Positions 1 through 57,563 of a stretch of 57,563 nt of DNA are shown here, piece after piece. The notes beneath the pieces are model-generated. The model was not told where the DNA came from. It worked only from the letters and a program-made list of their open reading frames with translations, and did no database searches. Each line of letters begins with the position of its first letter. The first letter of the stretch is position 1. Both the position numbers and the translations under genes were made by a program. The DNA is from Auritidibacter ignavus (lineage in GTDB: Bacteria; Actinomycetota; Actinomycetes; Actinomycetales; Micrococcaceae): NCBI RefSeq assembly GCF_003703835.1, contig NZ_RDQR01000016.1, positions 1 to 57,563 of the forward strand, in the 5' to 3' direction.

Positions 1-86
1 AAAAACCCACCACTGGCCAAACCACAACCCCAAAACCAACGAGGCAAAAAAGAGGCCATGGCAACCAAACAAAAAAAATTTGGCAT
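1..86 (-). CDS. possible N-terminus of a leftward membrane or exported protein (partial, runs off the window)
   Basis: Reading leftward, an open frame starts at an ATG at 84-86 and continues to the window edge without a stop. Its 28 or so residues are strongly hydrophobic and aromatic, as in a signal peptide or first membrane helix; a second in-frame ATG lies at 57-59. It sits downstream of a good leftward promoter (179-208). No clear ribosome binding site is visible and too little is present to name a family, so the gene itself is uncertain. Confidence 0.25.
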   Translation of the reverse strand, partial: MPNFFCLVAMASFLPRWFWGCGLASGGF

Positions 87-178
87 CAACAAACTTGGCA
101 CACTATCGAGTTATCAAACAACCGTTCACTTTCGAACTTTAGCGAATTTTTATCGTTTCCGTCCGAAGCAACTTTACT

Positions 179-208
179 AATATATGCTCATCACTCTCAG
201 CTTGTCAA
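179..208 (-). promoter_or_regulatory. strong sigma-70-like promoter, leftward
   Basis: On the minus strand a perfect TTGACA (203-208) is followed after 18 bp by TATATT (179-184). This is the best consensus promoter in the window outside the tRNA genes. The predicted start near 172 gives a leader of roughly 85 nt before the possible leftward start codon at 86. Confidence 0.6.
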
Positions 209-218
209 CTTGATACGT

Positions 219-234
219 CGTGATCTACATCACA
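219..234. promoter_or_regulatory. GlxR/Crp-type binding site
   Basis: CGTGATCTACATCACA matches the GlxR/Crp consensus TGTGANNTANNTCACA at all defined positions except the first base. It lies in an AT-rich non-coding stretch, about 10 bp upstream of the -35 box of a leftward promoter, so it most likely controls the gene to the left of the window rather than glgB, whose 3' end faces it. Known: GlxR is the cAMP-responsive regulator of carbon metabolism in corynebacteria. The link to this organism is inferred. Confidence 0.55.
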
Positions 235-421
235 AGCGCTCTGGTGCGAGCTAATATTAGGTTTTTTGTGGATGATGATCCGGTTCGTATCCCGTTCTCA
301 TCTGTGCCGACCGATCTTCGTTTCCGAACATCTCCCGGGCACGAGTGACAACATTACACGCTTTTTGCGTGAGTGCAAAATCGGGGTGAACTCCTTGTAC
401 TTCCCCGCGATGTCAAGGGTT
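235..421. other. AT-rich intergenic stretch downstream of glgB
   Basis: No gene is seen. A weak hairpin with arms TTTTGC (363-368) and GCAAAA (375-380) lies just past the end of glgB and could help to end its transcript, but it has no T-tract in the leftward direction. Confidence 0.4.
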
Positions 422-2668
422 TTAGCGCGGTGAGAGGTACAGGGTCGTCAATGTGGGAATAGTGATCTGCGCTTCATTCTTAGAGGGGTTTTCTGCGTTT
501 GGGTGCGTGGTGACCTGTCCCAGGTTCCCTCCTCCGTATCCACCGTATTCAACGGCGTTGGAGTTGAAGATTTCGTGCCAGACTCCGGGTACCGGCAACT
601 CGACGGTGTGGTCTCGGTGCTCAATGCCGGAGAAGTTGGTCAAGCACAATACCGGGTGCTGGTTACGGTCCCAGCGCAGGAACGCCACCAGGTTTTTCTC
701 TGCGGCGTGCGCGTCGATCCACCAGAACCCTTCCGGATCATCGTCGAGTTCCCACAGTGCCGGGGTCTTACGGTAGAGCTGATTGAGGTCGGCGATTTCG
801 TTCATCACACCACGGTGGCTGAGATTTTCGATCAGCCTCCAGTTCAACCCGGCATGTTCGGACCATTCACGGTCGGTGGCAAATTCTCCACCCATGAACA
901 ATAGCTTCTTGCCGGGATGGGCCCACATGAAACCGTAGTAGGCGCGCAGTGTGGCCAGTTGTTGTTGTCGGGTTCCAGGGAACTTGTTGACCAGGGCGCC
1001 TTTGCCATGCACGACTTCGTCATGGGAAAGTGGCAAGATGTATTTCTCCGAGTAGGCATAAACCATCGAGAAGGTGATCTCGTTGTGGTGCCAGCTACGG
1101 TTAACCGGGTCTTCGGCAAGGTAGTTGAGGGTATCGTGCATCCACCCCATATTCCATTTCTTACCGAAACCGAGTCCGTCCCAGGAGGTCGGGGCTGTCA
1201 CTCCGGTGAAGGCGGTCGACTCTTCGGCGACCATGACAATGCCGGGATTGCGCTGGTAAGCCAACTCGTTGGCCCGCTGTAGTAACGAAATCGCTTCGAG
1301 GTTGTAGTTACCACCGTAAACATTGGGGACCCATTCACCATCATTGCGCGAATAGTCGCGGTAGAGCATGGAGGCAACGGCGTCGACGCGCAGACCGTCG
1401 ACGTGGAATTCTTCGAGCCAGTACAAGGCGTTAGAAATCAGGAAGTTGCGGACTTCTTGACGTCCGAAATCAAAAACCTTGGTCCCCCAATCGGGGTGCT
1501 CACCTAACCGCGGGTCCTCGTATTCGTACAGTGGTGCCCCGTCGAATTGGGCCAGTGCCCACTGATCTTTGGGGAAATGGGCTGGTACCCAGTCGACCAG
1601 GACTCCGATTCCGGCTCCGTGGAGTCGATCGACCAGGTATTTGAAGTCATCGGGAGTGCCGTAGCGTGACGTGGGGGCATAGTATCCGGAGACCTGATAT
1701 CCCCAGGACCCACCGAAGGGGTGCTCGGCCAGGGGCATGAATTCCACATGGGTGAAGCCGTGGATGGTCACGTAGTCAACGAGTTGATCCGCCAGGGTGC
1801 GGTAGCTGACTTTGGTCTGCTCGTGCATGACTTCGGGGGACCAGGACCCGGCGTGAACCTCGTAGATCGAGATGGGACCGTTGTGGACATTATGGGTTGC
1901 CCGGTGAGTTATCCAGTCCTGGTCGGTAAAGGTGTAGGCCTTCGGGTGATTCGGATCGAACACCCGCGATGCGGTGGCCGGGGGGACTTCCGTCCAGCGG
2001 GCCATGGGGTCGGCTTTGTCGACCCACTGACCATGAGCGCCCAGGATCTGGAACTTGTAGTGGGCGCCGTGACCGACTTCGGGCATCAGTAATTCCCAGA
2101 TCCCGGATTCTCCGAGGCTGCGCATGGCGTGGAGTCGGCCGTCCCAGTGGTTGAAGTCGCCGATCAACCGCACCGCGCGGGCGTTGGGGGCCCACACGGT
2201 GAAGGAGGTGCCACCGGTTTCGGGGTGAATCCTGGCTCCGAGAATCCGCCAGAGATCTTCCACCCCTTCCTCGGAGTGGAAAGCTGCAAGATCCTCGTTC
2301 GACACGGTCGGCCAGTGGCGGTAGGGATCGTCGATCTCGAACTGGTCATGTTCGTCATCGGTGTAGCTAATCACCAGACGATAGCCGGGAATATCTTTGG
2401 GGTCCTCATGAGCGATAGCCCCGACCCAAATCCCGTCGAACTCATGCACCAGATCAATGCGTTCCCCCTCCTCGGTGACCGCGGTGACCGATCGAGCAAA
2501 GGGGCGCAACACGCGGATGGTGAGTACCCCGGGTACCGCGTGAGCGCCCAACACTTGGTGTGGCTGGTGGTAACGGGCTTCCGAGACCAGCTGCAGGATC
2601 TCAGCCGGCACCTCAAGTGGGACCGGGCCGGTACGACGTTCGGAGGGGTTGAGTGGTTGGTGGGTCAC
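422..2668 (-). CDS. glgB: 1,4-alpha-glucan branching enzyme GlgB
   Basis: A 748-residue GH13 branching enzyme, normal length for actinobacteria. It cuts alpha-1,4-glucan and re-attaches the segment by an alpha-1,6 bond in the cytoplasm. An N-terminal carbohydrate-binding module pair (about residues 1-220) precedes the TIM barrel. The nucleophile Asp is in VDGLRVDAV (about residue 427), the acid/base Glu is in MVAEEST (about 481), and the third carboxylate is in LSHDEVVHGK. The GTG start at 2666-2668 overlaps the glgE stop by 4 bp, so translation is coupled. In the GlgE pathway GlgB branches the linear glucan made from maltose-1-phosphate, which fits this pairing. Identification is secure. Confidence 0.97.
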   Translation of the reverse strand: MTHQPLNPSERRTGPVPLEVPAEILQLVSEARYHQPHQVLGAHAVPGVLTIRVLRPFARSVTAVTEEGERIDLVHEFDGIWVGAIAHEDPKDIPGYRLVISYTDDEHDQFEIDDPYRHWPTVSNEDLAAFHSEEGVEDLWRILGARIHPETGGTSFTVWAPNARAVRLIGDFNHWDGRLHAMRSLGESGIWELLMPEVGHGAHYKFQILGAHGQWVDKADPMARWTEVPPATASRVFDPNHPKAYTFTDQDWITHRATHNVHNGPISIYEVHAGSWSPEVMHEQTKVSYRTLADQLVDYVTIHGFTHVEFMPLAEHPFGGSWGYQVSGYYAPTSRYGTPDDFKYLVDRLHGAGIGVLVDWVPAHFPKDQWALAQFDGAPLYEYEDPRLGEHPDWGTKVFDFGRQEVRNFLISNALYWLEEFHVDGLRVDAVASMLYRDYSRNDGEWVPNVYGGNYNLEAISLLQRANELAYQRNPGIVMVAEESTAFTGVTAPTSWDGLGFGKKWNMGWMHDTLNYLAEDPVNRSWHHNEITFSMVYAYSEKYILPLSHDEVVHGKGALVNKFPGTRQQQLATLRAYYGFMWAHPGKKLLFMGGEFATDREWSEHAGLNWRLIENLSHRGVMNEIADLNQLYRKTPALWELDDDPEGFWWIDAHAAEKNLVAFLRWDRNQHPVLCLTNFSGIEHRDHTVELPVPGVWHEIFNSNAVEYGGYGGGNLGQVTTHPNAENPSKNEAQITIPTLTTLYLSPR

Positions 2669-4776
2669 GACTGTTCTTCCTCAGGGGACAACACGGTGAG
2701 AATGTGCGCCACGTGAATTCCGGGGTCCAGCCGGATGTAGTTCTGATCGGACCAGGTCCAGACCGCGTCGGTGATCAGGTCCTTGACCTGAAACTCCCCG
2801 GTTGCGGGCAACTCCAGGGCCGCACGGTCCAGGGTGATGGTGGCTTCTTGAACATGTTCCGGGTCGGTGGTCAGCACGACAATCACCCGGTCGATGCTGT
2901 CGCTGTGTTCCGGCCCGAGACTGTCGGTGACCAGGTCTCGATCGCGGTGGATGCCTGCCGGGGTAGCGTTGCGCACCTTGGAGTAGACCAAAATGTTCGG
3001 GGTATCAGCGGAGTGCAACTGCAGGTTCTGCAGCTGCCCTAGTGCTGGGTGGGTGGCGCGAATGGCGTTAAGGTGTCGCAGATAGGGTGCCAGCGAGTTT
3101 CCGGCGGCTTCGGCACCGCGAAAATCCCGGGGACGGTACTGATATTTTTCGTTGTCGATGTATTCCTCCGCGCCCGGACGCGGGACGTGTTCGAAGAGTT
3201 CAAACCCGGAGTACACGCCCCACAACGGACTGGCAGTAGCGGCCAGGGTGGCCCGGATAGCAAAGGCCGAGCGCAGTCCGGACTGCAAGAACTCGGTCAG
3301 GATATCCGGGGTGTTGACGAAGAAGTTGGGGCGGTAGAACGCCGGGGTGTCGTGGGAGATTTCGTGCAGGTACCCGGCAATCTCGTCGCGGGAATTACGC
3401 CAGGTGAAGTACCCATAGGACTGCTGGAATCCGATCTTTCCTAGCGCGTGCATCATGGCCGGACGGGTGAAGGCTTCGGCCAGGAAAACCGTCTCGGGGT
3501 GGTCCTTCCGGACCGTGGCGATCAGCCACTCCCAGAACCACAACGGCTTGGTGTGGGGGTTATCGACGCGGAAAATCTTCACCCCGAGCTTGATCCAGTG
3601 CAACACCACCCGGTGGATCTCTTCAGCAAGGCCCTGCGGGTCGTGATCGAAGTTCAGCGGGTAGATGTCCTGATATTTTTTCGGAGGGTTTTCCGCATAG
3701 GCGATCGTGCCATCCAGCCGGGTGGTGAACCATTCGGGGTGTTCTTCCACCCACGGGTGGTCAGGAGAACATTGCAGGGCCAGATCCAACGCGATTTCCA
3801 GCTGGTGTTTATGGGCGGTTTTGACGAACCGTTTGAAGTCTTTCTTCTTCCCCAAATCAGGGTGGATTGCATCGTGGCCGCCCTGCGGGCTTCCGATGGC
3901 CCACGGGGAACCGGGGTCATGTTCACCGGCGGTGAGGGTATTATTGGGACCTTTGCGATGGGTGGTGCCAATCGGGTGAATCGGTGGCAAATACACCACC
4001 GTGAACCCCATCTCGGCTACCTCGGCCAACCGCTTTTCGGCGGTGGCGAAGCTTCCGGATACCCAAAGTCCAGTGTCTTCGTCGATATAGGCCCCCTCCG
4101 AGCGGGGGAAGAATTCGTACCAGCTCCCCTGACCGGCGGCCGGGCGTTGCACATCTAGCGGATACCCGCCGGTGGTTCCCACGAACGAACGCAGCGGCTG
4201 ATCTTCCAACACCTGCTGAAGTTCGGCCGTGTTGATCTGTTCCAGTCGTTGTGGTGGGCTCAGCGAAGAATCCCGCAACACGGTGACAGCGTCGGCGAAC
4301 AGCTCGCAAGCCTGCGGAGTAAACTTCTGGCGTTCGGCGCGGGACCGTTGGACGCGTTCAAACAGGTGCACGCCCTCGTCCAACATCAGTTGCACGTCAA
4401 CCCCGGCATCAACCTTGATCACCGCGGCCCGGTACCAGGTCAAAAAGTCATCGGCGTAGGACTCGATCGCGAAGGTGTGCCGTCCGAGTGCGGAGGGCCG
4501 GATCCTGGCGTGCCACCGGTCAGTTCCCGGGGCGCCGGGATGCATTCTGACCCGCTGGACTTCATTCCCCTCCGGATCCAGCAACACCACGGTGACGCCC
4601 AAGGAGTCGTGGCCTTCCCGGAAAACGGTGGCGCTGACTGGGATATCTTCTCCCAGCACGGCAGTTGCCGGGTAACGCCCCTGATCGACCACCGGGCTGA
4701 CATCGGTGACGGGGATCCGGGTTACGCTCGGGATCACGCTCTCGGCGGTGGGATTGACCTGGTGGGGAATCATCAC
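2665..4776 (-). CDS. glgE: alpha-1,4-glucan:maltose-1-phosphate maltosyltransferase GlgE
   Basis: GH13_3 maltosyltransferase that extends alpha-1,4-glucan from maltose-1-phosphate in the cytoplasm. The nucleophile Asp lies in FRVDNPHTKP (about residue 403) and the acid/base Glu in FLAEAF (about 432). The open frame reaches 4923, but the upstream part would overlap the ABC ATPase gene and has no family similarity. I place the start at GTG 4774-4776, directly followed by an ATG, because a -10 box TAGCGT sits exactly 7 nt upstream, giving a leaderless mRNA and a 703-residue protein of usual length. It is coupled to glgB. TreS and maltokinase, which make the donor, are not in the window. Confidence 0.95.
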   Translation of the reverse strand: MMIPHQVNPTAESVIPSVTRIPVTDVSPVVDQGRYPATAVLGEDIPVSATVFREGHDSLGVTVVLLDPEGNEVQRVRMHPGAPGTDRWHARIRPSALGRHTFAIESYADDFLTWYRAAVIKVDAGVDVQLMLDEGVHLFERVQRSRAERQKFTPQACELFADAVTVLRDSSLSPPQRLEQINTAELQQVLEDQPLRSFVGTTGGYPLDVQRPAAGQGSWYEFFPRSEGAYIDEDTGLWVSGSFATAEKRLAEVAEMGFTVVYLPPIHPIGTTHRKGPNNTLTAGEHDPGSPWAIGSPQGGHDAIHPDLGKKKDFKRFVKTAHKHQLEIALDLALQCSPDHPWVEEHPEWFTTRLDGTIAYAENPPKKYQDIYPLNFDHDPQGLAEEIHRVVLHWIKLGVKIFRVDNPHTKPLWFWEWLIATVRKDHPETVFLAEAFTRPAMMHALGKIGFQQSYGYFTWRNSRDEIAGYLHEISHDTPAFYRPNFFVNTPDILTEFLQSGLRSAFAIRATLAATASPLWGVYSGFELFEHVPRPGAEEYIDNEKYQYRPRDFRGAEAAGNSLAPYLRHLNAIRATHPALGQLQNLQLHSADTPNILVYSKVRNATPAGIHRDRDLVTDSLGPEHSDSIDRVIVVLTTDPEHVQEATITLDRAALELPATGEFQVKDLITDAVWTWSDQNYIRLDPGIHVAHILTVLSPEEEQS

Positions 4777-4783
4777 GGTCTCT

Positions 4784-4789
4784 ACGCTA
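4784..4789 (-). promoter_or_regulatory. -10 box of glgE (leaderless)
   Basis: TAGCGT on the minus strand ends 7 nt before the GTG start of glgE. A transcript starting at the usual distance would begin at the start codon. No ribosome binding site is present. Confidence 0.5.
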
Positions 4790-4852
4790 CAGTGGGTCTG
4801 CACCACGGGGCCAGAGTTGCCGGATGAATCGTTGTCAATCAGGCCTGGATGC

Positions 4853-5644
4853 CTAATCCAGCAGGGTTTTATCGTCCAGGACGGCACCTTTGATGCTGGC
4901 GAATTTCTCCAGTAAGTCAGCAACGCTCAACTGGGATTTCTCCTCACCAGAAACATCAAAGATGATCTCTCCGTCATGCATCATGATGAGCCGGTTGCCG
5001 ACCTGTAGCGCCTGGGACATATTGTGGGTGACCATCAACGTGGTGAGTTGCTGTTCTTCGACGACCTTGGCGGTCAGCTCGGTGATCAGCTGGGCCCGTT
5101 GCGGGTCCAAGGCTGCGGTGTGCTCATCGAGGAGCATCACCTGCGGATGCGAGAAGGTCGCCATCAACAGGCTCAAGGCCTGACGTTGGCCTCCTGACAA
5201 CAACCCGACCTTAGTTTTCAACCGGTGTTCTAGTCCCAGTTCCAGCACCGTCAGCTCACGGGCGAATAACTCGCGCTGCTCGCGACGGACCGCCATTGCC
5301 AACCCGCGGGTGCGCCCGCGCTTGGCTGCTACGGCCATATTTTGTTCAATGGTCAGATCCGGCGCGGTTCCGGCCAGCGGGTCCTGGAACACCCGCCCGA
5401 CCAGGGCAGCGCGCCGGTGATCTTTAGTACGGGTCAAGTCCTGACCGTCGATCAACACCGAACCGGTGTCGGGCATCAGCTTGCCGGCGATCACGTTTAA
5501 CAGGGTGGATTTACCGGCACCGTTCGACCCGATCACGGTGGCAAAATCGCCGTCGTTCAGGGTCAGGTTAATGCTCTTCAGTGCCCGGCGCTCGTTAAGC
5601 GTGCCGGGGAAGAAGGTTTTGGAGATATTGGTGAGTTCAAGCAC
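4853..5644 (-). CDS. ABC transporter ATP-binding protein (TrpX/ABC_sub_bind type system)
   Basis: A 263-residue ABC ATPase. It shows Walker A GSNGAGKST near residue 40, signature LSGGQRQALSL, and Walker B VMLLDEHTAALD followed by the switch His in MVTHN. It energises the membrane permease encoded just upstream, whose stop overlaps its start by 8 bp. The partner lipoprotein belongs to the ABC_sub_bind family, in which characterised or proposed substrates are aromatic amino acids, so an amino-acid importer is a reasonable guess but the substrate is unknown. It ends 76 bp before glgE and is probably transcribed separately from it. Confidence 0.9.
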   Translation of the reverse strand: MLELTNISKTFFPGTLNERRALKSINLTLNDGDFATVIGSNGAGKSTLLNVIAGKLMPDTGSVLIDGQDLTRTKDHRRAALVGRVFQDPLAGTAPDLTIEQNMAVAAKRGRTRGLAMAVRREQRELFARELTVLELGLEHRLKTKVGLLSGGQRQALSLLMATFSHPQVMLLDEHTAALDPQRAQLITELTAKVVEEQQLTTLMVTHNMSQALQVGNRLIMMHDGEIIFDVSGEEKSQLSVADLLEKFASIKGAVLDDKTLLD

Positions 5645-6614
5645 GATGACCCTCCTGGGATGTGGCCCGCGGTGCGGTCCCCGCAGTATGTTCGCTGGGC
5701 AAGTATTCAGGCATGGGTTGGACCGGACCCGAGGGATCTGCGTTAATCTCGCGCTTGCGTCGTAGTCTCCGCACGATCTTGAGCTTGGGCAACAGCAGGG
5801 CTGCGATGACGATCAGTGCCGAAATCAGGCGCATGTCGTTGGGGTTCAGCCCCAGCTCGAGAGCCCCTTGGATCGCCAGGCGATAGAGGATCGACCCGAC
5901 GACCACCGCGGTGGTGGCGATGAACACGTTGCGTTGACCAAACAGCGCCTGTCCGAGGATCACCGAGGCCAGCCCCACCAGGATCAGCCCGATACCCATC
6001 GAGATATCGGCCGATCCCTGTGACTGGGCGACCACGGCGCCACACAGACCCACCAGACCGTTGGAGACAGCCAGACCGATGATCTTCATGGTGTCAGTAG
6101 AGACCCCGAAACTACGCACCATCGATTCATTATTACCGGTGGCTTGCAGCGCCAGACCGAGGTCCGTGGACAAGAACCAGTCCAGAATCAGCTTGATCAC
6201 CAACACCACGACCAGCAGGATCAATATCGACACCCAGGTACGGGCGTAGGGGCCCATCCAGGTGAAGATCGTCTCGGTACCCAACAGTGGCACGTTGGCC
6301 TGGTTACCCATGATGCGCAGGTTGATTGAATACAACCCGAGCATGGTTAAAACTCCCGCCAAGAGCGGGTTGATGCCACCTTTGGTGTGCAACAGACCGG
6401 TGATGATCCCGGCCAGCGCCCCCACCACGAAGGCCGCCAACATGGCCAGCAACGGGTTGCTGCCCCCATGGACCATCATCATCGCTGCCGTGGCGGCACC
6501 GGTGGTAAAGGATTGGTCCACCGTCAGATCTGGGAAATCCAGGATCCTAAAGGTCAGATACACACCCAACGCGAGCAGCGCGTAGATCAGCCCGAGTTCA
6601 ATACCCACCAGCAT
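5637..6614 (-). CDS. ABC transporter permease
   Basis: A 325-residue, very hydrophobic protein of the branched-chain/ABC_sub_bind permease type, with about eight membrane helices from residue 5 to about 270 and a charged, proline-containing cytoplasmic tail of about 45 residues. It forms the membrane channel for the adjacent ATPase and lipoprotein. The start GTG/ATG at 6612-6614 follows a 99-bp gap after the lipoprotein gene, and the C-terminus overlaps the ATPase start, the usual layout for one operon. Substrate unknown. Confidence 0.9.
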   Translation of the reverse strand: MLVGIELGLIYALLALGVYLTFRILDFPDLTVDQSFTTGAATAAMMMVHGGSNPLLAMLAAFVVGALAGIITGLLHTKGGINPLLAGVLTMLGLYSINLRIMGNQANVPLLGTETIFTWMGPYARTWVSILILLVVVLVIKLILDWFLSTDLGLALQATGNNESMVRSFGVSTDTMKIIGLAVSNGLVGLCGAVVAQSQGSADISMGIGLILVGLASVILGQALFGQRNVFIATTAVVVGSILYRLAIQGALELGLNPNDMRLISALIVIAALLLPKLKIVRRLRRKREINADPSGPVQPMPEYLPSEHTAGTAPRATSQEGHRA

Positions 6615-6713
6615 CTCGGTATCGGTTCCTTTTCGACTTGTCTTTGTCTTGTCCGTTATGTTGTTCTGTGTTTCGTTGATTCTCGAGCGGGCCTGTTGTC
6701 TGGCCGAGTTACC

Positions 6714-7715
6714 TTATTCGGTGTCGTCGCCGACGGTGACGGCCTCGTCGAGGGTGTCTTGCGGGAATTCCAGGCCCATCCGCTCGGCCGCGCCGGGGTT
6801 GACAGTCATTTCCATGGTGTCCGGCTCGGCACGGATGACGGCCATCTCTGCCGGGTCGGCACCGTTTTCCAGAATCTCGACGGCCATCTCACCGAGCTGT
6901 TGCCCCTGCGCATGGTAGTCGATACCAAAGGTGCCCACCGCACCGCGCTCGACCGAATCAGGTTCGCCGGCAAAGACTGGGATCTGGTGGTCTTCTCCGT
7001 AACCGATCACGGTTTCTAGGGTGGAGACAATCACGTTATCGGTCGGGACCCAGATGGCGTCCACATCCGAGAAGGTGTTCACCGCTTGCTGGACCTCGGA
7101 GGAGTTCGTCACGGTGGACTCTTCGATCTCGAAGTCGAGTTCTTCGGCGGCCTGACGAGCCAAGCGCACCTGGACCTCGGAGTTACTCTCCGCTGAGGAG
7201 TAGGGGATACCGATGGTGGTGGCATCGGGCATTACGTCACGGATCATCTGGAACTGGTCTTCGACCGGGTTCAGATCGGAGACTCCGGTGACGTTTCCAC
7301 CGGGGGCTTCCCAGTCTTCCACCAGGTTGGCATCCACCGGGTCGGTGACAGCACCGAAGAGGATCGGACGATCGGTGATCGCCGACGCTGCCCCAATAGC
7401 CGAGGGGGTTGCCACGGCCACGATCAGATCCAGGTCGCTGTTATTGGCGAAGTTCCCGGAGATGGAGTTCACCGTGGACTGGTCTCCGGCGGCATTTTGC
7501 TCATCGTAGTCAACCTCGAGTCCGGCTTCCTCCAGGGCCTCTTTGAAGCCTTCCCTGGTGGCATCCAGAGAAGGGTGAGCGACGTACTGGGAAATCCCGA
7601 CCTGGTAGGACCCGCCGTCGCCTCCCCCGGAACCGTTATCGCCGCATCCAGATAGTGCCAGGCTGGCCATCACCGCGGTCGCGGATACTGCCAGTAGATC
7701 TCGGGTGTGTTTCAT
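6714..7715 (-). CDS. ABC transporter substrate-binding lipoprotein (ABC_sub_bind family)
   Basis: A 333-residue exported protein. A lysine-poor but typical signal peptide ends in the lipobox LSGC at about residues 18-21, so the Cys is lipidated and the protein is held on the outer face of the membrane. A Gly/Asp-rich linker leads into the binding domain, which has the family's repeated two-lobe pattern (TVGI-like strands, PSAIGAAS, and SDLNPVEDQ). The ATG at 7713-7715 is chosen over an upstream in-frame codon because GGAGAG lies 6 nt before it and the signal peptide begins there. It is the first gene of the transporter operon. Confidence 0.92.
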   Translation of the reverse strand: MKHTRDLLAVSATAVMASLALSGCGDNGSGGGDGGSYQVGISQYVAHPSLDATREGFKEALEEAGLEVDYDEQNAAGDQSTVNSISGNFANNSDLDLIVAVATPSAIGAASAITDRPILFGAVTDPVDANLVEDWEAPGGNVTGVSDLNPVEDQFQMIRDVMPDATTIGIPYSSAESNSEVQVRLARQAAEELDFEIEESTVTNSSEVQQAVNTFSDVDAIWVPTDNVIVSTLETVIGYGEDHQIPVFAGEPDSVERGAVGTFGIDYHAQGQQLGEMAVEILENGADPAEMAVIRAEPDTMEMTVNPGAAERMGLEFPQDTLDEAVTVGDDTE

Positions 7716-7741
7716 GAGCTCTCCAGTGATCGGTGAGTTGA

Positions 7742-7754
7742 GTGATACAGTCAC
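7742..7754. promoter_or_regulatory. short palindrome upstream of the ABC lipoprotein gene
   Basis: GTGA-tacag-TCAC is a perfect 4-bp arm palindrome with a 5-bp centre, 27 bp before the lipoprotein start. It resembles a Crp half-site pair, but the spacer is one base too short for a Crp/GlxR site, so another regulator would have to bind it. Function unproven. Confidence 0.25.
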
Positions 7755-7796
7755 CGCTTCACGTGCAGTGACCCAGATTACTTTACACCTCAGAAG

Positions 7797-9929
7797 CTAG
7801 GACTCGTGCCGTTGGACGGAATACATCGACACAGAAAACGGGGCGATCGTGTCGGTCTCACCGGGATAGATTAGTCCACCTTGTCGCGGACGGTCCGGCA
7901 CGTTGGTGGTCAGCTCACGGACAAAAGGCAGACCCGAGGCGACCGGGATAACGTGTTCCTCGTCTCCGTCGGCAACCTCTGTAGCCAACTCGGCCAGATC
8001 GGGGATTCGGAACTGTTCGGATTCCAGCCCCCCATTGAAGACCACGAGACCGTCGACACTACCCTCGGGGGCGGAGAGCAACATTTGCAAGAAACGCTCT
8101 TGCGGGGATTCCCACTCGACCGCGCTCATTGGCCGGCCTTCGTCGTTGAACCACAGCATGTTCGACTGCGAGGGGTAAGTGTAGGGCTGGCCGGCCATGA
8201 AGTTGCGCCGAATGGTCAGCAACAGGCGCACCGTATCGTGAAGATCTTTACCTTCGGGTGTGTCCAACAGCGACCAGTCGGTCCAGGAGATCTCATTATC
8301 TTGACAGTAGGCGTTGTTATTTCCGCCTTGGCTACGTCCGATTTCGTCCCCAGCAGTAATCATCGGGACCCCCAGCGACAAGGCCAGGGTCGCCAACACG
8401 TTGCGCTGGGTTTGCATCCGGGCTTGGGAAACCGACGGCAAATCGCTGGGACCTTCCACCCCGTGGTTATAGGACCGGTTGTTATCGGTTCCATCTCGGT
8501 TATCTTCGCCGTTGGCCTCATTGTGTTTGTGGTCGTAGCTGACCACATCGGCCAGCGTGAATCCATCGTGGGCGGTGACGAAATTGACCGAGGCCAGCGG
8601 CGAGCGCCCGGATTCGGCAAAGATGTTCTGCGAGCCGGCCAGTACATCGGCGAACCGTCCCAGGGTACTGGGTTGTTCCCCGCGCACCAGTGCGCGCCGG
8701 CCGAGCACCCAGAATTCACGGACGATATCGCGATAGTGGTCATTCCAGTCGCAAAATCCGGGCGGGAATTGCCCGGTCCGCCATCCTCCCATGCCGACAT
8801 CCCACGGCTCGGTGATCATCTTGACTTTGGACAGCACCGGATCCTGGGTGATGGCCACCAACAGCGGGTGGGTTGGCGAGAAGGTGTTTTCCTCGTCACG
8901 AGCCAGGGTGGTCGCCAGATCAAAACGGAAGCCGTCGACCCCGAAATCACTAGCCCAGGTGCGTAGCGAGTCCAGCGTCATCCGCACCACGGCGGGATTG
9001 GAAAAGTCCAGCGCATTACCACAACCGGTGGTGTCGTCGTAGTGCTCACCGGTGGGGTCCCACCGGTAGTACGCACGATCGCCCAACCCGCGCCAGCACA
9101 GCACCGGGCCGCCTTGGCCTTCTTCAGCGGTGTGGTTATAGACCACGTCCAAGATGACCTCCAGCCCGGCCTGGTGCAACAGCTTGACCATGCCCTTGAA
9201 CTCGGTGGCCACCGCCGCTGGGCCTTGAGCCTGGGATTCTGCTGTGGCGTAGCGGGGGTGCGGGGAGAAGTAGTTGATGGTGTTGTAGCCCCAGTAGTTA
9301 TCCAGCCCCATATCGACCAGGTGATTCTCGGAGACACAGTGGTGGACGGGCAACAGCTCGATCGTGGTGATGCCCAGATCTTTCAGGTAGTCAATCATCA
9401 CCGGGTGAGCCATGCCGGCATAGGTGCCACGCAGGTGCTCGGGGATGTGCGGGTGTAGCTTGGTCTGACCCGCCACATGGGCCTCATAGATGACGGTGTC
9501 ACGCATTGGTACCTGGGGGCGGGTCACTCCGTCCCAGTCAAAGGAACTGTGCATGGCCACCGACCACCAATAGCCTTCCCGCTCGGTCACCGCAGCAGCG
9601 TAGGGGTCAAGCAGGATGGCCTCGAGGATGTCTTCATCGGCGGTGGCGCGATCGATGATGGCATACATCGCCCCGTCATGCAGATCCGGGATCACTCCGT
9701 GGTGCACGCCACCGCTCAATCCCGGCAACTGGACGCGAGTGAGATCCTCCAGGCCGGGAGTGTGGTCCAGCGGTAGTCCGGCGGAGGTGAAGACCACATC
9801 AGCGGCCTGCAACCCGGGCGCGTAGACGGCAAAGTTCTGCAACCAGCGGTCGGGAACTTGTTCTAAGGACTCGGACAGCCCCCACGGGTTGGGCCGTGAG
9901 GGATAGGTGGATGTCATCGTTTCAGTCAT
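7797..9929 (-). CDS. glgX: glycogen debranching enzyme GlgX
   Basis: A 710-residue GH13_11 isoamylase-type debranching enzyme that removes alpha-1,6 branches from phosphorylase-trimmed glycogen in the cytoplasm. It shows VDGFRFDLA with the nucleophile Asp (about residue 336), the acid/base Glu in ITEPWDVG (about 373), and VTAHDGFTLADVVSY. An N-terminal beta-sandwich precedes the barrel. The start ATG 9927-9929 overlaps the rlmB stop by 4 bp, so it is translated from the cysS-rlmB transcript, unlike glgE-glgB, which have their own promoter. A second ATG four codons in is an alternative start. Confidence 0.95.
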   Translation of the reverse strand: MTETMTSTYPSRPNPWGLSESLEQVPDRWLQNFAVYAPGLQAADVVFTSAGLPLDHTPGLEDLTRVQLPGLSGGVHHGVIPDLHDGAMYAIIDRATADEDILEAILLDPYAAAVTEREGYWWSVAMHSSFDWDGVTRPQVPMRDTVIYEAHVAGQTKLHPHIPEHLRGTYAGMAHPVMIDYLKDLGITTIELLPVHHCVSENHLVDMGLDNYWGYNTINYFSPHPRYATAESQAQGPAAVATEFKGMVKLLHQAGLEVILDVVYNHTAEEGQGGPVLCWRGLGDRAYYRWDPTGEHYDDTTGCGNALDFSNPAVVRMTLDSLRTWASDFGVDGFRFDLATTLARDEENTFSPTHPLLVAITQDPVLSKVKMITEPWDVGMGGWRTGQFPPGFCDWNDHYRDIVREFWVLGRRALVRGEQPSTLGRFADVLAGSQNIFAESGRSPLASVNFVTAHDGFTLADVVSYDHKHNEANGEDNRDGTDNNRSYNHGVEGPSDLPSVSQARMQTQRNVLATLALSLGVPMITAGDEIGRSQGGNNNAYCQDNEISWTDWSLLDTPEGKDLHDTVRLLLTIRRNFMAGQPYTYPSQSNMLWFNDEGRPMSAVEWESPQERFLQMLLSAPEGSVDGLVVFNGGLESEQFRIPDLAELATEVADGDEEHVIPVASGLPFVRELTTNVPDRPRQGGLIYPGETDTIAPFSVSMYSVQRHES

Positions 9930-10849
9930 GCACGACCGTTTCGTTGGCGGGAAATTTCATACAGGCTCACGCCCACAGCCACCGAGGCATTAAGTGACTC
10001 GGTGGACTCGACAATCGGAATCGAGACAATTTGATCACAAGTATCTGCAACCAGTCGAGACAGTCCTTTTCCTTCGGAACCGACGACCACGCACAGAGGT
10101 TCCGTGGCGAGAGGAAGCCCCGGCAGGGTTTGGCTACCGTGGCCATCCAGCCCGATCACAAACATGCCGGCCTTCTGATATTCAACGAGCATGGTCGGCA
10201 AATTCACGACCTGGGAGACCGGGAGCCGAGCAGCGGCACCGGCAGACGTCTTCCAGGCGGTGGCGGTCATGCCCACCGAGCGACGGGCGGGCACCACCAC
10301 GGTGTCGACCCCAAATGCAGCAGCAGAGCGGACCATCGCACCCAGGTTGCGGGGGTCGGTGATGGAGTCCAGAGCCACGATCAATGGCGGCTCTTGCCGG
10401 TAGCCACGGTTCCAATCCGCCATCAGCTGCAGGCCCAATTCCGTGGCGTCCTGGTACTCATAGGGCGGAATGTGCAGAGCAATCCCTTGGTGTTTGGCGT
10501 CCCGGGTCATCCGGTCCAGCTCGGGCATGGTGGCTTCTAACACCGGAAGACCTCGATCGGCGGCGAGCTTCAAGGCCTCACGGATCCGTTCGTCCATGGT
10601 CACGCCGGTGGCCACATACAATCCAGTGGCTGGAATCTCGGTGCGCAGGGCTTCCACGACCGGGTTGCGTCCGGCCACCGCATCGTGTTTGGTTTTCGGC
10701 GCCTTCGTGGGTCGTTTTTTCTTGGGTTTATAGTTTTTGTGCCAGGTGCGATCCTCGGCTTTGGGAGTGGGACCTTTCCCTTCTAGACGGCGCCGTCCTT
10801 GACCACCACTACCCTTCGTGGGGCCTTTTTTCTTGCGGGGGCTGCTCAT
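9926..10849 (-). CDS. rlmB: 23S rRNA (guanosine-2'-O-)-methyltransferase RlmB (SpoU family)
   Basis: A 307-residue SPOUT methyltransferase with the actinobacterial basic N-terminal tail (about 60 Lys/Arg/Gly-rich residues), then the substrate-binding SpoU_sub domain and the trefoil-knot catalytic domain. The three SpoU motifs are visible: NLGAMVRSAAAFG, VVVGSEGKGLS and IPIVESTESLNASVA. It methylates a ribose in 23S rRNA using S-adenosylmethionine. The ATG at 10847-10849 overlaps the cysS stop by 4 bp; the longer upstream frame is only the shadow of cysS. It is followed with a 4-bp overlap by glgX. Confidence 0.95.
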   Translation of the reverse strand: MSSPRKKKGPTKGSGGQGRRRLEGKGPTPKAEDRTWHKNYKPKKKRPTKAPKTKHDAVAGRNPVVEALRTEIPATGLYVATGVTMDERIREALKLAADRGLPVLEATMPELDRMTRDAKHQGIALHIPPYEYQDATELGLQLMADWNRGYRQEPPLIVALDSITDPRNLGAMVRSAAAFGVDTVVVPARRSVGMTATAWKTSAGAAARLPVSQVVNLPTMLVEYQKAGMFVIGLDGHGSQTLPGLPLATEPLCVVVGSEGKGLSRLVADTCDQIVSIPIVESTESLNASVAVGVSLYEISRQRNGRA

Positions 10850-12294
10850 GGTCTCGATGTCCTTTCTGCCAGGTGCCACTCGGCGCCCGAAGGCGTGTCC
10901 TCGATGGTAATCCCGGCAGCGGCTAGCGTGTCGCGAATGGTATCGGCGGTAGCCCAATCTTTATCCGCGCGCGCCTGGGCCCGAGCGTCAAGCTGCGCCT
11001 GAATTACCGCATCCAGCACCTGGTTGTTTCCGGCCACGTCATCGTTTTCTGGGACATCATCCAGCCCGAGGACGCTAACCATCGTATTGACCTGATCCAG
11101 CGCTTGGGCCGCAGCGACAGAATCTCCGGTATCCAGAGCAATATTACCGGCACGCACGGTGGCGTGCAGAGCAGCCAACGCCTGCGGGACATTCAAGTCA
11201 TCTTCCATAGCAGCCCGGAATTCCGGGGTCACCTGGCGCTCGCCGGTGGCCTCCACGGTACGGGTTGCCCGTGCTTGGAAGGACTCAATGCGTTCCACGG
11301 CTGCCTGGGCCTCTTGTAATGAGGAGTCTTGATAATCCAGTTGCGACCGATAGTGGGCCTGACCCAAGAAGTAGCGCACCGCGGTTGGGCGGGCCGAGGC
11401 CAACATTTGTTCGGGGGTGACAATATTGCCGATCGATTTCGACATTTTCTCCCCGTTGATCGTCACCAACCCGTTGTGCAACCAGTATCGAGCGAACCCA
11501 TCTCCGGCAGCCGTTGATTGGGCCAGTTCGTTTTCATGGTGGGGGAACCGCAGATCGAGGCCACCACCGTGAATATCGAACTGGGCGCCCAGATACTTGG
11601 TCGACATCGCCGAGCATTCCAGATGCCACCCTGGCCGGCCCCGACCCCAGGGTGAGTTCCAACCGGCGGTCTCGGGGTCTTTCGGGTCGGCGGCTTTCCA
11701 TAGTGCAAAATCGCGGGGGTCCTTTTTCCCGCGTGGATCGGCATCGGCTGCATCCTGCATTTGATCGATGGACTGGCGAGTCAACGATCCGTACTCGGCC
11801 CATGAGGCCACCTCGAAGTACACGTCAGCTGTGCCGTCCAGGGCCGGATAAGCGTGTCCAGCCTCAATCAGCCGCTCAATGAGCACGATCATTTCCGGAA
11901 TATGACCGGTCGCGCGTGGTTCATAGCTGACCGGACGCACCCCAACGCTCGTGTAGGCCTCGTGGAAGGCCCGTTCGAAACGGTAGGCCAGCACATACCA
12001 TGGATCTTCGGACGGATACAGCGAATCGGGCTGAAAGTCTTCCCCATAGGAAGCCGCTGAGCGGTCGAGAATCTTGTCATCGATATCGGTCACGTTACGC
12101 ACCGAGATGACGTCGAAACCGCTGTACTCCATCCAGCGAATCAGGATGTCGAAAACAATAGCGGAGCGGATATGACCGACGTGTGGTTTGCCCTGCACGG
12201 TGGCACCACAGTAGTACAGCGAGACTTTACCGGGAACCAGAGGTTCAAAGTCGCGGATCTGTGCGGTCTTGGAGTCATAAAATCGTTGTGCCAC
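10846..12294 (-). CDS. cysS: cysteinyl-tRNA synthetase
   Basis: A 482-residue class I synthetase that charges tRNA-Cys. It has the HIGH-type motif PHVGHIRS, the KMSKS loop GEKMSKSIGN, and zinc-binding Cys/His residues including the Cys of CGATVQGKPH and the HLECS segment. The open frame runs to 12390, but the family begins at the xxRFYD motif, so I take GTG 12292-12294 as the start; a -10 box TAGACT (12303-12308, minus strand) lies 8 nt upstream, suggesting a leaderless transcript. It heads the coupled cysS-rlmB-glgX unit. Confidence 0.95.
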   Translation of the reverse strand: MAQRFYDSKTAQIRDFEPLVPGKVSLYYCGATVQGKPHVGHIRSAIVFDILIRWMEYSGFDVISVRNVTDIDDKILDRSAASYGEDFQPDSLYPSEDPWYVLAYRFERAFHEAYTSVGVRPVSYEPRATGHIPEMIVLIERLIEAGHAYPALDGTADVYFEVASWAEYGSLTRQSIDQMQDAADADPRGKKDPRDFALWKAADPKDPETAGWNSPWGRGRPGWHLECSAMSTKYLGAQFDIHGGGLDLRFPHHENELAQSTAAGDGFARYWLHNGLVTINGEKMSKSIGNIVTPEQMLASARPTAVRYFLGQAHYRSQLDYQDSSLQEAQAAVERIESFQARATRTVEATGERQVTPEFRAAMEDDLNVPQALAALHATVRAGNIALDTGDSVAAAQALDQVNTMVSVLGLDDVPENDDVAGNNQVLDAVIQAQLDARAQARADKDWATADTIRDTLAAAGITIEDTPSGAEWHLAERTSRP

Positions 12295-12302
12295 GCGTAC
12301 AG

Positions 12303-12308
12303 AGTCTA
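12303..12308 (-). promoter_or_regulatory. -10 box of cysS-rlmB-glgX
   Basis: TAGACT on the minus strand, 8 nt before the proposed GTG start of cysS. No ribosome binding site is seen between them. Confidence 0.4.
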
Positions 12309-12477
12309 CCGGGTCGACTTGCTGAACCCTAAGCTGGCATCGGCTGAATGTCGTCGGGTGCTCGGCTAGGCCCTGATGAGGGGATGCCATACAGAAGCAT
12401 TCGCTAGCTTTTTACGGTAACCTCGGGGTTGAGTTATTTTGACTTTTTCATCGCACCTTTATTGAGGAGAAACCACC

Positions 12478-13020
12478 GTGAAGGGTTCTATTATCCGTCG
12501 CGCGACCGGAGTGGGATTGGTTGTCGCGACCGCTTTCGGTACCAGCGGTTGCATGTTTATCAACGACCAGGCCACCACCATGGATTATGCGCCGTCCGAC
12601 GGCGTCCAAGTCGAAGTCTCCGATATGGCGATCCGCAACCTGGCTCTGGTTTCTGATGAGCCCAATGGGGCCGGTCGCTTCATTGGTAGCCTGGATAACC
12701 GGTCGGATGCAGAGGCCACGGTCACTATTAAGGTCGGATCTGACTCGGCCACGTGGACTGTTCCCGCCGGCGAACGGATTGCTCTGGAAGACGATGAGAA
12801 CGCTGTGGTCATCGACAACACCACGGGTGCGCCCGGCGAGATGGTGGACTCTGAGGTCGAGAGCATGGGCGATTCAGCAGACCTTCAGGTCAGCGTGCTG
12901 GATGGCACTCTGCAAGAGTACCGGCAGTTCGTGCCGCAAGAAGACTTTGATCCGGAAGAAAACGTGGAACACCTGCAGGATTACGAAGGCCCCTACTCCG
13001 AGGACTACGAAGGGCACTAG
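12478..13020 (+). CDS. small exported lipoprotein of unknown function
   Basis: A 180-residue protein starting at GTG 12478, with GAGGAG about 10 nt upstream. A basic N-terminus and hydrophobic stretch end in TSGC at about residues 22-25, a lipobox, so it is likely lipidated and anchored outside the membrane. The mature part is a beta-rich domain followed by a strongly acidic, tyrosine-containing tail. I do not recognise a named family. It lies divergent to cysS and convergent with regX3, where many relatives carry carD, ispD and ispF instead. Confidence 0.85.
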   Translation: MKGSIIRRATGVGLVVATAFGTSGCMFINDQATTMDYAPSDGVQVEVSDMAIRNLALVSDEPNGAGRFIGSLDNRSDAEATVTIKVGSDSATWTVPAGERIALEDDENAVVIDNTTGAPGEMVDSEVESMGDSADLQVSVLDGTLQEYRQFVPQEDFDPEENVEHLQDYEGPYSEDYEGH

Positions 13021-13059
13021 CCCGCCTACCCCAGCGCGATCCGGGCCGTCGTACCGGCA

Positions 13060-13115
13060 CACCACAACGGCGGTGGAACTGATCTTCACGATGCAGTCCC
13101 ACCGCCGTTGTGGTG
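13060..13115. terminator. 17-bp perfect inverted repeat between convergent genes
   Basis: Arms 13060-13076 and 13099-13115 are perfectly complementary over 17 bp, with a 22-nt loop. It sits between the convergent ends of the lipoprotein gene and regX3. The long stem would stop transcription from either side, although neither side has a clear T-tract. Confidence 0.6.
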
Positions 13116-13146
13116 AGGAAAAGACAACGCGACGAGAAGACGAGAA

Positions 13147-13827
13147 CTAGAGCTCGAATTTATAGCCCAGACCACGCACCGTGACCAGATAGCGCGGTTC
13201 GGCAGGATCTGGTTCGATCTTGGTACGCAACCGCTTGACATGCACATCCAAGGTCTTGGAGTCACCGGCATAATCGGGGCCCCATACCCTATCGATCAGT
13301 TGCCCGCGAGTCAGCACGCGCCCGGAGTTGCGCAACAGCATCTCGAGGAGTTCGAATTCCTTCAGCGGCATCGCAATATTTTCACCGTCGACCGATACCA
13401 CGTGCCGTTCAACGTCCATGCGCACATTGCCCGCTTCGATAATCGAGGCTTCGGTGTCTTCTGGTTCAGACTGGCGACGCAGTACCGCACGTACCCGGGC
13501 GACAAGCTCACGCGATGAATACGGCTTGGTGACGTAATCATCGGCGCCAAGTTCCAGGCCCACGACCTTGTCAATCTCGGAGTCCTTCGCAGTGAGCATG
13601 ATGACAGGAACCGTCGAGTTCTGCCGAATCTGACGGATGACTTCGGTACCTGACTGTCCCGGCAACATCAGATCCAGCAATACCAGGTCAGCACCGTGGC
13701 GTTCGAACTCCTCAACCGCCTCATTCCCATCCTCAACGACGGTGGTTTCAAACCCTTCTCGTTCTAAAAGGTAGGACAGTGGATCGCTAATGGAAGGTTC
13801 GTCTTCCACCACGAGAATACGGCTCAT
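13147..13827 (-). CDS. regX3: phosphate-responsive response regulator RegX3 (OmpR/PhoB family)
   Basis: A 226-residue response regulator. The receiver domain (residues 1-115) has the acidic pair near the N-terminus, the phosphorylated Asp in LVLLDLMLPG and the conserved Lys in MLTAKDSE. The C-terminal winged helix (about 130-226) shows LKEFELLEMLLRNSGRVLTR and ends in VRGLGYKFEL. It is encoded directly after senX3 with a 4-bp overlap and faces phoU, the classic SenX3-RegX3-PhoU phosphate-sensing arrangement of actinobacteria, where it activates phosphate-uptake genes under limitation. Confidence 0.95.
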   Translation of the reverse strand: MSRILVVEDEPSISDPLSYLLEREGFETTVVEDGNEAVEEFERHGADLVLLDLMLPGQSGTEVIRQIRQNSTVPVIMLTAKDSEIDKVVGLELGADDYVTKPYSSRELVARVRAVLRRQSEPEDTEASIIEAGNVRMDVERHVVSVDGENIAMPLKEFELLEMLLRNSGRVLTRGQLIDRVWGPDYAGDSKTLDVHVKRLRTKIEPDPAEPRYLVTVRGLGYKFEL

Positions 13828-15023
13828 GGCCGCTCTCCTTTCCCACCGTGATCGGTGGTGGTTTTCGTGTCATCTTTGTCAATAATATCCACAGTGTCAG
13901 GGTCGACAAGCGGAAGTCGGATCGTAAATGTCGATCCATGCCCCACGCGCGACCATACCGAAACTTCACCACCGTGGTTAGCAATCACGTGTTTTACAAT
14001 ACTCAGGCCCAGACCCGTTCCGCCGGTTCCTCGAGAACGGGCGCTATCGACGCGATAAAAACGCTCAAAGATGCGTTCTTGTTCGTCGACATCGATGCCC
14101 GGTCCCTGGTCCGTCACCGAGATTTGGACCAGGCCCTTAGCGATCTTGACGCCGATGCCCACCGTAGTGTCATCGGGTGAGTAGCTCACCGCGTTATCGA
14201 TCAGGTTACGGATCGCTGTCATGAGCTGGTCAGCATCGCCGAAGACCATCGCATCGGCCATCTGCGCTGTCTTGAGCGTAATATTTTTCCGTTCAGCTTC
14301 CGTACGCACCCGATCCATCGCTTCACGGACCAGTCCAGGAATACGCACAGGTTCGGCCGTATCGACGTGGTCTTTACCCTGCAGGCGCGAGAGTTCGATA
14401 ATGTCTTGCACCAAGGCACCCAAGCGCATTGATTCCACCGACAAACGATCGGCAAACCGTCGCACCGCCAGCGGGTCATCGGCTGCGTCATCGATCGCTT
14501 CGGCCAGCAACCGGATCGCGCCCACCGGGGTTTTCAATTCGTGGGAGACGTTGGCAACGAAATCATGACGGATCGCTTCGGTCCGAGACACCTGTGAACG
14601 ATCTTCGGCCAAGAGCAAAATGTATTCGTCACTCAATGGCGCCACCCGCAACTGGACCATCCAGGCGCCTTCTCCCAGCGGTCCACGCGGCAGTTCAAAG
14701 CGCTGGTCGATAATTGCACCATCAGCACGGACACGTCTGGTCAATTCGATCAGCTTGTGTTGGGCCAGCCGGTGGCCCCGAACCAGACCGAATGCATAGG
14801 CCGATGGATTAGCTCGCACTACACCGTCAACAGCGTCCACGACCGCATAAGCGCGCCCCACCACAGCCAAAACTTCAGCTGCGCCGGTGGGGATCGAGGG
14901 CTCGTCGACCTCGTAGTGGATCGCGTGGCGCTGTTCGGATGCTCTCAACGCCCACATGGCCAAAACACCCAGCACAACACCAGCTAATCCGCAGATGATG
15001 CCAATAACTACCGGGTCGTTCAC
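13824..15023 (-). CDS. senX3: sensor histidine kinase SenX3
   Basis: A 399-residue membrane kinase: one N-terminal membrane helix (about residues 4-26), a PAS-like sensor region (about 45-150), the phospho-acceptor His in HDFVANVSHELKTPVG, and an ATPase domain with N (IRNLIDNAVSYS), G1 (DQGPGI), F and G2 (GTGLGLSIV) boxes. It phosphorylates RegX3. The GTG start at 15021-15023 has a TACTGT -10 box 8 nt upstream and an AGG too close to act as a normal ribosome binding site. Divergent from phoU. Confidence 0.95.
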   Translation of the reverse strand: MNDPVVIGIICGLAGVVLGVLAMWALRASEQRHAIHYEVDEPSIPTGAAEVLAVVGRAYAVVDAVDGVVRANPSAYAFGLVRGHRLAQHKLIELTRRVRADGAIIDQRFELPRGPLGEGAWMVQLRVAPLSDEYILLLAEDRSQVSRTEAIRHDFVANVSHELKTPVGAIRLLAEAIDDAADDPLAVRRFADRLSVESMRLGALVQDIIELSRLQGKDHVDTAEPVRIPGLVREAMDRVRTEAERKNITLKTAQMADAMVFGDADQLMTAIRNLIDNAVSYSPDDTTVGIGVKIAKGLVQISVTDQGPGIDVDEQERIFERFYRVDSARSRGTGGTGLGLSIVKHVIANHGGEVSVWSRVGHGSTFTIRLPLVDPDTVDIIDKDDTKTTTDHGGKGERP

Positions 15024-15126
15024 ACCTCAACACAGTACCGAATTTTTGGGCTTGCGTACGGAGAAAAACGCCTCTGGTCCACCGGAAGTTTTAAAGCCAC
15101 CTATCGTGCACACCAAGCTAGTTTGT

Positions 15127-15144
15127 GTTTAAATGACGTTAACT
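15127..15144. promoter_or_regulatory. possible RegX3/Pho-box-like direct repeat
   Basis: GTTTAAA and GTTAACT start exactly 11 bp apart in the senX3-phoU divergent region. OmpR/PhoB-family regulators bind 11-bp-spaced repeats; the Streptomyces PHO box is GTTCACC repeated at 11 bp. The match to that consensus is only partial. Confidence 0.25.
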
Positions 15145-15278
15145 TCAGTACGAGATGGTGGGATCTGGCCGCGCGCCTGCGGCCGGCTACTGTGCTGTTC
15201 TCCGTGCTCTGACTGCTCGTTAAACGGCGCGCTGACTAGACTGACAGCAAAGACACCCTAGAAAAGAGGACAATTCAC

Positions 15279-15941
15279 ATGCGTGAACTATTCCAGGCCG
15301 ATATGAAGGCATTGGGAGACCAGCTGGAAGAAATTGCCGGTTTGGTGCGCCGTGCCGTTGAGCAGGCTCGCACCGCGTTCGAAACCGCCGATGTCGAGCT
15401 GGCTGAGACCGTTATTTCCGAAGATGCTCGGATCGACTATCTGCAGAACACCCTGGACGAGAAAGCCATCGAGCTGTTGTTGCTACAGTCGCCGGTAGCC
15501 ACTGACCTGCGCACCCTGGTCGCAGCCCTGCGTATGTCGTCGTCGCTGGAGCGCACCGGCGACCTGGCTCGCCACATCGCTCAGCTGACCCGCTTGCGTT
15601 ACCCCGAGCACGTCGTTCCGGAATCCCGCCGTGAAGCCTTCAAGGCTCTGGCAGACAACACCGTCGAGGTCGCCGTCAAGCTTGATGAACTGTTGAAGAC
15701 TCACGACCTGGATCTCACCCGTGAGATCGTCAAGCTCAACACCGAAATCGACGAGATTCACGAAGCGAACTTCGCTGCCATTGCCGACCCTAGCTGGGAA
15801 GGTACCCCGTACCAGACCGCTGACGTCACCCTGGCTTCTCGCTACTTCGAGCGGATCGCCGATCACAGCGTTTCCATCGCTCGCAAGGTGGCCTACCTGG
15901 TCACCGGTGAGTGGGAGCCGAACGTGGCCTCCGCCGAGTAA
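15279..15941 (+). CDS. phoU: phosphate signalling protein PhoU
   Basis: A 220-residue all-helical protein with the two PhoU three-helix repeats, including the metal-binding E/D-xxx-D segments (LERTGDLARHIAQL and FERIADHSVSIARKV). It links the phosphate ABC transporter with SenX3 and keeps the kinase silent when phosphate is plentiful. The ATG has a GAGGA ribosome binding site about 10 nt upstream. It is divergent from senX3-regX3 and followed by a strong terminator. Confidence 0.95.
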   Translation: MRELFQADMKALGDQLEEIAGLVRRAVEQARTAFETADVELAETVISEDARIDYLQNTLDEKAIELLLLQSPVATDLRTLVAALRMSSSLERTGDLARHIAQLTRLRYPEHVVPESRREAFKALADNTVEVAVKLDELLKTHDLDLTREIVKLNTEIDEIHEANFAAIADPSWEGTPYQTADVTLASRYFERIADHSVSIARKVAYLVTGEWEPNVASAE

Positions 15942-15963
15942 GACTGTCACCTCTACCCCGCGC

Positions 15964-15992
15964 ACGGCCCCGGTTCTCCACCGGGGCCGTTT
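15964..15992 (+). terminator. Rho-independent terminator after phoU
   Basis: A perfect 10-bp GC-rich stem (15964-15973 with 15981-15990), 7-nt loop, followed by TT. It lies between the phoU stop and the -10 box of the next gene. Confidence 0.75.
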
Positions 15993-15996
15993 CGCA

Positions 15997-16002
15997 TACT
16001 GT
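15997..16002 (+). promoter_or_regulatory. -10 box of the DUF4921 gene (leaderless)
   Basis: TACTGT ends 7 nt before the ATG at 16010. It begins just after the phoU terminator, so the promoter's -35 region overlaps the terminator stem. Confidence 0.5.
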
Positions 16003-16009
16003 AGGACTT

Positions 16010-17317
16010 ATGGTTCCCACCTGGTCTGACACGCTGTACCCACCCCCGCTCACCAAGATGACCGACGGCACCGTCAAACAGACCAACCCATTTTCTGGCA
16101 CCCAGGTGTGGACCGTCCCCGGCAGAGCCCAGCGGCCCCTCAACGTAGCGAGCCCAGCAGTTAAGCCCCTCGACCCCGCCGAGGTCGACCACTTCTGTGC
16201 GTTTTGTCCCGGCAGACTGATGGACACGCCCCCGGAAAAATCCCGAATCACCGTGGGCACAGCCATTCGGACCGGGCTAACTGCCAGTCAACTGACCGAG
16301 GACCCGTGGAACTTCCGGCGGGTGCCCAACCTGTTCGAGATCCTCAGCTACGACTATTGGGCGAAAAACTACGGCTATCAGCTTTCTCATTCCGACCGTG
16401 ATCGGATGCAACGGTATCTGGCAGATCCGGCAGGTCGGCAACACGTCGACGACATTGTCACCACCAAGCTCCAGGCCTCCGGTATCGAGTCCACCGCCAC
16501 ATCCCGAGAAAACGCGACACTATCCTTCTTCGGTGGCGGCCACGAGCTGATCATCGGTCGCCACCATTTCCAGCCGGGAGCCACCCGGAGTGACCAGCTA
16601 GCCTCAGCCGGTACGTTGACACCCGATGAACATGCGGCGTTCTTTGAACTCAGCGCCGACGCGATGCGCAGTATCTATGCCCAGAACCGCTACGTGCGTT
16701 ATGTCCAGGTCTTCCAAAACTGGCTCAAACCCGCCGGGGCAAGTTTCGATCACCTGCATAAACAACTGGTCGGCATTGACCAACCTCCCGTATGGGCGGC
16801 ACGTGAAGAAACTTTGCTACGCCAGAATCCCAACCTGTATAACGAAGCCGCCGTTGACTACGCTGGCTATCACAACCTCGTGCTGGCCGAAAACGAGCAT
16901 GCGGTCATGCTCGCCGGGGTGGGGCACCGCTACCCCTGCTTGGAAGTGTGGTCCCGTTCCGAACACGCCCAGCCCTTCGACCACACCACCGACGAGCTAC
17001 GGGGCGTCTCCGATCTCGTCCAGGCAATGCACGCCGCCACCGGTCCTCTCGTGCCGGCCAATGAAGAGTGGTACGCCCAGCCGATCGGTTCGGTTGTGAA
17101 CATGCCGTGGCGGGTGCTGATGAAATGGCGGGTCTCCACGCTCGCTGGTTTTGAAGGTGGCACCAAGATCTATGTCAACACCATCGACCCCTGGACGCTA
17201 CGCGATCGGGTCCTCCCGGAGCTCTTTCGACTCAGGGATGAGGGTCTCATTGCGGAAACGGTGGCAATCGGCGAGGAGTGCTCCTATCGGCTGAATTCAC
17301 TCCGGTATCTAGATTGA
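16010..17317 (+). CDS. DUF4921 family protein, GalT-like nucleotidyltransferase fold
   Basis: A 435-residue cytoplasmic protein. The N-terminal part carries a CAFCPG zinc-knuckle-like pair of cysteines (about residue 63) and the middle carries FDHLHKQ, which resembles the His-x-His-x-Gln active site of galactose-1-phosphate uridylyltransferase and HIT enzymes. The reaction is unknown; a nucleotidyl transfer or nucleotide phosphorylysis is suggested by the motif. The longer upstream frame overlaps phoU and the terminator, so I start at ATG 16010, which has a -10 box 7 nt before it. It is convergent with pabC. Confidence 0.85.
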   Translation: MVPTWSDTLYPPPLTKMTDGTVKQTNPFSGTQVWTVPGRAQRPLNVASPAVKPLDPAEVDHFCAFCPGRLMDTPPEKSRITVGTAIRTGLTASQLTEDPWNFRRVPNLFEILSYDYWAKNYGYQLSHSDRDRMQRYLADPAGRQHVDDIVTTKLQASGIESTATSRENATLSFFGGGHELIIGRHHFQPGATRSDQLASAGTLTPDEHAAFFELSADAMRSIYAQNRYVRYVQVFQNWLKPAGASFDHLHKQLVGIDQPPVWAAREETLLRQNPNLYNEAAVDYAGYHNLVLAENEHAVMLAGVGHRYPCLEVWSRSEHAQPFDHTTDELRGVSDLVQAMHAATGPLVPANEEWYAQPIGSVVNMPWRVLMKWRVSTLAGFEGGTKIYVNTIDPWTLRDRVLPELFRLRDEGLIAETVAIGEECSYRLNSLRYLD

Positions 17318-17358
17318 GCAGTAGCGCACCGGGCAACCCAATACACTAGCCCCGCCAG

Positions 17359-18360
17359 CTAACCCGGCGCCACCTCGGTTGGCCCCTGTCGCCACTGTTG
17401 CTCCACGGGCCTGAAGCTGTCCAGCCACCGGAGGCGCAGGCGCTCGACCCATTCCAACAGATCCTGACTCACCGACGTCCGGCCTACGTTCGGAACAGTG
17501 TTCTCTGCCCCGGCCAAGACCACTGCGCTGGGGCCACGGTGCGCATTGAAATAGATGGCTCCCCCCGCTTGAGGATCGGTGACCCGGCGGAGGAAGTCAT
17601 CGAGCAAGACTGTGTCTGCGGTGATGCGCATCGCCCCGAATCTACCCCCGGTTTCTGCACATGCCTGTTGGAGCCAGGCCAGACTGGTGGACGGCAGTCT
17701 GGCCTCCCCGGAGAAGAACACCAGCTGATCGTCGTCAACCATCGCCAAGGCAGCGCTGCCGGCTTCGCACACGGCTCGTCCGTCGTGGAGCACCACATCG
17801 TCGATGTCCACGTCCGCCTCTCGGATCGCCGTGGCCCGAGAGTCTTGAGTAAAGGTAGCCAATCTGGCCAGATCGGGGCCTTTGATCATCGGATACCGTC
17901 GTGGATCAGGGGTTGCCGGAATCCACAGGCGGGTTATCTGCCGGAACGGGGCCGCAACTCGTAACGACAAGGTCACCTTCGGCGTCGGAGCATCCCGGGC
18001 AGACCGATCCGGGATTTCGACCGCAATCCGGGGGAACAGATCCGGGCGCTCGGTGGTCGGGTTTGGCCGGTCGGTGACGTGTTCTGACAACGTTTGAATG
18101 CCTCGCCACCAAATGTGTTCGATCTGTGCAGTGCCACCGCTGAGGCAGGGCACAAGGCCGGCGGTCTCCGGTTGCGCACTCAATCGATACCACCCGTCCA
18201 GAAAGCGGTCTCGGTGGCGCCGGAGATCCGGTGCGGCACCGTGCCGAACCCGAAAAGACTCGGCCAACACCACCTGGTCCGCGTACACTCGCCCCTCGGC
18301 GCTGGCCTCGGCCGGAACCGGGTCGAACCGGTCGCGGTTCAGGTCATAGACCAGCATCAT
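17359..18360 (-). CDS. pabC: aminodeoxychorismate lyase / class IV aminotransferase PabC
   Basis: A 333-residue fold-type IV PLP protein. In the folate pathway it releases pyruvate from aminodeoxychorismate to give p-aminobenzoate. The likely PLP lysine is in MIKGPDLARL, and the phosphate-binding region is near CEAGSAALAMV, which departs from the usual TEGTxSN pattern, so the call leans on context. The start ATG 18358-18360 (followed by a second ATG) overlaps the stop of pabAB; the long upstream frame is a shadow of pabAB. Gene order pabAB-pabC supports the role. Confidence 0.85.
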   Translation of the reverse strand: MMLVYDLNRDRFDPVPAEASAEGRVYADQVVLAESFRVRHGAAPDLRRHRDRFLDGWYRLSAQPETAGLVPCLSGGTAQIEHIWWRGIQTLSEHVTDRPNPTTERPDLFPRIAVEIPDRSARDAPTPKVTLSLRVAAPFRQITRLWIPATPDPRRYPMIKGPDLARLATFTQDSRATAIREADVDIDDVVLHDGRAVCEAGSAALAMVDDDQLVFFSGEARLPSTSLAWLQQACAETGGRFGAMRITADTVLLDDFLRRVTDPQAGGAIYFNAHRGPSAVVLAGAENTVPNVGRTSVSQDLLEWVERLRLRWLDSFRPVEQQWRQGPTEVAPG

Positions 18361-20663
18361 GGTCGTTCCCCTTTCGGCCTTGTTCGGGTACTGTCGGCGG
18401 TCGTCTCCTGGACGGCGCGGTTGAGCGCGGTGATCAGCACCTGGGCTTTGAGATTGCGTTCGGCCAGTTCCGCCTGAGGGTTCGAGTCGGCGACAATGGC
18501 CCCACCGGCGCCGATCGAGACCCGTGATCCATGCCGGACCAGCGTGCGAATCACGATATTTAGGTCGGCTTCCCCTTGAGTTCCCAGCCAACCGATGGTG
18601 CCCGAGTACACACCCCGGGCGCCAGCCTCCAGCGCATCGATGATCTCCAGGGACCGGACTTTCGGTGCACCGGTCATCGACCCGCCGGGAAAGCTGGCTT
18701 CGAGTACCTCGGCCACGCTGGTCTGGGGCGCAAGCCGACCGGTAATAGTCGACACCATCTGGTGCACAGTTGCGTAGGTTTCGATATTCATCAGTTGTGG
18801 CACGTGCACGGTGCCGGGTTCGGCCACTCGGCTGAGGTCATGGCGTAGCAGGTCCACGATCATGAGATTTTCGGCCCGAGTTTTCTCGTCGGTGGCCAAC
18901 TCGGCGGTGATCTGCCGGTCGCGCTCGGGATCCGCGCTACGCGCCACGGTGCCTTTGATGGGCTTGGATTCGACAATTCGTTCCCCCACAGCGTTTGTCG
19001 AAATCGTCAGGAATCGTTCGGGCGAGCTACACAGGATCTCCAGGCGATGATCGGTCCGACCGAAGCGGTCGAGCTCGAGCCCTGCAAAACAGTCAAAACA
19101 CAAGTAACCCGAGTATGGCGCCGGGTTGGCCTGACGTAGCCGGCAATACAGCGCGAAGGTGTCGAGCTGTTCGGGCACGGTTTGGGTGTAAGTATCGGTC
19201 AGACATACCTCGTAGGCATCCCCGGCCGCCAGGTGTTCCTGGATCCGGTCGATTGCCTGCAGGTACTGCTCGTCACCCAGTTGCCAAGACCCGGTGTCAC
19301 CGGGTGGGGTCAGCGAGCTGTCTTCGCTGAGGAGTCGCTCGTCGGTTGCCGGTGGCGGGTCAGTCTGGGGACCCAGTGGCACCAGATCCTGGTGGAGATC
19401 ATCCAGCAGCCGCGGGTCACCGATAGCGTAGAGGTGGACGGTATCGGGCTCGATCACAGTGAAACACTGTGGGCGCAACCAGTACCCGTCGGGCACCTGG
19501 GACCGATGACGTGGTGCCGTGAGGAGACCGGGGGTGATGTGCTGCCAAGCTTCATATCCGAAATACCCTAACCACCCACCACGGAATCCAACCGACCCCG
19601 GGGCGGTGTGGCTGAAGTCAGCGGCGTCGGTCAGCAGGTGGTGGTCCTGCAGATATTCCAACGCGTTCCCGCGGAGTTGCTGGAAGTTCCCGGCATCCGC
19701 AGCCGAGCCGGTGAGCACCCACAACTGCTCATCGGTGGCCCGGTAGCGGACCACTTGGGACAGCGGGCCGATATGTGCAGCCAGGATGCTGCGGATCGGT
19801 CCGGTGGCACCGGCTGAGCTGGGCGCGGAGGTATCCAGCCAGATCGCCACATCGGTCTCAGGCGTGCGCGCACGTGCGCGCAGGCGCGCGAAGGTCGCTG
19901 CGGTATCGGCCCGATACCCGTTGAGCTGGCGGTAATAGATCCGGTATTCGGGCCGGGCCTGGTGTGCCGGCTGGGGTGGGGCGTGCTGGATGCTGGCCGA
20001 CCGACTGTCCACAGGACTCTGGCAGGTGCTCCCGGATCCAGTAGGCGCGGTGTCTCCGAGAGCCAGAAAGTTCCGGATCAGATCTGGACCGTGCCCGGTC
20101 AGCACCGATTCGGGGTGATATTGCACTGCCCAGTGGTTGGTGGGCCCGCCCTGCTCATCGAGAACATTCAGCGCCATGACCACGTCATCCTCGGTGCGGG
20201 CATGCACCCGCATCCGGCCCTGAGGCAGATCGGTAACCTGCAACGAATGGTAGCGCACCGCGGTGGTGGGTTGGCGGATCCCGCAAAAGATCCCTTCCCC
20301 AGAGTGCTGGATCGCACAGACCTGGCCGTGGGCGGGGTGAGGTAGGCGGTCGATGGTGGCTCCGTGTAGCATCGCCAAGCCTTGCAGACCCAGGCAGACC
20401 CCAAGTACCGGAATATCACCGGCTGCTCGGATGATGTCGGCGGTGGCTCCAAAGTTTTGGGTTCGGGTGGGGGTCCCCGGACCGGGTGAGACCACCACAT
20501 GTGTGTAGGCTCCGGCGCGCACTGCGGCCACCAGCTCAGCAGTGATCTCACGGTGTTCGACCACCGTGGGGGTGGTTGCCGAGATGGTAGCCAGTAGGTC
20601 GACCAAGTTATAGGTGTAGGAGTCCTGGTGATCGATCACCAGCAGACGGTGAGCCGACACCAT
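18357..20663 (-). CDS. pabB: fused aminodeoxychorismate synthase PabAB
   Basis: A 768-residue fusion. Residues 1-200 are a class I glutamine amidotransferase with the nucleophile Cys in GVCLGLQGLA and the His/Glu pair in QYHPESV. Residues about 220-760 are the chorismate-binding PabB part, with the catalytic Lys in SKPIKGTVAR, the ENLMIVDLLRHDLSRV segment and GSMTGAPK. Together they convert chorismate and glutamine to aminodeoxychorismate for folate. The PIKGT motif separates it from most anthranilate synthases. It lies 21 bp after gpmA and overlaps pabC. Confidence 0.93.
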   Translation of the reverse strand: MVSAHRLLVIDHQDSYTYNLVDLLATISATTPTVVEHREITAELVAAVRAGAYTHVVVSPGPGTPTRTQNFGATADIIRAAGDIPVLGVCLGLQGLAMLHGATIDRLPHPAHGQVCAIQHSGEGIFCGIRQPTTAVRYHSLQVTDLPQGRMRVHARTEDDVVMALNVLDEQGGPTNHWAVQYHPESVLTGHGPDLIRNFLALGDTAPTGSGSTCQSPVDSRSASIQHAPPQPAHQARPEYRIYYRQLNGYRADTAATFARLRARARTPETDVAIWLDTSAPSSAGATGPIRSILAAHIGPLSQVVRYRATDEQLWVLTGSAADAGNFQQLRGNALEYLQDHHLLTDAADFSHTAPGSVGFRGGWLGYFGYEAWQHITPGLLTAPRHRSQVPDGYWLRPQCFTVIEPDTVHLYAIGDPRLLDDLHQDLVPLGPQTDPPPATDERLLSEDSSLTPPGDTGSWQLGDEQYLQAIDRIQEHLAAGDAYEVCLTDTYTQTVPEQLDTFALYCRLRQANPAPYSGYLCFDCFAGLELDRFGRTDHRLEILCSSPERFLTISTNAVGERIVESKPIKGTVARSADPERDRQITAELATDEKTRAENLMIVDLLRHDLSRVAEPGTVHVPQLMNIETYATVHQMVSTITGRLAPQTSVAEVLEASFPGGSMTGAPKVRSLEIIDALEAGARGVYSGTIGWLGTQGEADLNIVIRTLVRHGSRVSIGAGGAIVADSNPQAELAERNLKAQVLITALNRAVQETTADSTRTRPKGERP

Positions 20664-20684
20664 CGTGGCGGATGGCCGGGCCGA

Positions 20685-21431
20685 CTACTTGCCCTGGGAG
20701 GCCACCGCGGCAGCACCAGCTTCAGCGGCCTCAGGGTCCAGGTAGCGTCCCGGGGCGATCGGGGCAAAGTCCGTATCCAGCTCGTAGACCAGCGGAATTC
20801 CGGTGGGGATGTTCAGCCCGGCAATATCGTCGTCGGAGATGTTCTCCAGGTGCTTAACCAGAGCGCGCAACGAATTACCGTGGGCGGCGATGAGCACGGT
20901 CTTGCCCTCGGCCAGATCCGGAATAATCGCGTCGTTCCAGTAGGGCAACAGACGCTCGAGCACGTTCTTCAAGCACTCGGTGCGCGGGGCGTTATCTCCC
21001 AGGTCCGCATAGCGGGGGTCACCGATCTGGGACCAGGTGGAGGAGTCTGCCAACTCCGGCGGAGGCGTATCGTAGGATCGACGCCAGATCATAAACTGTT
21101 CTTCGCCGTACTCATCGCGTACTTCGGTCTTATTCTTGCCTTGCAAGGCACCGTAGTGGCGCTCATTCAATCGCCAGGAACGCTTGACCGGAATCCACTG
21201 CCGATCAGCGGTGTCCAGAGCCAGATTCGCGGTGGTAATGGCCCGGCGCAACAGCGAGGTGTGCACCACATCGGGCAAAAAGCCACCCTCAGCCAGCAGG
21301 TCGCCGGCGCGGGTCGCTTCGGCGCGACCATTCTCGGTCAGCGGGACATCCACCCACCCGGTGAACAGGTTCTTTTCGTTCCAAACACTTTGGCCGTGAC
21401 GCAAGAGCACGAGACGATAATTTTGAGTCAT
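20685..21431 (-). CDS. gpmA: 2,3-bisphosphoglycerate-dependent phosphoglycerate mutase
   Basis: A 248-residue histidine-phosphatase-fold enzyme that interconverts 3- and 2-phosphoglycerate in glycolysis. The active-site motif [17 protein letters not shown] is near the N-terminus, RHYGALQG lies near residue 90, and the second His is in AHGNSLRAL. Start at ATG 21429-21431, 10 codons into the open frame; a TATGCT -10 box lies 6 nt upstream and GGAG is very close to the ATG. It lies between the DUF2516 gene and pabAB on the same strand. Confidence 0.96.
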
Positions 21432-21473
21432 GGCTCCAGCATATCGGGTCTTGTCGGTCACCTCACCCGCGGA

Positions 21474-21818
21474 CTAAAAGGCGTATCCGCCGGTATCTCC
21501 TTTGATCTCTCGGCGCGGACCGGCCAAGTACACCGCAGCCACACACAGCGCTACCAGAGTCAGCAGGCCGGTGGTTCCAACCTGGTAGAACAACAACGGC
21601 AGGGCGGTCATGATGGTACCGACGGCCGCCGAGATCCCGGTCAGCAACAGCCAGAAGTTTTTCGACTGACGTCCCACAGCCAGGAAGTCACGACTTTTGC
21701 GCCCCAGGCAATCGATGAACGCCCAGAGTTGGATGACCAGTGACACCACGGCAAAAATGATGCTGAGCCAGTGCTCAATGGTCAGCACAATCGCCCCGGG
21801 GGTAGATAATGTCAGCAT
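21474..21818 (-). CDS. DUF2516 family membrane protein
   Basis: A 114-residue protein with three predicted membrane helices (about residues 15-35, 55-75 and 80-100) and a WAFIDCLGRKSRDF loop typical of DUF2516. Function unknown; the family commonly lies near gpmA or phosphate genes in actinobacteria. The ATG has a perfect TAGAAT -10 box 6 nt upstream. It is divergent from tmk, with only 84 bp between the two start codons. Confidence 0.85.
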   Translation of the reverse strand: MLTLSTPGAIVLTIEHWLSIIFAVVSLVIQLWAFIDCLGRKSRDFLAVGRQSKNFWLLLTGISAAVGTIMTALPLLFYQVGTTGLLTLVALCVAAVYLAGPRREIKGDTGGYAF

Positions 21819-21824
21819 GATGCT

Positions 21825-21895
21825 ATTCTACGCGCAGATCCTGGTTTCGATCTCGATCACACCCTGAGTGTTGCTCGTCGGGTTTTGGGTAGACT
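21825..21895. promoter_or_regulatory. divergent leaderless promoters for the DUF2516 gene and tmk
   Basis: TAGAAT (21825-21830, minus strand) ends 6 nt before the DUF2516 ATG, and TAGACT (21890-21895, plus strand) ends 7 nt before the tmk GTG. Both fit transcription beginning at or beside the start codon, and the two promoters share the 84-bp gap. Confidence 0.5.
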
Positions 21896-21902
21896 GATCC
21901 GC

Positions 21903-22667
21903 GTGAGTCACCCCGCACTTGATCCTGCTTCTGCCCGTCGCCCGGACGCGCTCGACGACCGCACCGGGTATTTTGTGGTGTTTGAGGGTGGCGACGGTAC
22001 CGGCAAATCCACCCAAAAATCCCGGTTGCACAAGTTGTTGGCCGGTTTGCCGTGGGTGCATCCCGATCAGCGGATTATCCACACCCGGGAACCCGGCGGG
22101 ACCCCGCTGGCCGAAAACGTCCGGACTTTACTGTTGGAGTCCCCACAGGAGCACATCACGCCGTTGACCGAGGCCTATCTGTTCGCCGCGGCACGCGCCT
22201 CCCACTGTGCTGAGGTGATTGACCCGGCACTACGGTCCGGACACGTGGTGGTCAGCGATCGTTTTCTGGCATCGTCAGTGGCCTACCAGGGGGCCGGCCG
22301 TCAGCTGGGCGAAGATCTGGTCTCACGGCTCAATGCCCCAGCGGTGGCGGGACTACGTCCTGATCTGACCATCGTGTTGGATCTCGACCCCGAGCTGGGC
22401 GCGCACCGACGCCGGGCACGACAACACAGTGTCGGTGAGGATCGGATCGAATCGGCCGGGTACGCCTTCCACACGCGGTTGCGGAACTCTTTCCTCGCCC
22501 AAGCGGCCGCCGATCCCGTACACCACCTCGTGTTGGATGCCACCGGTGAGGTCAGCGACATCGCCCGCACCATTGCCCAGCGCGTGCAGCAGGATCTGCT
22601 GACCCGGGCATTGATCGAGCCGACGGCGTCGACCGGACCCGCGGGGCCCCCGGAGTCGCGCCGATGA
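21903..22667 (+). CDS. tmk: thymidylate kinase
   Basis: A 254-residue P-loop kinase that phosphorylates dTMP. P-loop FEGGDGTGKSTQ near residue 25, the base-binding/catalytic DRFLASSVAYQG segment (about 120), and a LID region rich in Arg (HRRRARQHS). The GTG at 21903 is preferred to the upstream TTG at 21885 because TAGACT lies exactly 7 nt upstream and the TTG falls within the promoter. Its last codons overlap holB by 4 bp (ATGA), the usual tmk-holB pairing. Confidence 0.95.
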   Translation: MSHPALDPASARRPDALDDRTGYFVVFEGGDGTGKSTQKSRLHKLLAGLPWVHPDQRIIHTREPGGTPLAENVRTLLLESPQEHITPLTEAYLFAAARASHCAEVIDPALRSGHVVVSDRFLASSVAYQGAGRQLGEDLVSRLNAPAVAGLRPDLTIVLDLDPELGAHRRRARQHSVGEDRIESAGYAFHTRLRNSFLAQAAADPVHHLVLDATGEVSDIARTIAQRVQQDLLTRALIEPTASTGPAGPPESRR

Positions 22668-23896
22668 ACCACACCGTCAACTCCAGTTTCGCCACTGACT
22701 CGCATCTCTCGCGCCAGTTTCCGCCGGTCTGGCGCCATCTGGCCGGCCAGCGCCACGTGATTGCCCAACTAACTCGTCCCGAGACACTGCGCGCCCCAGC
22801 CCACGCCTGGCTGTTTACCGGGCCTCCGGGGTCGGGTCGCTCCACCGCTGCCCGAGCTTTCGCCCAGTCGCTGGTCTGTCAGCGCGAGCAGCTCGCCGAA
22901 CGTGGTTGTGGGCAATGTCCGGCTTGTACCACGGTGGCGGCCGGTTCTCACCCGGATGTGAAGATCCTGGCCACCGAGAAGGTCAACTACACGATCGAGG
23001 AAGTCCGCTCCCTAGTCGCCGAGGCCCAGGACCGCCCGGCCACCGCGCGCTGGCGGATCTTCATCATGGAAGATGCCGACCGGATGACCGAACGGGCCAC
23101 CAACGTGTTGCTGAAATCCATTGAGGAACCCCCCGAGCGCACGCTGTGGATCCTATGTGCCCCCTCCCCGGCCGATGTGCTGATCACTATTCGATCCCGC
23201 ACCCGCTCGGTCAACTTGGCGATCCCCTCGCTGAAGGATGTCACGGATCTGCTGGTCTCCCGCGACGGCCTCGATCCGCAACGAGCGCGATGTGCTGCCC
23301 AGCTGGCTCAACACCATGTAGGAATGGCCCGCTGGTTAGCCAGTCACGACGAGGCGATGCGCCGCCGGGATAAGGTGGTGCGCCTGCCACTGACCATTCG
23401 CACCGCCTCGGCAGCGGTGGCAGCCGCCGAAGAACTCGTCGCACTCACCAAGCAAGAAGCCGATGACTCGGCCACCGAACGCAACGCCGACGAACGCGCC
23501 AGCCTGTTGCGGTCCTTGGGGTTGAACGCGGATGAAACGATTCCGCCGAAACTGCGCCACCACGTCAAACGTCTCGAGGAGGAGCAGACCGCCCGAACGA
23601 AACGTAGCGTGCACGATGCATTAGATCGGGCGATGATTGATCTGAGTGGACTGTACCGGGATGTGTTGATGATTCAGCACGTTCCGGATGCCACGACCCG
23701 TCACGATATCGAGCTGATCAATCCGCATTTGACCGATCAGCTACTCGACTACGCCCGTACCGTGACCCCGGCCCACCCTCTCAACGCGCTACAGGCCATC
23801 AACGAGGCCCGGCTACGCCTGCGGAGCAATGTCCCACCCCAGTTGGCCCTGGAAGCCATGTTTCTGGCCTTGATCCCACGCCGACCCCGCCCCTGA
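22664..23896 (+). CDS. holB: DNA polymerase III delta-prime subunit
   Basis: A 410-residue clamp-loader subunit. The AAA+ domain has a Walker-A-like GPPGSGRST in which Arg replaces Lys, in line with delta-prime not hydrolysing ATP, and a four-cysteine zinc module (CQRE...CGQCPAC). It includes a Sensor-1-like segment around TNVLLKSIEEPPE. It helps to load the sliding clamp at the replication fork. Translation is coupled to tmk. A helical, charged C-terminal domain extends beyond the usual E. coli length, as in other actinobacteria. Confidence 0.93.
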   Translation: MNHTVNSSFATDSHLSRQFPPVWRHLAGQRHVIAQLTRPETLRAPAHAWLFTGPPGSGRSTAARAFAQSLVCQREQLAERGCGQCPACTTVAAGSHPDVKILATEKVNYTIEEVRSLVAEAQDRPATARWRIFIMEDADRMTERATNVLLKSIEEPPERTLWILCAPSPADVLITIRSRTRSVNLAIPSLKDVTDLLVSRDGLDPQRARCAAQLAQHHVGMARWLASHDEAMRRRDKVVRLPLTIRTASAAVAAAEELVALTKQEADDSATERNADERASLLRSLGLNADETIPPKLRHHVKRLEEEQTARTKRSVHDALDRAMIDLSGLYRDVLMIQHVPDATTRHDIELINPHLTDQLLDYARTVTPAHPLNALQAINEARLRLRSNVPPQLALEAMFLALIPRRPRP

Positions 23897-23913
23897 GTGA
23901 GGAAGGATCACCG

Positions 23914-25563
23914 ATGCCCCCATCCCCCACCGCCCCACGCTGGCTGTCTGACCGCACTACTACGACCGCTCTGGCGGTCATCACCGCGCTGAGTCTCGGG
24001 CTGTCTGCCTGCTCGTCTGAGCAAGACCAGAACAGCACCAACACCGGTCGCGATTCGCAACCTGTCACTGACGGCCAGGGCTCTGAGGAACCCACCGAGA
24101 ACGGTCAGCCCGAGGACGAGGATGAGAACCCCGGTATCTCTCAGGAGGCTGGCAACCTGGAGTCCTACTACGATCAAGACCTGGCATGGTCCGAGTGCGA
24201 GCAGACGACGGACTTCGAGTGCTCGATGGTGCAAGTCCCCTTAGACTATGACCACCCCGAGGAGGCCTCAATCCAGATTGCAGTGACCCGTCCGGCCGGG
24301 ACCGACGCGGATCAGCCCAGCCTCCTCGTCAACCCCGGCGGACCGGGTGCCTCCGGTGTTGATTTCGTTCAGCAAGACCCCGAGACCCTGTTTTCCCAGG
24401 ATCTGCTCGAGGCCTTCAGCATCACCGGTTTTGATCCCCGCGGGGTGGGTGATTCCTCTGCGGTGGAGTGTTTCGATGATGCCGGTACCGATGAGTTGCG
24501 CGCCGTTGATGAGGGCGATCTCTCCGGCGATGAGGGTTTAGCGCAGGTTCGCGAGCAGGCCGAAGAGTATGCCAGCGTCTGTGATGAGAATTCCGGTGAG
24601 CTGCTCGATCATATCGATACCGACAGTGCCGCCCAGGATATGGACATTCTGCGGGCCGTGCTCGGAGATGAGAAGCTGAGTTACCTGGGTTATTCCTACG
24701 GCACCGCGTTGGGTGCCAGCTACGCGGAGCAGTTCCCGGATCGGGTTGGGGCCATGGTGCTTGACGGCGCGCTCGATCCGGCGGTGGGCACCGACGAGAT
24801 CACCTTGGCTCAGGCCGAAGGATTTGAACAAGCCCTCCACGCCTGGGCCACCTGGTGCACCGAGACCCCGAATCAATGTCAGCTAGAGGGCTCCACCACG
24901 CAGATCGTGGAGACCGTCCGCGACCTGCTGGCCGATGTCGCCGAGACGACGCCCACCGCAGCTGATGGGAGGGATGTGCCGATCGGGACCTTCGTGTCAG
25001 GGCTGATCGTGCCCCTGTATTCCGAAGCGTCGTGGCCGTTGCTAGGGCAGGGCGTGACCGAGGCCATCGATGGTGACCCGTCGCTGGTGCAGTCCTGGGC
25101 TGATATCACGGCCGACCGGGCCCCGGATGGCACCTATACCACCAACAGTTTTGACGCCTTTAATGCCATCAACTGCGCCGACCACCCGGTCGATGCCGAT
25201 CAACAGCACATGGATGCTCACGCCGAGCAACTCGCGCAGGTCTCCCCGACGTTTGGACCGCATATGTCTCATGGAGCGATCGCCTGTGACGTCTGGCCGA
25301 TTGAGACCCCCGAGCCAGGCCGTGAAGTCTCTGCCACCGGGGCAGACCCCATTGTCGTGGTGGGCACCACCGGGGATCCGGCTACCCCCTACCAGTGGTC
25401 TGAGGCCCTGGCCAGTCAACTCGATTCCGGCGTGTTGGTCACCCATCAGGGTGAAGGCCACGGCGCCTACGTTCCCGGTAACGATTGCATCATCGAGGTG
25501 GTGGATGACTACTTGATCCACGGCACCGTACCGGAGGACGGCACCACCTGCCCGAACGCCTAG
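23914..25563 (+). CDS. exported alpha/beta hydrolase, tripeptidyl-aminopeptidase-like lipoprotein
   Basis: A 549-residue secreted hydrolase. The signal peptide ends in LSAC, a lipobox, followed by a Gln/Glu/Asp-rich linker. The alpha/beta-hydrolase core has an oxyanion loop NPGGPGASG, the nucleophile Ser in GYSYGTALG, the Asp in GTTGDPATPY and the His in GEGHGAYV, with a C-terminal TAP-like domain. Relatives cleave short N-terminal peptides outside the cell; the exact substrate is unknown. It starts 17 bp after holB, and its codon use matches its neighbours. Confidence 0.9.
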   Translation: MPPSPTAPRWLSDRTTTTALAVITALSLGLSACSSEQDQNSTNTGRDSQPVTDGQGSEEPTENGQPEDEDENPGISQEAGNLESYYDQDLAWSECEQTTDFECSMVQVPLDYDHPEEASIQIAVTRPAGTDADQPSLLVNPGGPGASGVDFVQQDPETLFSQDLLEAFSITGFDPRGVGDSSAVECFDDAGTDELRAVDEGDLSGDEGLAQVREQAEEYASVCDENSGELLDHIDTDSAAQDMDILRAVLGDEKLSYLGYSYGTALGASYAEQFPDRVGAMVLDGALDPAVGTDEITLAQAEGFEQALHAWATWCTETPNQCQLEGSTTQIVETVRDLLADVAETTPTAADGRDVPIGTFVSGLIVPLYSEASWPLLGQGVTEAIDGDPSLVQSWADITADRAPDGTYTTNSFDAFNAINCADHPVDADQQHMDAHAEQLAQVSPTFGPHMSHGAIACDVWPIETPEPGREVSATGADPIVVVGTTGDPATPYQWSEALASQLDSGVLVTHQGEGHGAYVPGNDCIIEVVDDYLIHGTVPEDGTTCPNA

Positions 25564-25608
25564 TCCTCGCCCTGGCGTGCCCCGAACGTCTGTGGTCAGC
25601 TGTCATGC

Positions 25609-25630
25609 TTGAGCACAACGTTTTGCTCAA
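25609..25630 (+). terminator. hairpin after the hydrolase gene
   Basis: TTGAGCA (25609-25615) pairs with TGCTCAA (25624-25630) around an 8-nt T-rich loop. The right arm overlaps the -35 region of the tRNA-Thr promoter, so the stem may also affect that promoter. Confidence 0.4.
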
Positions 25631-25652
25631 CGGCCACCGCAACCGCTATGAT
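25623..25652 (+). promoter_or_regulatory. promoter of tRNA-Thr
   Basis: TTGCTC (25623-25628), 18-bp spacer, TATGAT (25647-25652), 25 bp before the mature tRNA. Confidence 0.55.
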
Positions 25653-25677
25653 TTCTAGTCGTGGCTTGTTCAGCCTC

Positions 25678-25754
25678 GCCTCCTTAGCTCAGCTGGCCAG
25701 AGCAGCTCCCTCGTAAAGAGCAGGTCACCGGTTCGAATCCGGTAGGAGGCTCCA
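25678..25754 (+). tRNA. tRNA-Thr (CGT)
   Basis: Full cloverleaf: acceptor stem GCCTCCT/AGGAGGC, D-arm with AGCTCAGCTGG, anticodon loop ctCGTaa giving CGU (Thr), T-arm GGTTCGAATCC. The 3' CCA is encoded (25752-25754), unlike the other tRNAs here. Confidence 0.95.
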
Positions 25755-25811
25755 GACGTGCCCGGTCCGGGCGCCCGGGTGTTCAACGCCCCGACCCGCA
25801 ACGCTGATTTC

Positions 25812-26876
25812 TCAGCGAGTGACCCGTTCAGCAATGGCGGTTCCCAGCTCTGCGCACCCCGCGGTCCCGCCGAGATCCGGGGTGAGCACCGCGCCGTCAG
25901 CCAGCACCTGCTCGAAGGCGGTGACGATCGCCTGCCCCGCCTCGCGGTACCCCAAGAAGTCCATCATCATCGCACCGGCCCAGATTTGGCCAATCGGATT
26001 GGCGATCCCCTGGCCGGCGATATCCGGGGCGGAGCCGTGCACCGGTTCGAACAGCGAGGGAAACCTACCGGTCGGATTGATGTTCCCGCTCGGGGCTATC
26101 CCGATGGTTCCGGTGCACGCCGGACCGAGATCGGAGAGAATATCACCGAACAGGTTTGAGGCCACCACCACGTCAAACCGGTCCGGGTGCAAGACGAAGT
26201 GGGCTGCCAAAATATCAATGTGGAATTTTTCAACCTCCACTTGGGGGAAGTGTCTGGCGTGCTCAGCCACCCGCTGATCCCAGTAAGGCATGGTGATCGA
26301 GATGCCATTGGATTTAGTTGCCGAGGTCAGTTTCCGCTGACGCTGTTCGGCCAGCTCGAAGGCGAATTTCACGATCCGGTCCACCCCGGTCCGGGTCATC
26401 AAGGTCTCTTGGACCACGATTTCTCGTTCGGTGCCCTCGAACATGGTGCCACCAATGCGGGAATACTCCCCCTCGGTGTTCTCCCGGACCACCACGAAGT
26501 CAATCTCTCCGGGCTGACGGTGGGCCAACGGTGAGGGAACCCCGGGCAGAAGTTTCACTGGACGGAGATTGACGTACTGGTCGAACTCCCGGCGGAATGT
26601 CAGTAGCGAGTCCCACAACGAGATATGGTCGGGCACCGTCTGTGGCCACCCCACCGCACCAAAATAGATCGCATCAAACCCGCTGAGAATCGCTTTCCAG
26701 TTCTCCGGTAGCATGTGCCCGGTTTGCGACCAATACTGTGCCGAAGCAAACTCAAAGTGCTCAAATTCTAGGGGCACCTGATACGCTTCGGCAACGGCCT
26801 GTAAGACCTTGAGGCCTTCGGGCACGACTTCGTGGCCGATACCGTCTCCGGCAATCACTGCAATCCGATGAACCAT
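25812..26876 (-). CDS. tartrate dehydrogenase / D-malate dehydrogenase-type decarboxylase
   Basis: A 354-residue member of the isocitrate/isopropylmalate dehydrogenase family. It shows the NAD-binding GDGIGHEV start, the substrate-binding Arg residues around FDQYVNLRPVK, VVRENTEGEYS, the metal-binding Asp segment NLFGDILSDLGP, and GSAPDIAGQ. The short GSxPD spacing and the RENTEGEYS form fit tartrate/D-malate dehydrogenases better than LeuB, but LeuB-like activity cannot be excluded. Start ATG 26874-26876, 23 codons inside the frame. Likely NAD-dependent, manganese-requiring and cytoplasmic. Confidence 0.88.
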   Translation of the reverse strand: MVHRIAVIAGDGIGHEVVPEGLKVLQAVAEAYQVPLEFEHFEFASAQYWSQTGHMLPENWKAILSGFDAIYFGAVGWPQTVPDHISLWDSLLTFRREFDQYVNLRPVKLLPGVPSPLAHRQPGEIDFVVVRENTEGEYSRIGGTMFEGTEREIVVQETLMTRTGVDRIVKFAFELAEQRQRKLTSATKSNGISITMPYWDQRVAEHARHFPQVEVEKFHIDILAAHFVLHPDRFDVVVASNLFGDILSDLGPACTGTIGIAPSGNINPTGRFPSLFEPVHGSAPDIAGQGIANPIGQIWAGAMMMDFLGYREAGQAIVTAFEQVLADGAVLTPDLGGTAGCAELGTAIAERVTR

Positions 26877-26975
26877 GGTTCCTGTTCCGCCTCTCTGTGT
26901 GGATCGGTTGTGCCGTGAGCTGTCTGAAACCACTCTACGGTGCACGCTGGTATGACTCTGAGCTACCAGCCGTAC

Positions 26976-29900
26976 TTAGGGGCGCACACCGAAGCAGGGC
27001 GCCCCGAGAAGACGCGGTAGCACCCGGTAGGCGTCATGGATCCACTCGCACAGTCGCCGGCGGGTGGTTCGGGGATCAATGATGTCTTGGACGCTGAACG
27101 TTTCGGCGGTTCGAAACCGTGAGGAGTACCGTTGCAGTTGTTCGGTGATCTCTGCCAAGCGCTGTTCCGGATGGGGATGAGTCGCCAACTCAGAACGGAA
27201 TGCCGCCTCGATTCCGCCTTGGGATGGTAGCGACCCCCAATCTCCCGAGGGCCAAGCCCAGCTACGCACCGCCCGGTGCCGGTTGACAATCCCAGCACCA
27301 CCGACCCCGTACACCCGCCGCAGAATGATCTCGGCCTGCGGAATCGTGGCCTGATAGATCGCACTGATTGCCCGAGCACCGAGCCGGATCGTGGCATCTC
27401 GTTCCGCGCGGGAGCCGATCGTCATCCCGGCCTGATCGGTCAAACTCACCAACGGCACGTGGAAGGCCTCACACAGGTTCACCAGGCGCTCGACCGCCAT
27501 CGCACCCTCGCGGGATAACGTCGCACCGTGGGCCGGATTAGCGGTGATGACGCCAACCGGGTGTCCGTCTAGTCGCGCCAGCGCCGTGTAGGTGCCGGCC
27601 CCGTATTCGGCAAAGCGGAACACCGAGCCCCGGTCAAAAATACCCTCCACGATCGGCTCGATGGCATAGATCTGTCGTTCGTTGCGAGGAATCGCCGAGA
27701 CGAGGGCCTCATCGGCTCGATCCACCGGGTCATCGGTGGCAATGGCCTCGGGGATCTCATCGACCGAGGACGGAAGGTAGGACAGAAACTCCCGGACCAG
27801 CCGATAGGCGGCCTGTTCATCGGCCACGATTCGTTCCACGGTGCCGTTGCCTCGGTGCACGGTGGCCCCGCCGAGTTCTTCTTTACTCAAGTCTTCACCG
27901 GTGGCGGCTTTGACCACCGGTGGTCCGGCCGTGAACAGTTGCCCGATCCCCTCGATCATCACCCCGAAATGAGACATAACAAACCGAGCCGCGCCGAGCC
28001 CGACCGTAGGGCCAGCACACACCGAGACCACCGGAACCCGGGAAAGATTGTCGACCACGTGATTCCACGCCGGGTTGACCGGCAGATACATTGCCTGGGC
28101 ATCCAGCACTTTGGTGACCGACCCGCCCCCACTGGCCCCGTCGAGCACCCGCACCATCGGGACCCGCATTTCCCCGGCCAGTTGCTCGGTGAAGATTTGT
28201 TTGTCATAGATCGCGGCATCTCCGGATCCACCACGGATCGTGAAATCATCAACCCCTAACAGCACCCGTCGCCCCGCGAGCAAGGCGGTGCCGGACAAAT
28301 AATTGGTGGGTTTGACCCGGATCAGACGACCCTGGTCATCGTACTCACCGAATCCGGTCAGCGCTCCGATCTCGGCAAAGGAACCTTCGTCAGCCAACTG
28401 TGCGATCCGTTCCCGTGCGGTGAGCTTACCCGCGGCGTGCTGGCGTTCGACTTTGGCTGTACCCCCGTGCTGGTGGGCGAACTCGCCTCGCCGGGCTAGC
28501 TCGTCCAACTCCGGTTGCCATTCCTCGAGGTTGGTCGAGCTGGTCCGGTCCGAACCCGCCGGGCGATCGGGGTCACTGGACTCGCTCGAGACGGCATTGT
28601 GGTCGGACATCGACTGACCATAGGCCAGTGGTTGCCCAGCTTCGACGGTGTCTCCGAGATCGACCAACACACCCTGCACCACGCACTCGGTGCGCGCCCG
28701 TACGGGATGTTCCATTTTCATCGCTTCCACCGTGGCCACCGTCGTCCCAGCCGGCACACGCTCGCCCGGTGTCGCCTCGACCGAGATCACGACCCCGGTG
28801 ACCTGGGTGCTGATGGGTTGCGCCCCTTCAGGAACCGCGCGCCGGCTCTCTGCGGTGACCTGATGTGGAAGCGCTGCCCGCCTAGCTGATACGTCCTGCA
28901 ACTGGTCGTCTAGTTGCCCGACTGGCGGGTGCTCTCGTAACTGCGGCAGTCGAGCCTGGAGATATCCGGTGGTGATAGCCCCGGACCGGAACTGCTCGTC
29001 TGTCAGGATCGCATGCAACAGGCCACGATTGGTGTCCACCGGCGCGGTCGAAAGGTCCTGTAGCGCCCGGGCGGTCACCTGAGCAGCCCCGGCAAAGGTC
29101 TCCGAGCGTCCGATCACCTTCGCGATCAGCGAGTCGAACCGGGGATTGATCACCGCGGGTGCCCGAAGCGCGGTATCAACCCGCACATAGCGCCCGGCCG
29201 GTAACGATAAATGCTCCACCGTGCCCGCGGTGGGGGTCACCGTTCCGTCGGCCTCCAATACCTCCGCGTTGACCCGGGCCTGAATCGCATACCCTCGCGA
29301 TACCGGTGGCTGGTCCAGACCGAGTTCCGTCAGTGATGCCCCGGCCGCCAGGTGCACCTGAGCGGCCACCAGATCCACACCGGTGATCTCCTCGGTCACC
29401 GTGTGCTCGACCTGCAAGCGCGGATTGACCTCCATAAAGTAGAGGTCGTCGTCGGGTCCCTGACCGGTCACCAAAAACTCCACCGTCGCCAACGACCTCA
29501 ACTGCACCGCCTCAGCGATCCGTCGCGCCGCTACAGTCAGACGTTCCCGTAGCTGCTCGCTCAGGTGCGGACTCGGCGCGATTTCCACGATCTTTTGGTG
29601 GCGACGTTGCACCGAGCAGTCTCGTTCTCCCAGCTGTTGCACGTGGTGCCCGTCTCCGATCACCTGCACCTCCACGTGGCGCGGGTCGGCCACGAATTTT
29701 TCGATCAGCACATCTGCGGCCCCGAAGAACTGTTGCGCTTCCCGGGCGCACTCGCGCATCAGTGACTCCAACTGCGCCGGATCCGACACCCGGCGCAACC
29801 CTCGCCCGCCACCACCGGCGAGCGCCTTAATCATCACGGTGCCGTGCTCAGCCAAGAATTCTTGAGCCTGTGGCAAGTCCGGGTTCAACCCCGTGGCAGG

Positions 29901-30281
29901 AACGACCGGACCCCCCACCGAGACAGCCAACTGTCGCGACCGGGCCTTATCACCGAAAACCTCCAGCACGTGCGCATCAGGCCCGACGAACACGATCCCA
30001 GCCTGCTGGGCGGCCCGGGCTAGCTCCGGATTCTCTGAGAGAAATCCGTACCCAGGGTGAAGGTAACTGGCCTGCACCGACTGCGCGGCTGCGATCACCT
30101 GATCGATATCCAGATACGGCCCCACCCCGGTACCGTTGAGCTCCACCGCCACGTCGGCGTGCCGGATGTGTGCCTGATCGTCGGCGGTATAGACCACGGC
30201 GGCGCTCATCCCCACCGCGTGGATTGCCTCCACGATACGCACGGCAATCTCTCCACGGTTCGCGACCAGCACGGTGGGCAT
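26976..30281 (-). CDS. single-chain biotin-dependent acyl-CoA carboxylase
   Basis: An 1101-residue protein holding all parts of an acyl-CoA carboxylase: biotin carboxylase (1-450; GEIAVRI, ATP-grasp loop KALAGGGGRG), a biotinyl domain (about 490-560; biotin Lys522 in VEAMKMEHP), then a complete carboxyltransferase with N- and C-lobes (about 600-1080; GGSGDAAIYD, GGGSVTKVL, GTYTALARLDG). The order resembles the single-chain long-chain acyl-CoA carboxylase (LCC) described in Mycobacterium avium. Substrate unknown; propionyl-CoA or longer acyl-CoA are candidates. Start ATG 30279-30281 with AGGAGG 7 nt upstream. Confidence 0.9.
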   Translation of the reverse strand: MPTVLVANRGEIAVRIVEAIHAVGMSAAVVYTADDQAHIRHADVAVELNGTGVGPYLDIDQVIAAAQSVQASYLHPGYGFLSENPELARAAQQAGIVFVGPDAHVLEVFGDKARSRQLAVSVGGPVVPATGLNPDLPQAQEFLAEHGTVMIKALAGGGGRGLRRVSDPAQLESLMRECAREAQQFFGAADVLIEKFVADPRHVEVQVIGDGHHVQQLGERDCSVQRRHQKIVEIAPSPHLSEQLRERLTVAARRIAEAVQLRSLATVEFLVTGQGPDDDLYFMEVNPRLQVEHTVTEEITGVDLVAAQVHLAAGASLTELGLDQPPVSRGYAIQARVNAEVLEADGTVTPTAGTVEHLSLPAGRYVRVDTALRAPAVINPRFDSLIAKVIGRSETFAGAAQVTARALQDLSTAPVDTNRGLLHAILTDEQFRSGAITTGYLQARLPQLREHPPVGQLDDQLQDVSARRAALPHQVTAESRRAVPEGAQPISTQVTGVVISVEATPGERVPAGTTVATVEAMKMEHPVRARTECVVQGVLVDLGDTVEAGQPLAYGQSMSDHNAVSSESSDPDRPAGSDRTSSTNLEEWQPELDELARRGEFAHQHGGTAKVERQHAAGKLTARERIAQLADEGSFAEIGALTGFGEYDDQGRLIRVKPTNYLSGTALLAGRRVLLGVDDFTIRGGSGDAAIYDKQIFTEQLAGEMRVPMVRVLDGASGGGSVTKVLDAQAMYLPVNPAWNHVVDNLSRVPVVSVCAGPTVGLGAARFVMSHFGVMIEGIGQLFTAGPPVVKAATGEDLSKEELGGATVHRGNGTVERIVADEQAAYRLVREFLSYLPSSVDEIPEAIATDDPVDRADEALVSAIPRNERQIYAIEPIVEGIFDRGSVFRFAEYGAGTYTALARLDGHPVGVITANPAHGATLSREGAMAVERLVNLCEAFHVPLVSLTDQAGMTIGSRAERDATIRLGARAISAIYQATIPQAEIILRRVYGVGGAGIVNRHRAVRSWAWPSGDWGSLPSQGGIEAAFRSELATHPHPEQRLAEITEQLQRYSSRFRTAETFSVQDIIDPRTTRRRLCEWIHDAYRVLPRLLGAPCFGVRP

Positions 30282-30380
30282 CGTGGTCCTCCTGATCAAG
30301 GGTCTGAGACCTACGTCACTGAATATCCCTGTGAAGTCAATCACCACCGGGGTGACGGTGTCAATGCAAGAGACGCCGCA

Positions 30381-31035
30381 TCAGCCGGCCCCGGTCGAAT
30401 CGCCGTCTATAATCTCCACGTCGCCATCGCGACGGGGATCTGGTGCCCCGGTGAGGGTCCTGGCCTCATAGTCGATCTCCAAGGCCTGAACGCTGCCGAA
30501 TACCGCGTCGTTGCGGGTAGTGACCTGAATCTCCCAGCCCTGGTCCTCAGCCAGTTGCGTCACCTCGGCAGCAGGTTCCGTTTCCAAGGCCAAGGTTGAG
30601 CCCTGCAGACTGTGTCGCGGTCCGGTAACCGCCTGCTCAAGGCTGGCTCCGCTCAACGTCCACGGCAACACTGTGGAGGCCAAAATATTCGGGATCTGAT
30701 GTCCCCCGGGGAACCAATGCCCAACACCGGCCGCCCTTGATCATCCAGGAGTAACACCGGTGCAGACCAACTGACCGACTTCCGTTCAGGCGCGGGCTGA
30801 TTCTGCTCAGTGTCGAGTGCCGCGAACCGGTTAAGCTGATCGTTGAGAAAGAACCCGGCCACATACTCAGACTGATCCCCTCCCCAAAAACTGGTCAGGG
30901 TCTGCGTCATCGAAACCGTCATCCCACTGTCATCCACCACGGTGATGTGGGTGGTATTACCGGCTTGCACTGCTTCGGTCTGACGTTGATCGAGCTCAGC
31001 CTCGGCCGGCTGGAGCGAGGCCGCCCGTCGTTCAG
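30381..31035 (-). pseudogene. ggt: gamma-glutamyltransferase remnant (small-subunit part, frameshifted)
   Basis: Reading leftward from about 31035, the sequence encodes the small subunit of gamma-glutamyltransferase, including the catalytic Thr motif NTTHITVVDD and GIGSPGG. The large-subunit half is absent. The frame breaks at a run of five G on the minus strand (30703-30707); one added G would restore the frame through to the stop at 30381. The break could be a real mutation or a sequencing error, but loss of the whole large subunit makes the gene dead either way. Confidence 0.75.
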
Positions 31036-31491
31036 CGCGAGCTGGTGTTCTTCGGCCTGGCCGCCACGGTCATCGGCCTGGGTACCGCGACCGCGTTGAT
31101 GCACCTCTTCGGTCCTGTGGGCTCCGAGGCCGGTTGGGATCAGCTACGTACCGCGCAGGGGCACTCCGAAATGCCGTTATGGTTGCTCTCCAGCATCGGG
31201 ATCGCAGCGGTTATTCTCGGTGTTTGTCTGCTAACCCAGCATTACCTGAAACGGTGGGTCCCGGCCCTGGTATCGGCCGGACGTCTCGCCTTTACCGTCT
31301 ATTTGGCCCATTTGATCATTCTGGCCCTGGTCATCCGACCCGCCCCGGAGAACTTAGCCCAGGGATATCTGGTCACCATCGGCCTGTCAGCCACCCTCGT
31401 GCTAGCCGCCCACGGCTGGTGGGTGAGGTTCGGCGCTGGTCCGGCCGAACGCCTGCTGTCCTGGCCACCCCGGCTACGGACCAACCCCTGA
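31036..31491 (+). pseudogene. C-terminal fragment of a DUF418/acyltransferase-like membrane protein
   Basis: About 150 residues with four membrane helices and the C-terminal GAGPAERLLSW motif typical of DUF418 proteins (GPLExL-type). No N-terminal half exists: directly upstream lies the ggt remnant on the other strand. The GTG at 31045 is only a nominal start, with no ribosome binding site in a plausible context. Confidence 0.6.
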
Positions 31492-31507
31492 TCGAGGTCC
31501 GCCCGCC

Positions 31508-31984
31508 CTATGACGTCAGATCGGGTAGTGCGGCCTCAGCGGCCTCAATGTCCTCGATGACTTTCTGGGCCCGACGACCGACGGTATACACATCGGTTTG
31601 CCCCCGTCGGAACATCGCAGCCGCCTGGGCCACCGCCGCCAAATCATTAGCAGCCCGTGAAATCCACCGGTGCAGATCCTGAAATTCTCCGGGCACATCA
31701 AGGCTCTGCTGATCGGGGCTGGCCCGGCGCGCGGCCACACACAATGCCCGCACCCTGGGCAACAGATCGGCCAAAATATTGCCGGCGTTAATCAACCCGT
31801 TGCGTTCTTCAGCCGAGACGAAACCCTGGACGTTGCGGGCGTATTCCTCATCCGGGTCCACGATCTGCCAATAGCGTTGCAGCGAGCGATGAAACCGGTC
31901 GTGGGCCTGACGCCACAAATGGTGACCCAACTCCCGGTCATCGCGACGTTGTTGGCGACGACGCGCAAAGGGACCCAGCTTCAT
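31508..31984 (-). CDS. conserved hypothetical helical protein
   Basis: A 158-residue, soluble, mostly helical protein rich in Arg, Ala and Gln, with a very basic first 20 residues and no signal peptide. I do not recognise a named domain. Start ATG 31982-31984 with TGAGG close upstream; the longer frame upstream lies inside the quinone oxidoreductase gene. It follows that gene on the same strand, 58 bp downstream, so they may be co-transcribed. Confidence 0.7.
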   Translation of the reverse strand: MKLGPFARRRQQRRDDRELGHHLWRQAHDRFHRSLQRYWQIVDPDEEYARNVQGFVSAEERNGLINAGNILADLLPRVRALCVAARRASPDQQSLDVPGEFQDLHRWISRAANDLAAVAQAAAMFRRGQTDVYTVGRRAQKVIEDIEAAEAALPDLTS

Positions 31985-32042
31985 CGCCTCAGCTACTTTC
32001 GGTCTCGGTGTTCTTCTGTACTGTTTCGTCTGAGCTGGTATC

Positions 32043-33050
32043 TTACGCCTCGGGCATCCGTAACACGATCTTGCCCTGTCGCTCAGCGTCACCAAACCGG
32101 TCGAAGGCCGCTGCGACATCCGTGAGATCAAACACCTCCGGTTCGGAGACACAGATCCGACCGTCTGCGATCAACGGCCAGAGGTGAGCCTGTACTCCTG
32201 CGAGCACCTCGGCTTTTTCCTCAGCGGTCCGTGAGCGCAACCGGGTTCCGGTAAACCAGGCCTGTTTGGCCATCAGTCGCATCACATTCAGTGTTCCTTT
32301 GGCTCCGCCCTGGGTGCCAATGGTAACAACCCGACCGCCACTAGCCACCGCTTTGACGTGGTCCTCCACATAGGCCCCGCCCACGGTATCCAGGATAACG
32401 TCGGCACCGTGGCCGTCGGTCAGCTCCATTACCCGATCGACAAAACTCTCGCTCCGGTAGTTAATGGCCTCGGCACCCATCTGTTGCACGGCCTGGCACT
32501 TGGACTCGCTTCCGGCGGTGGCGATCGGGCGCAACCCCAGGCCGAGCCCGGCACGGATCGCAAACTCACCGATCCCTCCGGTACCGCCGTGGATCAGCAC
32601 AACGTCGCCTGGCTGAGCCCCACCCTGCATCCACACATTGGCCCACACCGTGGCCGCGACCTCAACGAGTCCGGCCGTCTGGGTCATGGACGTATTCTCG
32701 GGTAAGGGCAACAGCTGGCGGGCATCCACCGCCACGTATTCGGCGTAACCGCCCCCGGCCAGTAGGGCGCACACCGGCGTACCGAAGTCCCAGTGACCGG
32801 CCTGGGCACCAACGGCTTCAATGGTGCCGGCCACTTCCAGTCCGGGAATCTCGCTAGCACCTTCCGGAGGGGGGTAGTTACCGGCCCGCTGGTGGATATC
32901 GGCCTGGTTCATCCCGGCGGCAGCAACTTTGATTAATACCTCCCTCGCACCGTATTCCGGGACGGACTCCTCGACAACTTTCACCTCACAGGGGTGGTCG
33001 ACCGAGGGCTGATCGTGTCCTGCGGGGGTGTAAAACCGTGCTGCAAACAT
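32043..33050 (-). CDS. NAD(P)H:quinone oxidoreductase (zinc-free MDR family)
   Basis: A 335-residue medium-chain reductase. The N-terminal GroES-like domain contains AAGMNQADIHQRAGNYPPP, typical of quinone oxidoreductases, and lacks the zinc-binding cysteines of alcohol dehydrogenases. The Rossmann domain has VLIHGGTGGIGEFAI, and the C-terminal part has a HxxLWPLIADGRI-type segment. It probably reduces quinones or enoyl compounds with NADPH in the cytoplasm. The first ATG has a GAAGGT immediately upstream; no strong promoter was seen. Confidence 0.9.
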   Translation of the reverse strand: MFAARFYTPAGHDQPSVDHPCEVKVVEESVPEYGAREVLIKVAAAGMNQADIHQRAGNYPPPEGASEIPGLEVAGTIEAVGAQAGHWDFGTPVCALLAGGGYAEYVAVDARQLLPLPENTSMTQTAGLVEVAATVWANVWMQGGAQPGDVVLIHGGTGGIGEFAIRAGLGLGLRPIATAGSESKCQAVQQMGAEAINYRSESFVDRVMELTDGHGADVILDTVGGAYVEDHVKAVASGGRVVTIGTQGGAKGTLNVMRLMAKQAWFTGTRLRSRTAEEKAEVLAGVQAHLWPLIADGRICVSEPEVFDLTDVAAAFDRFGDAERQGKIVLRMPEA

Positions 33051-33181
33051 ACCTTCATTGTCTCAGACCTGTGCTGGATATAACACCGCAGATGCTCATC
33101 GCCCTACCCTTGCTGGGTGGTTCGTCTCGTCGCGAGGGTCATGGTCGCGTCATCTGAAGGTGCCGATCGGGATCAAGACCT

Positions 33182-33187
33182 GTATGA
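33182..33187 (+). promoter_or_regulatory. -10 box of tRNA-Ser (TGA)
   Basis: TATGAT, 11 bp before the mature tRNA. The -35 region at a 17-bp distance (GTGCCG) is weak. Confidence 0.4.
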
Positions 33188-33198
33188 TAGTGCGGTCA

Positions 33199-33286
33199 GG
33201 ACGGTTGGCCGAGCGGCCGAAGGCGCTGGTCTTGAAAACCAGTAGGCGGTAACCCCGTCTCGTGGGTTCAAATCCCACACCGTCCG
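33199..33286 (+). tRNA. tRNA-Ser (TGA)
   Basis: Acceptor GGACGGT/ACCGTCC, anticodon loop ctTGAaa giving UGA, a long variable arm as expected for Ser, and a T-arm with GGTTCAAATCC. Discriminator G at 33286; no encoded CCA. Confidence 0.95.
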
Positions 33287-33338
33287 CTGTCAGTGGTCTG
33301 TTAACTCACGCGTGATGAGTCAGACAGACCGCAACGCA

Positions 33339-33393
33339 CGGCCCCTCGACACATCAGGCTACGTCGCTTCGCAGTCTGGACGTCGAGGGGCCG
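33339..33393. terminator. 12-bp inverted repeat between tRNA-Ser and the acyl-CoA synthetase gene
   Basis: Arms 33339-33350 and 33382-33393 are perfectly complementary (12 bp, GC-rich) around a 31-nt loop. It lies between the convergent tRNA-Ser and the synthetase gene, where a bidirectional terminator is expected. There is no T-tract. Confidence 0.5.
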
Positions 33394-33420
33394 CTTCTGT
33401 GAGCGGTTCTGTGGATCGAA

Positions 33421-35337
33421 CTAGCCGTTCAGTCGGGTGGTTTCCTGCCCGAAGCTGTCCAGCACGCTGGCGTTTTCAATGGTTGATGGCGTGTTGTATT
33501 CCTTGCCCTCGACAATGTCACGCATTGTCCGGCGCAGGATCTTGCCCGAACGGGTTTTGGGCAACGCGGAGACGATCTCAACATCTCGGAATGCTGCCAC
33601 CGCGCCAAAGTCTGACCGAACTTTGGCGATCAGCTCTTCGGCCAGTTGATCCTGAGAAATCTCGGCACCATCTGCCAAGACAACGTAGGCTACCGGTTTC
33701 TGACCTTTGAGCTCATCGGCCACCCCGATCACGGCACATTCGGCCACCGCGTCATGTTCTGCCACCAGACCTTCCAAAGTCCCGGTCGACAGCCGGTGTC
33801 CGGCCACGTTAATCACATCGTCCGACCGGCCCAGGACGAAAATGTAACCATCCTCATCGATAAACCCGGTGTCCCCGGTGAGATAGTATCCCGGAAACGT
33901 TTCCAGATACGAGCGCTTAAATCGATCTTCCTCGTTCCAAAGTCCGATCAACGCCCCGGGTGGCAACGGAAGCTTGATGACGATATTGCCTTCCATCCCG
34001 TCAGCCACGGGTTCTCCGGCTGCATCCACGATAGAGACTTGGAATCCGGGCATCGGCACCGTCGGGGAGCCGGGCTTGAATGGGAGCTTTTCCAGGCCAC
34101 GGGGGTTGGCCGCCACCGGCCATCCGGTTTCGGTCTGCCACCAGTGATCGACCACCGGCTTGCCAGTGATCTCGACAATCCAGTGGTAGGTGGCCTCATC
34201 GAGTCGCTCCCCAACCGAGAACACGTTCTCCAGACGAGACAGATCGTATTTCTTCACTTCCTCACCGCGCGGATCTTCTTTCCGGATCGCGCGGAATGCT
34301 GTGGGAGCCGCGTAGAGCATCTTCGCTCCGTATTCTTCCGCGACCCGCCAGAAAGCTCCAGCGTCCGGGGTGCCCACCGGTTTCCCCTCGTAGAGCACGG
34401 TGGATGCCCCGGTGATCAGGGGTCCGTAAATAATATGCGAGTGCCCCACCACCCAGCCGATATCGGAGGCCACAAATGCCACCTCACCGGCATGCAGGTC
34501 GTAGATACGAGGCATCGACCACTCCAACGCGGTGGCGTATCCACCTTGGTCACGCATGACAGCTTTGGGCTTCGAGGTGGTACCCGAGGTGTGAAGCAGG
34601 TACAGCGGGTCACAGGAGGCCACCGGCACGGCCTCCGCGGCGCTAGCCGTGGCGACTGTCTCGTCCCAGTCCAACCATGATGGATCAAAGTCTCGGGCCT
34701 CTTCGTCGAACTGGGGCCGTTTTTTGACAATCACATACTCCGGTTGATGCTCTCCAGATTCGATGGCGGCCTTGATCGGTGGCAAGTACGGGATCTGTTT
34801 CGTGCGCTCGATCCCACCAGACGCCGTGAGCACCACCTTCGGTTGAGTATCGTCCATTCGTGTGGTGATCTCTTTGGCAGCAAAACCGCCGAAGGTCACC
34901 ACATGGATCGCTCCCAAGCGGGCACAAGCCAGCATCGCCACCGCCGCCTCGGGAATCATTGGCATATAGATCAACACTCGGTCACCCCGGGTCACGCCGA
35001 GATCCTGCAGAGCTCCAGCGGTTTGGGCGACCTCCTCCAGCAACTCCTGGTAGGTCACGGCTCGCTTATCCCCGGTGACCGCCGAATCGTAGTAGATCGC
35101 GATTCGATCACCGTGACCGGCAGCAACGTGCCGGTCTAGGGCTTGAACCGTAATGTTGATTTCGCCATCAGGAAACCACCGCCAGTGGAACTCATCGGGT
35201 TGCTCGACTGCGACGCTGGGAGCCTTCTCCCACTGAAGCGACGCTGCGTTCTCCAACCAAAACTGCTCTGGATGGTCTGTGGCGTAGCGGTAGACATCCT
35301 GATAGGTCTGATTCGTCGTAACCTGCTGGTTCATCAC
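33421..35337 (-). CDS. prpE: propionyl-/acetyl-CoA synthetase (PrpE/AcsA-like)
   Basis: A 638-residue acyl-adenylate-forming enzyme that activates a short-chain acid to acyl-CoA with ATP. It shows YLLHTSGTTSKPKAVMRD (P-loop), WWQTETGWP, YYLTGDTGFIDEDGY and the Lys loop KTRSGKILRR, with an N-terminal ACAS domain. The DQGGYA segment after the P-loop is more usual in propionyl-CoA synthetases than in Acs, and the methylcitrate operon lies 15 kb away, so I favour propionate, with acetate possible. The start is GTG 35335-35337 or the next ATG; GGAG lies 5 nt before the GTG. Confidence 0.88.
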   Translation of the reverse strand: MMNQQVTTNQTYQDVYRYATDHPEQFWLENAASLQWEKAPSVAVEQPDEFHWRWFPDGEINITVQALDRHVAAGHGDRIAIYYDSAVTGDKRAVTYQELLEEVAQTAGALQDLGVTRGDRVLIYMPMIPEAAVAMLACARLGAIHVVTFGGFAAKEITTRMDDTQPKVVLTASGGIERTKQIPYLPPIKAAIESGEHQPEYVIVKKRPQFDEEARDFDPSWLDWDETVATASAAEAVPVASCDPLYLLHTSGTTSKPKAVMRDQGGYATALEWSMPRIYDLHAGEVAFVASDIGWVVGHSHIIYGPLITGASTVLYEGKPVGTPDAGAFWRVAEEYGAKMLYAAPTAFRAIRKEDPRGEEVKKYDLSRLENVFSVGERLDEATYHWIVEITGKPVVDHWWQTETGWPVAANPRGLEKLPFKPGSPTVPMPGFQVSIVDAAGEPVADGMEGNIVIKLPLPPGALIGLWNEEDRFKRSYLETFPGYYLTGDTGFIDEDGYIFVLGRSDDVINVAGHRLSTGTLEGLVAEHDAVAECAVIGVADELKGQKPVAYVVLADGAEISQDQLAEELIAKVRSDFGAVAAFRDVEIVSALPKTRSGKILRRTMRDIVEGKEYNTPSTIENASVLDSFGQETTRLNG

Positions 35338-35464
35338 ATCATCTCCATGATTGTCGTTGTGATGGTGTCAATGCCTTCCTTCAGACACAACATACAGCAG
35401 GAGTGATCTGAAGCACAATTGCTAGACTGGGGTCAGTCACCGACCGTGGCGTCATCTGGCTGTT

Positions 35465-35494
35465 TTGAAGATCGAGCCCCGGGTTAGCTATGCT
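35465..35494 (+). promoter_or_regulatory. promoter of tRNA-Ser (GCT)
   Basis: TTGAAG (35465-35470), 18-bp spacer, TATGCT (35489-35494), about 31 bp before the mature tRNA. Confidence 0.5.
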
Positions 35495-35525
35495 AAGAGA
35501 GTTGTGCCTACCTCAGGGCACATCT

Positions 35526-35614
35526 GGAGGCGTGCCAGAGCGGCCGAATGGACTTCACTGCTAATGAAGGGTCCGGGTTAAACCGGACCGGGGGTTCAAA
35601 TCCCCCCGCCTCCG
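35526..35614 (+). tRNA. tRNA-Ser (GCT)
   Basis: Acceptor GGAGGCG/CGCCTCC, anticodon loop ctGCTaa giving GCU, a long variable arm with a perfect stem, and T-arm GGTTCAAATCC. Discriminator G; no encoded CCA. Confidence 0.95.
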
Positions 35615-35619
35615 CGTAT

Positions 35620-35652
35620 AACCCCGGGAACCGTCGAGTTTCCGGGGTTTTT
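35620..35652 (+). terminator. Rho-independent terminator after tRNA-Ser (GCT)
   Basis: A 12-bp stem with one mismatch (35620-35631 with 35638-35649), 6-nt loop, followed by a T run ending at 35652. Confidence 0.8.
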
Positions 35653-35797
35653 CGTTGCAAATAAAGGGAAGTAGCGGAATTGGACCCAATCGTGTTGGTG
35701 TCATTTATGCCCCCAAAACGTCAGGTGATACGACAAAACTAGGATCACCGCGGTATCACAACCCACGCTTGACAGTGGCCGGTGGCACAGTAGGCCC

Positions 35798-35836
35798 TAG
35801 AATCCCCGCGTGGCACATGAGACTATGGTGATATGA
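35798..35836 (+). promoter_or_regulatory. -10 box and possible leaderless 8-codon upstream ORF before the HTH gene
   Basis: TAGAAT (35798-35803) is followed after 6 nt by GTG (35810), which opens an 8-codon frame ending in TGA at 35834-35836. That TGA overlaps the ATG of the HTH gene (35833) as ATGA. A TTGACA at 35769-35774 lies too far upstream (23 bp) to be its usual -35 partner. Confidence 0.4.
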
Positions 35837-36147
35837 GTCAACAACTTGAATTCAACGGTCATTTGGCTCGGGCTGCTCGGGCCATTGCAGGTGTCAACCC
35901 CATGTACGTCGCGCAGGAAGCGGGACTATCTCGCCAACAGCTCCGCGACTTCGAAAAGGGTGTGGGCGAACTTTCCGAGGCCGAATCCCACCAGCTCAAA
36001 ACAACGTTGGAGAATCTCGGGGCCCGATTCATCACCGAGGATGCCCACGGTGGTCAGGGGGTGCGCGCCAAATTCCCCCGGAGCAAAGTGACCCAGGTGG
36101 AAAACTGGGAAGGTGAAGGCGGACCGGTCGGCGAGGACGACGCTTAG
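35833..36147 (+). CDS. small helix-turn-helix (XRE-like) protein
   Basis: A 104-residue protein. Residues 8-62 look like an XRE-type helix-turn-helix (LARAARAIAG, VAQEAGLSRQQLRDFE), followed by a short acidic tail. It probably binds DNA, but its targets are unknown. There is no ribosome binding site; the start codon overlaps the stop of a short upstream frame, so it may depend on coupled translation. Its last codons form half of a hairpin shared with the convergent gene at 36152. Confidence 0.8.
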   Translation: MSQQLEFNGHLARAARAIAGVNPMYVAQEAGLSRQQLRDFEKGVGELSEAESHQLKTTLENLGARFITEDAHGGQGVRAKFPRSKVTQVENWEGEGGPVGEDDA

Positions 36148-36163
36148 AGGCCTAGGCGTCGTC
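36136..36163. terminator. hairpin formed by the C-terminal codons of two convergent genes
   Basis: GACGACGC (36136-36143) pairs with GCGTCGTC (36156-36163) across 12 nt. The left arm encodes the C-terminal Asp-Asp-Ala of the HTH protein and the right arm, on the other strand, the C-terminal Asp-Asp-Ala of the membrane protein. Likely a bidirectional terminator built into both coding ends. Confidence 0.5.
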
Positions 36164-37015
36164 TTGGGGATTATTATCCTGTTGCGACAAGATTTGCATC
36201 AGGTCCATCGCTTCGGGCACCGTGAGCATGGTGTGCTCTGACAGGGTTTGGGCTGCCTCGTCAATGCGGTGATCACGCACCATCGCCCGTAACTGATCTC
36301 GTAGCCACGGTGGGAGGTCCTCACTCGAGAGTTGCACGGTGCCGTTATCGCGCATGACTTCGACCTGGAAACCACGAGGCTCCGGGGTGCTGAAATCTTC
36401 GTTTTCCCACTCGACGGGAACCGTGAGGTCGGTCAGTTCCTGTTCTCCGTCCTCCGTTGCCGGGGACTGCTCCGAGCCAGCCTGATCAGCCGATGTAGCA
36501 CCATCGGAGTCATCCGGTACTGAGCGGTCTGTCGGGGTCAGATCGTCCTGGTCGCGCTGGTCGTCCCGATCGTTTAGAGGAGTATTCTCAACACTGTCAC
36601 GTGCCATGTGGGGCGTGTCCGGTTCCGAGGACGACACGGCCTCGTCGATGCTGATCCATTCCTGTGGGTAGGACGCCAGGGCCTGCACATCCAGCATCGC
36701 ATCCATCGAGGACACACCGGTCGCCTCACGGTACCGCATGGCGGCCTCCCGCATCTTACCGACGGCAATCAGCCGATAAACCTGGCGGTGGTCTTCTTCA
36801 TCCAACCGCGTGGAGGCTTGCGCTGCGGTGATCGGTGAAATCCGTTCGGACAATCCACCACCGCGTCGCTGAGACCCGCCACCGGTCCCCGAGGAGGACC
36901 GAGACGGCTTGGAGGAGCCGTTATTTTTCTTCGCCACAGCGGCTACCCCGCGATACCCCAGGGCAACAAGAACAGCAACACCAAGGATGATGAGCACGGG
37001 GATCAGGTATTCCAT
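36152..37015 (-). CDS. single-pass membrane protein with acidic linker, unknown function
   Basis: A 287-residue protein with one N-terminal membrane helix (residues 3-22), a Ser/Gly/Arg-rich stretch, a helical domain (about 55-115), a long Asp/Glu/Gln-rich disordered linker (about 130-205) and a second helical domain near the C-terminus. Both helical parts carry a similar hydrophobic pattern with MDAMLDVQAL- and PEAMDLMQIL-like segments, suggesting a repeated small domain. No named family recognised. Start ATG 37013-37015 with a TAGAAT -10 box 7 nt upstream; the much longer frame overlaps the MFS gene. Confidence 0.8.
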   Translation of the reverse strand: MEYLIPVLIILGVAVLVALGYRGVAAVAKKNNGSSKPSRSSSGTGGGSQRRGGGLSERISPITAAQASTRLDEEDHRQVYRLIAVGKMREAAMRYREATGVSSMDAMLDVQALASYPQEWISIDEAVSSSEPDTPHMARDSVENTPLNDRDDQRDQDDLTPTDRSVPDDSDGATSADQAGSEQSPATEDGEQELTDLTVPVEWENEDFSTPEPRGFQVEVMRDNGTVQLSSEDLPPWLRDQLRAMVRDHRIDEAAQTLSEHTMLTVPEAMDLMQILSQQDNNPQDDA

Positions 37016-37022
37016 GGGGACA

Positions 37023-37028
37023 ATTCTA
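37023..37028 (-). promoter_or_regulatory. -10 box of the membrane protein gene (leaderless)
   Basis: TAGAAT on the minus strand, ending 7 nt before the ATG at 37013-37015. It falls between this gene and the end of the upstream MFS gene. Confidence 0.5.
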
Positions 37029-37071
37029 CGGTCCCCTAGCGCATTCTGTCGCCCTGATGTGGTCACATGAC

Positions 37072-38310
37072 CTACCCGCGACGATGGCGGATCCCCCGGG
37101 TGATGACAACGGCTACCACCAGCAACGCCGCGGTGAGGGTCAACACGATGGTCATCATCACGGTGCCCGGCCAACCGTGGGCATCCAACAACACTCCGCC
37201 GAGCCATCCGAAAAGACTCGATCCAGCGTAATAGCAGAGATTGTACAGCGCCGTGGATTGTGCCCGGCCGGCCACCGCGGCCGCACCCGCCCAGCCGGAG
37301 GCCACTGAGTGGGCGGCGAAAAACGCTCCGGTGAAAATGATCAGCCCCCACAAGATCGCCCACACATTGGGGACTAGTGTCAGCGCCACCGAGATCACCA
37401 TGGCTGCCGAAACCGCTAGCAGCACCGTCGCTGGCCCGTAACGGGTGGCCAAACGCCCGGCCATCGGAGAGGTGACTATCCCCATCACGTAGGCCCAGAA
37501 GATCACGGAGACCACCGCAGCGGGCAAGAAAAAAGGTTCGGTCATCAGGTGGTATCCCAGGAAGTTGTAGATCGCAACGAACCCGCCCATCAGCAACATG
37601 CCCTGCAGATAGGTGACGATCAATTGCGGGGATTTCAGATTGCCGGTGATCGCCACCAACGCGTGTTTGATGCTGTGCCCGGAGGGTGTGAACCCTCTGG
37701 CATCGGGGCTGAGCAATAAGAATCCGATCCCTGAGATGCCGGCGATCACCACGACGATGAGCATCCCGACTCGCCACCCGGCCCAGTCGCCGATCGGCGT
37801 GGCGATCACCCGGCCGATAAGTCCGCCGATCACGGTGCCTGCGATGTAGGTTCCGGCAGCTTGGCCGGCATACTTGCGATCAACTTCCTCATTCAAATAG
37901 GCCATCGCCAGGGCCGGGACCCCGCCGAGACTGATGCCTTCCAGGAGCCGGAACACCAGCATGAGGTTGAACGACGGCGCAACCACCGAGGCAACGGCGA
38001 AGATCAAGGCCGCCATCAGCGCGATGGCCATGGCTTTTTTGCGTCCCAGACGATCACCAACGAAAGACCACGGGATCACCGCCAGCGCCAGCCCGGCGGT
38101 GGCCATCGAGATCAACAGTGCGGCTTGATCGGCGCTGATCTGCACATCCGCCGAGATCAGTGGTAGTAGCCCTTGGGGTGAGTACAATTGGGCGAACGTG
38201 GCGATCCCGGCTAACAAGAGGCCCGCCAATAACCGGCGGTATCCGGCGGTCTGAGGCACGTGCCCGTGCCACGCCCGGGTGGCTGTGTGCTGATCATCCA
38301 CGATTCTCAC
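37072..38310 (-). CDS. MFS transporter, YnfM-like drug/metabolite exporter
   Basis: A 412-residue, 12-helix major facilitator. It has the YSPQGLLPLIS segment in helix 1, the loop 2-3 motif GDRLGRKKAM and FRLLEGISLGGVPALAMAYL, all typical of the YnfM/AraJ-like exporters. It is predicted to sit in the cytoplasmic membrane and export a small compound; the substrate is unknown. The GTG start at 38308-38310 has AGGAGG about 15 nt upstream, further than usual, so a start a few codons downstream is possible. It is divergent from pgm. Confidence 0.88.
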   Translation of the reverse strand: MRIVDDQHTATRAWHGHVPQTAGYRRLLAGLLLAGIATFAQLYSPQGLLPLISADVQISADQAALLISMATAGLALAVIPWSFVGDRLGRKKAMAIALMAALIFAVASVVAPSFNLMLVFRLLEGISLGGVPALAMAYLNEEVDRKYAGQAAGTYIAGTVIGGLIGRVIATPIGDWAGWRVGMLIVVVIAGISGIGFLLLSPDARGFTPSGHSIKHALVAITGNLKSPQLIVTYLQGMLLMGGFVAIYNFLGYHLMTEPFFLPAAVVSVIFWAYVMGIVTSPMAGRLATRYGPATVLLAVSAAMVISVALTLVPNVWAILWGLIIFTGAFFAAHSVASGWAGAAAVAGRAQSTALYNLCYYAGSSLFGWLGGVLLDAHGWPGTVMMTIVLTLTAALLVVAVVITRGIRHRRG

Positions 38311-38486
38311 CCACAGTCTGTCTCGCCTCCTGACCGGTCTGTTCGTCTCATTCGGTGGGTCCGGTACGCTGCCCAGCTGGTCGGTAACTGGAGTGCACCG
38401 TCATTCTCAGCCCGGCCTGTGGCCGAGCGCCCGGGGTTGGGAACTCCAGCGTCTGCCGAGGCTCGGCACAATCGGCACTGACTGGC

Positions 38487-38492
38487 TAGAGT
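38487..38492 (+). promoter_or_regulatory. -10 box of the phosphomannomutase gene (leaderless)
   Basis: TAGAGT ends 7 nt before GTG 38500. It also overlaps an alternative upstream GTG at 38491, which makes that codon an unlikely start. Confidence 0.5.
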
Positions 38493-38499
38493 GTCTGAT

Positions 38500-39933
38500 G
38501 TGAGTTCTCAAACACCAGATGTCGTTGACCTATCCGAATCGTTTAAAGCCTACGATGTGCGTGGCATTGTCGGGTCCACCATCACCGATGACTCCGTGCG
38601 GGCGGTGGGAGCCGCTTTCGTGGATGTGCTCGAGCTGGCCGGTGCCACTGTGCTCGTCGGTGGCGATATGCGCGCCTCCTCACCGGAATTCATGCAGGCC
38701 TTCGCCGACGGCGCGCGATCCCGCGGGGCCAATGTCACCAGCCTGGGGCTGATTTCCACCGACATGCTCTACCACGCCACGGGAGTATTGAATGCTCCGG
38801 GCGTGATGTTCACCGCCAGTCACAATCCGTCCTCCTATAACGGGATGAAGATGGCACGTGCCGGGGCCAGCCCGATCTCGGCCGACACCGGGCTGGCCGA
38901 GATTCAACAGCTAGCCCAGCGCTACCTGAACGAGGGCGGGATTCCTGCGGTGGAAAACCCCGGCGAGTACTCCGATACCGAGACGTTGACTGACTACGCC
39001 ACGTTTTTGCGCTCCCTGGTGGATCTGTCTCAAATTCGTCCGCTGAAGATCGTGGTGGATGCCGGTAATGGTATGGCTGGCAAGACCACCCCGGCGGTGC
39101 TGGGTGATGAGCTTCTCGAGGCGCTACCGATCGAGATCGATCCGCTGTACTTCACCCTGGATGGTACTTTCCCGAATCACCCGGCCAACCCGCTGGAGCC
39201 GGAGAACCTCAAGGATGTGCAAGCACGTGTGCGCGAAACCGGCGCCGATCTGGGACTGGCCTTCGACGGTGACGCCGACCGGTGCTTCGTGGTCGATGAG
39301 AACGGTGACCCCGTCTCGCCCTCGGCAATCACCGCGATCGTGGCTCAGCGTGAAATTCAGCGTGCTCAGGCAGAGGGTGAACAGACCCCGGTGATTATTC
39401 ACAACCTGATCACTTCCCAGGCGGTCCCGGAGCTGGTGACCGCCAGCGGTGGACGACCGGTGCGCACCCGAGTGGGGCACTCCTTCATCAAGGCGGTCAT
39501 GGCCGAGGAGAATGCTGTCTTCGGTGGTGAGCACTCGGCCCACTACTACTTCCGGGACTTCTTCAACGCCGACACCGGCATGTTGGCGGCCATGCACGTG
39601 CTGGCCGTGCTGGGTAGCACCGAACGGGCCATGTCCGACGTGGCCGAAGAATTCAACCCCTACATCGCCTCCGGCGAGATCAACTCCGAGGTTGCCGATA
39701 AGGAGGCGGCCACCGCGCGGGTGCTGGAGGCCTTCCAGACCGACTCTGCCGATAACGACCTCACGGTTGACCGGCTCGACGGGGTGACGGTGGCCTCCCA
39801 GTCCGGTGGCTGGTGGTTCAACGTTCGGCCTTCGAACACCGAGCCCTTGCTACGGTACAACGGTGAGGCCCAGGACGAATCCGTGATGGCTGAGGTTCGT
39901 GATCGGGCCTTGGCCGCCATTCGCGATCAGTAA
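38500..39933 (+). CDS. manB: phosphomannomutase/phosphoglucomutase
   Basis: A 477-residue alpha-D-phosphohexomutase that interconverts hexose-1- and hexose-6-phosphates in the cytoplasm. It has the phosphoserine loop TASHNPSSYNGMK, the metal-binding DGDADRC, and the sugar-binding GGEHSAHYY; the C-terminal phosphate loop is RPSNTEPLLRY. The GEHSAHYYF form is usual in ManB-type enzymes. I choose GTG 38500 over the in-frame GTG 38491 because the -10 box TAGAGT covers the latter. It supplies sugar phosphates for cell-wall glycans and links to glycogen metabolism. Confidence 0.93.
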   Translation: MSSQTPDVVDLSESFKAYDVRGIVGSTITDDSVRAVGAAFVDVLELAGATVLVGGDMRASSPEFMQAFADGARSRGANVTSLGLISTDMLYHATGVLNAPGVMFTASHNPSSYNGMKMARAGASPISADTGLAEIQQLAQRYLNEGGIPAVENPGEYSDTETLTDYATFLRSLVDLSQIRPLKIVVDAGNGMAGKTTPAVLGDELLEALPIEIDPLYFTLDGTFPNHPANPLEPENLKDVQARVRETGADLGLAFDGDADRCFVVDENGDPVSPSAITAIVAQREIQRAQAEGEQTPVIIHNLITSQAVPELVTASGGRPVRTRVGHSFIKAVMAEENAVFGGEHSAHYYFRDFFNADTGMLAAMHVLAVLGSTERAMSDVAEEFNPYIASGEINSEVADKEAATARVLEAFQTDSADNDLTVDRLDGVTVASQSGGWWFNVRPSNTEPLLRYNGEAQDESVMAEVRDRALAAIRDQ

Positions 39934-39957
39934 TCCGGTCGGGTTCTTTATTCCGCC

Positions 39958-40120
39958 AGCGCCAAGGCGGATCACGAATCCCCGATCGGGTTTATCGAAT
40001 CCCATCCCCAAGGCCGAGGTGGCCACCAGGGCGGTCAGCTCGTTGTTGATGAGCTGGTCTTCCCGCAGCCGTCGCTGTGCCTGCTCGGCGAGGTTCCGGT
40101 CGAGCCCCGCCGATGCGTGC
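39958..40120 (-). pseudogene. RecQ/DEAD-box helicase remnant
   Basis: The minus strand encodes LVATSALGMGFDKPD followed by GFVIRLGA, the conserved motif V/VI region of RecQ-type helicases, with a short matching helical lead-in. The similarity ends at the pgm side before the arginine-finger region, and the ATPase domain is missing. Neither a start nor a plausible full gene exists, so this is a decayed gene. Confidence 0.55.
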
Positions 40121-40333
40121 TGGCCGTCGTGCGGATCCTCAGTGCCCTGGGTCATCGCACCGGCCTCATCATGCTGACATCATGCTGATAGAGCACCAGC
40201 CGGGCGATCAGGAAGAAAGCACCTCCCCGATACACCGGAGCCACCACTGCCCCGTCATCGTGCTGAGGTGTGCACGGTCACGGGGCAACGGTGACAGTCG
40301 GTGCTGACCGCCGTGTTCGAGAGTCAGGTGGAG
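40121..40333. repeat. non-coding stretch with an 11-bp tandem duplication
   Basis: No intact gene. CATCATGCTGA occurs twice in tandem (40167-40188). The minus strand holds a short open stretch that could be further helicase debris, but nothing recognisable. Confidence 0.4.
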
Positions 40334-42175
40334 TTATGCCTCCAGATCCGCCTTGAGCTGGTCGAGTCGCTCGCGCATGGCCTGTGGCAGGCTGTCGCCG
40401 AATTTGTCGAACCATTCCTCGATCAGTTCGACCTCGGCCTTCCATTCATCGCGGTCGACGTGCAACGCAGCATCAATTTGGCCCTGGGACACATCCAGGC
40501 CGGTCAGATCCAGCGAATCGCGGGTCGGGACGTGACCGATCGGTGTTTCGATCGCCTCGGCTTCGCCCTGCAGTCGCTGGACGATCCACTTCAGCACACG
40601 AGAATTTTCGCCGAACCCGGGCCAGGCGAAATCGCCGTCGGCGGTGCGACGGAACCAGTTGACCAAGAAGATCTTGGGCAATTTCTCGGTGCCGATCTGA
40701 TCTTCCATATCCAACCAGTGCTGTACATAGTCACCGGCAGCGTATCCGATGAACGGCAACATGGCCATTGGGTCCCGACGTACCTCGCCGACCTGGCCTT
40801 CCGCCGCGGCGGTGCGCGCTGAGGACAGTGTGGCACCCTTGAAAACGCCGTCGGTCCAGCTGGTGGCTTCGGTGACCAGCGGTACCGTGGTCTTCCGGCG
40901 TCCGCCAAACAGGATCGCGTCCAGCGGCACGCCGTTGGGCTCGTTGTACTCCGGGGCCAGCATATCCGTCTGGGTGATCGGGGTGCAGAACCGCGAGTTG
41001 GGGTGGGCAGCTGGGGTATCGGAGTTCGGAGTCCAGTCCTGACCCCGCCAGTCGATCAAATGCTCCGGGGTGTCTTCGGTGAGACCTTCCCACCACACGC
41101 CCCCTTCATCGGTTAGGGCGACGTTGGTGAAGATACTGTTGCCCTTGGAGATTGCCCGCATCGCGTTGGGGTTGGTGGACCAACCGGTGCCGGGAGCGAC
41201 ACCGAAGAAGCCGAACTCGGGATTGACTACCCGCAGAGTGCCCTCCGCGTCCGGGCGGATCCAAGCAATGTCGTCACCCAGGGTCTCGGCCTTCCACCCT
41301 TTCACGGTCGGGTCGATCAGCGCGAGGTTGGTCTTACCGCACGCCGAGGGGAAGGCGCCGGTAATGTACCGGACATCGCCCTGCGGGCTGGTGAGTTTCA
41401 ACACCAACATGTGCTCGGCCAGCCATCCCTCGTCGCGAGCCATGGCTGAGGCGATACGCAGCGAGTAGCACTTCTTGCCCAACAGAGCATTTCCGCCGTA
41501 TCCGGAACCGTAGGAGACAATTTCGCGGCTCTCGGGGAAATGCACGATCCACTTCGTGTCATTACACGGCCAGGCGACATCCTCTTCGCCCTCTTCCAGC
41601 GGGGCACCCACCGAGTGCAGGGCAGGGACGAAGAAGGCTTCGGTCTCAGTCAGCCGGTCCAGCACATCCTGACCAATCCGGGCCATGATCCGCATCGAGA
41701 GCACCACGTAGGGCGAGTCGGTGATCTCGACACCGAACTTGGGGTCATCGGCGTCCAAGTGCCCCATCACGAAGGGGATCACGTACATGGTGCGCCCACG
41801 CATTGAGCCGGCGAAGGCGTCGTTGAGGATGGCGCGCATTTCCCGAGGATCCATCCAATTATTGGTGAATCCGGCGTCGGCTTTCTTTTCGGAGCAGATG
41901 AAGGTCCGCCCCTCCACTCGGGCCACGTCACTGGGGTCCGAGAATGCCGCATAGGAATTGGGGAACTTAGGATCGGTCAGCTTGGTCAACGTTCCGGCCT
42001 CAACCAGTTCCGCCGCGAGCCGATCATACTCCTCTTGCGATCCGTCCACCCAATAGATGGAGTCCGGCTGGGTACGCCCGGCGACCTCCTTGACCCAATC
42101 CAGCAGGTCACGGTAGGTCGTGGGTGCATTTTCCTCCAGTGCGGAGAGATCATTCGAGGCAACATGAGCAACCAT
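40334..42175 (-). CDS. pckG: phosphoenolpyruvate carboxykinase (GTP)
   Basis: A 613-residue GTP-type PEP carboxykinase, the usual length, that makes PEP from oxaloacetate in gluconeogenesis. The P-loop is [11 protein letters not shown], preceded by the metal- and substrate-binding [12 protein letters not shown] region; the lid and FLVNWF segments follow. It supplies PEP from the TCA and methylcitrate intermediates produced by the prp genes in this window. The ATG start 42173-42175 has AAGGA 6-7 nt upstream, so, unlike its neighbours, it appears to use a normal leader. Confidence 0.96.
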
Positions 42176-42504
42176 GTGGGTCCTTAGAGTCTAGGGTCTC
42201 GGTTTAAACGGAGTCAGCACGCTCATCCACCCGATGCTGGGAGCTACCTCAGCCCACCAATCGGATCATCGTCACTAACACGCCGTTGTATCAGCACGTG
42301 ATGAGATCAGTGTTACTCCTGTGGCCAGTCTATCAGCGCCCCAGCGGAATTTCCCTCTTGGTCACATCGGCCCCTTAGACGTCGCTGAGGTGTCGCTTGA
42401 GATCGTTGCACGTCGAGACCTGAGGTGCGTGTTCACGCGGGTTTTGCCTCAATTTGGCATTCAGTTCTGATCCGCGTATAGTATTCAACGGTCATGATGA
42501 CCCA
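42176..42504. other. intergenic region between pckG and tRNA-Arg
   Basis: No gene. It should hold the pckG promoter; TAGACT lies about 12 nt before the pckG ATG, on the minus strand. No Crp-like palindrome with the correct spacing was found. The rightmost part holds the tRNA-Arg promoter. Confidence 0.5.
42454..42482 (+). promoter_or_regulatory. promoter of tRNA-Arg
   Basis: TTGGCA (42454-42459), 17-bp spacer, TATAGT (42477-42482), 22 bp before the mature tRNA; a near-consensus promoter. Confidence 0.7.
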
Positions 42505-42578
42505 GCGCCCTTAGCTCAGCTGGATAGAGCGTCTGTCTACGGAACAGAAGGTCAGGGGTTCGAATCCCTTAGGGCGCG
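42505..42578 (+). tRNA. tRNA-Arg (ACG)
   Basis: Acceptor GCGCCCT/AGGGCGC, anticodon loop ctACGga giving ACG, whose A34 is expected to be edited to inosine by TadA, encoded 2.5 kb away. T-arm GGTTCGAATCC. No encoded CCA; a run of T follows directly. Confidence 0.95.
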
Positions 42579-42698
42579 CTTTTTTATGTCCGAGATCACA
42601 TCCGCTCTGGTGTGGGTTTTCAGTTTTTGGAGCATTCCCCTTTGGGTATTCGGCCCGATCTGCGGACTTTGCCAATTACCACCAATTACCGCGGTTGA

Positions 42699-43235
42699 TC
42701 AGCCCCGCGGTGCGATGAAATCCACCATGCGGGCATCCCGCCCATCCAGCTCCGCCCAACGCGCTGAGATCTCAAAAACTTGGATGCCCAGCGTGGGGTA
42801 ATGCTCGGCCATCCGGATCACCGATTGCTCGTCAGAAGCGACCGAGGCCAGTCGCATCCCGAGGTCTTGTACCCACGGCATATGTCCCACCACACACAGT
42901 GTGCGCACTGATTCTTCGGTTTCATTGATCACCGATAGCGCCTGGGCCGCGGTGGCCTCATAAAGCCGTGGATCCAACGCCGGAGTCACCGCCTGCTCGC
43001 CGAGCTCGGAGAGAACCCAGGTGGTGGTCTGTCGGGTACGTACTGCATCCGAGGTGATGAGCTGGTCGGGGATCAGCCCCCGAGTGAGAAGCCACTTCCC
43101 CGCTTCCGGGGCGTCTTGAGCTCCGGTGGCTGATAAAGTGCGCTCATGGTCAGCCACCCCCAGACCGTGTTCGGCTTGAGCGTGCCGGATGATCACTAAT
43201 GTTTTCTGCTGATCGTTACCTCGCACAGTCATCAC
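42699..43235 (-). CDS. SixA-like phosphohistidine phosphatase (histidine phosphatase family)
   Basis: A 178-residue histidine-phosphatase-superfamily protein. The RHG-type motif is IIRHAQAEHG near the N-terminus and the second His lies in VVGHMPWVQDLG. The small size and AxxEHxxR-like core fit SixA, which dephosphorylates phosphohistidine, but the true substrate in actinobacteria is unknown. Start GTG 43233-43235 (followed by ATG) with GAGGG 6 nt upstream. It is encoded just after the winged-helix regulator. Confidence 0.88.
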   Translation of the reverse strand: MMTVRGNDQQKTLVIIRHAQAEHGLGVADHERTLSATGAQDAPEAGKWLLTRGLIPDQLITSDAVRTRQTTTWVLSELGEQAVTPALDPRLYEATAAQALSVINETEESVRTLCVVGHMPWVQDLGMRLASVASDEQSVIRMAEHYPTLGIQVFEISARWAELDGRDARMVDFIAPRG

Positions 43236-43268
43236 GGCATACCCTCACTGCTATCGTGGCCACCCGAT

Positions 43269-44087
43269 CTAAATGGAATATTCCGGAGCAGCCCAGACCA
43301 CCACTTCAGGGTGCTCGTAGAAGCGGTACCCCTGACCGCGCACCGTACGTACCGTGCCGGAGAGACGTCCCAGCTTGGAGCGCAAGCGGCGGATATGCAC
43401 ATCAATGGTGCGTTCATTGGGGACCTCATCGCTTTCGTCCCACAGCGCGTGCAACAGCTCGTCACGATTCACCGTGCGGGATCCGTTGTCGATCAGGTAA
43501 TTCAACAACTCGAACTCTTTGAAAGTCAGATTCAACGGCTCACCGTCCAGCAACACTTCACGGCGGGCCAGGTCGATCAAGACACCGGGCTGACGTGTCG
43601 AGACGGGAGCTGGTGGCTGGGCCAAGTCAGGACGAACCCCGGCATTCATCGTCGGATCGCCCAGCACCTGCCGGACCACCTCGAGGTCATCACCGGCAGC
43701 TCCGGCCGGGGCAACGGCCACAGCTGCGTGAGTATCCGCCCCAGGAACCAGCGATTCCACGTAGTGGCGCAATTCATTGGCCAGTCTGGTCAGCGAGGTA
43801 CCAGCCGCCGAGGCCAGTCCTTCATCCATGCCAACGTAGATCACGAATCCACGTGCTTCAGTTTCCTGCGCCACCGGCTGTAGACCCGGGTGAGCCTCGT
43901 CACGAGCCATCATGGTCGAGGGCTCACGCACCTGCCCGTCCGCGCGGGCATGATCAGATTGCATCGCCTCAGACTCAGCACGACGAGAAGTATGATGCGC
44001 TTGCTCCTGGACCATCCGAGCCCGTTCGGCTCGACGGCGAGCATTGCGGACGGAAATGTGAACGTATCCTTGGGCTGAGCTGGACAT
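43269..44087 (-). CDS. orphan winged-helix (OmpR/PhoB-type) regulator without a receiver domain
   Basis: A 272-residue protein. The first 70 residues are basic, Gln/Ala-rich and likely disordered; residues about 77-150 form a domain starting RGFVIYVGMDEG that I do not recognise; residues about 165-262 are an OmpR-type winged helix (LTFKEFELLNYLIDNGSR, then RTVRGQGYRFYE). No phospho-acceptor Asp or receiver fold is seen, so it is not a normal response regulator. Start ATG 44085-44087; the upstream extension reads through its own promoter. Confidence 0.88.
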   Translation of the reverse strand: MSSSAQGYVHISVRNARRRAERARMVQEQAHHTSRRAESEAMQSDHARADGQVREPSTMMARDEAHPGLQPVAQETEARGFVIYVGMDEGLASAAGTSLTRLANELRHYVESLVPGADTHAAVAVAPAGAAGDDLEVVRQVLGDPTMNAGVRPDLAQPPAPVSTRQPGVLIDLARREVLLDGEPLNLTFKEFELLNYLIDNGSRTVNRDELLHALWDESDEVPNERTIDVHIRRLRSKLGRLSGTVRTVRGQGYRFYEHPEVVVWAAPEYSI

Positions 44088-44190
44088 AGAATGCAATTCC
44101 TTACACAGACTCTGCGACACTACGCTGTCCCCGATCCATCGCATTCCCATCGTGCGATTCATCCGGCGAGACGAGCGTCGCCTCGACAAT

Positions 44191-44229
44191 GTTCTATCCC
44201 CTTAGATTCCCCCGTAACATTCCCGTAAC
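44191..44229 (-). promoter_or_regulatory. 11-bp-period direct repeat over the -35 region of the winged-helix regulator
   Basis: CCCGTAAC occurs at 44211-44218 and 44222-44229 (minus: GTTACGGG twice, start to start 11 bp). A TAGAAC -10-like box lies at 44191-44196, so the repeat covers the place of the -35 element. This is the layout of PhoB/OmpR-activated promoters, and the regulator encoded downstream has that DNA-binding domain, so autoregulation is likely. Confidence 0.5.
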
Positions 44230-44346
44230 GCAAGTACACGGCCCACCCATATCCCACATACTGAAATTATCAGCCCTGAATATGAGAAAAATCACTCGTA
44301 ATATAGCGATGCATTCCTTTTGGACCCAAGAAATCCCTGTATAGGA

Positions 44347-44982
44347 TTACTCCGCCGTACCGTAGAGCCGGTCGCCGGCATCACCGAGGCCTGGAGAAAT
44401 ATAGGCCTGTTCGGTCAACCTATCGTCGAGTGCTGCCACAAAAAGATCGATGTCCATCTGGTGGTATGCCTCGTCGACCTTCTTCAACCCTTCCGGAGCG
44501 GCCACCAAGCAAATGCAGGTCACCCGCCGAACTTTGCGTTCGTGCAGGAAACGGATAGCCTCCACCAGCGTTCCCCCGGTGGCCAGCATCGGGTCGAGAA
44601 CGAAACAGTGGCGTCCGGCCAGATCCCCGGGGAGTCGTTCGGCATAGGTGATGATATCCAAAGTTTCGTCATTGCGTTGCATCCCCAAGAAACCGACCTC
44701 AGCGGTCGGAGTCATCGTCATCATGCCTTCCAACATGCCCAGACCGGCCCGCAAGATCGGGACCACCAACGGACGGGGTGCGGCCAGACGGGCGCCTGTG
44801 GTCGCGGCAACCGGCGTGTTGATCTCGACATCTTCCACGGGTAGGTCGCGGGTGGCTTCATATCCCAGCAACGTCACCAGTTCGCTGGTGAGCTGACGGA
44901 AAATATGTGACGGCGTATTCTCATCGCGCAGCGCGGTGAGTTTATGGGCAATCAAGGGATGATCAACAACGTGGAATCGCAT
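44347..44982 (-). CDS. upp: uracil phosphoribosyltransferase
   Basis: A 211-residue type I phosphoribosyltransferase that salvages uracil to UMP. The PRPP-binding loop is [12 protein letters not shown], and [12 protein letters not shown] near the C-terminus is the uracil-binding flap. The open frame continues far upstream over the tadA gene, so the start is set at ATG 44980-44982, where the family begins ([10 protein letters not shown]) and where TAGAGT lies exactly 7 nt upstream. It is divergent from tadA, with 64 bp between start codons. Confidence 0.96.
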
Positions 44983-44989
44983 GCTCCAA

Positions 44990-45039
44990 ACTCTACTCAA
45001 CCCGACTGGATTTCCTGAGAACGGGCCCACGGCTAAGCT
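44990..45039. promoter_or_regulatory. divergent leaderless promoters for upp and tadA
   Basis: TAGAGT (44990-44995, minus) is 7 nt before the upp ATG; TAAGCT (45034-45039, plus) is 7 nt before the tadA GTG. The two promoters fit back to back in 64 bp. Confidence 0.5.
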
Positions 45040-45046
45040 GTGATAC

Positions 45047-45547
45047 GTGACCGAAACAGGAGCCTGTGATCCTCCCTGCGGGCCCGGCCCATTGCCGGAC
45101 CGCGCCCAGCTCGAAACATGGATGCAAACTGCCATGGCTCTCGGAGAAACAGCCACCCGCGCCGGCGACGTTCCCATCGGAGCCCTTGTCGTCAACCACA
45201 CCGGCACTGTCATTGGCCAGGGCTACAACCGTCGCGAAGTATCTGGCGATCCCACCGCCCACGCTGAGATGCTGGCCATCCGCCAGGCCGCCTCGGCTGA
45301 TTGGCGTCTGGAAAACTCCACGTTGATCGTCACGCTCGAGCCGTGTGCAATGTGCGCTGGGGCAATTGTGGCCGCCCGGATCCCCCGCGTGATCTTTGGC
45401 GCCTGGGAACCCAAGACCGGCGCCTGTGGATCAATTTTGGATGTTCTGCGGGAGCCACGATTCAATCACCAGGTCGAAGTCATCGCAGGCATCATGGCCG
45501 AGGAATCCGCTACTCTATTGCGCACCTTCTTCCGCGCGCGCCGCTAA
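45047..45547 (+). CDS. tadA: tRNA adenosine(34) deaminase TadA
   Basis: A 166-residue cytidine-deaminase-fold enzyme that makes inosine at position 34 of tRNA-Arg(ACG). The catalytic Glu and first zinc ligand are in THAEMLAI, and the other two zinc ligands in PCAMCAGAI. The substrate tRNA is encoded at 42505. GTG start at 45047 with a TAAGCT -10 box 7 nt upstream and no ribosome binding site. The N-terminus is about 15 residues longer than in E. coli TadA. Confidence 0.95.
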
Positions 45548-45561
45548 GCACATCGACTCAA

Positions 45562-45591
45562 TTGGAGAGTGCGCGCAATGTCGGCTATGCT
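45562..45591 (+). promoter_or_regulatory. promoter of tRNA-Ser (CGA)
   Basis: TTGGAG (45562-45567), 18-bp spacer, TATGCT (45586-45591), 31 bp before the mature tRNA. Confidence 0.5.
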
Positions 45592-45622
45592 ATGTGGGTC
45601 AAGTTTCCTCCGGGAAACTTCA

Positions 45623-45710
45623 GGTAGCGTGTCCGAGCGGCCGAAGGTGCGACACTCGAAATGTCGTGTACGGTAACCCCGTACCGAGGGTTCAAATCCC
45701 TCCGCTACCG
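45623..45710 (+). tRNA. tRNA-Ser (CGA)
   Basis: Acceptor GGTAGCG/CGCTACC, anticodon loop ctCGAaa giving CGA, long variable arm TACGGTAACCCCGTA, T-arm GGTTCAAATCC. No encoded CCA. Confidence 0.95.
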
Positions 45711-45720
45711 CCGAGTTAAG

Positions 45721-45760
45721 GTCCCACGACATAGTTCTGGCTATGTTGTGGGACTCTTTT
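45721..45760 (+). terminator. Rho-independent terminator after tRNA-Ser (CGA)
   Basis: A 14-bp stem (45721-45734 with 45741-45754) with one G-T pair, 6-nt loop, followed by TCTTTT. Confidence 0.85.
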
Positions 45761-45776
45761 ATGCACTTTTATGCAC
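45757..45776 (+). repeat. 10-bp tandem duplication
   Basis: TTTTATGCAC occurs twice without a gap, directly after the terminator stem; the first copy supplies the terminator's T-tract. Confidence 0.7.
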
Positions 45777-45948
45777 CTCGGGGTCCTGGTCGGCTACTGT
45801 GTCAGGTTATGACGCTGTTCACCGTGAGTTTTTTCCATTATTGAGACCACCTGTCTCCAATGCGTCACTATCATCATTCTGATCAATAATGTTCTGCATC
45901 ACTGACAAACGCACTCACTCTTCACCACAACGACAAGGGGCCGAATTT

Positions 45949-47445
45949 ATGAGCACCAAACCGCTGGTCGAAACCACGGGGATCGAGGTTATCGCCCCCG
46001 AGCAACGCACCGCTAAACCCGCCGACCTTTTTAAACCCTGGTTTGCCGCCAATATTTCGGTCTTCGGCATGAGCTACGGTGCCTGGGTTTTGGACTTCGG
46101 CATTTCGTTCTGGCAGGCCTTCGTTGTGTCGATCATCGGTATTGTCGTCTCGTTCTTACTCTGTGGCCTGATCGCGATCGCCGGGAAACGTGGCTCTGCC
46201 CCCACGATGGTGCTCTCACGGGCAGCCTTCGGCGTCCACGGCCAAAAAGTTCCCGGCCTGATATCCTGGCTGACCTCCATCGGGTGGGAAACGTTCTTGG
46301 CCATCTCTGCGGTGCTGGCCACCAGTGCGGTGTTCAGCACCATGGGTTGGGGGGATGGCACCGGGATTCAAGTGATCGCGGCTCTTTTTGTCTCCGCTGT
46401 CATCGTCGCCGCCTCGGTGGCCGGTTACCACACGATCATGAAGCTCCAGGGATTTTTGACCTGGTTTACCGGCGTGGTCACCATCGTCTACCTCATCCTG
46501 GTGATCCCCCAGATCGACTTCGCTGCGGTGTTGTCCACCCCGCCGGGAAGCTTGCAACAGACTATCGGCGCCATGGTGATGGTCATGACCGGATTCGGCC
46601 TGGGGTGGATCAATATCGCCGCCGACTGGTCGCGCTATCAGCCCCGTTCCGCCTCTGACGCTGCGATTGTCTTCTGGAATACCCTCGGTGGTGCCGCGGC
46701 TCCGATCATCCTGGTCACCATCGGACTGTTACTGGCCGGCTCCGACCCTGTCCTGGTCGATGGAGTCGCCGAAGACCCGGTGGGCACGCTGACACTGCTA
46801 CTGCCTACCTGGGCGATCATCCCGTTTTGGCTGACTGCACTGCTGGCACTAGTCTCCGGGGCGGTGCTGGGCATCTACTCCTCCGGGCTGACCCTGCTCA
46901 GCCTAGGTATTCGAATCCCCCGCCCGGCGGCAGCCGGCATCGATGGGCTGATCCTGACCGTGGGGACCATCTGGGTGGTGTTCTTCGCCGAAGACTTCCT
47001 CGGCCCATTCCAGTCCTTCCTGATCACCCTCGGTGTACCCCTGGCTGCCTGGGCCGGCATCCTCATCGCAGATATCCTCACCCGGCGCGTGGACTATCAC
47101 GAGCCCTCCCTATTCAACCCCCGCGGTCTTTATGGTTCCTGGGACCTGATTTCCCTGGTGACTTTCGTCATCAGCTCGATCATCGGCTGGGGACTGGTGA
47201 TCAACCAATTCGCCGCCGAGGCGCCGTGGAACAACTGGCAGGGCTATTTCCTGGGGCCTCTGGGCGGAAAAGACGGCGACTGGGCCTACTCCAACCTTGG
47301 TGTGATTGTTGCACTGGTGCTCAGCTTCGTCGTCACCTTCCTCGCACGTCGTCCGATCGTTCGCGCCCAAGAAGCTCGCGCTCGTACACTCCAGCAACAA
47401 GCCGACCAACACGACGGGGAGCCCCACCCCAATCTCTCGGCGTAG
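45949..47445 (+). CDS. NCS1 family cytosine/purine permease (CodB-like)
   Basis: A 498-residue, 12-helix transporter of the nucleobase:cation symporter-1 family. Conserved features are WFAANISVFGMSYGAW in helix 1, KRGSAPTMVLSRAAFG, and SDYxRY-like ADWSRYQP between helices 6 and 7. It probably imports cytosine or a purine across the cytoplasmic membrane; no deaminase gene is adjacent to settle which. Start ATG 45949 with AAGGGG 8 nt upstream, inside a slightly longer frame. The Gln/Arg-rich cytoplasmic C-terminus is about 25 residues. Confidence 0.92.
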   Translation: MSTKPLVETTGIEVIAPEQRTAKPADLFKPWFAANISVFGMSYGAWVLDFGISFWQAFVVSIIGIVVSFLLCGLIAIAGKRGSAPTMVLSRAAFGVHGQKVPGLISWLTSIGWETFLAISAVLATSAVFSTMGWGDGTGIQVIAALFVSAVIVAASVAGYHTIMKLQGFLTWFTGVVTIVYLILVIPQIDFAAVLSTPPGSLQQTIGAMVMVMTGFGLGWINIAADWSRYQPRSASDAAIVFWNTLGGAAAPIILVTIGLLLAGSDPVLVDGVAEDPVGTLTLLLPTWAIIPFWLTALLALVSGAVLGIYSSGLTLLSLGIRIPRPAAAGIDGLILTVGTIWVVFFAEDFLGPFQSFLITLGVPLAAWAGILIADILTRRVDYHEPSLFNPRGLYGSWDLISLVTFVISSIIGWGLVINQFAAEAPWNNWQGYFLGPLGGKDGDWAYSNLGVIVALVLSFVVTFLARRPIVRAQEARARTLQQQADQHDGEPHPNLSA

Positions 47446-47472
47446 CACTCCCCGAAGGTCGTGAGACTGCAC

Positions 47473-47502
47473 GAGACCCCCTCACGAGGCCACGCTGGTC
47501 TC
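47473..47502. terminator. weak hairpin between convergent genes
   Basis: GAGACC (47473-47478) pairs with GGTCTC (47497-47502) over an 18-nt loop, between the NCS1 permease and metallophosphoesterase gene ends. Weak. Confidence 0.3.
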
Positions 47503-47504
47503 AA

Positions 47505-50138
47505 TTAGACCTGGCGACGGTGGCGCATCAGCACCCACCCCAGTCCGATCGACAGCGCTGCCAAACCGAGCGCTCCCAACGTGATTGTCGCACCGCTTGC
47601 CGCCAAGGTTCCCTCGTTGTCTTCAGTTGCCTGGGGGTCCTCAGCTGAGGTGTCGCCTTCGGTATCCTGAGCTTGGTCCTCACCGGCATCTTGGCCAGAA
47701 TCCTCGCCAGATTCCTTGTCAGAGCCGGCCTGGTCATCGGTGTCAGTGTCGTCACCGTCGGTGTCGTCACCATCGGTGTCGCGACCGGGCTCTTCACTCG
47801 GTTCTTCGGTCTGATCCTCGCTCGGTTCATCAGACGACTCACCGTCACCAGGCCCATCAGTCGGCCCCTCCTGAGCAGCTTCAACGGTCAGCGTGAAGGT
47901 GATCTCATCAGCGGAGTCACCAGACTCATTCTGAGCCCGCACCGAGACCTCGAAGCTTCCCTCTTCGGTCGGAGTTCCTTCAATCGCGCCGGTCTCAGCG
48001 TTGTAGGACACGCCCTCAGGCAAGCCATCAACGGTGACATCCAGTTCAGCATCGGCCGGCTCGACCGAAACGGCGATCGGGTCGATCTCTTCGTTGACGG
48101 TCACCGTCTGATCAGCGATCTCGGCGATACTCACCTGCAGGTTTTCTGGTTCCGGCTCAATGACGAACCGCACCGACTGGGTGTCTTCACCAGCTTCACC
48201 AGTAGCCGTCACGGTAGCGGTGAAGGTTCCCGCCTCAGTCGGAGTTCCCGAAATGACGCCGGTTTCACCGTCATAGCTCAGACCACTCGGCAGACCGGAG
48301 ATCGTGACCGTCTCCGCGTTGTGCGTTACGACCTGAACATCCTCAATGGGCTCGTTGACCGTACCGTGAACGTCGGAGATCGGGTCCACACGCACCGGTG
48401 CCTGTGACTCAGACTCGTCAGCTTCACCCACGCGCACCTCGTCGGTCCGTAGCATGGTGCTGCGCGCGCTCAGGGAGATAGGCACGGTGTACTGGTCCGA
48501 CTCAGGAATGTAATTCCGTGGGATCGAGGTGTCGTAGCTGGGCGCGTCGAAGGAGTCCAAGGTCGGCGAGTAGGTGTTGATCGTGACCTCGCTGTCGTCC
48601 ACATCGAACTGCAACAGGCGCATGAACCCGGTCCGGCGTTCTCCGTCAACCTCATAGTTCTGGTAGTCGGCCAGCATTTCGAAGCTGGGTGCACCAGGAC
48701 CGTTGTGGTTCACGTTCCAGGCGGTACCGTGATAGTGACCCGACAGCACCATCACGACGTTCTCGTTGGGCTCGACGACCTCATCGCGAATGTAGAACCC
48801 CTCACCCCCCAGGAACCCGTGGAAGCCATATGGCGCGATCCCCGAGATGGAACCGTCATCGTTATTCGAAGCCTGCAGGTAGGCGTGGGTGAACAGTAAC
48901 CCATCGCGATCGGGGAAGGACTGGAAGATCTCACTGGCCCACTGCCGCATCTCGCGACTGTGACCGTACGGCAGGTGCACGGCAACGAAATCCTGTCCCG
49001 CAGCCGAGAACAGGTCGTAGTGCGCCGCGTTGTCGCCTTCGGCCCAGGGGCCACCGTATTCGGCGTTGTCCCAAGTCTCCGAGAGCGCCTCGTAGCGCTC
49101 CGGCCCGAAGAACTCGTTGTACAGCGAGTTATCTTCCCGGCCCCACTTATTATCGTGGTTACCGGGCAAAATACCGTTCGGGACCCCGCCATCATCCAGG
49201 ATCTGCTGCATCTGCGAGGCAAAACCGAACTCCTTGCGAGCGTGCTCGGCGGAGTGGTTGAGGTTCATGTAGTTTTCGATGATGTCACCGGTGTGACCGG
49301 TGTAGGCAATCTTGCGATCCTCAGCGTTGTCCACGATCCACTCAACCTGGTCGCGGTAGACCTGACCGAAGCGCTGGGCTACTTCCGGATCCTCAGACAC
49401 CGCCCCCTCAGCGAGGAACTGCGTGTCGGTGATGTGGGCAATCGAAAAATCATAGGTGCTGGGATCGCGGAAGCCACCCAAAGCCGGGGCGTCGGTGGGG
49501 TTCCACTCGGTGGAACCGGTCATGTGTGGGTCCTCGCCGACCACGGCCACGTAGGCCTGTCCCTGGTCGTTGAAGGCCTGAGCGCGTAGCAACGCATTGA
49601 GCTCGGTGTTCTCGGGGGCCTGCCCCTGCTCATCGGCGGCCAGCTCCCACTCGCCTGCCTGCTGATCCCAGACCATCAGCTGGACTTTCCGGCTGGGGTC
49701 CACCACGGCGGTGACGGTGATGATCTGGCCGGCCCGAGCATTGTCGACCTGGTAGATCTGGTACGGCTGTCGCCCCGGGCCCTCAGAGTTGGTATCCAGC
49801 GTCTGCTCGTCCAGCTGCGCTACCTCGCTGGGTGCCTGCTCGTAGGACTGTTCGGTGGGGTTGACCAGCTCTTCGTCAAAGGTGCCCGAGGTAACGCTGA
49901 ACTGCACCTCTTCCTGCTCGTCCTGATCAGTCTGGCCCTGCTGATCAAGTGCCTGGGGACTATCGGTCGGCTGTTCCTGGTTGGTTGCCACGGCTGGAGT
50001 GAGGGCGATATTGGTGATGGTAGAGGTTGCTACCAGTGCACCGGCTGCGGTGGCTGCACACGTAGCGCGCAATGCCAGGCCGGCAAGTGACAGGGTTCGT
50101 GGTTGATCTGCAGGGTGTGGTGATGGTGAAAAGCGCAT
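47505..50138 (-). CDS. cell-wall-anchored metallophosphoesterase with Ig-like repeats
   Basis: An 877-residue exported protein. A signal peptide (residues about 15-50) is followed by a beta domain, a calcineurin-like phosphoesterase domain (about 230-475; DTQ, GHTGDIIEN, PGNHDNK, VLSGHYHG metal ligands), two putative Ig (He_PIG) domains (about 583-662 and 668-755), an Asp/Glu-rich linker, then LAASGA, a membrane helix and an RHRRQ tail. The last part looks like a class E sortase signal (LAxTG type). Substrate unknown. ATG 50138 has TACCCT 7 nt upstream; the longer frame overlaps that promoter. Confidence 0.92.
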   Translation of the reverse strand: MRFSPSPHPADQPRTLSLAGLALRATCAATAAGALVATSTITNIALTPAVATNQEQPTDSPQALDQQGQTDQDEQEEVQFSVTSGTFDEELVNPTEQSYEQAPSEVAQLDEQTLDTNSEGPGRQPYQIYQVDNARAGQIITVTAVVDPSRKVQLMVWDQQAGEWELAADEQGQAPENTELNALLRAQAFNDQGQAYVAVVGEDPHMTGSTEWNPTDAPALGGFRDPSTYDFSIAHITDTQFLAEGAVSEDPEVAQRFGQVYRDQVEWIVDNAEDRKIAYTGHTGDIIENYMNLNHSAEHARKEFGFASQMQQILDDGGVPNGILPGNHDNKWGREDNSLYNEFFGPERYEALSETWDNAEYGGPWAEGDNAAHYDLFSAAGQDFVAVHLPYGHSREMRQWASEIFQSFPDRDGLLFTHAYLQASNNDDGSISGIAPYGFHGFLGGEGFYIRDEVVEPNENVVMVLSGHYHGTAWNVNHNGPGAPSFEMLADYQNYEVDGERRTGFMRLLQFDVDDSEVTINTYSPTLDSFDAPSYDTSIPRNYIPESDQYTVPISLSARSTMLRTDEVRVGEADESESQAPVRVDPISDVHGTVNEPIEDVQVVTHNAETVTISGLPSGLSYDGETGVISGTPTEAGTFTATVTATGEAGEDTQSVRFVIEPEPENLQVSIAEIADQTVTVNEEIDPIAVSVEPADAELDVTVDGLPEGVSYNAETGAIEGTPTEEGSFEVSVRAQNESGDSADEITFTLTVEAAQEGPTDGPGDGESSDEPSEDQTEEPSEEPGRDTDGDDTDGDDTDTDDQAGSDKESGEDSGQDAGEDQAQDTEGDTSAEDPQATEDNEGTLAASGATITLGALGLAALSIGLGWVLMRHRRQV

Positions 50139-50145
50139 AGTCCCT

Positions 50146-50151
50146 AGGGTA
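50146..50151 (-). promoter_or_regulatory. -10 box of the metallophosphoesterase gene (leaderless)
   Basis: TACCCT on the minus strand, ending 7 nt before ATG 50136-50138. Confidence 0.45.
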
Positions 50152-50235
50152 AAACCACCCGTCATACCGGAAGATGGCCCGAACGTTAACGTTGCGAGAA
50201 TTCTTCACGAGCAGGTGACAAATGCCCGCTCGCAC

Positions 50236-50312
50236 GGTGTCCGTCGCGCGAAAACGACGACGGACACCAGCTCGGCCCCGGAACCCGCCACAACAGCAGA
50301 TCCCGGGGCCGA
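50236..50312 (-). terminator. two tandem stem-loops after prpC
   Basis: In the leftward direction, a 10-bp stem (50272-50281 with 50303-50312, 21-nt loop) is followed by an 11-bp stem (50236-50246 with 50258-50268, 11-nt loop). Both are perfect and GC-rich. They separate the prp operon from the metallophosphoesterase gene. Confidence 0.65.
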
Positions 50313-50331
50313 ACAGCGCTGTCACCGCACA

Positions 50332-51474
50332 TTAGGACAGGTGACGCTCCTGGGGACCGTTGTATTCCGACAGCGGGCGAATCAGCGAGTTATTGGCACG
50401 CTGTTCCATGATGTGGGCGGTCCAACCGGTCAACCGGGCAGCGATGAACAGCGGGGTGAACATCTCGATATCGAAGCCCATCAGGTAGTAGGTAGGCCCC
50501 GCCGGGTAGTCCAGGTTGGGTTTGATATCTTTGGCCTCCGACATGGCGGTTTCCAGCCCGTCGTACAGGCCCATCAGCTCTCCACGACCGTAATAGTCGA
50601 CCATGGCATCCAGGGCCTGTTTCATAGTCGGCACGCGCGAGTCGCCGTTCTTGTACACCCGGTGGCCGAAGCCCATGACCTTCTTCTTGTCGGCCAGGGC
50701 CTGTTCCATCCAGCTCTTGGCCCGCGCGGCGGCCTCTTCGCGGGATTCCTCGGTACGGATGCCGATCTCCTCGAAGGTGTGCATCACGGCCTCGTTCGCC
50801 CCACCGTGGAGCGATCCCTTCAGAGCCCCGATGGCACCGGTGATCGCTGAGTGCATATCGGCCAGGGTGGAGGTGATCACCCGCGCGGTGAAGGTGGAGG
50901 CATTGAAGGAGTGCTCGGCGTAGAGGATCATCGACACTCGGAACGCATCCACGACCTCGGGGGCGGGCTCTTCGCCAAAGGTCGTCCACAAGAAGTTCTC
51001 GGCATAGTTGAGATCATCGCGGGGCTCGATGATCTCCTGACCACGCCGGCGACGCTGATCGTAGGCCACCACGGCCGGGAACGCCACGAAGATCTCTTGA
51101 GCCTTGGCCAGCTCGGTCTCCGGGGAGGAGTCTTCCGAGCGATCGTCGCGGGCACCCAAAACGGAGACGGCGGTCCTGCCAACATCCATCGGATGGCAGT
51201 CGGTGGGCAACAGGTCAATGGCTTCTTTGACCGCTGGGTCCAAGGCCCGATTGGCGCGTTCGAATTCGGTGAAGGCAGCCAGTTCTTCCTCGGTGGGAAG
51301 CTCGCCCGTCCACAGCAACAGTGCTACTTCTTCAAAGGACTTCTCTGCGGCCAACTCCTGGACCGGGTACCCGCGGTAGAGCAGGGAATTAGTCTCAGCG
51401 TTGACCTTGGAGATGGCGGTGTAGTCTGCGACAACTCCGGCCAGTCCTTTCTTGATCTCGGTGTTCTCACTCAT
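50332..51474 (-). CDS. prpC: 2-methylcitrate synthase
   Basis: A 380-residue citrate-synthase-fold enzyme that condenses propionyl-CoA with oxaloacetate. It has the active-site His in EHSFNASTF, the second His in GSLHGGANEAVM, and GFGHRVYKNGDSR before the catalytic Asp region. The short length without the N-terminal extension of GltA, and the position after prpB and prpD, identify it as PrpC. Start ATG 51472-51474 with AAGGAA upstream. Last gene of the operon, followed by two hairpins. Confidence 0.95.
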   Translation of the reverse strand: MSENTEIKKGLAGVVADYTAISKVNAETNSLLYRGYPVQELAAEKSFEEVALLLWTGELPTEEELAAFTEFERANRALDPAVKEAIDLLPTDCHPMDVGRTAVSVLGARDDRSEDSSPETELAKAQEIFVAFPAVVAYDQRRRRGQEIIEPRDDLNYAENFLWTTFGEEPAPEVVDAFRVSMILYAEHSFNASTFTARVITSTLADMHSAITGAIGALKGSLHGGANEAVMHTFEEIGIRTEESREEAAARAKSWMEQALADKKKVMGFGHRVYKNGDSRVPTMKQALDAMVDYYGRGELMGLYDGLETAMSEAKDIKPNLDYPAGPTYYLMGFDIEMFTPLFIAARLTGWTAHIMEQRANNSLIRPLSEYNGPQERHLS

Positions 51475-51521
51475 GGTTGAGAGTATTCCTTCCACATCTA
51501 GTTCCCTCCGCGACCAGGGGT

Positions 51522-52451
51522 CTAGAGGTTCTCAGCGTTCTGTTCAATGTCCAACCCGGGCACCTGGAAGTTGAAAATTCCGGTGTCGAAGGTGTTGTAG
51601 GCCTCGTAGTCCACCAGCTCGTATAGCCTGGCGCGGGTGAGCATCTGGTCCACGGCGGCTTGCTGCGTCCCCGAGGAAGCAATCTCATCCAACACCCGTT
51701 CGGCGGCTCCCATGGCTGAGCGTAGCAGTGTGACCGGGTAGATCACCACTGCGATACCAGCATCAGCCAGCTGCTGGCGGGTGAATAGCTCGGACTTACC
51801 GAACTCGGTCATATTGGCCAGCACCGGGACATCCACGGCCTGGCAGACCTGCTCGAATTCGCTCAGGTCCTTCATCGCCTCCGGGAAGATCGCATCCGCT
51901 CCGGCATCGACCAGTGCCTTGGCCCGATCAATGGCGGTGTTCAGGCCTTCCACGGCCCGAATGTCGGTGCGGGCCATGATCAGGAAGTTCTCATCGATCC
52001 GGGCATCTGCCGCAGCAGCAATGCGTTTGATCATGGTCTCGGTGTCGACTACGTTCTTACCATCTAGGTGTCCGCACCGCTTCGGGTTGAACTGGTCCTC
52101 GATGTGGGCCCCGGCCAGGCCGTTCAGCTCCAACATTTGCACCGTGCGAGCCACGTTCATCGGCTCGCCAAATCCGGTGTCAGCATCCACGATGGTCGGC
52201 AGGTCAGTCATCCGGGCGATCTGCCCGGCGCGGGTAGCCACCTCAGATAGGGTCGTCAGCCCGATATCGGGTAGCCCCAGGTCATTGGCCAGCACCGCGC
52301 CGGAGACGTAGACGCCATCGAAATTCTTTTCGGAGATCAGCTTGGCGCTGAGCGGGTTGAATGCTCCGGGAAACTGCACGGCAGCCCCGGGTTTGAGAAT
52401 CTCCCGCAGGTGTTGGCGTTTCGCTTCGGGGGCGACGGTGGAGTACAGCAT
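51522..52451 (-). CDS. prpB: 2-methylisocitrate lyase
   Basis: A 309-residue isocitrate-lyase-superfamily enzyme that splits 2-methylisocitrate into succinate and pyruvate. The KRCGH active-site loop (NPKRCGHLDGK), the magnesium-binding DADTGFG segment and ARTDIRAVEG are present. It lies between prpD and prpC on the same strand, 49 bp after prpD. A good ribosome binding site (AGGAGAGG) lies about 10 nt before the ATG. Confidence 0.96.
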   Translation of the reverse strand: MLYSTVAPEAKRQHLREILKPGAAVQFPGAFNPLSAKLISEKNFDGVYVSGAVLANDLGLPDIGLTTLSEVATRAGQIARMTDLPTIVDADTGFGEPMNVARTVQMLELNGLAGAHIEDQFNPKRCGHLDGKNVVDTETMIKRIAAAADARIDENFLIMARTDIRAVEGLNTAIDRAKALVDAGADAIFPEAMKDLSEFEQVCQAVDVPVLANMTEFGKSELFTRQQLADAGIAVVIYPVTLLRSAMGAAERVLDEIASSGTQQAAVDQMLTRARLYELVDYEAYNTFDTGIFNFQVPGLDIEQNAENL

Positions 52452-52500
52452 GGCTTGTCATCCTCTCCTTACGACATACATCGGTCAGGCACGACCAGAT

Positions 52501-54018
52501 CTAGAACAATCCCCGAGGATCATCGGCCGGATTGATCACACCGGCTGTCGCGCGAATGTTGAGCTGTCCCAGCTCACCGGCCGGCAGGTTTTCCAGATCC
52601 TGGACCACCGACAGGAAGCGCTGGATCTCTTCTTCATCCACCACGCCCTCAGCCAGTGCGCGGAACTTGTTGATGTACTGCTCACGACCGAAGGGACGAG
52701 CACCCAGCGGGTGCGCATCGGCCACAGCGATCTCGTCGGTGATCACCGATCCGTCGGTCAGGGTGATGGTGACCGAACCGCCGAAGGCCTTCTCATCCAG
52801 ATCAAGCGAGTGGTACCGACGGGTCCATTCCGGATCTTCTTCGGTGGTGACCTTGTGCCACAGGGCGACGGTGTCTTCACGCCCGGCGCGCTCGGGCGCG
52901 TAGGAATTGACGTGGTGCCAGGTACCATCCTGCAGAGCGACGGTGAAGATATAGGGCACCGAGTGGTCCAGGGTCTCCCGCGATGCGGTGGGATCGTACT
53001 TCTGCGGGTCGTTGGCTCCGGAACCGATCACGTAGTGGGTGTGGTGCGAGGTGGCGATCTTGATCGATTCAACGTTGGCCGGATCGGCCACCTCGGGGTG
53101 CTCGTGGTGCAACTTGCGCGCCAAGTCAATCCAGGCCTGGGCCTGGTATTCGGCTGAGTGCTCCTTGGTGTAGGTATCCAAAATGGCCAGCTTGGCTTCG
53201 CCAGCCTCGGGCAACGGGACGGTGTATTCAGCGTCCGGGCCATCCAGCAACCAAGCGATCACGCCATCCTCGCCTTCGTAGATCGGCACCGGCGAGGTCT
53301 GCCCGCGCAGGGCACGGTCCATGGCCTCCACGGCCATCTTGCCGGCAAAAGCCGGAGCGTGTGCCTTCCAGGTGGAGATCTCACCCTTCCGCGACTGCCG
53401 GGTCGCGGTGGTGGTGTGCAACGCCTGCCCGATGGCCTGGAAAATGGTCTCCACATCGGCCTTGAGTACGGTCCCAATCCCGGCCGCAGCCGAGGGCCCC
53501 AGGTGGGCGACGTGGTCGATCTTGTGAGCGTGCAGACTGATCCCCTTGACCAAATCGACCTGGATCTCGTACCCGGTGGCCAGACCGCGGATCAGATCGT
53601 GGCCGGAAGCTCCCACATGTTCGGCGGCAGCCAGAATCGGCGGGATGTTGTCTCCGGGGTGCGAGTATTCGGCGGCCAGAAACGTGTCATGATAATCCAG
53701 CTCACGCACCGCTACCCCATTGGCCCAGGCAGCCCACTCCGGAGAGGTTTTGGTCTCCACGCCGTAGATCGAGGCACCGGACCCGCCGTGGGAGACCTCG
53801 TGTGTAGTGGCCTGCGACCGAGCGGAGATAATCGGGGCCCGGTTCAGGGAGGCGATGGCGACCGCGGCGTTATCGATGATCCGGTTGATGATCATCTCCC
53901 GCACTTCCTCGGTGACCTCGACCTCATCGGCGGCAACGCGAGCGAGCTGATAAGCCAGTTGCTCTTCTCGGGGCAGGTTCTCTTCGGAGCGGTAAACCCG
54001 TACTGTATGGTCTTTCAT
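52501..54018 (-). CDS. prpD: 2-methylcitrate dehydratase
   Basis: A 505-residue MmgE/PrpD-family enzyme (iron-sulphur-independent) that dehydrates 2-methylcitrate. The family's [30 protein letters not shown] and [10 protein letters not shown] segments, and an all-helical N-terminal domain, are present. Full length for the family. Its ATG overlaps the gntR stop by 4 bp, so it is translated from the regulator's transcript. Confidence 0.95.
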
Positions 54019-54707
54019 GATGTTCTGTCACATGTCCTTTCATGATCTGCCGCAATGGCGGCGTTGAATGCGGGGGTCAGGGCGTGGTCAAGAATGTGTC
54101 GGAGGGCGTGGTGCAGATGGAGGGTGGTCGCGGCTTGGGCAACATCGGGATCACCGTTGGCCACGGCCCGGGCGATCTCTGCGTGTTCGGAAGCTGAGGC
54201 GCGCAACCGGTCCGGATCATCTTGGGCCATCAGTCGCACCCGTTGCAGGTGGATCCGCAGATTTCTCACCGCGGCGGTGATATATGAGTTCTGCCCGGCC
54301 TGGTCGAGCCGGTCATCAAGCTGGGACACCAGCTGATAATAGGGTTCGGATTCCAGTGTGTGTCGCCGGGCAGCGTTCTCAAAAGCTTCGGCCAACTCCA
54401 CGAACGGCTCACGGTGCATCTGATCAGCACTCGCGGCGGCTCGGGCGATCGCTGTTTCGAGCAACCGGCGCAACTCGAACATGTGACGCACTTCCGGCAA
54501 CGAAACATCGGAGACCGTGGTGGCTCGAGTCCCCTGCTGGGTGGCCAAGCCGTCAGCGACCAGCCGGGCAATGGCTTCTCGCACCGGTGTGCGGGATACA
54601 CCGAGTCGCTCCGAGAGTTCTACTTCAGCCAGTACCTTTCCCGGGGCTAAGGTCCAATGGATGATGTCATCCCGAAGTGTTTCGTAAGCTAGGTCACTTG
54701 CTCTCAC
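54015..54707 (-). CDS. GntR-family regulator of the methylcitrate operon
   Basis: A 230-residue FCD-type GntR regulator: winged helix at residues about 3-70 ([33 protein letters not shown]) and an all-helical FCD ligand domain with metal-site His residues near the end ([24 protein letters not shown]). I start at GTG 54705-54707: the family's helix begins there, and an operator and -10 box lie just upstream, so the longer frame is not likely to be real. It overlaps prpD, heading the gntR-prpD-prpB-prpC operon. A propionate- or methylcitrate-derived ligand is inferred. Confidence 0.9.
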
Positions 54708-54716
54708 ATCACCCCA

Positions 54717-54726
54717 GTGTATACAC
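54717..54726. promoter_or_regulatory. GntR operator 1 over the -10 box of the prp operon
   Basis: GTGTATACAC is a perfect palindrome containing TGTATACA, the usual FCD-GntR core (TNGTNNNACNA). It overlaps the -10 box TACACT (54716-54721, minus), which lies 8 nt before the gntR GTG, so a bound repressor would block RNA polymerase. Confidence 0.65.
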
Positions 54727-54788
54727 AGTCGTGCTCGAGATCGATACCTCATGGCACTTTTCCCAAACATCAGCCAGCGCCCCACGGT

Positions 54789-54802
54789 CGATGTATACAT
54801 CG
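54789..54802. promoter_or_regulatory. GntR operator 2
   Basis: CGATGTATACATCG is a perfect 14-bp palindrome with the same TGTATACA core. Its centre is 74 bp from that of operator 1, close to seven helical turns, so the two sites lie on the same face of the DNA. Confidence 0.65.
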
Positions 54803-54944
54803 GGGATCGGGGTGGATGAGGATGAGGACGATGGCCAGATGGCCACTGGATAGTTGGACTGTCTCCCGGGGCATAGCAAACTGCCCAGATAAATGGTCGG
54901 CTTCCTGGTTTTCTCGTCCGCGGCAAGGGAGGGGGTGCTTTCCC

Positions 54945-55518
54945 TCATGGCTGAGTCTTCAAGGTCGTCATGGGTGCCTGGTCGTTATGCGTGAAGGACT
55001 CGCCGTCGGTCACCACGAAGGATTCCTGATCGGGCAGGTCCCACACATCCAGCGGCTCGATGGTGGTCTCGTCCTGCTCCATTCACCCTCATATTTGTCA
55101 GTGTTAACCCCATCGATTCGAGCTTCGATCCCAGCGACCACATCACCGATCAGCTCCCGGTATAGCCCTGGTCGAACTCCACGGTTGCTACGGCCGAGGG
55201 ATCGGGGATATCTACACTCACGGTAACGGTGACATCACCGCCCCACGAGGAGTCGTTTGTGCTTTCAGACCCGTGAAACACAGAGATTCCAGGCAAGGGG
55301 CCCAAAGGGTTCCAGGCAAGGCAGACATCACCACCGGTGGGGGCCCGTATCGAGTGGTCCAGGTCCTCGGCGGCGGTTTGGAGGTACGCTTCGGTTGTGG
55401 AAGTGCTCGTCCAGTCATCAAACACCACGCCCCGCTGACCAGCGGTGGCGAGTTCAAACGTGACCGTGTGCTCCCGTCCGCCCTGGGTCAAAACCGCCTC
55501 CACAGGAATGTGGTGCAT
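54945..55518 (-). pseudogene. decayed paralogue of the exported protein at 56268-57542
   Basis: The minus strand encodes pieces similar to the downstream protein: VEAVLTQGGRE matches VEAFLTQDGRE, VVFDDW matches VLFDDW, ELIGDVVAGIEARI matches QLIEDVVADVESRL, and QESFVVTDGESF matches EALSVVVDGDSL. The frame shifts near 55160 and again near 55083, and about 75 residues of the middle are missing. The N-terminal third is replaced at 55516 by an ISL3-type remnant. It ends at the stop at 54945. Confidence 0.6.
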
Positions 55519-55870
55519 CGTATTTGGGGTGTGGGAGGGGCCTGAAGTTACCGGTTTCGTGATGGCTTCGCCCGGTCCGTTGGGCGTTGGTGGGCGGGTG
55601 AAGAATGCGAGTATGTTTTCTGTTCGGGGTTTGCGTGTTCGTCCGAGTCGTTTGAGCTCCTCCAGTCATCGGCGACTGGATCGTATGGGCCGGAGATGAC
55701 TTTGTGTAACAGCGTTGTGCCGTCGCCTCTCTCGGGTGCTGTAGGCGGTGACGATGTCCTGGTAGAGCCCCCAGGTCACGTCGACAACGGTGAAGCCTGG
55801 GTTAGCCAACAGGTTCATGATTGCTTCCTGTTCCGTTGTTGTGATGGGGGCTTGGGCAGAGGGTGCCTGT
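55516..55870 (-). pseudogene. ISL3-family transposase C-terminal remnant (left, minus strand)
   Basis: The minus strand holds VTWGLYQDIVTAY (55741-55780), then in another frame LEELKRLGRTRKPRTENILA and FFTRPPTPNGPGEAI, and finally ETGNFRPLPHP. These match, in order, the C-terminal part of actinobacterial ISL3 transposases (TWGIYQ, LKRLGRT, NGPTEAI, ETGGFRP). Stops, frameshifts and loss of the segment between GEAI and ETG show that it is dead. Confidence 0.6.
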
Positions 55871-55984
55871 CAGCAGGGTCTTATCTGCCCGGTGCAGCGG
55901 GCCAGCGGGTTGTCGGGTTGCTGGGTTGTCGGGCGGGCCACGACGGACAGTCGTCTGATGCTGAATCCCACACCGTGAGGGATC

Positions 55985-56100
55985 AACCGAGCAGAGGACA
56001 TACTGGCATTTTTCACCCGCCCACTAACGCCCAACGGGCCGGCCTAAGCCCCCCACGAAACCGGAGGCTTCAGACGTCTCCCACACCCTCGAATACGATG
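55985..56100 (+). pseudogene. ISL3-family transposase C-terminal remnant (right, plus strand)
   Basis: An inverted near-copy of the end of the left remnant: EDILAFFTRPLTPNGPA, a stop, then HETGGFRRLPHP. It shares with the left copy the missing stretch between NGP and ETG, so both come from one already deleted ancestor. Confidence 0.55.
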
Positions 56101-56191
56101 AGCCCCTACATGCGATGAACCTGTTGTCGTCAGCAGGCGCAGTAATCGATTCGCGCGTTATTCCTGTGAACGGATACCTTCGGCCGACGTT

Positions 56192-56220
56192 TTCAGCAAT
56201 AGTCACGACAGATTGCTGAA
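56192..56220. terminator. hairpin downstream of the exported protein gene
   Basis: TTCAGCAAT (56192-56200) pairs perfectly with ATTGCTGAA (56212-56220), 11-nt loop, 48 bp beyond the stop of the leftward gene at 56268. No T-tract. Confidence 0.35.
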
Positions 56221-56267
56221 TACGTTGCCGGGATCATTTCTGATCGTTCCCCCGATAGGTCGAACTA

Positions 56268-57542
56268 CTATGTCTCATCCGGCCCATCCTCACCATTGGA
56301 TGGCTCAGCGGGAGAATCATAGTTACTGTAGGTGTCACTCTTGACATTCGAGGGGTTCATCTCTCGCAAGGAAGAGTAATCAACACTCAAGGAATCACCA
56401 TCCACCACAACTGAAAGCGCCTCATCCGTTACACTCAGTGGGGTGAATAGATTGAGGGTGGTGGAACTCTCTTCCCAGTCTTCGTCACCCTCATCACGGT
56501 ATTCGTACTCGATCTCAAGCTCCGCGTCGACGGTGACAAACAAGTCGCCAGTAAGCTCCTCGGCAGGAACCTGATCATCGCCTAAGCTATACCCTGAGTC
56601 GTTATCGGAGTTCAACCGGATCGTGGGACCTTCGCTCCAGTTACGCGAGACAATGCGGGTGGCCTCGTAGATGGTTGACTCATAGGAAACTGCCTCACAT
56701 TCAGGCACCACAATCACGTTCTCATTGGTCACGCAGGAAGCCAATCTGGATTCGACGTCAGCGACCACATCCTCGATCAGCTGATCGGTGTATTGCTGTT
56801 CAAAGTGTACGATTTCAGCGGCTGTCGGATCTGATGTCTCCGCAGTGACGGTGATGGAAATATCATCACCGTAGAAGACATAGGTGCTACCTTCAGGCGC
56901 CTGGAAAGTATAGGTACCGGGGAGGGCCGGCATCATACCTGGTTCATCTAGGCTGGGGACGTCGACATCACCATCCTGGGGTTCATCCGAAAAGTAGTCC
57001 GAGTCCTCCGGGCTGGGTCCCTCGGAAATCTCCGTTCCTTCTGTCGCAGGTGACAGCTCAGTCTCTACACCGTTAACTTCCAGCGTAGAGGGGCCCTGGC
57101 TCATGTAGACGTAACTCCACGGTGCAGAGGTTATCCTCCAGTCGTCGAAGAGGACTGCCTGGTTACCCTCGGCGGTCAGTTCCACAGTGATCGGATATTC
57201 CCGGCCGTCCTGAGTCAAAAACGCTTCGACCGTGACATTCCCAGCATCGTCTTGTTCACCAACCTCACCGATGCGGTATTCGGTAGGACGATTCTCGACT
57301 GCCGCATAAACTTCATCATTCAGCAGGCCTCGCCGATCATTAGTCACATTCGGGTCGGCCAGTTCCACCGCGGTCGAGGCTTCACCGTCTACCACGGCTT
57401 GCAAGTATTCCTCCACTTTCTTATCGGGCCCAAAGGGGCTCTTCACAATCGAGGGTGTAGACGGGGGTCTCGGGGAAGTGGCGCGTCGATAGCTGGATAG
57501 AGGTCGAGGCCTTCCGATGATGGAAGTTCCTACACAAGCCAT
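56268..57542 (-). CDS. exported or surface protein of unknown function, N-terminus doubtful
   Basis: A 424-residue acidic protein. From about residue 35 it reads as a normal domain (KKVEEYLQAVVDGEAS, VTVEAFLTQDGRE, VLFDDW), similar to actinobacterial secreted proteins with a DUF4878-like start, followed by Asp/Glu/Pro-rich linkers, a central beta-rich domain with two cysteines (ASCVTNE, VPECEA) and a C-terminal beta domain. The first 30 residues have no signal peptide or membrane helix and look like read-through of unrelated DNA, so the true N-terminus was probably lost or lies beyond a disruption near 57480. Confidence 0.6.
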   Translation of the reverse strand: MACVGTSIIGRPRPLSSYRRATSPRPPSTPSIVKSPFGPDKKVEEYLQAVVDGEASTAVELADPNVTNDRRGLLNDEVYAAVENRPTEYRIGEVGEQDDAGNVTVEAFLTQDGREYPITVELTAEGNQAVLFDDWRITSAPWSYVYMSQGPSTLEVNGVETELSPATEGTEISEGPSPEDSDYFSDEPQDGDVDVPSLDEPGMMPALPGTYTFQAPEGSTYVFYGDDISITVTAETSDPTAAEIVHFEQQYTDQLIEDVVADVESRLASCVTNENVIVVPECEAVSYESTIYEATRIVSRNWSEGPTIRLNSDNDSGYSLGDDQVPAEELTGDLFVTVDAELEIEYEYRDEGDEDWEESSTTLNLFTPLSVTDEALSVVVDGDSLSVDYSSLREMNPSNVKSDTYSNYDSPAEPSNGEDGPDET

Positions 57543-57563
57543 CTGAAAGACCTCGACGTGCCT
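57480..57563. other. possible mobile-element end at the window edge
   Basis: The last 84 bases differ in character from the gene they enter. They hold nested short inverted repeats: CTTCC/GGAAG around GATGAT, and GTCGAGG/CCTCGAC around about 40 bp. This could be the end of an insertion sequence that truncated the gene. Too little is present to name a family. Confidence 0.25.

Follow-up and report, generated by a model that had tools for sequence, protein, structure and literature searches.

Paired operators spaced by whole helical turns ahead of gntR-prpDBC suggest cooperative repression by an FCD-family GntR regulator in actinobacteria

Two copies of a short palindrome, separated by close to a whole number of helical turns, lie ahead of the gntR-prpDBC operon of Auritidibacter ignavus and ahead of the same genes in many other actinobacteria. 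There is no reasonable doubt about this sequence pattern: the paired sites are genuine, conserved and in phase. Paired sites, quantised spacing, the overlap of one site with the -10 box and, in a few lineages, matching changes at both sites can be read directly from the genomes. The explanation that we consider probable is that GntR represses gntR-prpDBC by binding both sites cooperatively, probably with the intervening DNA looped, and same-face cooperative binding by an FCD-family GntR protein is strongly favoured by these comparisons.

The window (the whole stretch of A. ignavus DNA analysed, 57,563 nt) carries GTGTATACAC at 54717-54726 and CGATGTATACATCG at 54789-54802. The initial annotation had presented them as two palindromes with the same core, and this description is exact: the octamer TGTATACA occupies 54718-54725 and 54792-54799, without any further copy in the window, and the distance from centre to centre is 74 bp, or seven turns. 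These two occurrences compare with 0.17 expected, and two were reached in 2 of 100 shuffles. The 2.59 Mb genome holds only seven copies of the octamer, two of them ahead of gntR-prpDBC. No clear target emerged from a regulon search over the other five exact copies in the source genome: two, on C48 and on C1 near 268680, lie inside frames resembling, by eye, a CitE-type lyase and ribosomal protein L20, and the three on C1 near 93776, on C35 and on C50 were inspected only roughly.

The genes concerned are all encoded on the minus strand. The gntR gene (54015-54707 including the stop codon) encodes a 230 aa regulator, the proposed repressor acting on both operators, and is followed by prpD (2-methylcitrate dehydratase, 52501-54018; NF042438 at 852.6 bits, below the cut-off of 950), prpB (methylisocitrate lyase, 51522-52451; TIGR02317 above cut-off) and prpC (2-methylcitrate synthase, 50332-51495; NF010636 and TIGR01800 above cut-off). 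As had been annotated, the regulator is the first gene and overlaps prpD, gntR ending at 54015 and prpD starting at 54018 (4 nt shared). The best start of gntR is GTG 54707-54705: when the gene is read from there, the strongest matches to orthologues open at its residue 1 or 2. With this start, the proximal octamer begins 18 nt further upstream, and the gntR message would be nearly leaderless. The candidate proximal operator (54717-54726) overlaps the inferred -10 box TACACT (minus strand) of the gntR-prpDBC promoter; it is separated by the spacer (54727-54788, minus strand) from the candidate distal operator (54789-54802), 74 bp upstream. A generic sigma-70 scan of positions 54600-55150 found no promoter, so the promoter in the window rests on the cross-species profile described below. 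Further upstream of the operators, on the minus strand at 55150-57542, comparison by eye shows similar words in two frames of 122 aa and 424 aa, perhaps a duplicated protein of which one copy was shortened.

The regulator combines an N-terminal GntR winged helix (PF00392, 60 bits, 1.8e-16) and a C-terminal FCD domain (PF07729, 62.1 bits, 8.9e-17), both above cut-off, and TGTATACA at the two candidate sites has the GT..AC palindromic form of FCD-type operators. Its AlphaFold2 monomer model (pLDDT 93.7, pTM 0.85) gave PmiR of Pseudomonas aeruginosa (7xp1) as best Foldseek match (E 2.1e-9, TMq 0.74, 25% identity), and the PmiR structures 7xp0/7xp1 were also the best phmmer match; structures of TM0439 and Atu1419 appeared among the top 20 Foldseek matches. 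From this PmiR-like fold, the repression of prp genes by PrpR, the tetramer of Atu1419 and the looping proposed for it, our best guess, drawn from a predicted model and by analogy, is a dimer-of-dimers repressor with a methylcitrate-type effector.

The initial annotation had proposed a search of related genomes for both palindromes. A first search covered 99 genomes, including the window's own, and gave a GntR match in 94 of them (E up to 0.001, paralogues included). Among the best 30 matches examined as loci, two palindromes stand ahead of the gene in all 30, as an exact pair in 28 and as TGTATACG twice in L034 and L040, and the next frame downstream begins like PrpD, as judged by eye, in 30/30. 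A contig scan then widened the comparison to the best 80 loci, of which the closest was that of Candidatus Yaniella excrementavium and which include Arthrobacter, Paeniglutamicibacter, Kocuria, Rothia, Microbacterium, Salinibacterium, Leucobacter, Demequina, Georgenia and others; at least two sites (at most one mismatch) occur within 400 nt upstream in 76 of them and one site in L057, L096, L103 and L106. The pair is thus kept ahead of gntR-prpD in many actinobacterial genera, and the absence from relatives that would have spoken against the initial annotation was not found. Nor is a GntR-led prp operon an oddity in this group, where the arrangement is common: a PrpD match follows gntR in 207 of 210 loci, duplicates included (misses in L152, L156 and L194).

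Several genomes call for separate mention. In two single genomes of genus g10, exact pairs occur at several separate positions, four in G403 (L193-L196) and two in G420 (L191, L192), which suggests several gntR-prp copies or a mixed assembly. Three entries titled Vibrio cholerae, Stenotrophomonas maltophilia and Acidobacteria MAG (L056, L119 and L121) carry an actinobacterial-type GntR gene with phased sites and are probably contaminating or misbinned contigs. A contig of Mycolicibacterium agri (L122) has a GntR-type locus with a 74 bp gap and the distal site CGTATACA; Mycolicibacterium usually has another PrpR, and horizontal transfer into this genus is possible.

Spacing was analysed in a merged set made of the first loci and 100 further stretches (210 loci; 200 after 10 duplicate proteins were dropped), with at most one mismatch allowed in each site within 450 nt upstream of gntR. 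Exactly two sites were found in 189 of the 200 distinct GntR orthologue loci, and their spacings fall into narrow classes: 51 (2 loci), 52 (52) and 53 bp (7) at five turns; 62 (27), 63 (71) and 64 bp (7) at six; 72 (1), 73 (3), 74 (11), 75 (2) and 76 bp (1) at seven; 83 (1) and 84 bp (1) at eight; and finally 97, 147 and 157 bp (1 each), about 9, 14 and 15 turns, these three loci being the whole basis for gaps above eight turns. Five of the 11 remaining loci carry further sites in addition to an in-phase pair (L022, L036, L108, L123 and L154), and the other six (L057, L096, L103, L106, L146 and L152) have a weak partner or a weak pair with two mismatches at 52-53 bp, a level at which chance matches are commoner. 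Since L157-L224 were chosen by the exact-pair pattern, the presence of a pair is biased there, whereas phase within 49-79 bp is not. Without these pattern-selected loci, 126 pairs give a best period of 10.65 bp (R 0.94) with class means of 52.1, 63.0, 73.9 and 83.5 bp. When each distinct spacing is counted once, the phase R is 0.77, with a simulated p of 5e-5 (1/20,000).

An exact pair spaced 49-79 bp was present in 336 of 395 family genomes, counting exact matches at any genome position (G037 and G234 have two pairs each), and none of the 395 had an exact pair spaced 54-61 bp or 65-71 bp; a reversed-pattern control gave 0 among the genomes listed. A later set drawn from 297 genomes of the order (E 1e-40) yielded 69 matches, 25 of them already in the first set, so that 44 loci were used, 39 of them distinct. 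All 27 single-pair loci of this set are in phase (52 bp in 15, 62 in 3, 63 in 4, 64 in 3, and 73 and 84 bp). Among the other 12, L273 combines a 63 bp pair with a third site and 11 have no pair by the rule: L267 lies at a contig end (21 nt upstream), L266 has a partner with two mismatches at 52 bp, and variant sites are carried by L290 (GGTATACC twice, 52 bp), L283 (TGCATGCA twice, 64 bp) and seven genomes of the genus labelled f14/g45. Over both sets, 214 of 216 pairs lie at most 2 bp from n x 10.5 bp, mostly with n = 5, 6 or 7, which bears out the same-face spacing originally noted in a single genome; the two off-register exceptions, 97 bp (L018) and one 76 bp, each miss register by 2.5 bp at 10.5 bp per turn. 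In the 116 loci with a leader, the spacing between proximal site and start codon is far less periodic, having an R of 0.29 (0.10 for distinct values) vs 0.94 (0.79) for the gap, and this 0.29 may come from 56 loci that share distances of 38-41 nt.

On a FastTree tree of 188 regulators, from which the partial protein L194 was left out, the number of turns changes at least 31 times (mean of 72 with shuffled labels). The 28 edge-disjoint, phylogenetically independent pairs of species that differ by more than 2 bp do so by 9 (2 pairs), 10 (4), 11 (17), 12 (1), 22 (2), 84 (1) and 93 bp (1), with no difference of 3-8 or 13-21 bp among them; one such pair opposes the window (74 bp) to L016 (63 bp), a same-family genome near Yaniella in gntR. 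The tree also requires 66 changes of exact spacing vs 31 of turn number. A mutational habit of 11 bp steps was considered as the source of the pattern and is unlikely, because 1 bp changes do occur yet do not accumulate.

The two sites seem to have different roles. The initial annotation had placed the -10 box under the proximal palindrome, and the cross-species profile points the same way: a T two bases past the octamer (TAnnnT) is present in 170 of 188 readable proximal sites vs 31 of 189 distal ones. The distal profile over 189 loci is T.TGTATACA.A, with A at this position in 126. As the T is mostly proximal, the proximal site doubles as the -10 box and the distal site looks like a pure operator; a second -10 box at the distal site was rejected on the same counts. 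Most loci belong either to a leaderless class (69 loci, Shine-Dalgarno-like words in 2) or to a leadered class (116 loci, such words in 98).

A divergent propionate/acetate-CoA ligase gene lies beside the distal site in about half of the loci (96/189), and in the profile of these 96 the word CTTGT, likely the -35 element of the ligase gene, adjoins the site. No ligase was detected within 1 kb in the other 93 loci, the window included, where CTTGT is absent and the phased pair is kept; since the upstream sequence ends at about 500 nt in some of them, a few ligases may have escaped detection. The ligase is absent from 60 of 61 loci with five-turn gaps and present in 95 of 128 with longer ones. 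The nearest models to the ligases of L046 and L111 are propionate-CoA ligase models, below their cut-offs. In the window, the distal operator is present without an adjoining ligase, and a homologue 57% identical to the L046 ligase, itself divergent from gntR, lies about 19 kb from the operators (matched part 33454-35310, minus strand). A motif search found no spacer element conserved across the group, and TGGGCAA or its complement, a CTGGGCAA-like word, occurs in 15 of 189 spacers. The CTGGGCAA word or its complement stands between the operators in some genomes of genus g10 (L165, L192 and L198) and may be the site of a second regulator.

Which of the two phases matters is a question on which the nine f14/g45 genomes bear. 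In seven of them TGCATGCA occupies both sites, at positions -51 or -52 and +1 from the start codon chosen by the script, with a gap of 52-53 bp. By eye, the promoter inferred in all seven reads TTGACG, 17 nt, nAnnGT, 6 nt, start codon, so that the proximal operator covers the inferred start rather than the -10 box, the pair being 17 bp (about 1.6 turns) downstream of its usual place. Since the pair has shifted relative to the promoter and the five-turn gap is unchanged, phase seems to be held between the operators. This favours protein contact between operators over contact between a distal protein and RNA polymerase, on the strength of an inferred promoter in one genus. The other two genomes have the usual leadered layout, L283 with its 64 bp pair of TGCATGCA and L152 with a weak pair at 53 bp. 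In the seven genomes (L275, L279, L282, L284, L287, L289 and L293), the proximal TGCATGCA also overlaps the start and first codons (M/V-H-A-Q), so operator and coding sequence share letters. Both sites of L290 have likewise changed together; nevertheless, departures at one site only are commoner than matching two-site changes, for instance TGTATACG/TGTATACA in 16 loci.

We propose the following model, in which the binding, the loop, the repression and the effector are what we infer from these patterns. GntR would autoregulate as a repressor of gntR-prpDBC. One dimer on the proximal palindrome, over the -10 box, would block RNA polymerase, and a second would sit on the distal palindrome on the same helix face. 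The dimers would be joined, either in a dimer of dimers or by a bridging contact, with the intervening DNA bent or looped, and the -10 box would thereby be occupied more often when the protein is scarce. Such contact needs rotational register, so the gap would evolve by whole turns (usually 5 to 8, rarely 9, 14 or 15). During propionate use, 2-methylcitrate or 2-methylisocitrate would bind the FCD domain, the complex would open and the operon would be expressed. The gaps found most often, 52 and 63 bp, leave very little room for a loop, so a closed loop and a side-by-side assembly on bent DNA are equally possible.

Other readings of the pair were weighed. The distal palindrome could be an activator site from which liganded GntR touches RNA polymerase (class I), phase being kept with the promoter; we consider this unlikely. 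In most species the -10 box coincides with the proximal site, which makes operator-operator and operator-promoter phase inseparable there, and the inferred distal positions (about -64 to -97) are ones that we take to resemble class I activator sites. However, the promoter inferred for the seven f14/g45 genomes breaks this coincidence, the operators there being out of the usual promoter phase with the gap preserved, and gaps of 147 and 157 bp seem too long for class I contact.

The position of CTTGT, the likely ligase -35 element, beside the distal site speaks for an assignment of the sites to separate genes, the proximal one serving gntR-prpDBC and the distal one the divergent ligase, but independent sites require no helical register and the 93 pairs without a detectable ligase within 1 kb keep the distal site in phase, so that we judge this very improbable. 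We give similarly little credence to a third partner, such as a nucleoid protein or RNA polymerase wrapped in the intervening DNA, that would set the whole turns without the GntR dimers touching: two dimers alone could hardly close the shortest gaps and some spacers do contain the CTGGGCAA-like word, yet no spacer element is conserved across the group and such a partner would need to accommodate anything from 5 to 15 turns.

In the better-studied actinobacteria Corynebacterium and Mycobacterium, prp genes are also controlled by a regulator, PrpR, which belongs to another protein family than GntR. PmiR/PrpR of P. aeruginosa (PA0797, which we take to be the same protein as PmiR) is, like the window's regulator, an FCD-type GntR protein tied to prp genes, and Cui et al. 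in 2022 reportedly found 2-methylisocitrate to be the PmiR signal. In P. aeruginosa, PrpR acts as a repressor of the prp operon and also binds ahead of its own gene. A single 12-nt palindrome, ATTGTCGACAAT, is predicted as its motif, vs TGTATACA here, and the sections consulted of that article describe no phased pair (PMC9765439). M. tuberculosis PrpR, for its part, is a 4Fe4S protein using propionyl-CoA (PMC9765439). By analogy, the window's regulator may work like PmiR; the operator ATTGTCGACAAT was not found at its sites, and we make no claim of orthology.

Atu1419 of Agrobacterium fabrum (VanR group of FCD) binds ATGTATACAT as a tetramer, with DNA looping proposed between two sites; this sequence shares its core with the window operators and one of the sites covers the -10 box, whereas the pathway is that of hydroxycinnamic acids, the sites are 190 bp apart and the passages available give no cross-species spacing series (PMC7797058). 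The identity between Atu1419 and the window's regulator is 21-22% in structural alignments. In BusR, a c-di-AMP-responsive member of the GntR family, a tetramer reads two same-face sites and adding 5 bp abolishes binding, but it acts as a rigid ruler with one fixed 22 bp gap, since removing 10 bp also fails (PMC8517857). The several whole-turn gaps found here fit bendable DNA better than such a ruler. Suvorova et al. (2015) read near-constant distances in GntR-family double operators as cooperative; section 16 of that article leaves helical quantisation unmentioned, and the word "turn" was found only in helix-turn-helix phrases and reference titles (PMC4494728). Repression by LacI oscillates with operator spacing, with loops of 6-8 turns in E. 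coli, the spacings being engineered vs the natural series here (PMC5081198).

Searches of the open-licence PMC literature, which are weak evidence of absence, showed no title or opening of an abstract that deals with operators of this kind at whole-turn spacings or with a GntR protein controlling prp in these genera. The type of system is known, and GntR repression of prp has already been shown in P. aeruginosa; what we did not find described is the natural whole-turn series. Most of what is known about operators in helical phase comes from engineered spacers. We put at about even chances a stronger view, that this is a natural promoter family with repressor-bridged micro-loops down to five turns (52 bp) in which register itself is selected, with about thirty independent whole-turn jumps, almost no intermediates and a free spacer sequence. 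If true, it would be a natural helical-phasing experiment and would give an in vivo estimate of the helical repeat of about 10.5-10.65 bp in actinobacteria. The whole-turn series itself, selected in several hundred species and provided with internal controls, predicts dimer-dimer contact in an FCD GntR regulator, and its gaps, from 5 to 15 turns, offer natural material for measuring DNA bending in these bacteria. For Arthrobacter, Microbacterium and their relatives, it points to a GntR-based control rule for propionate metabolism.
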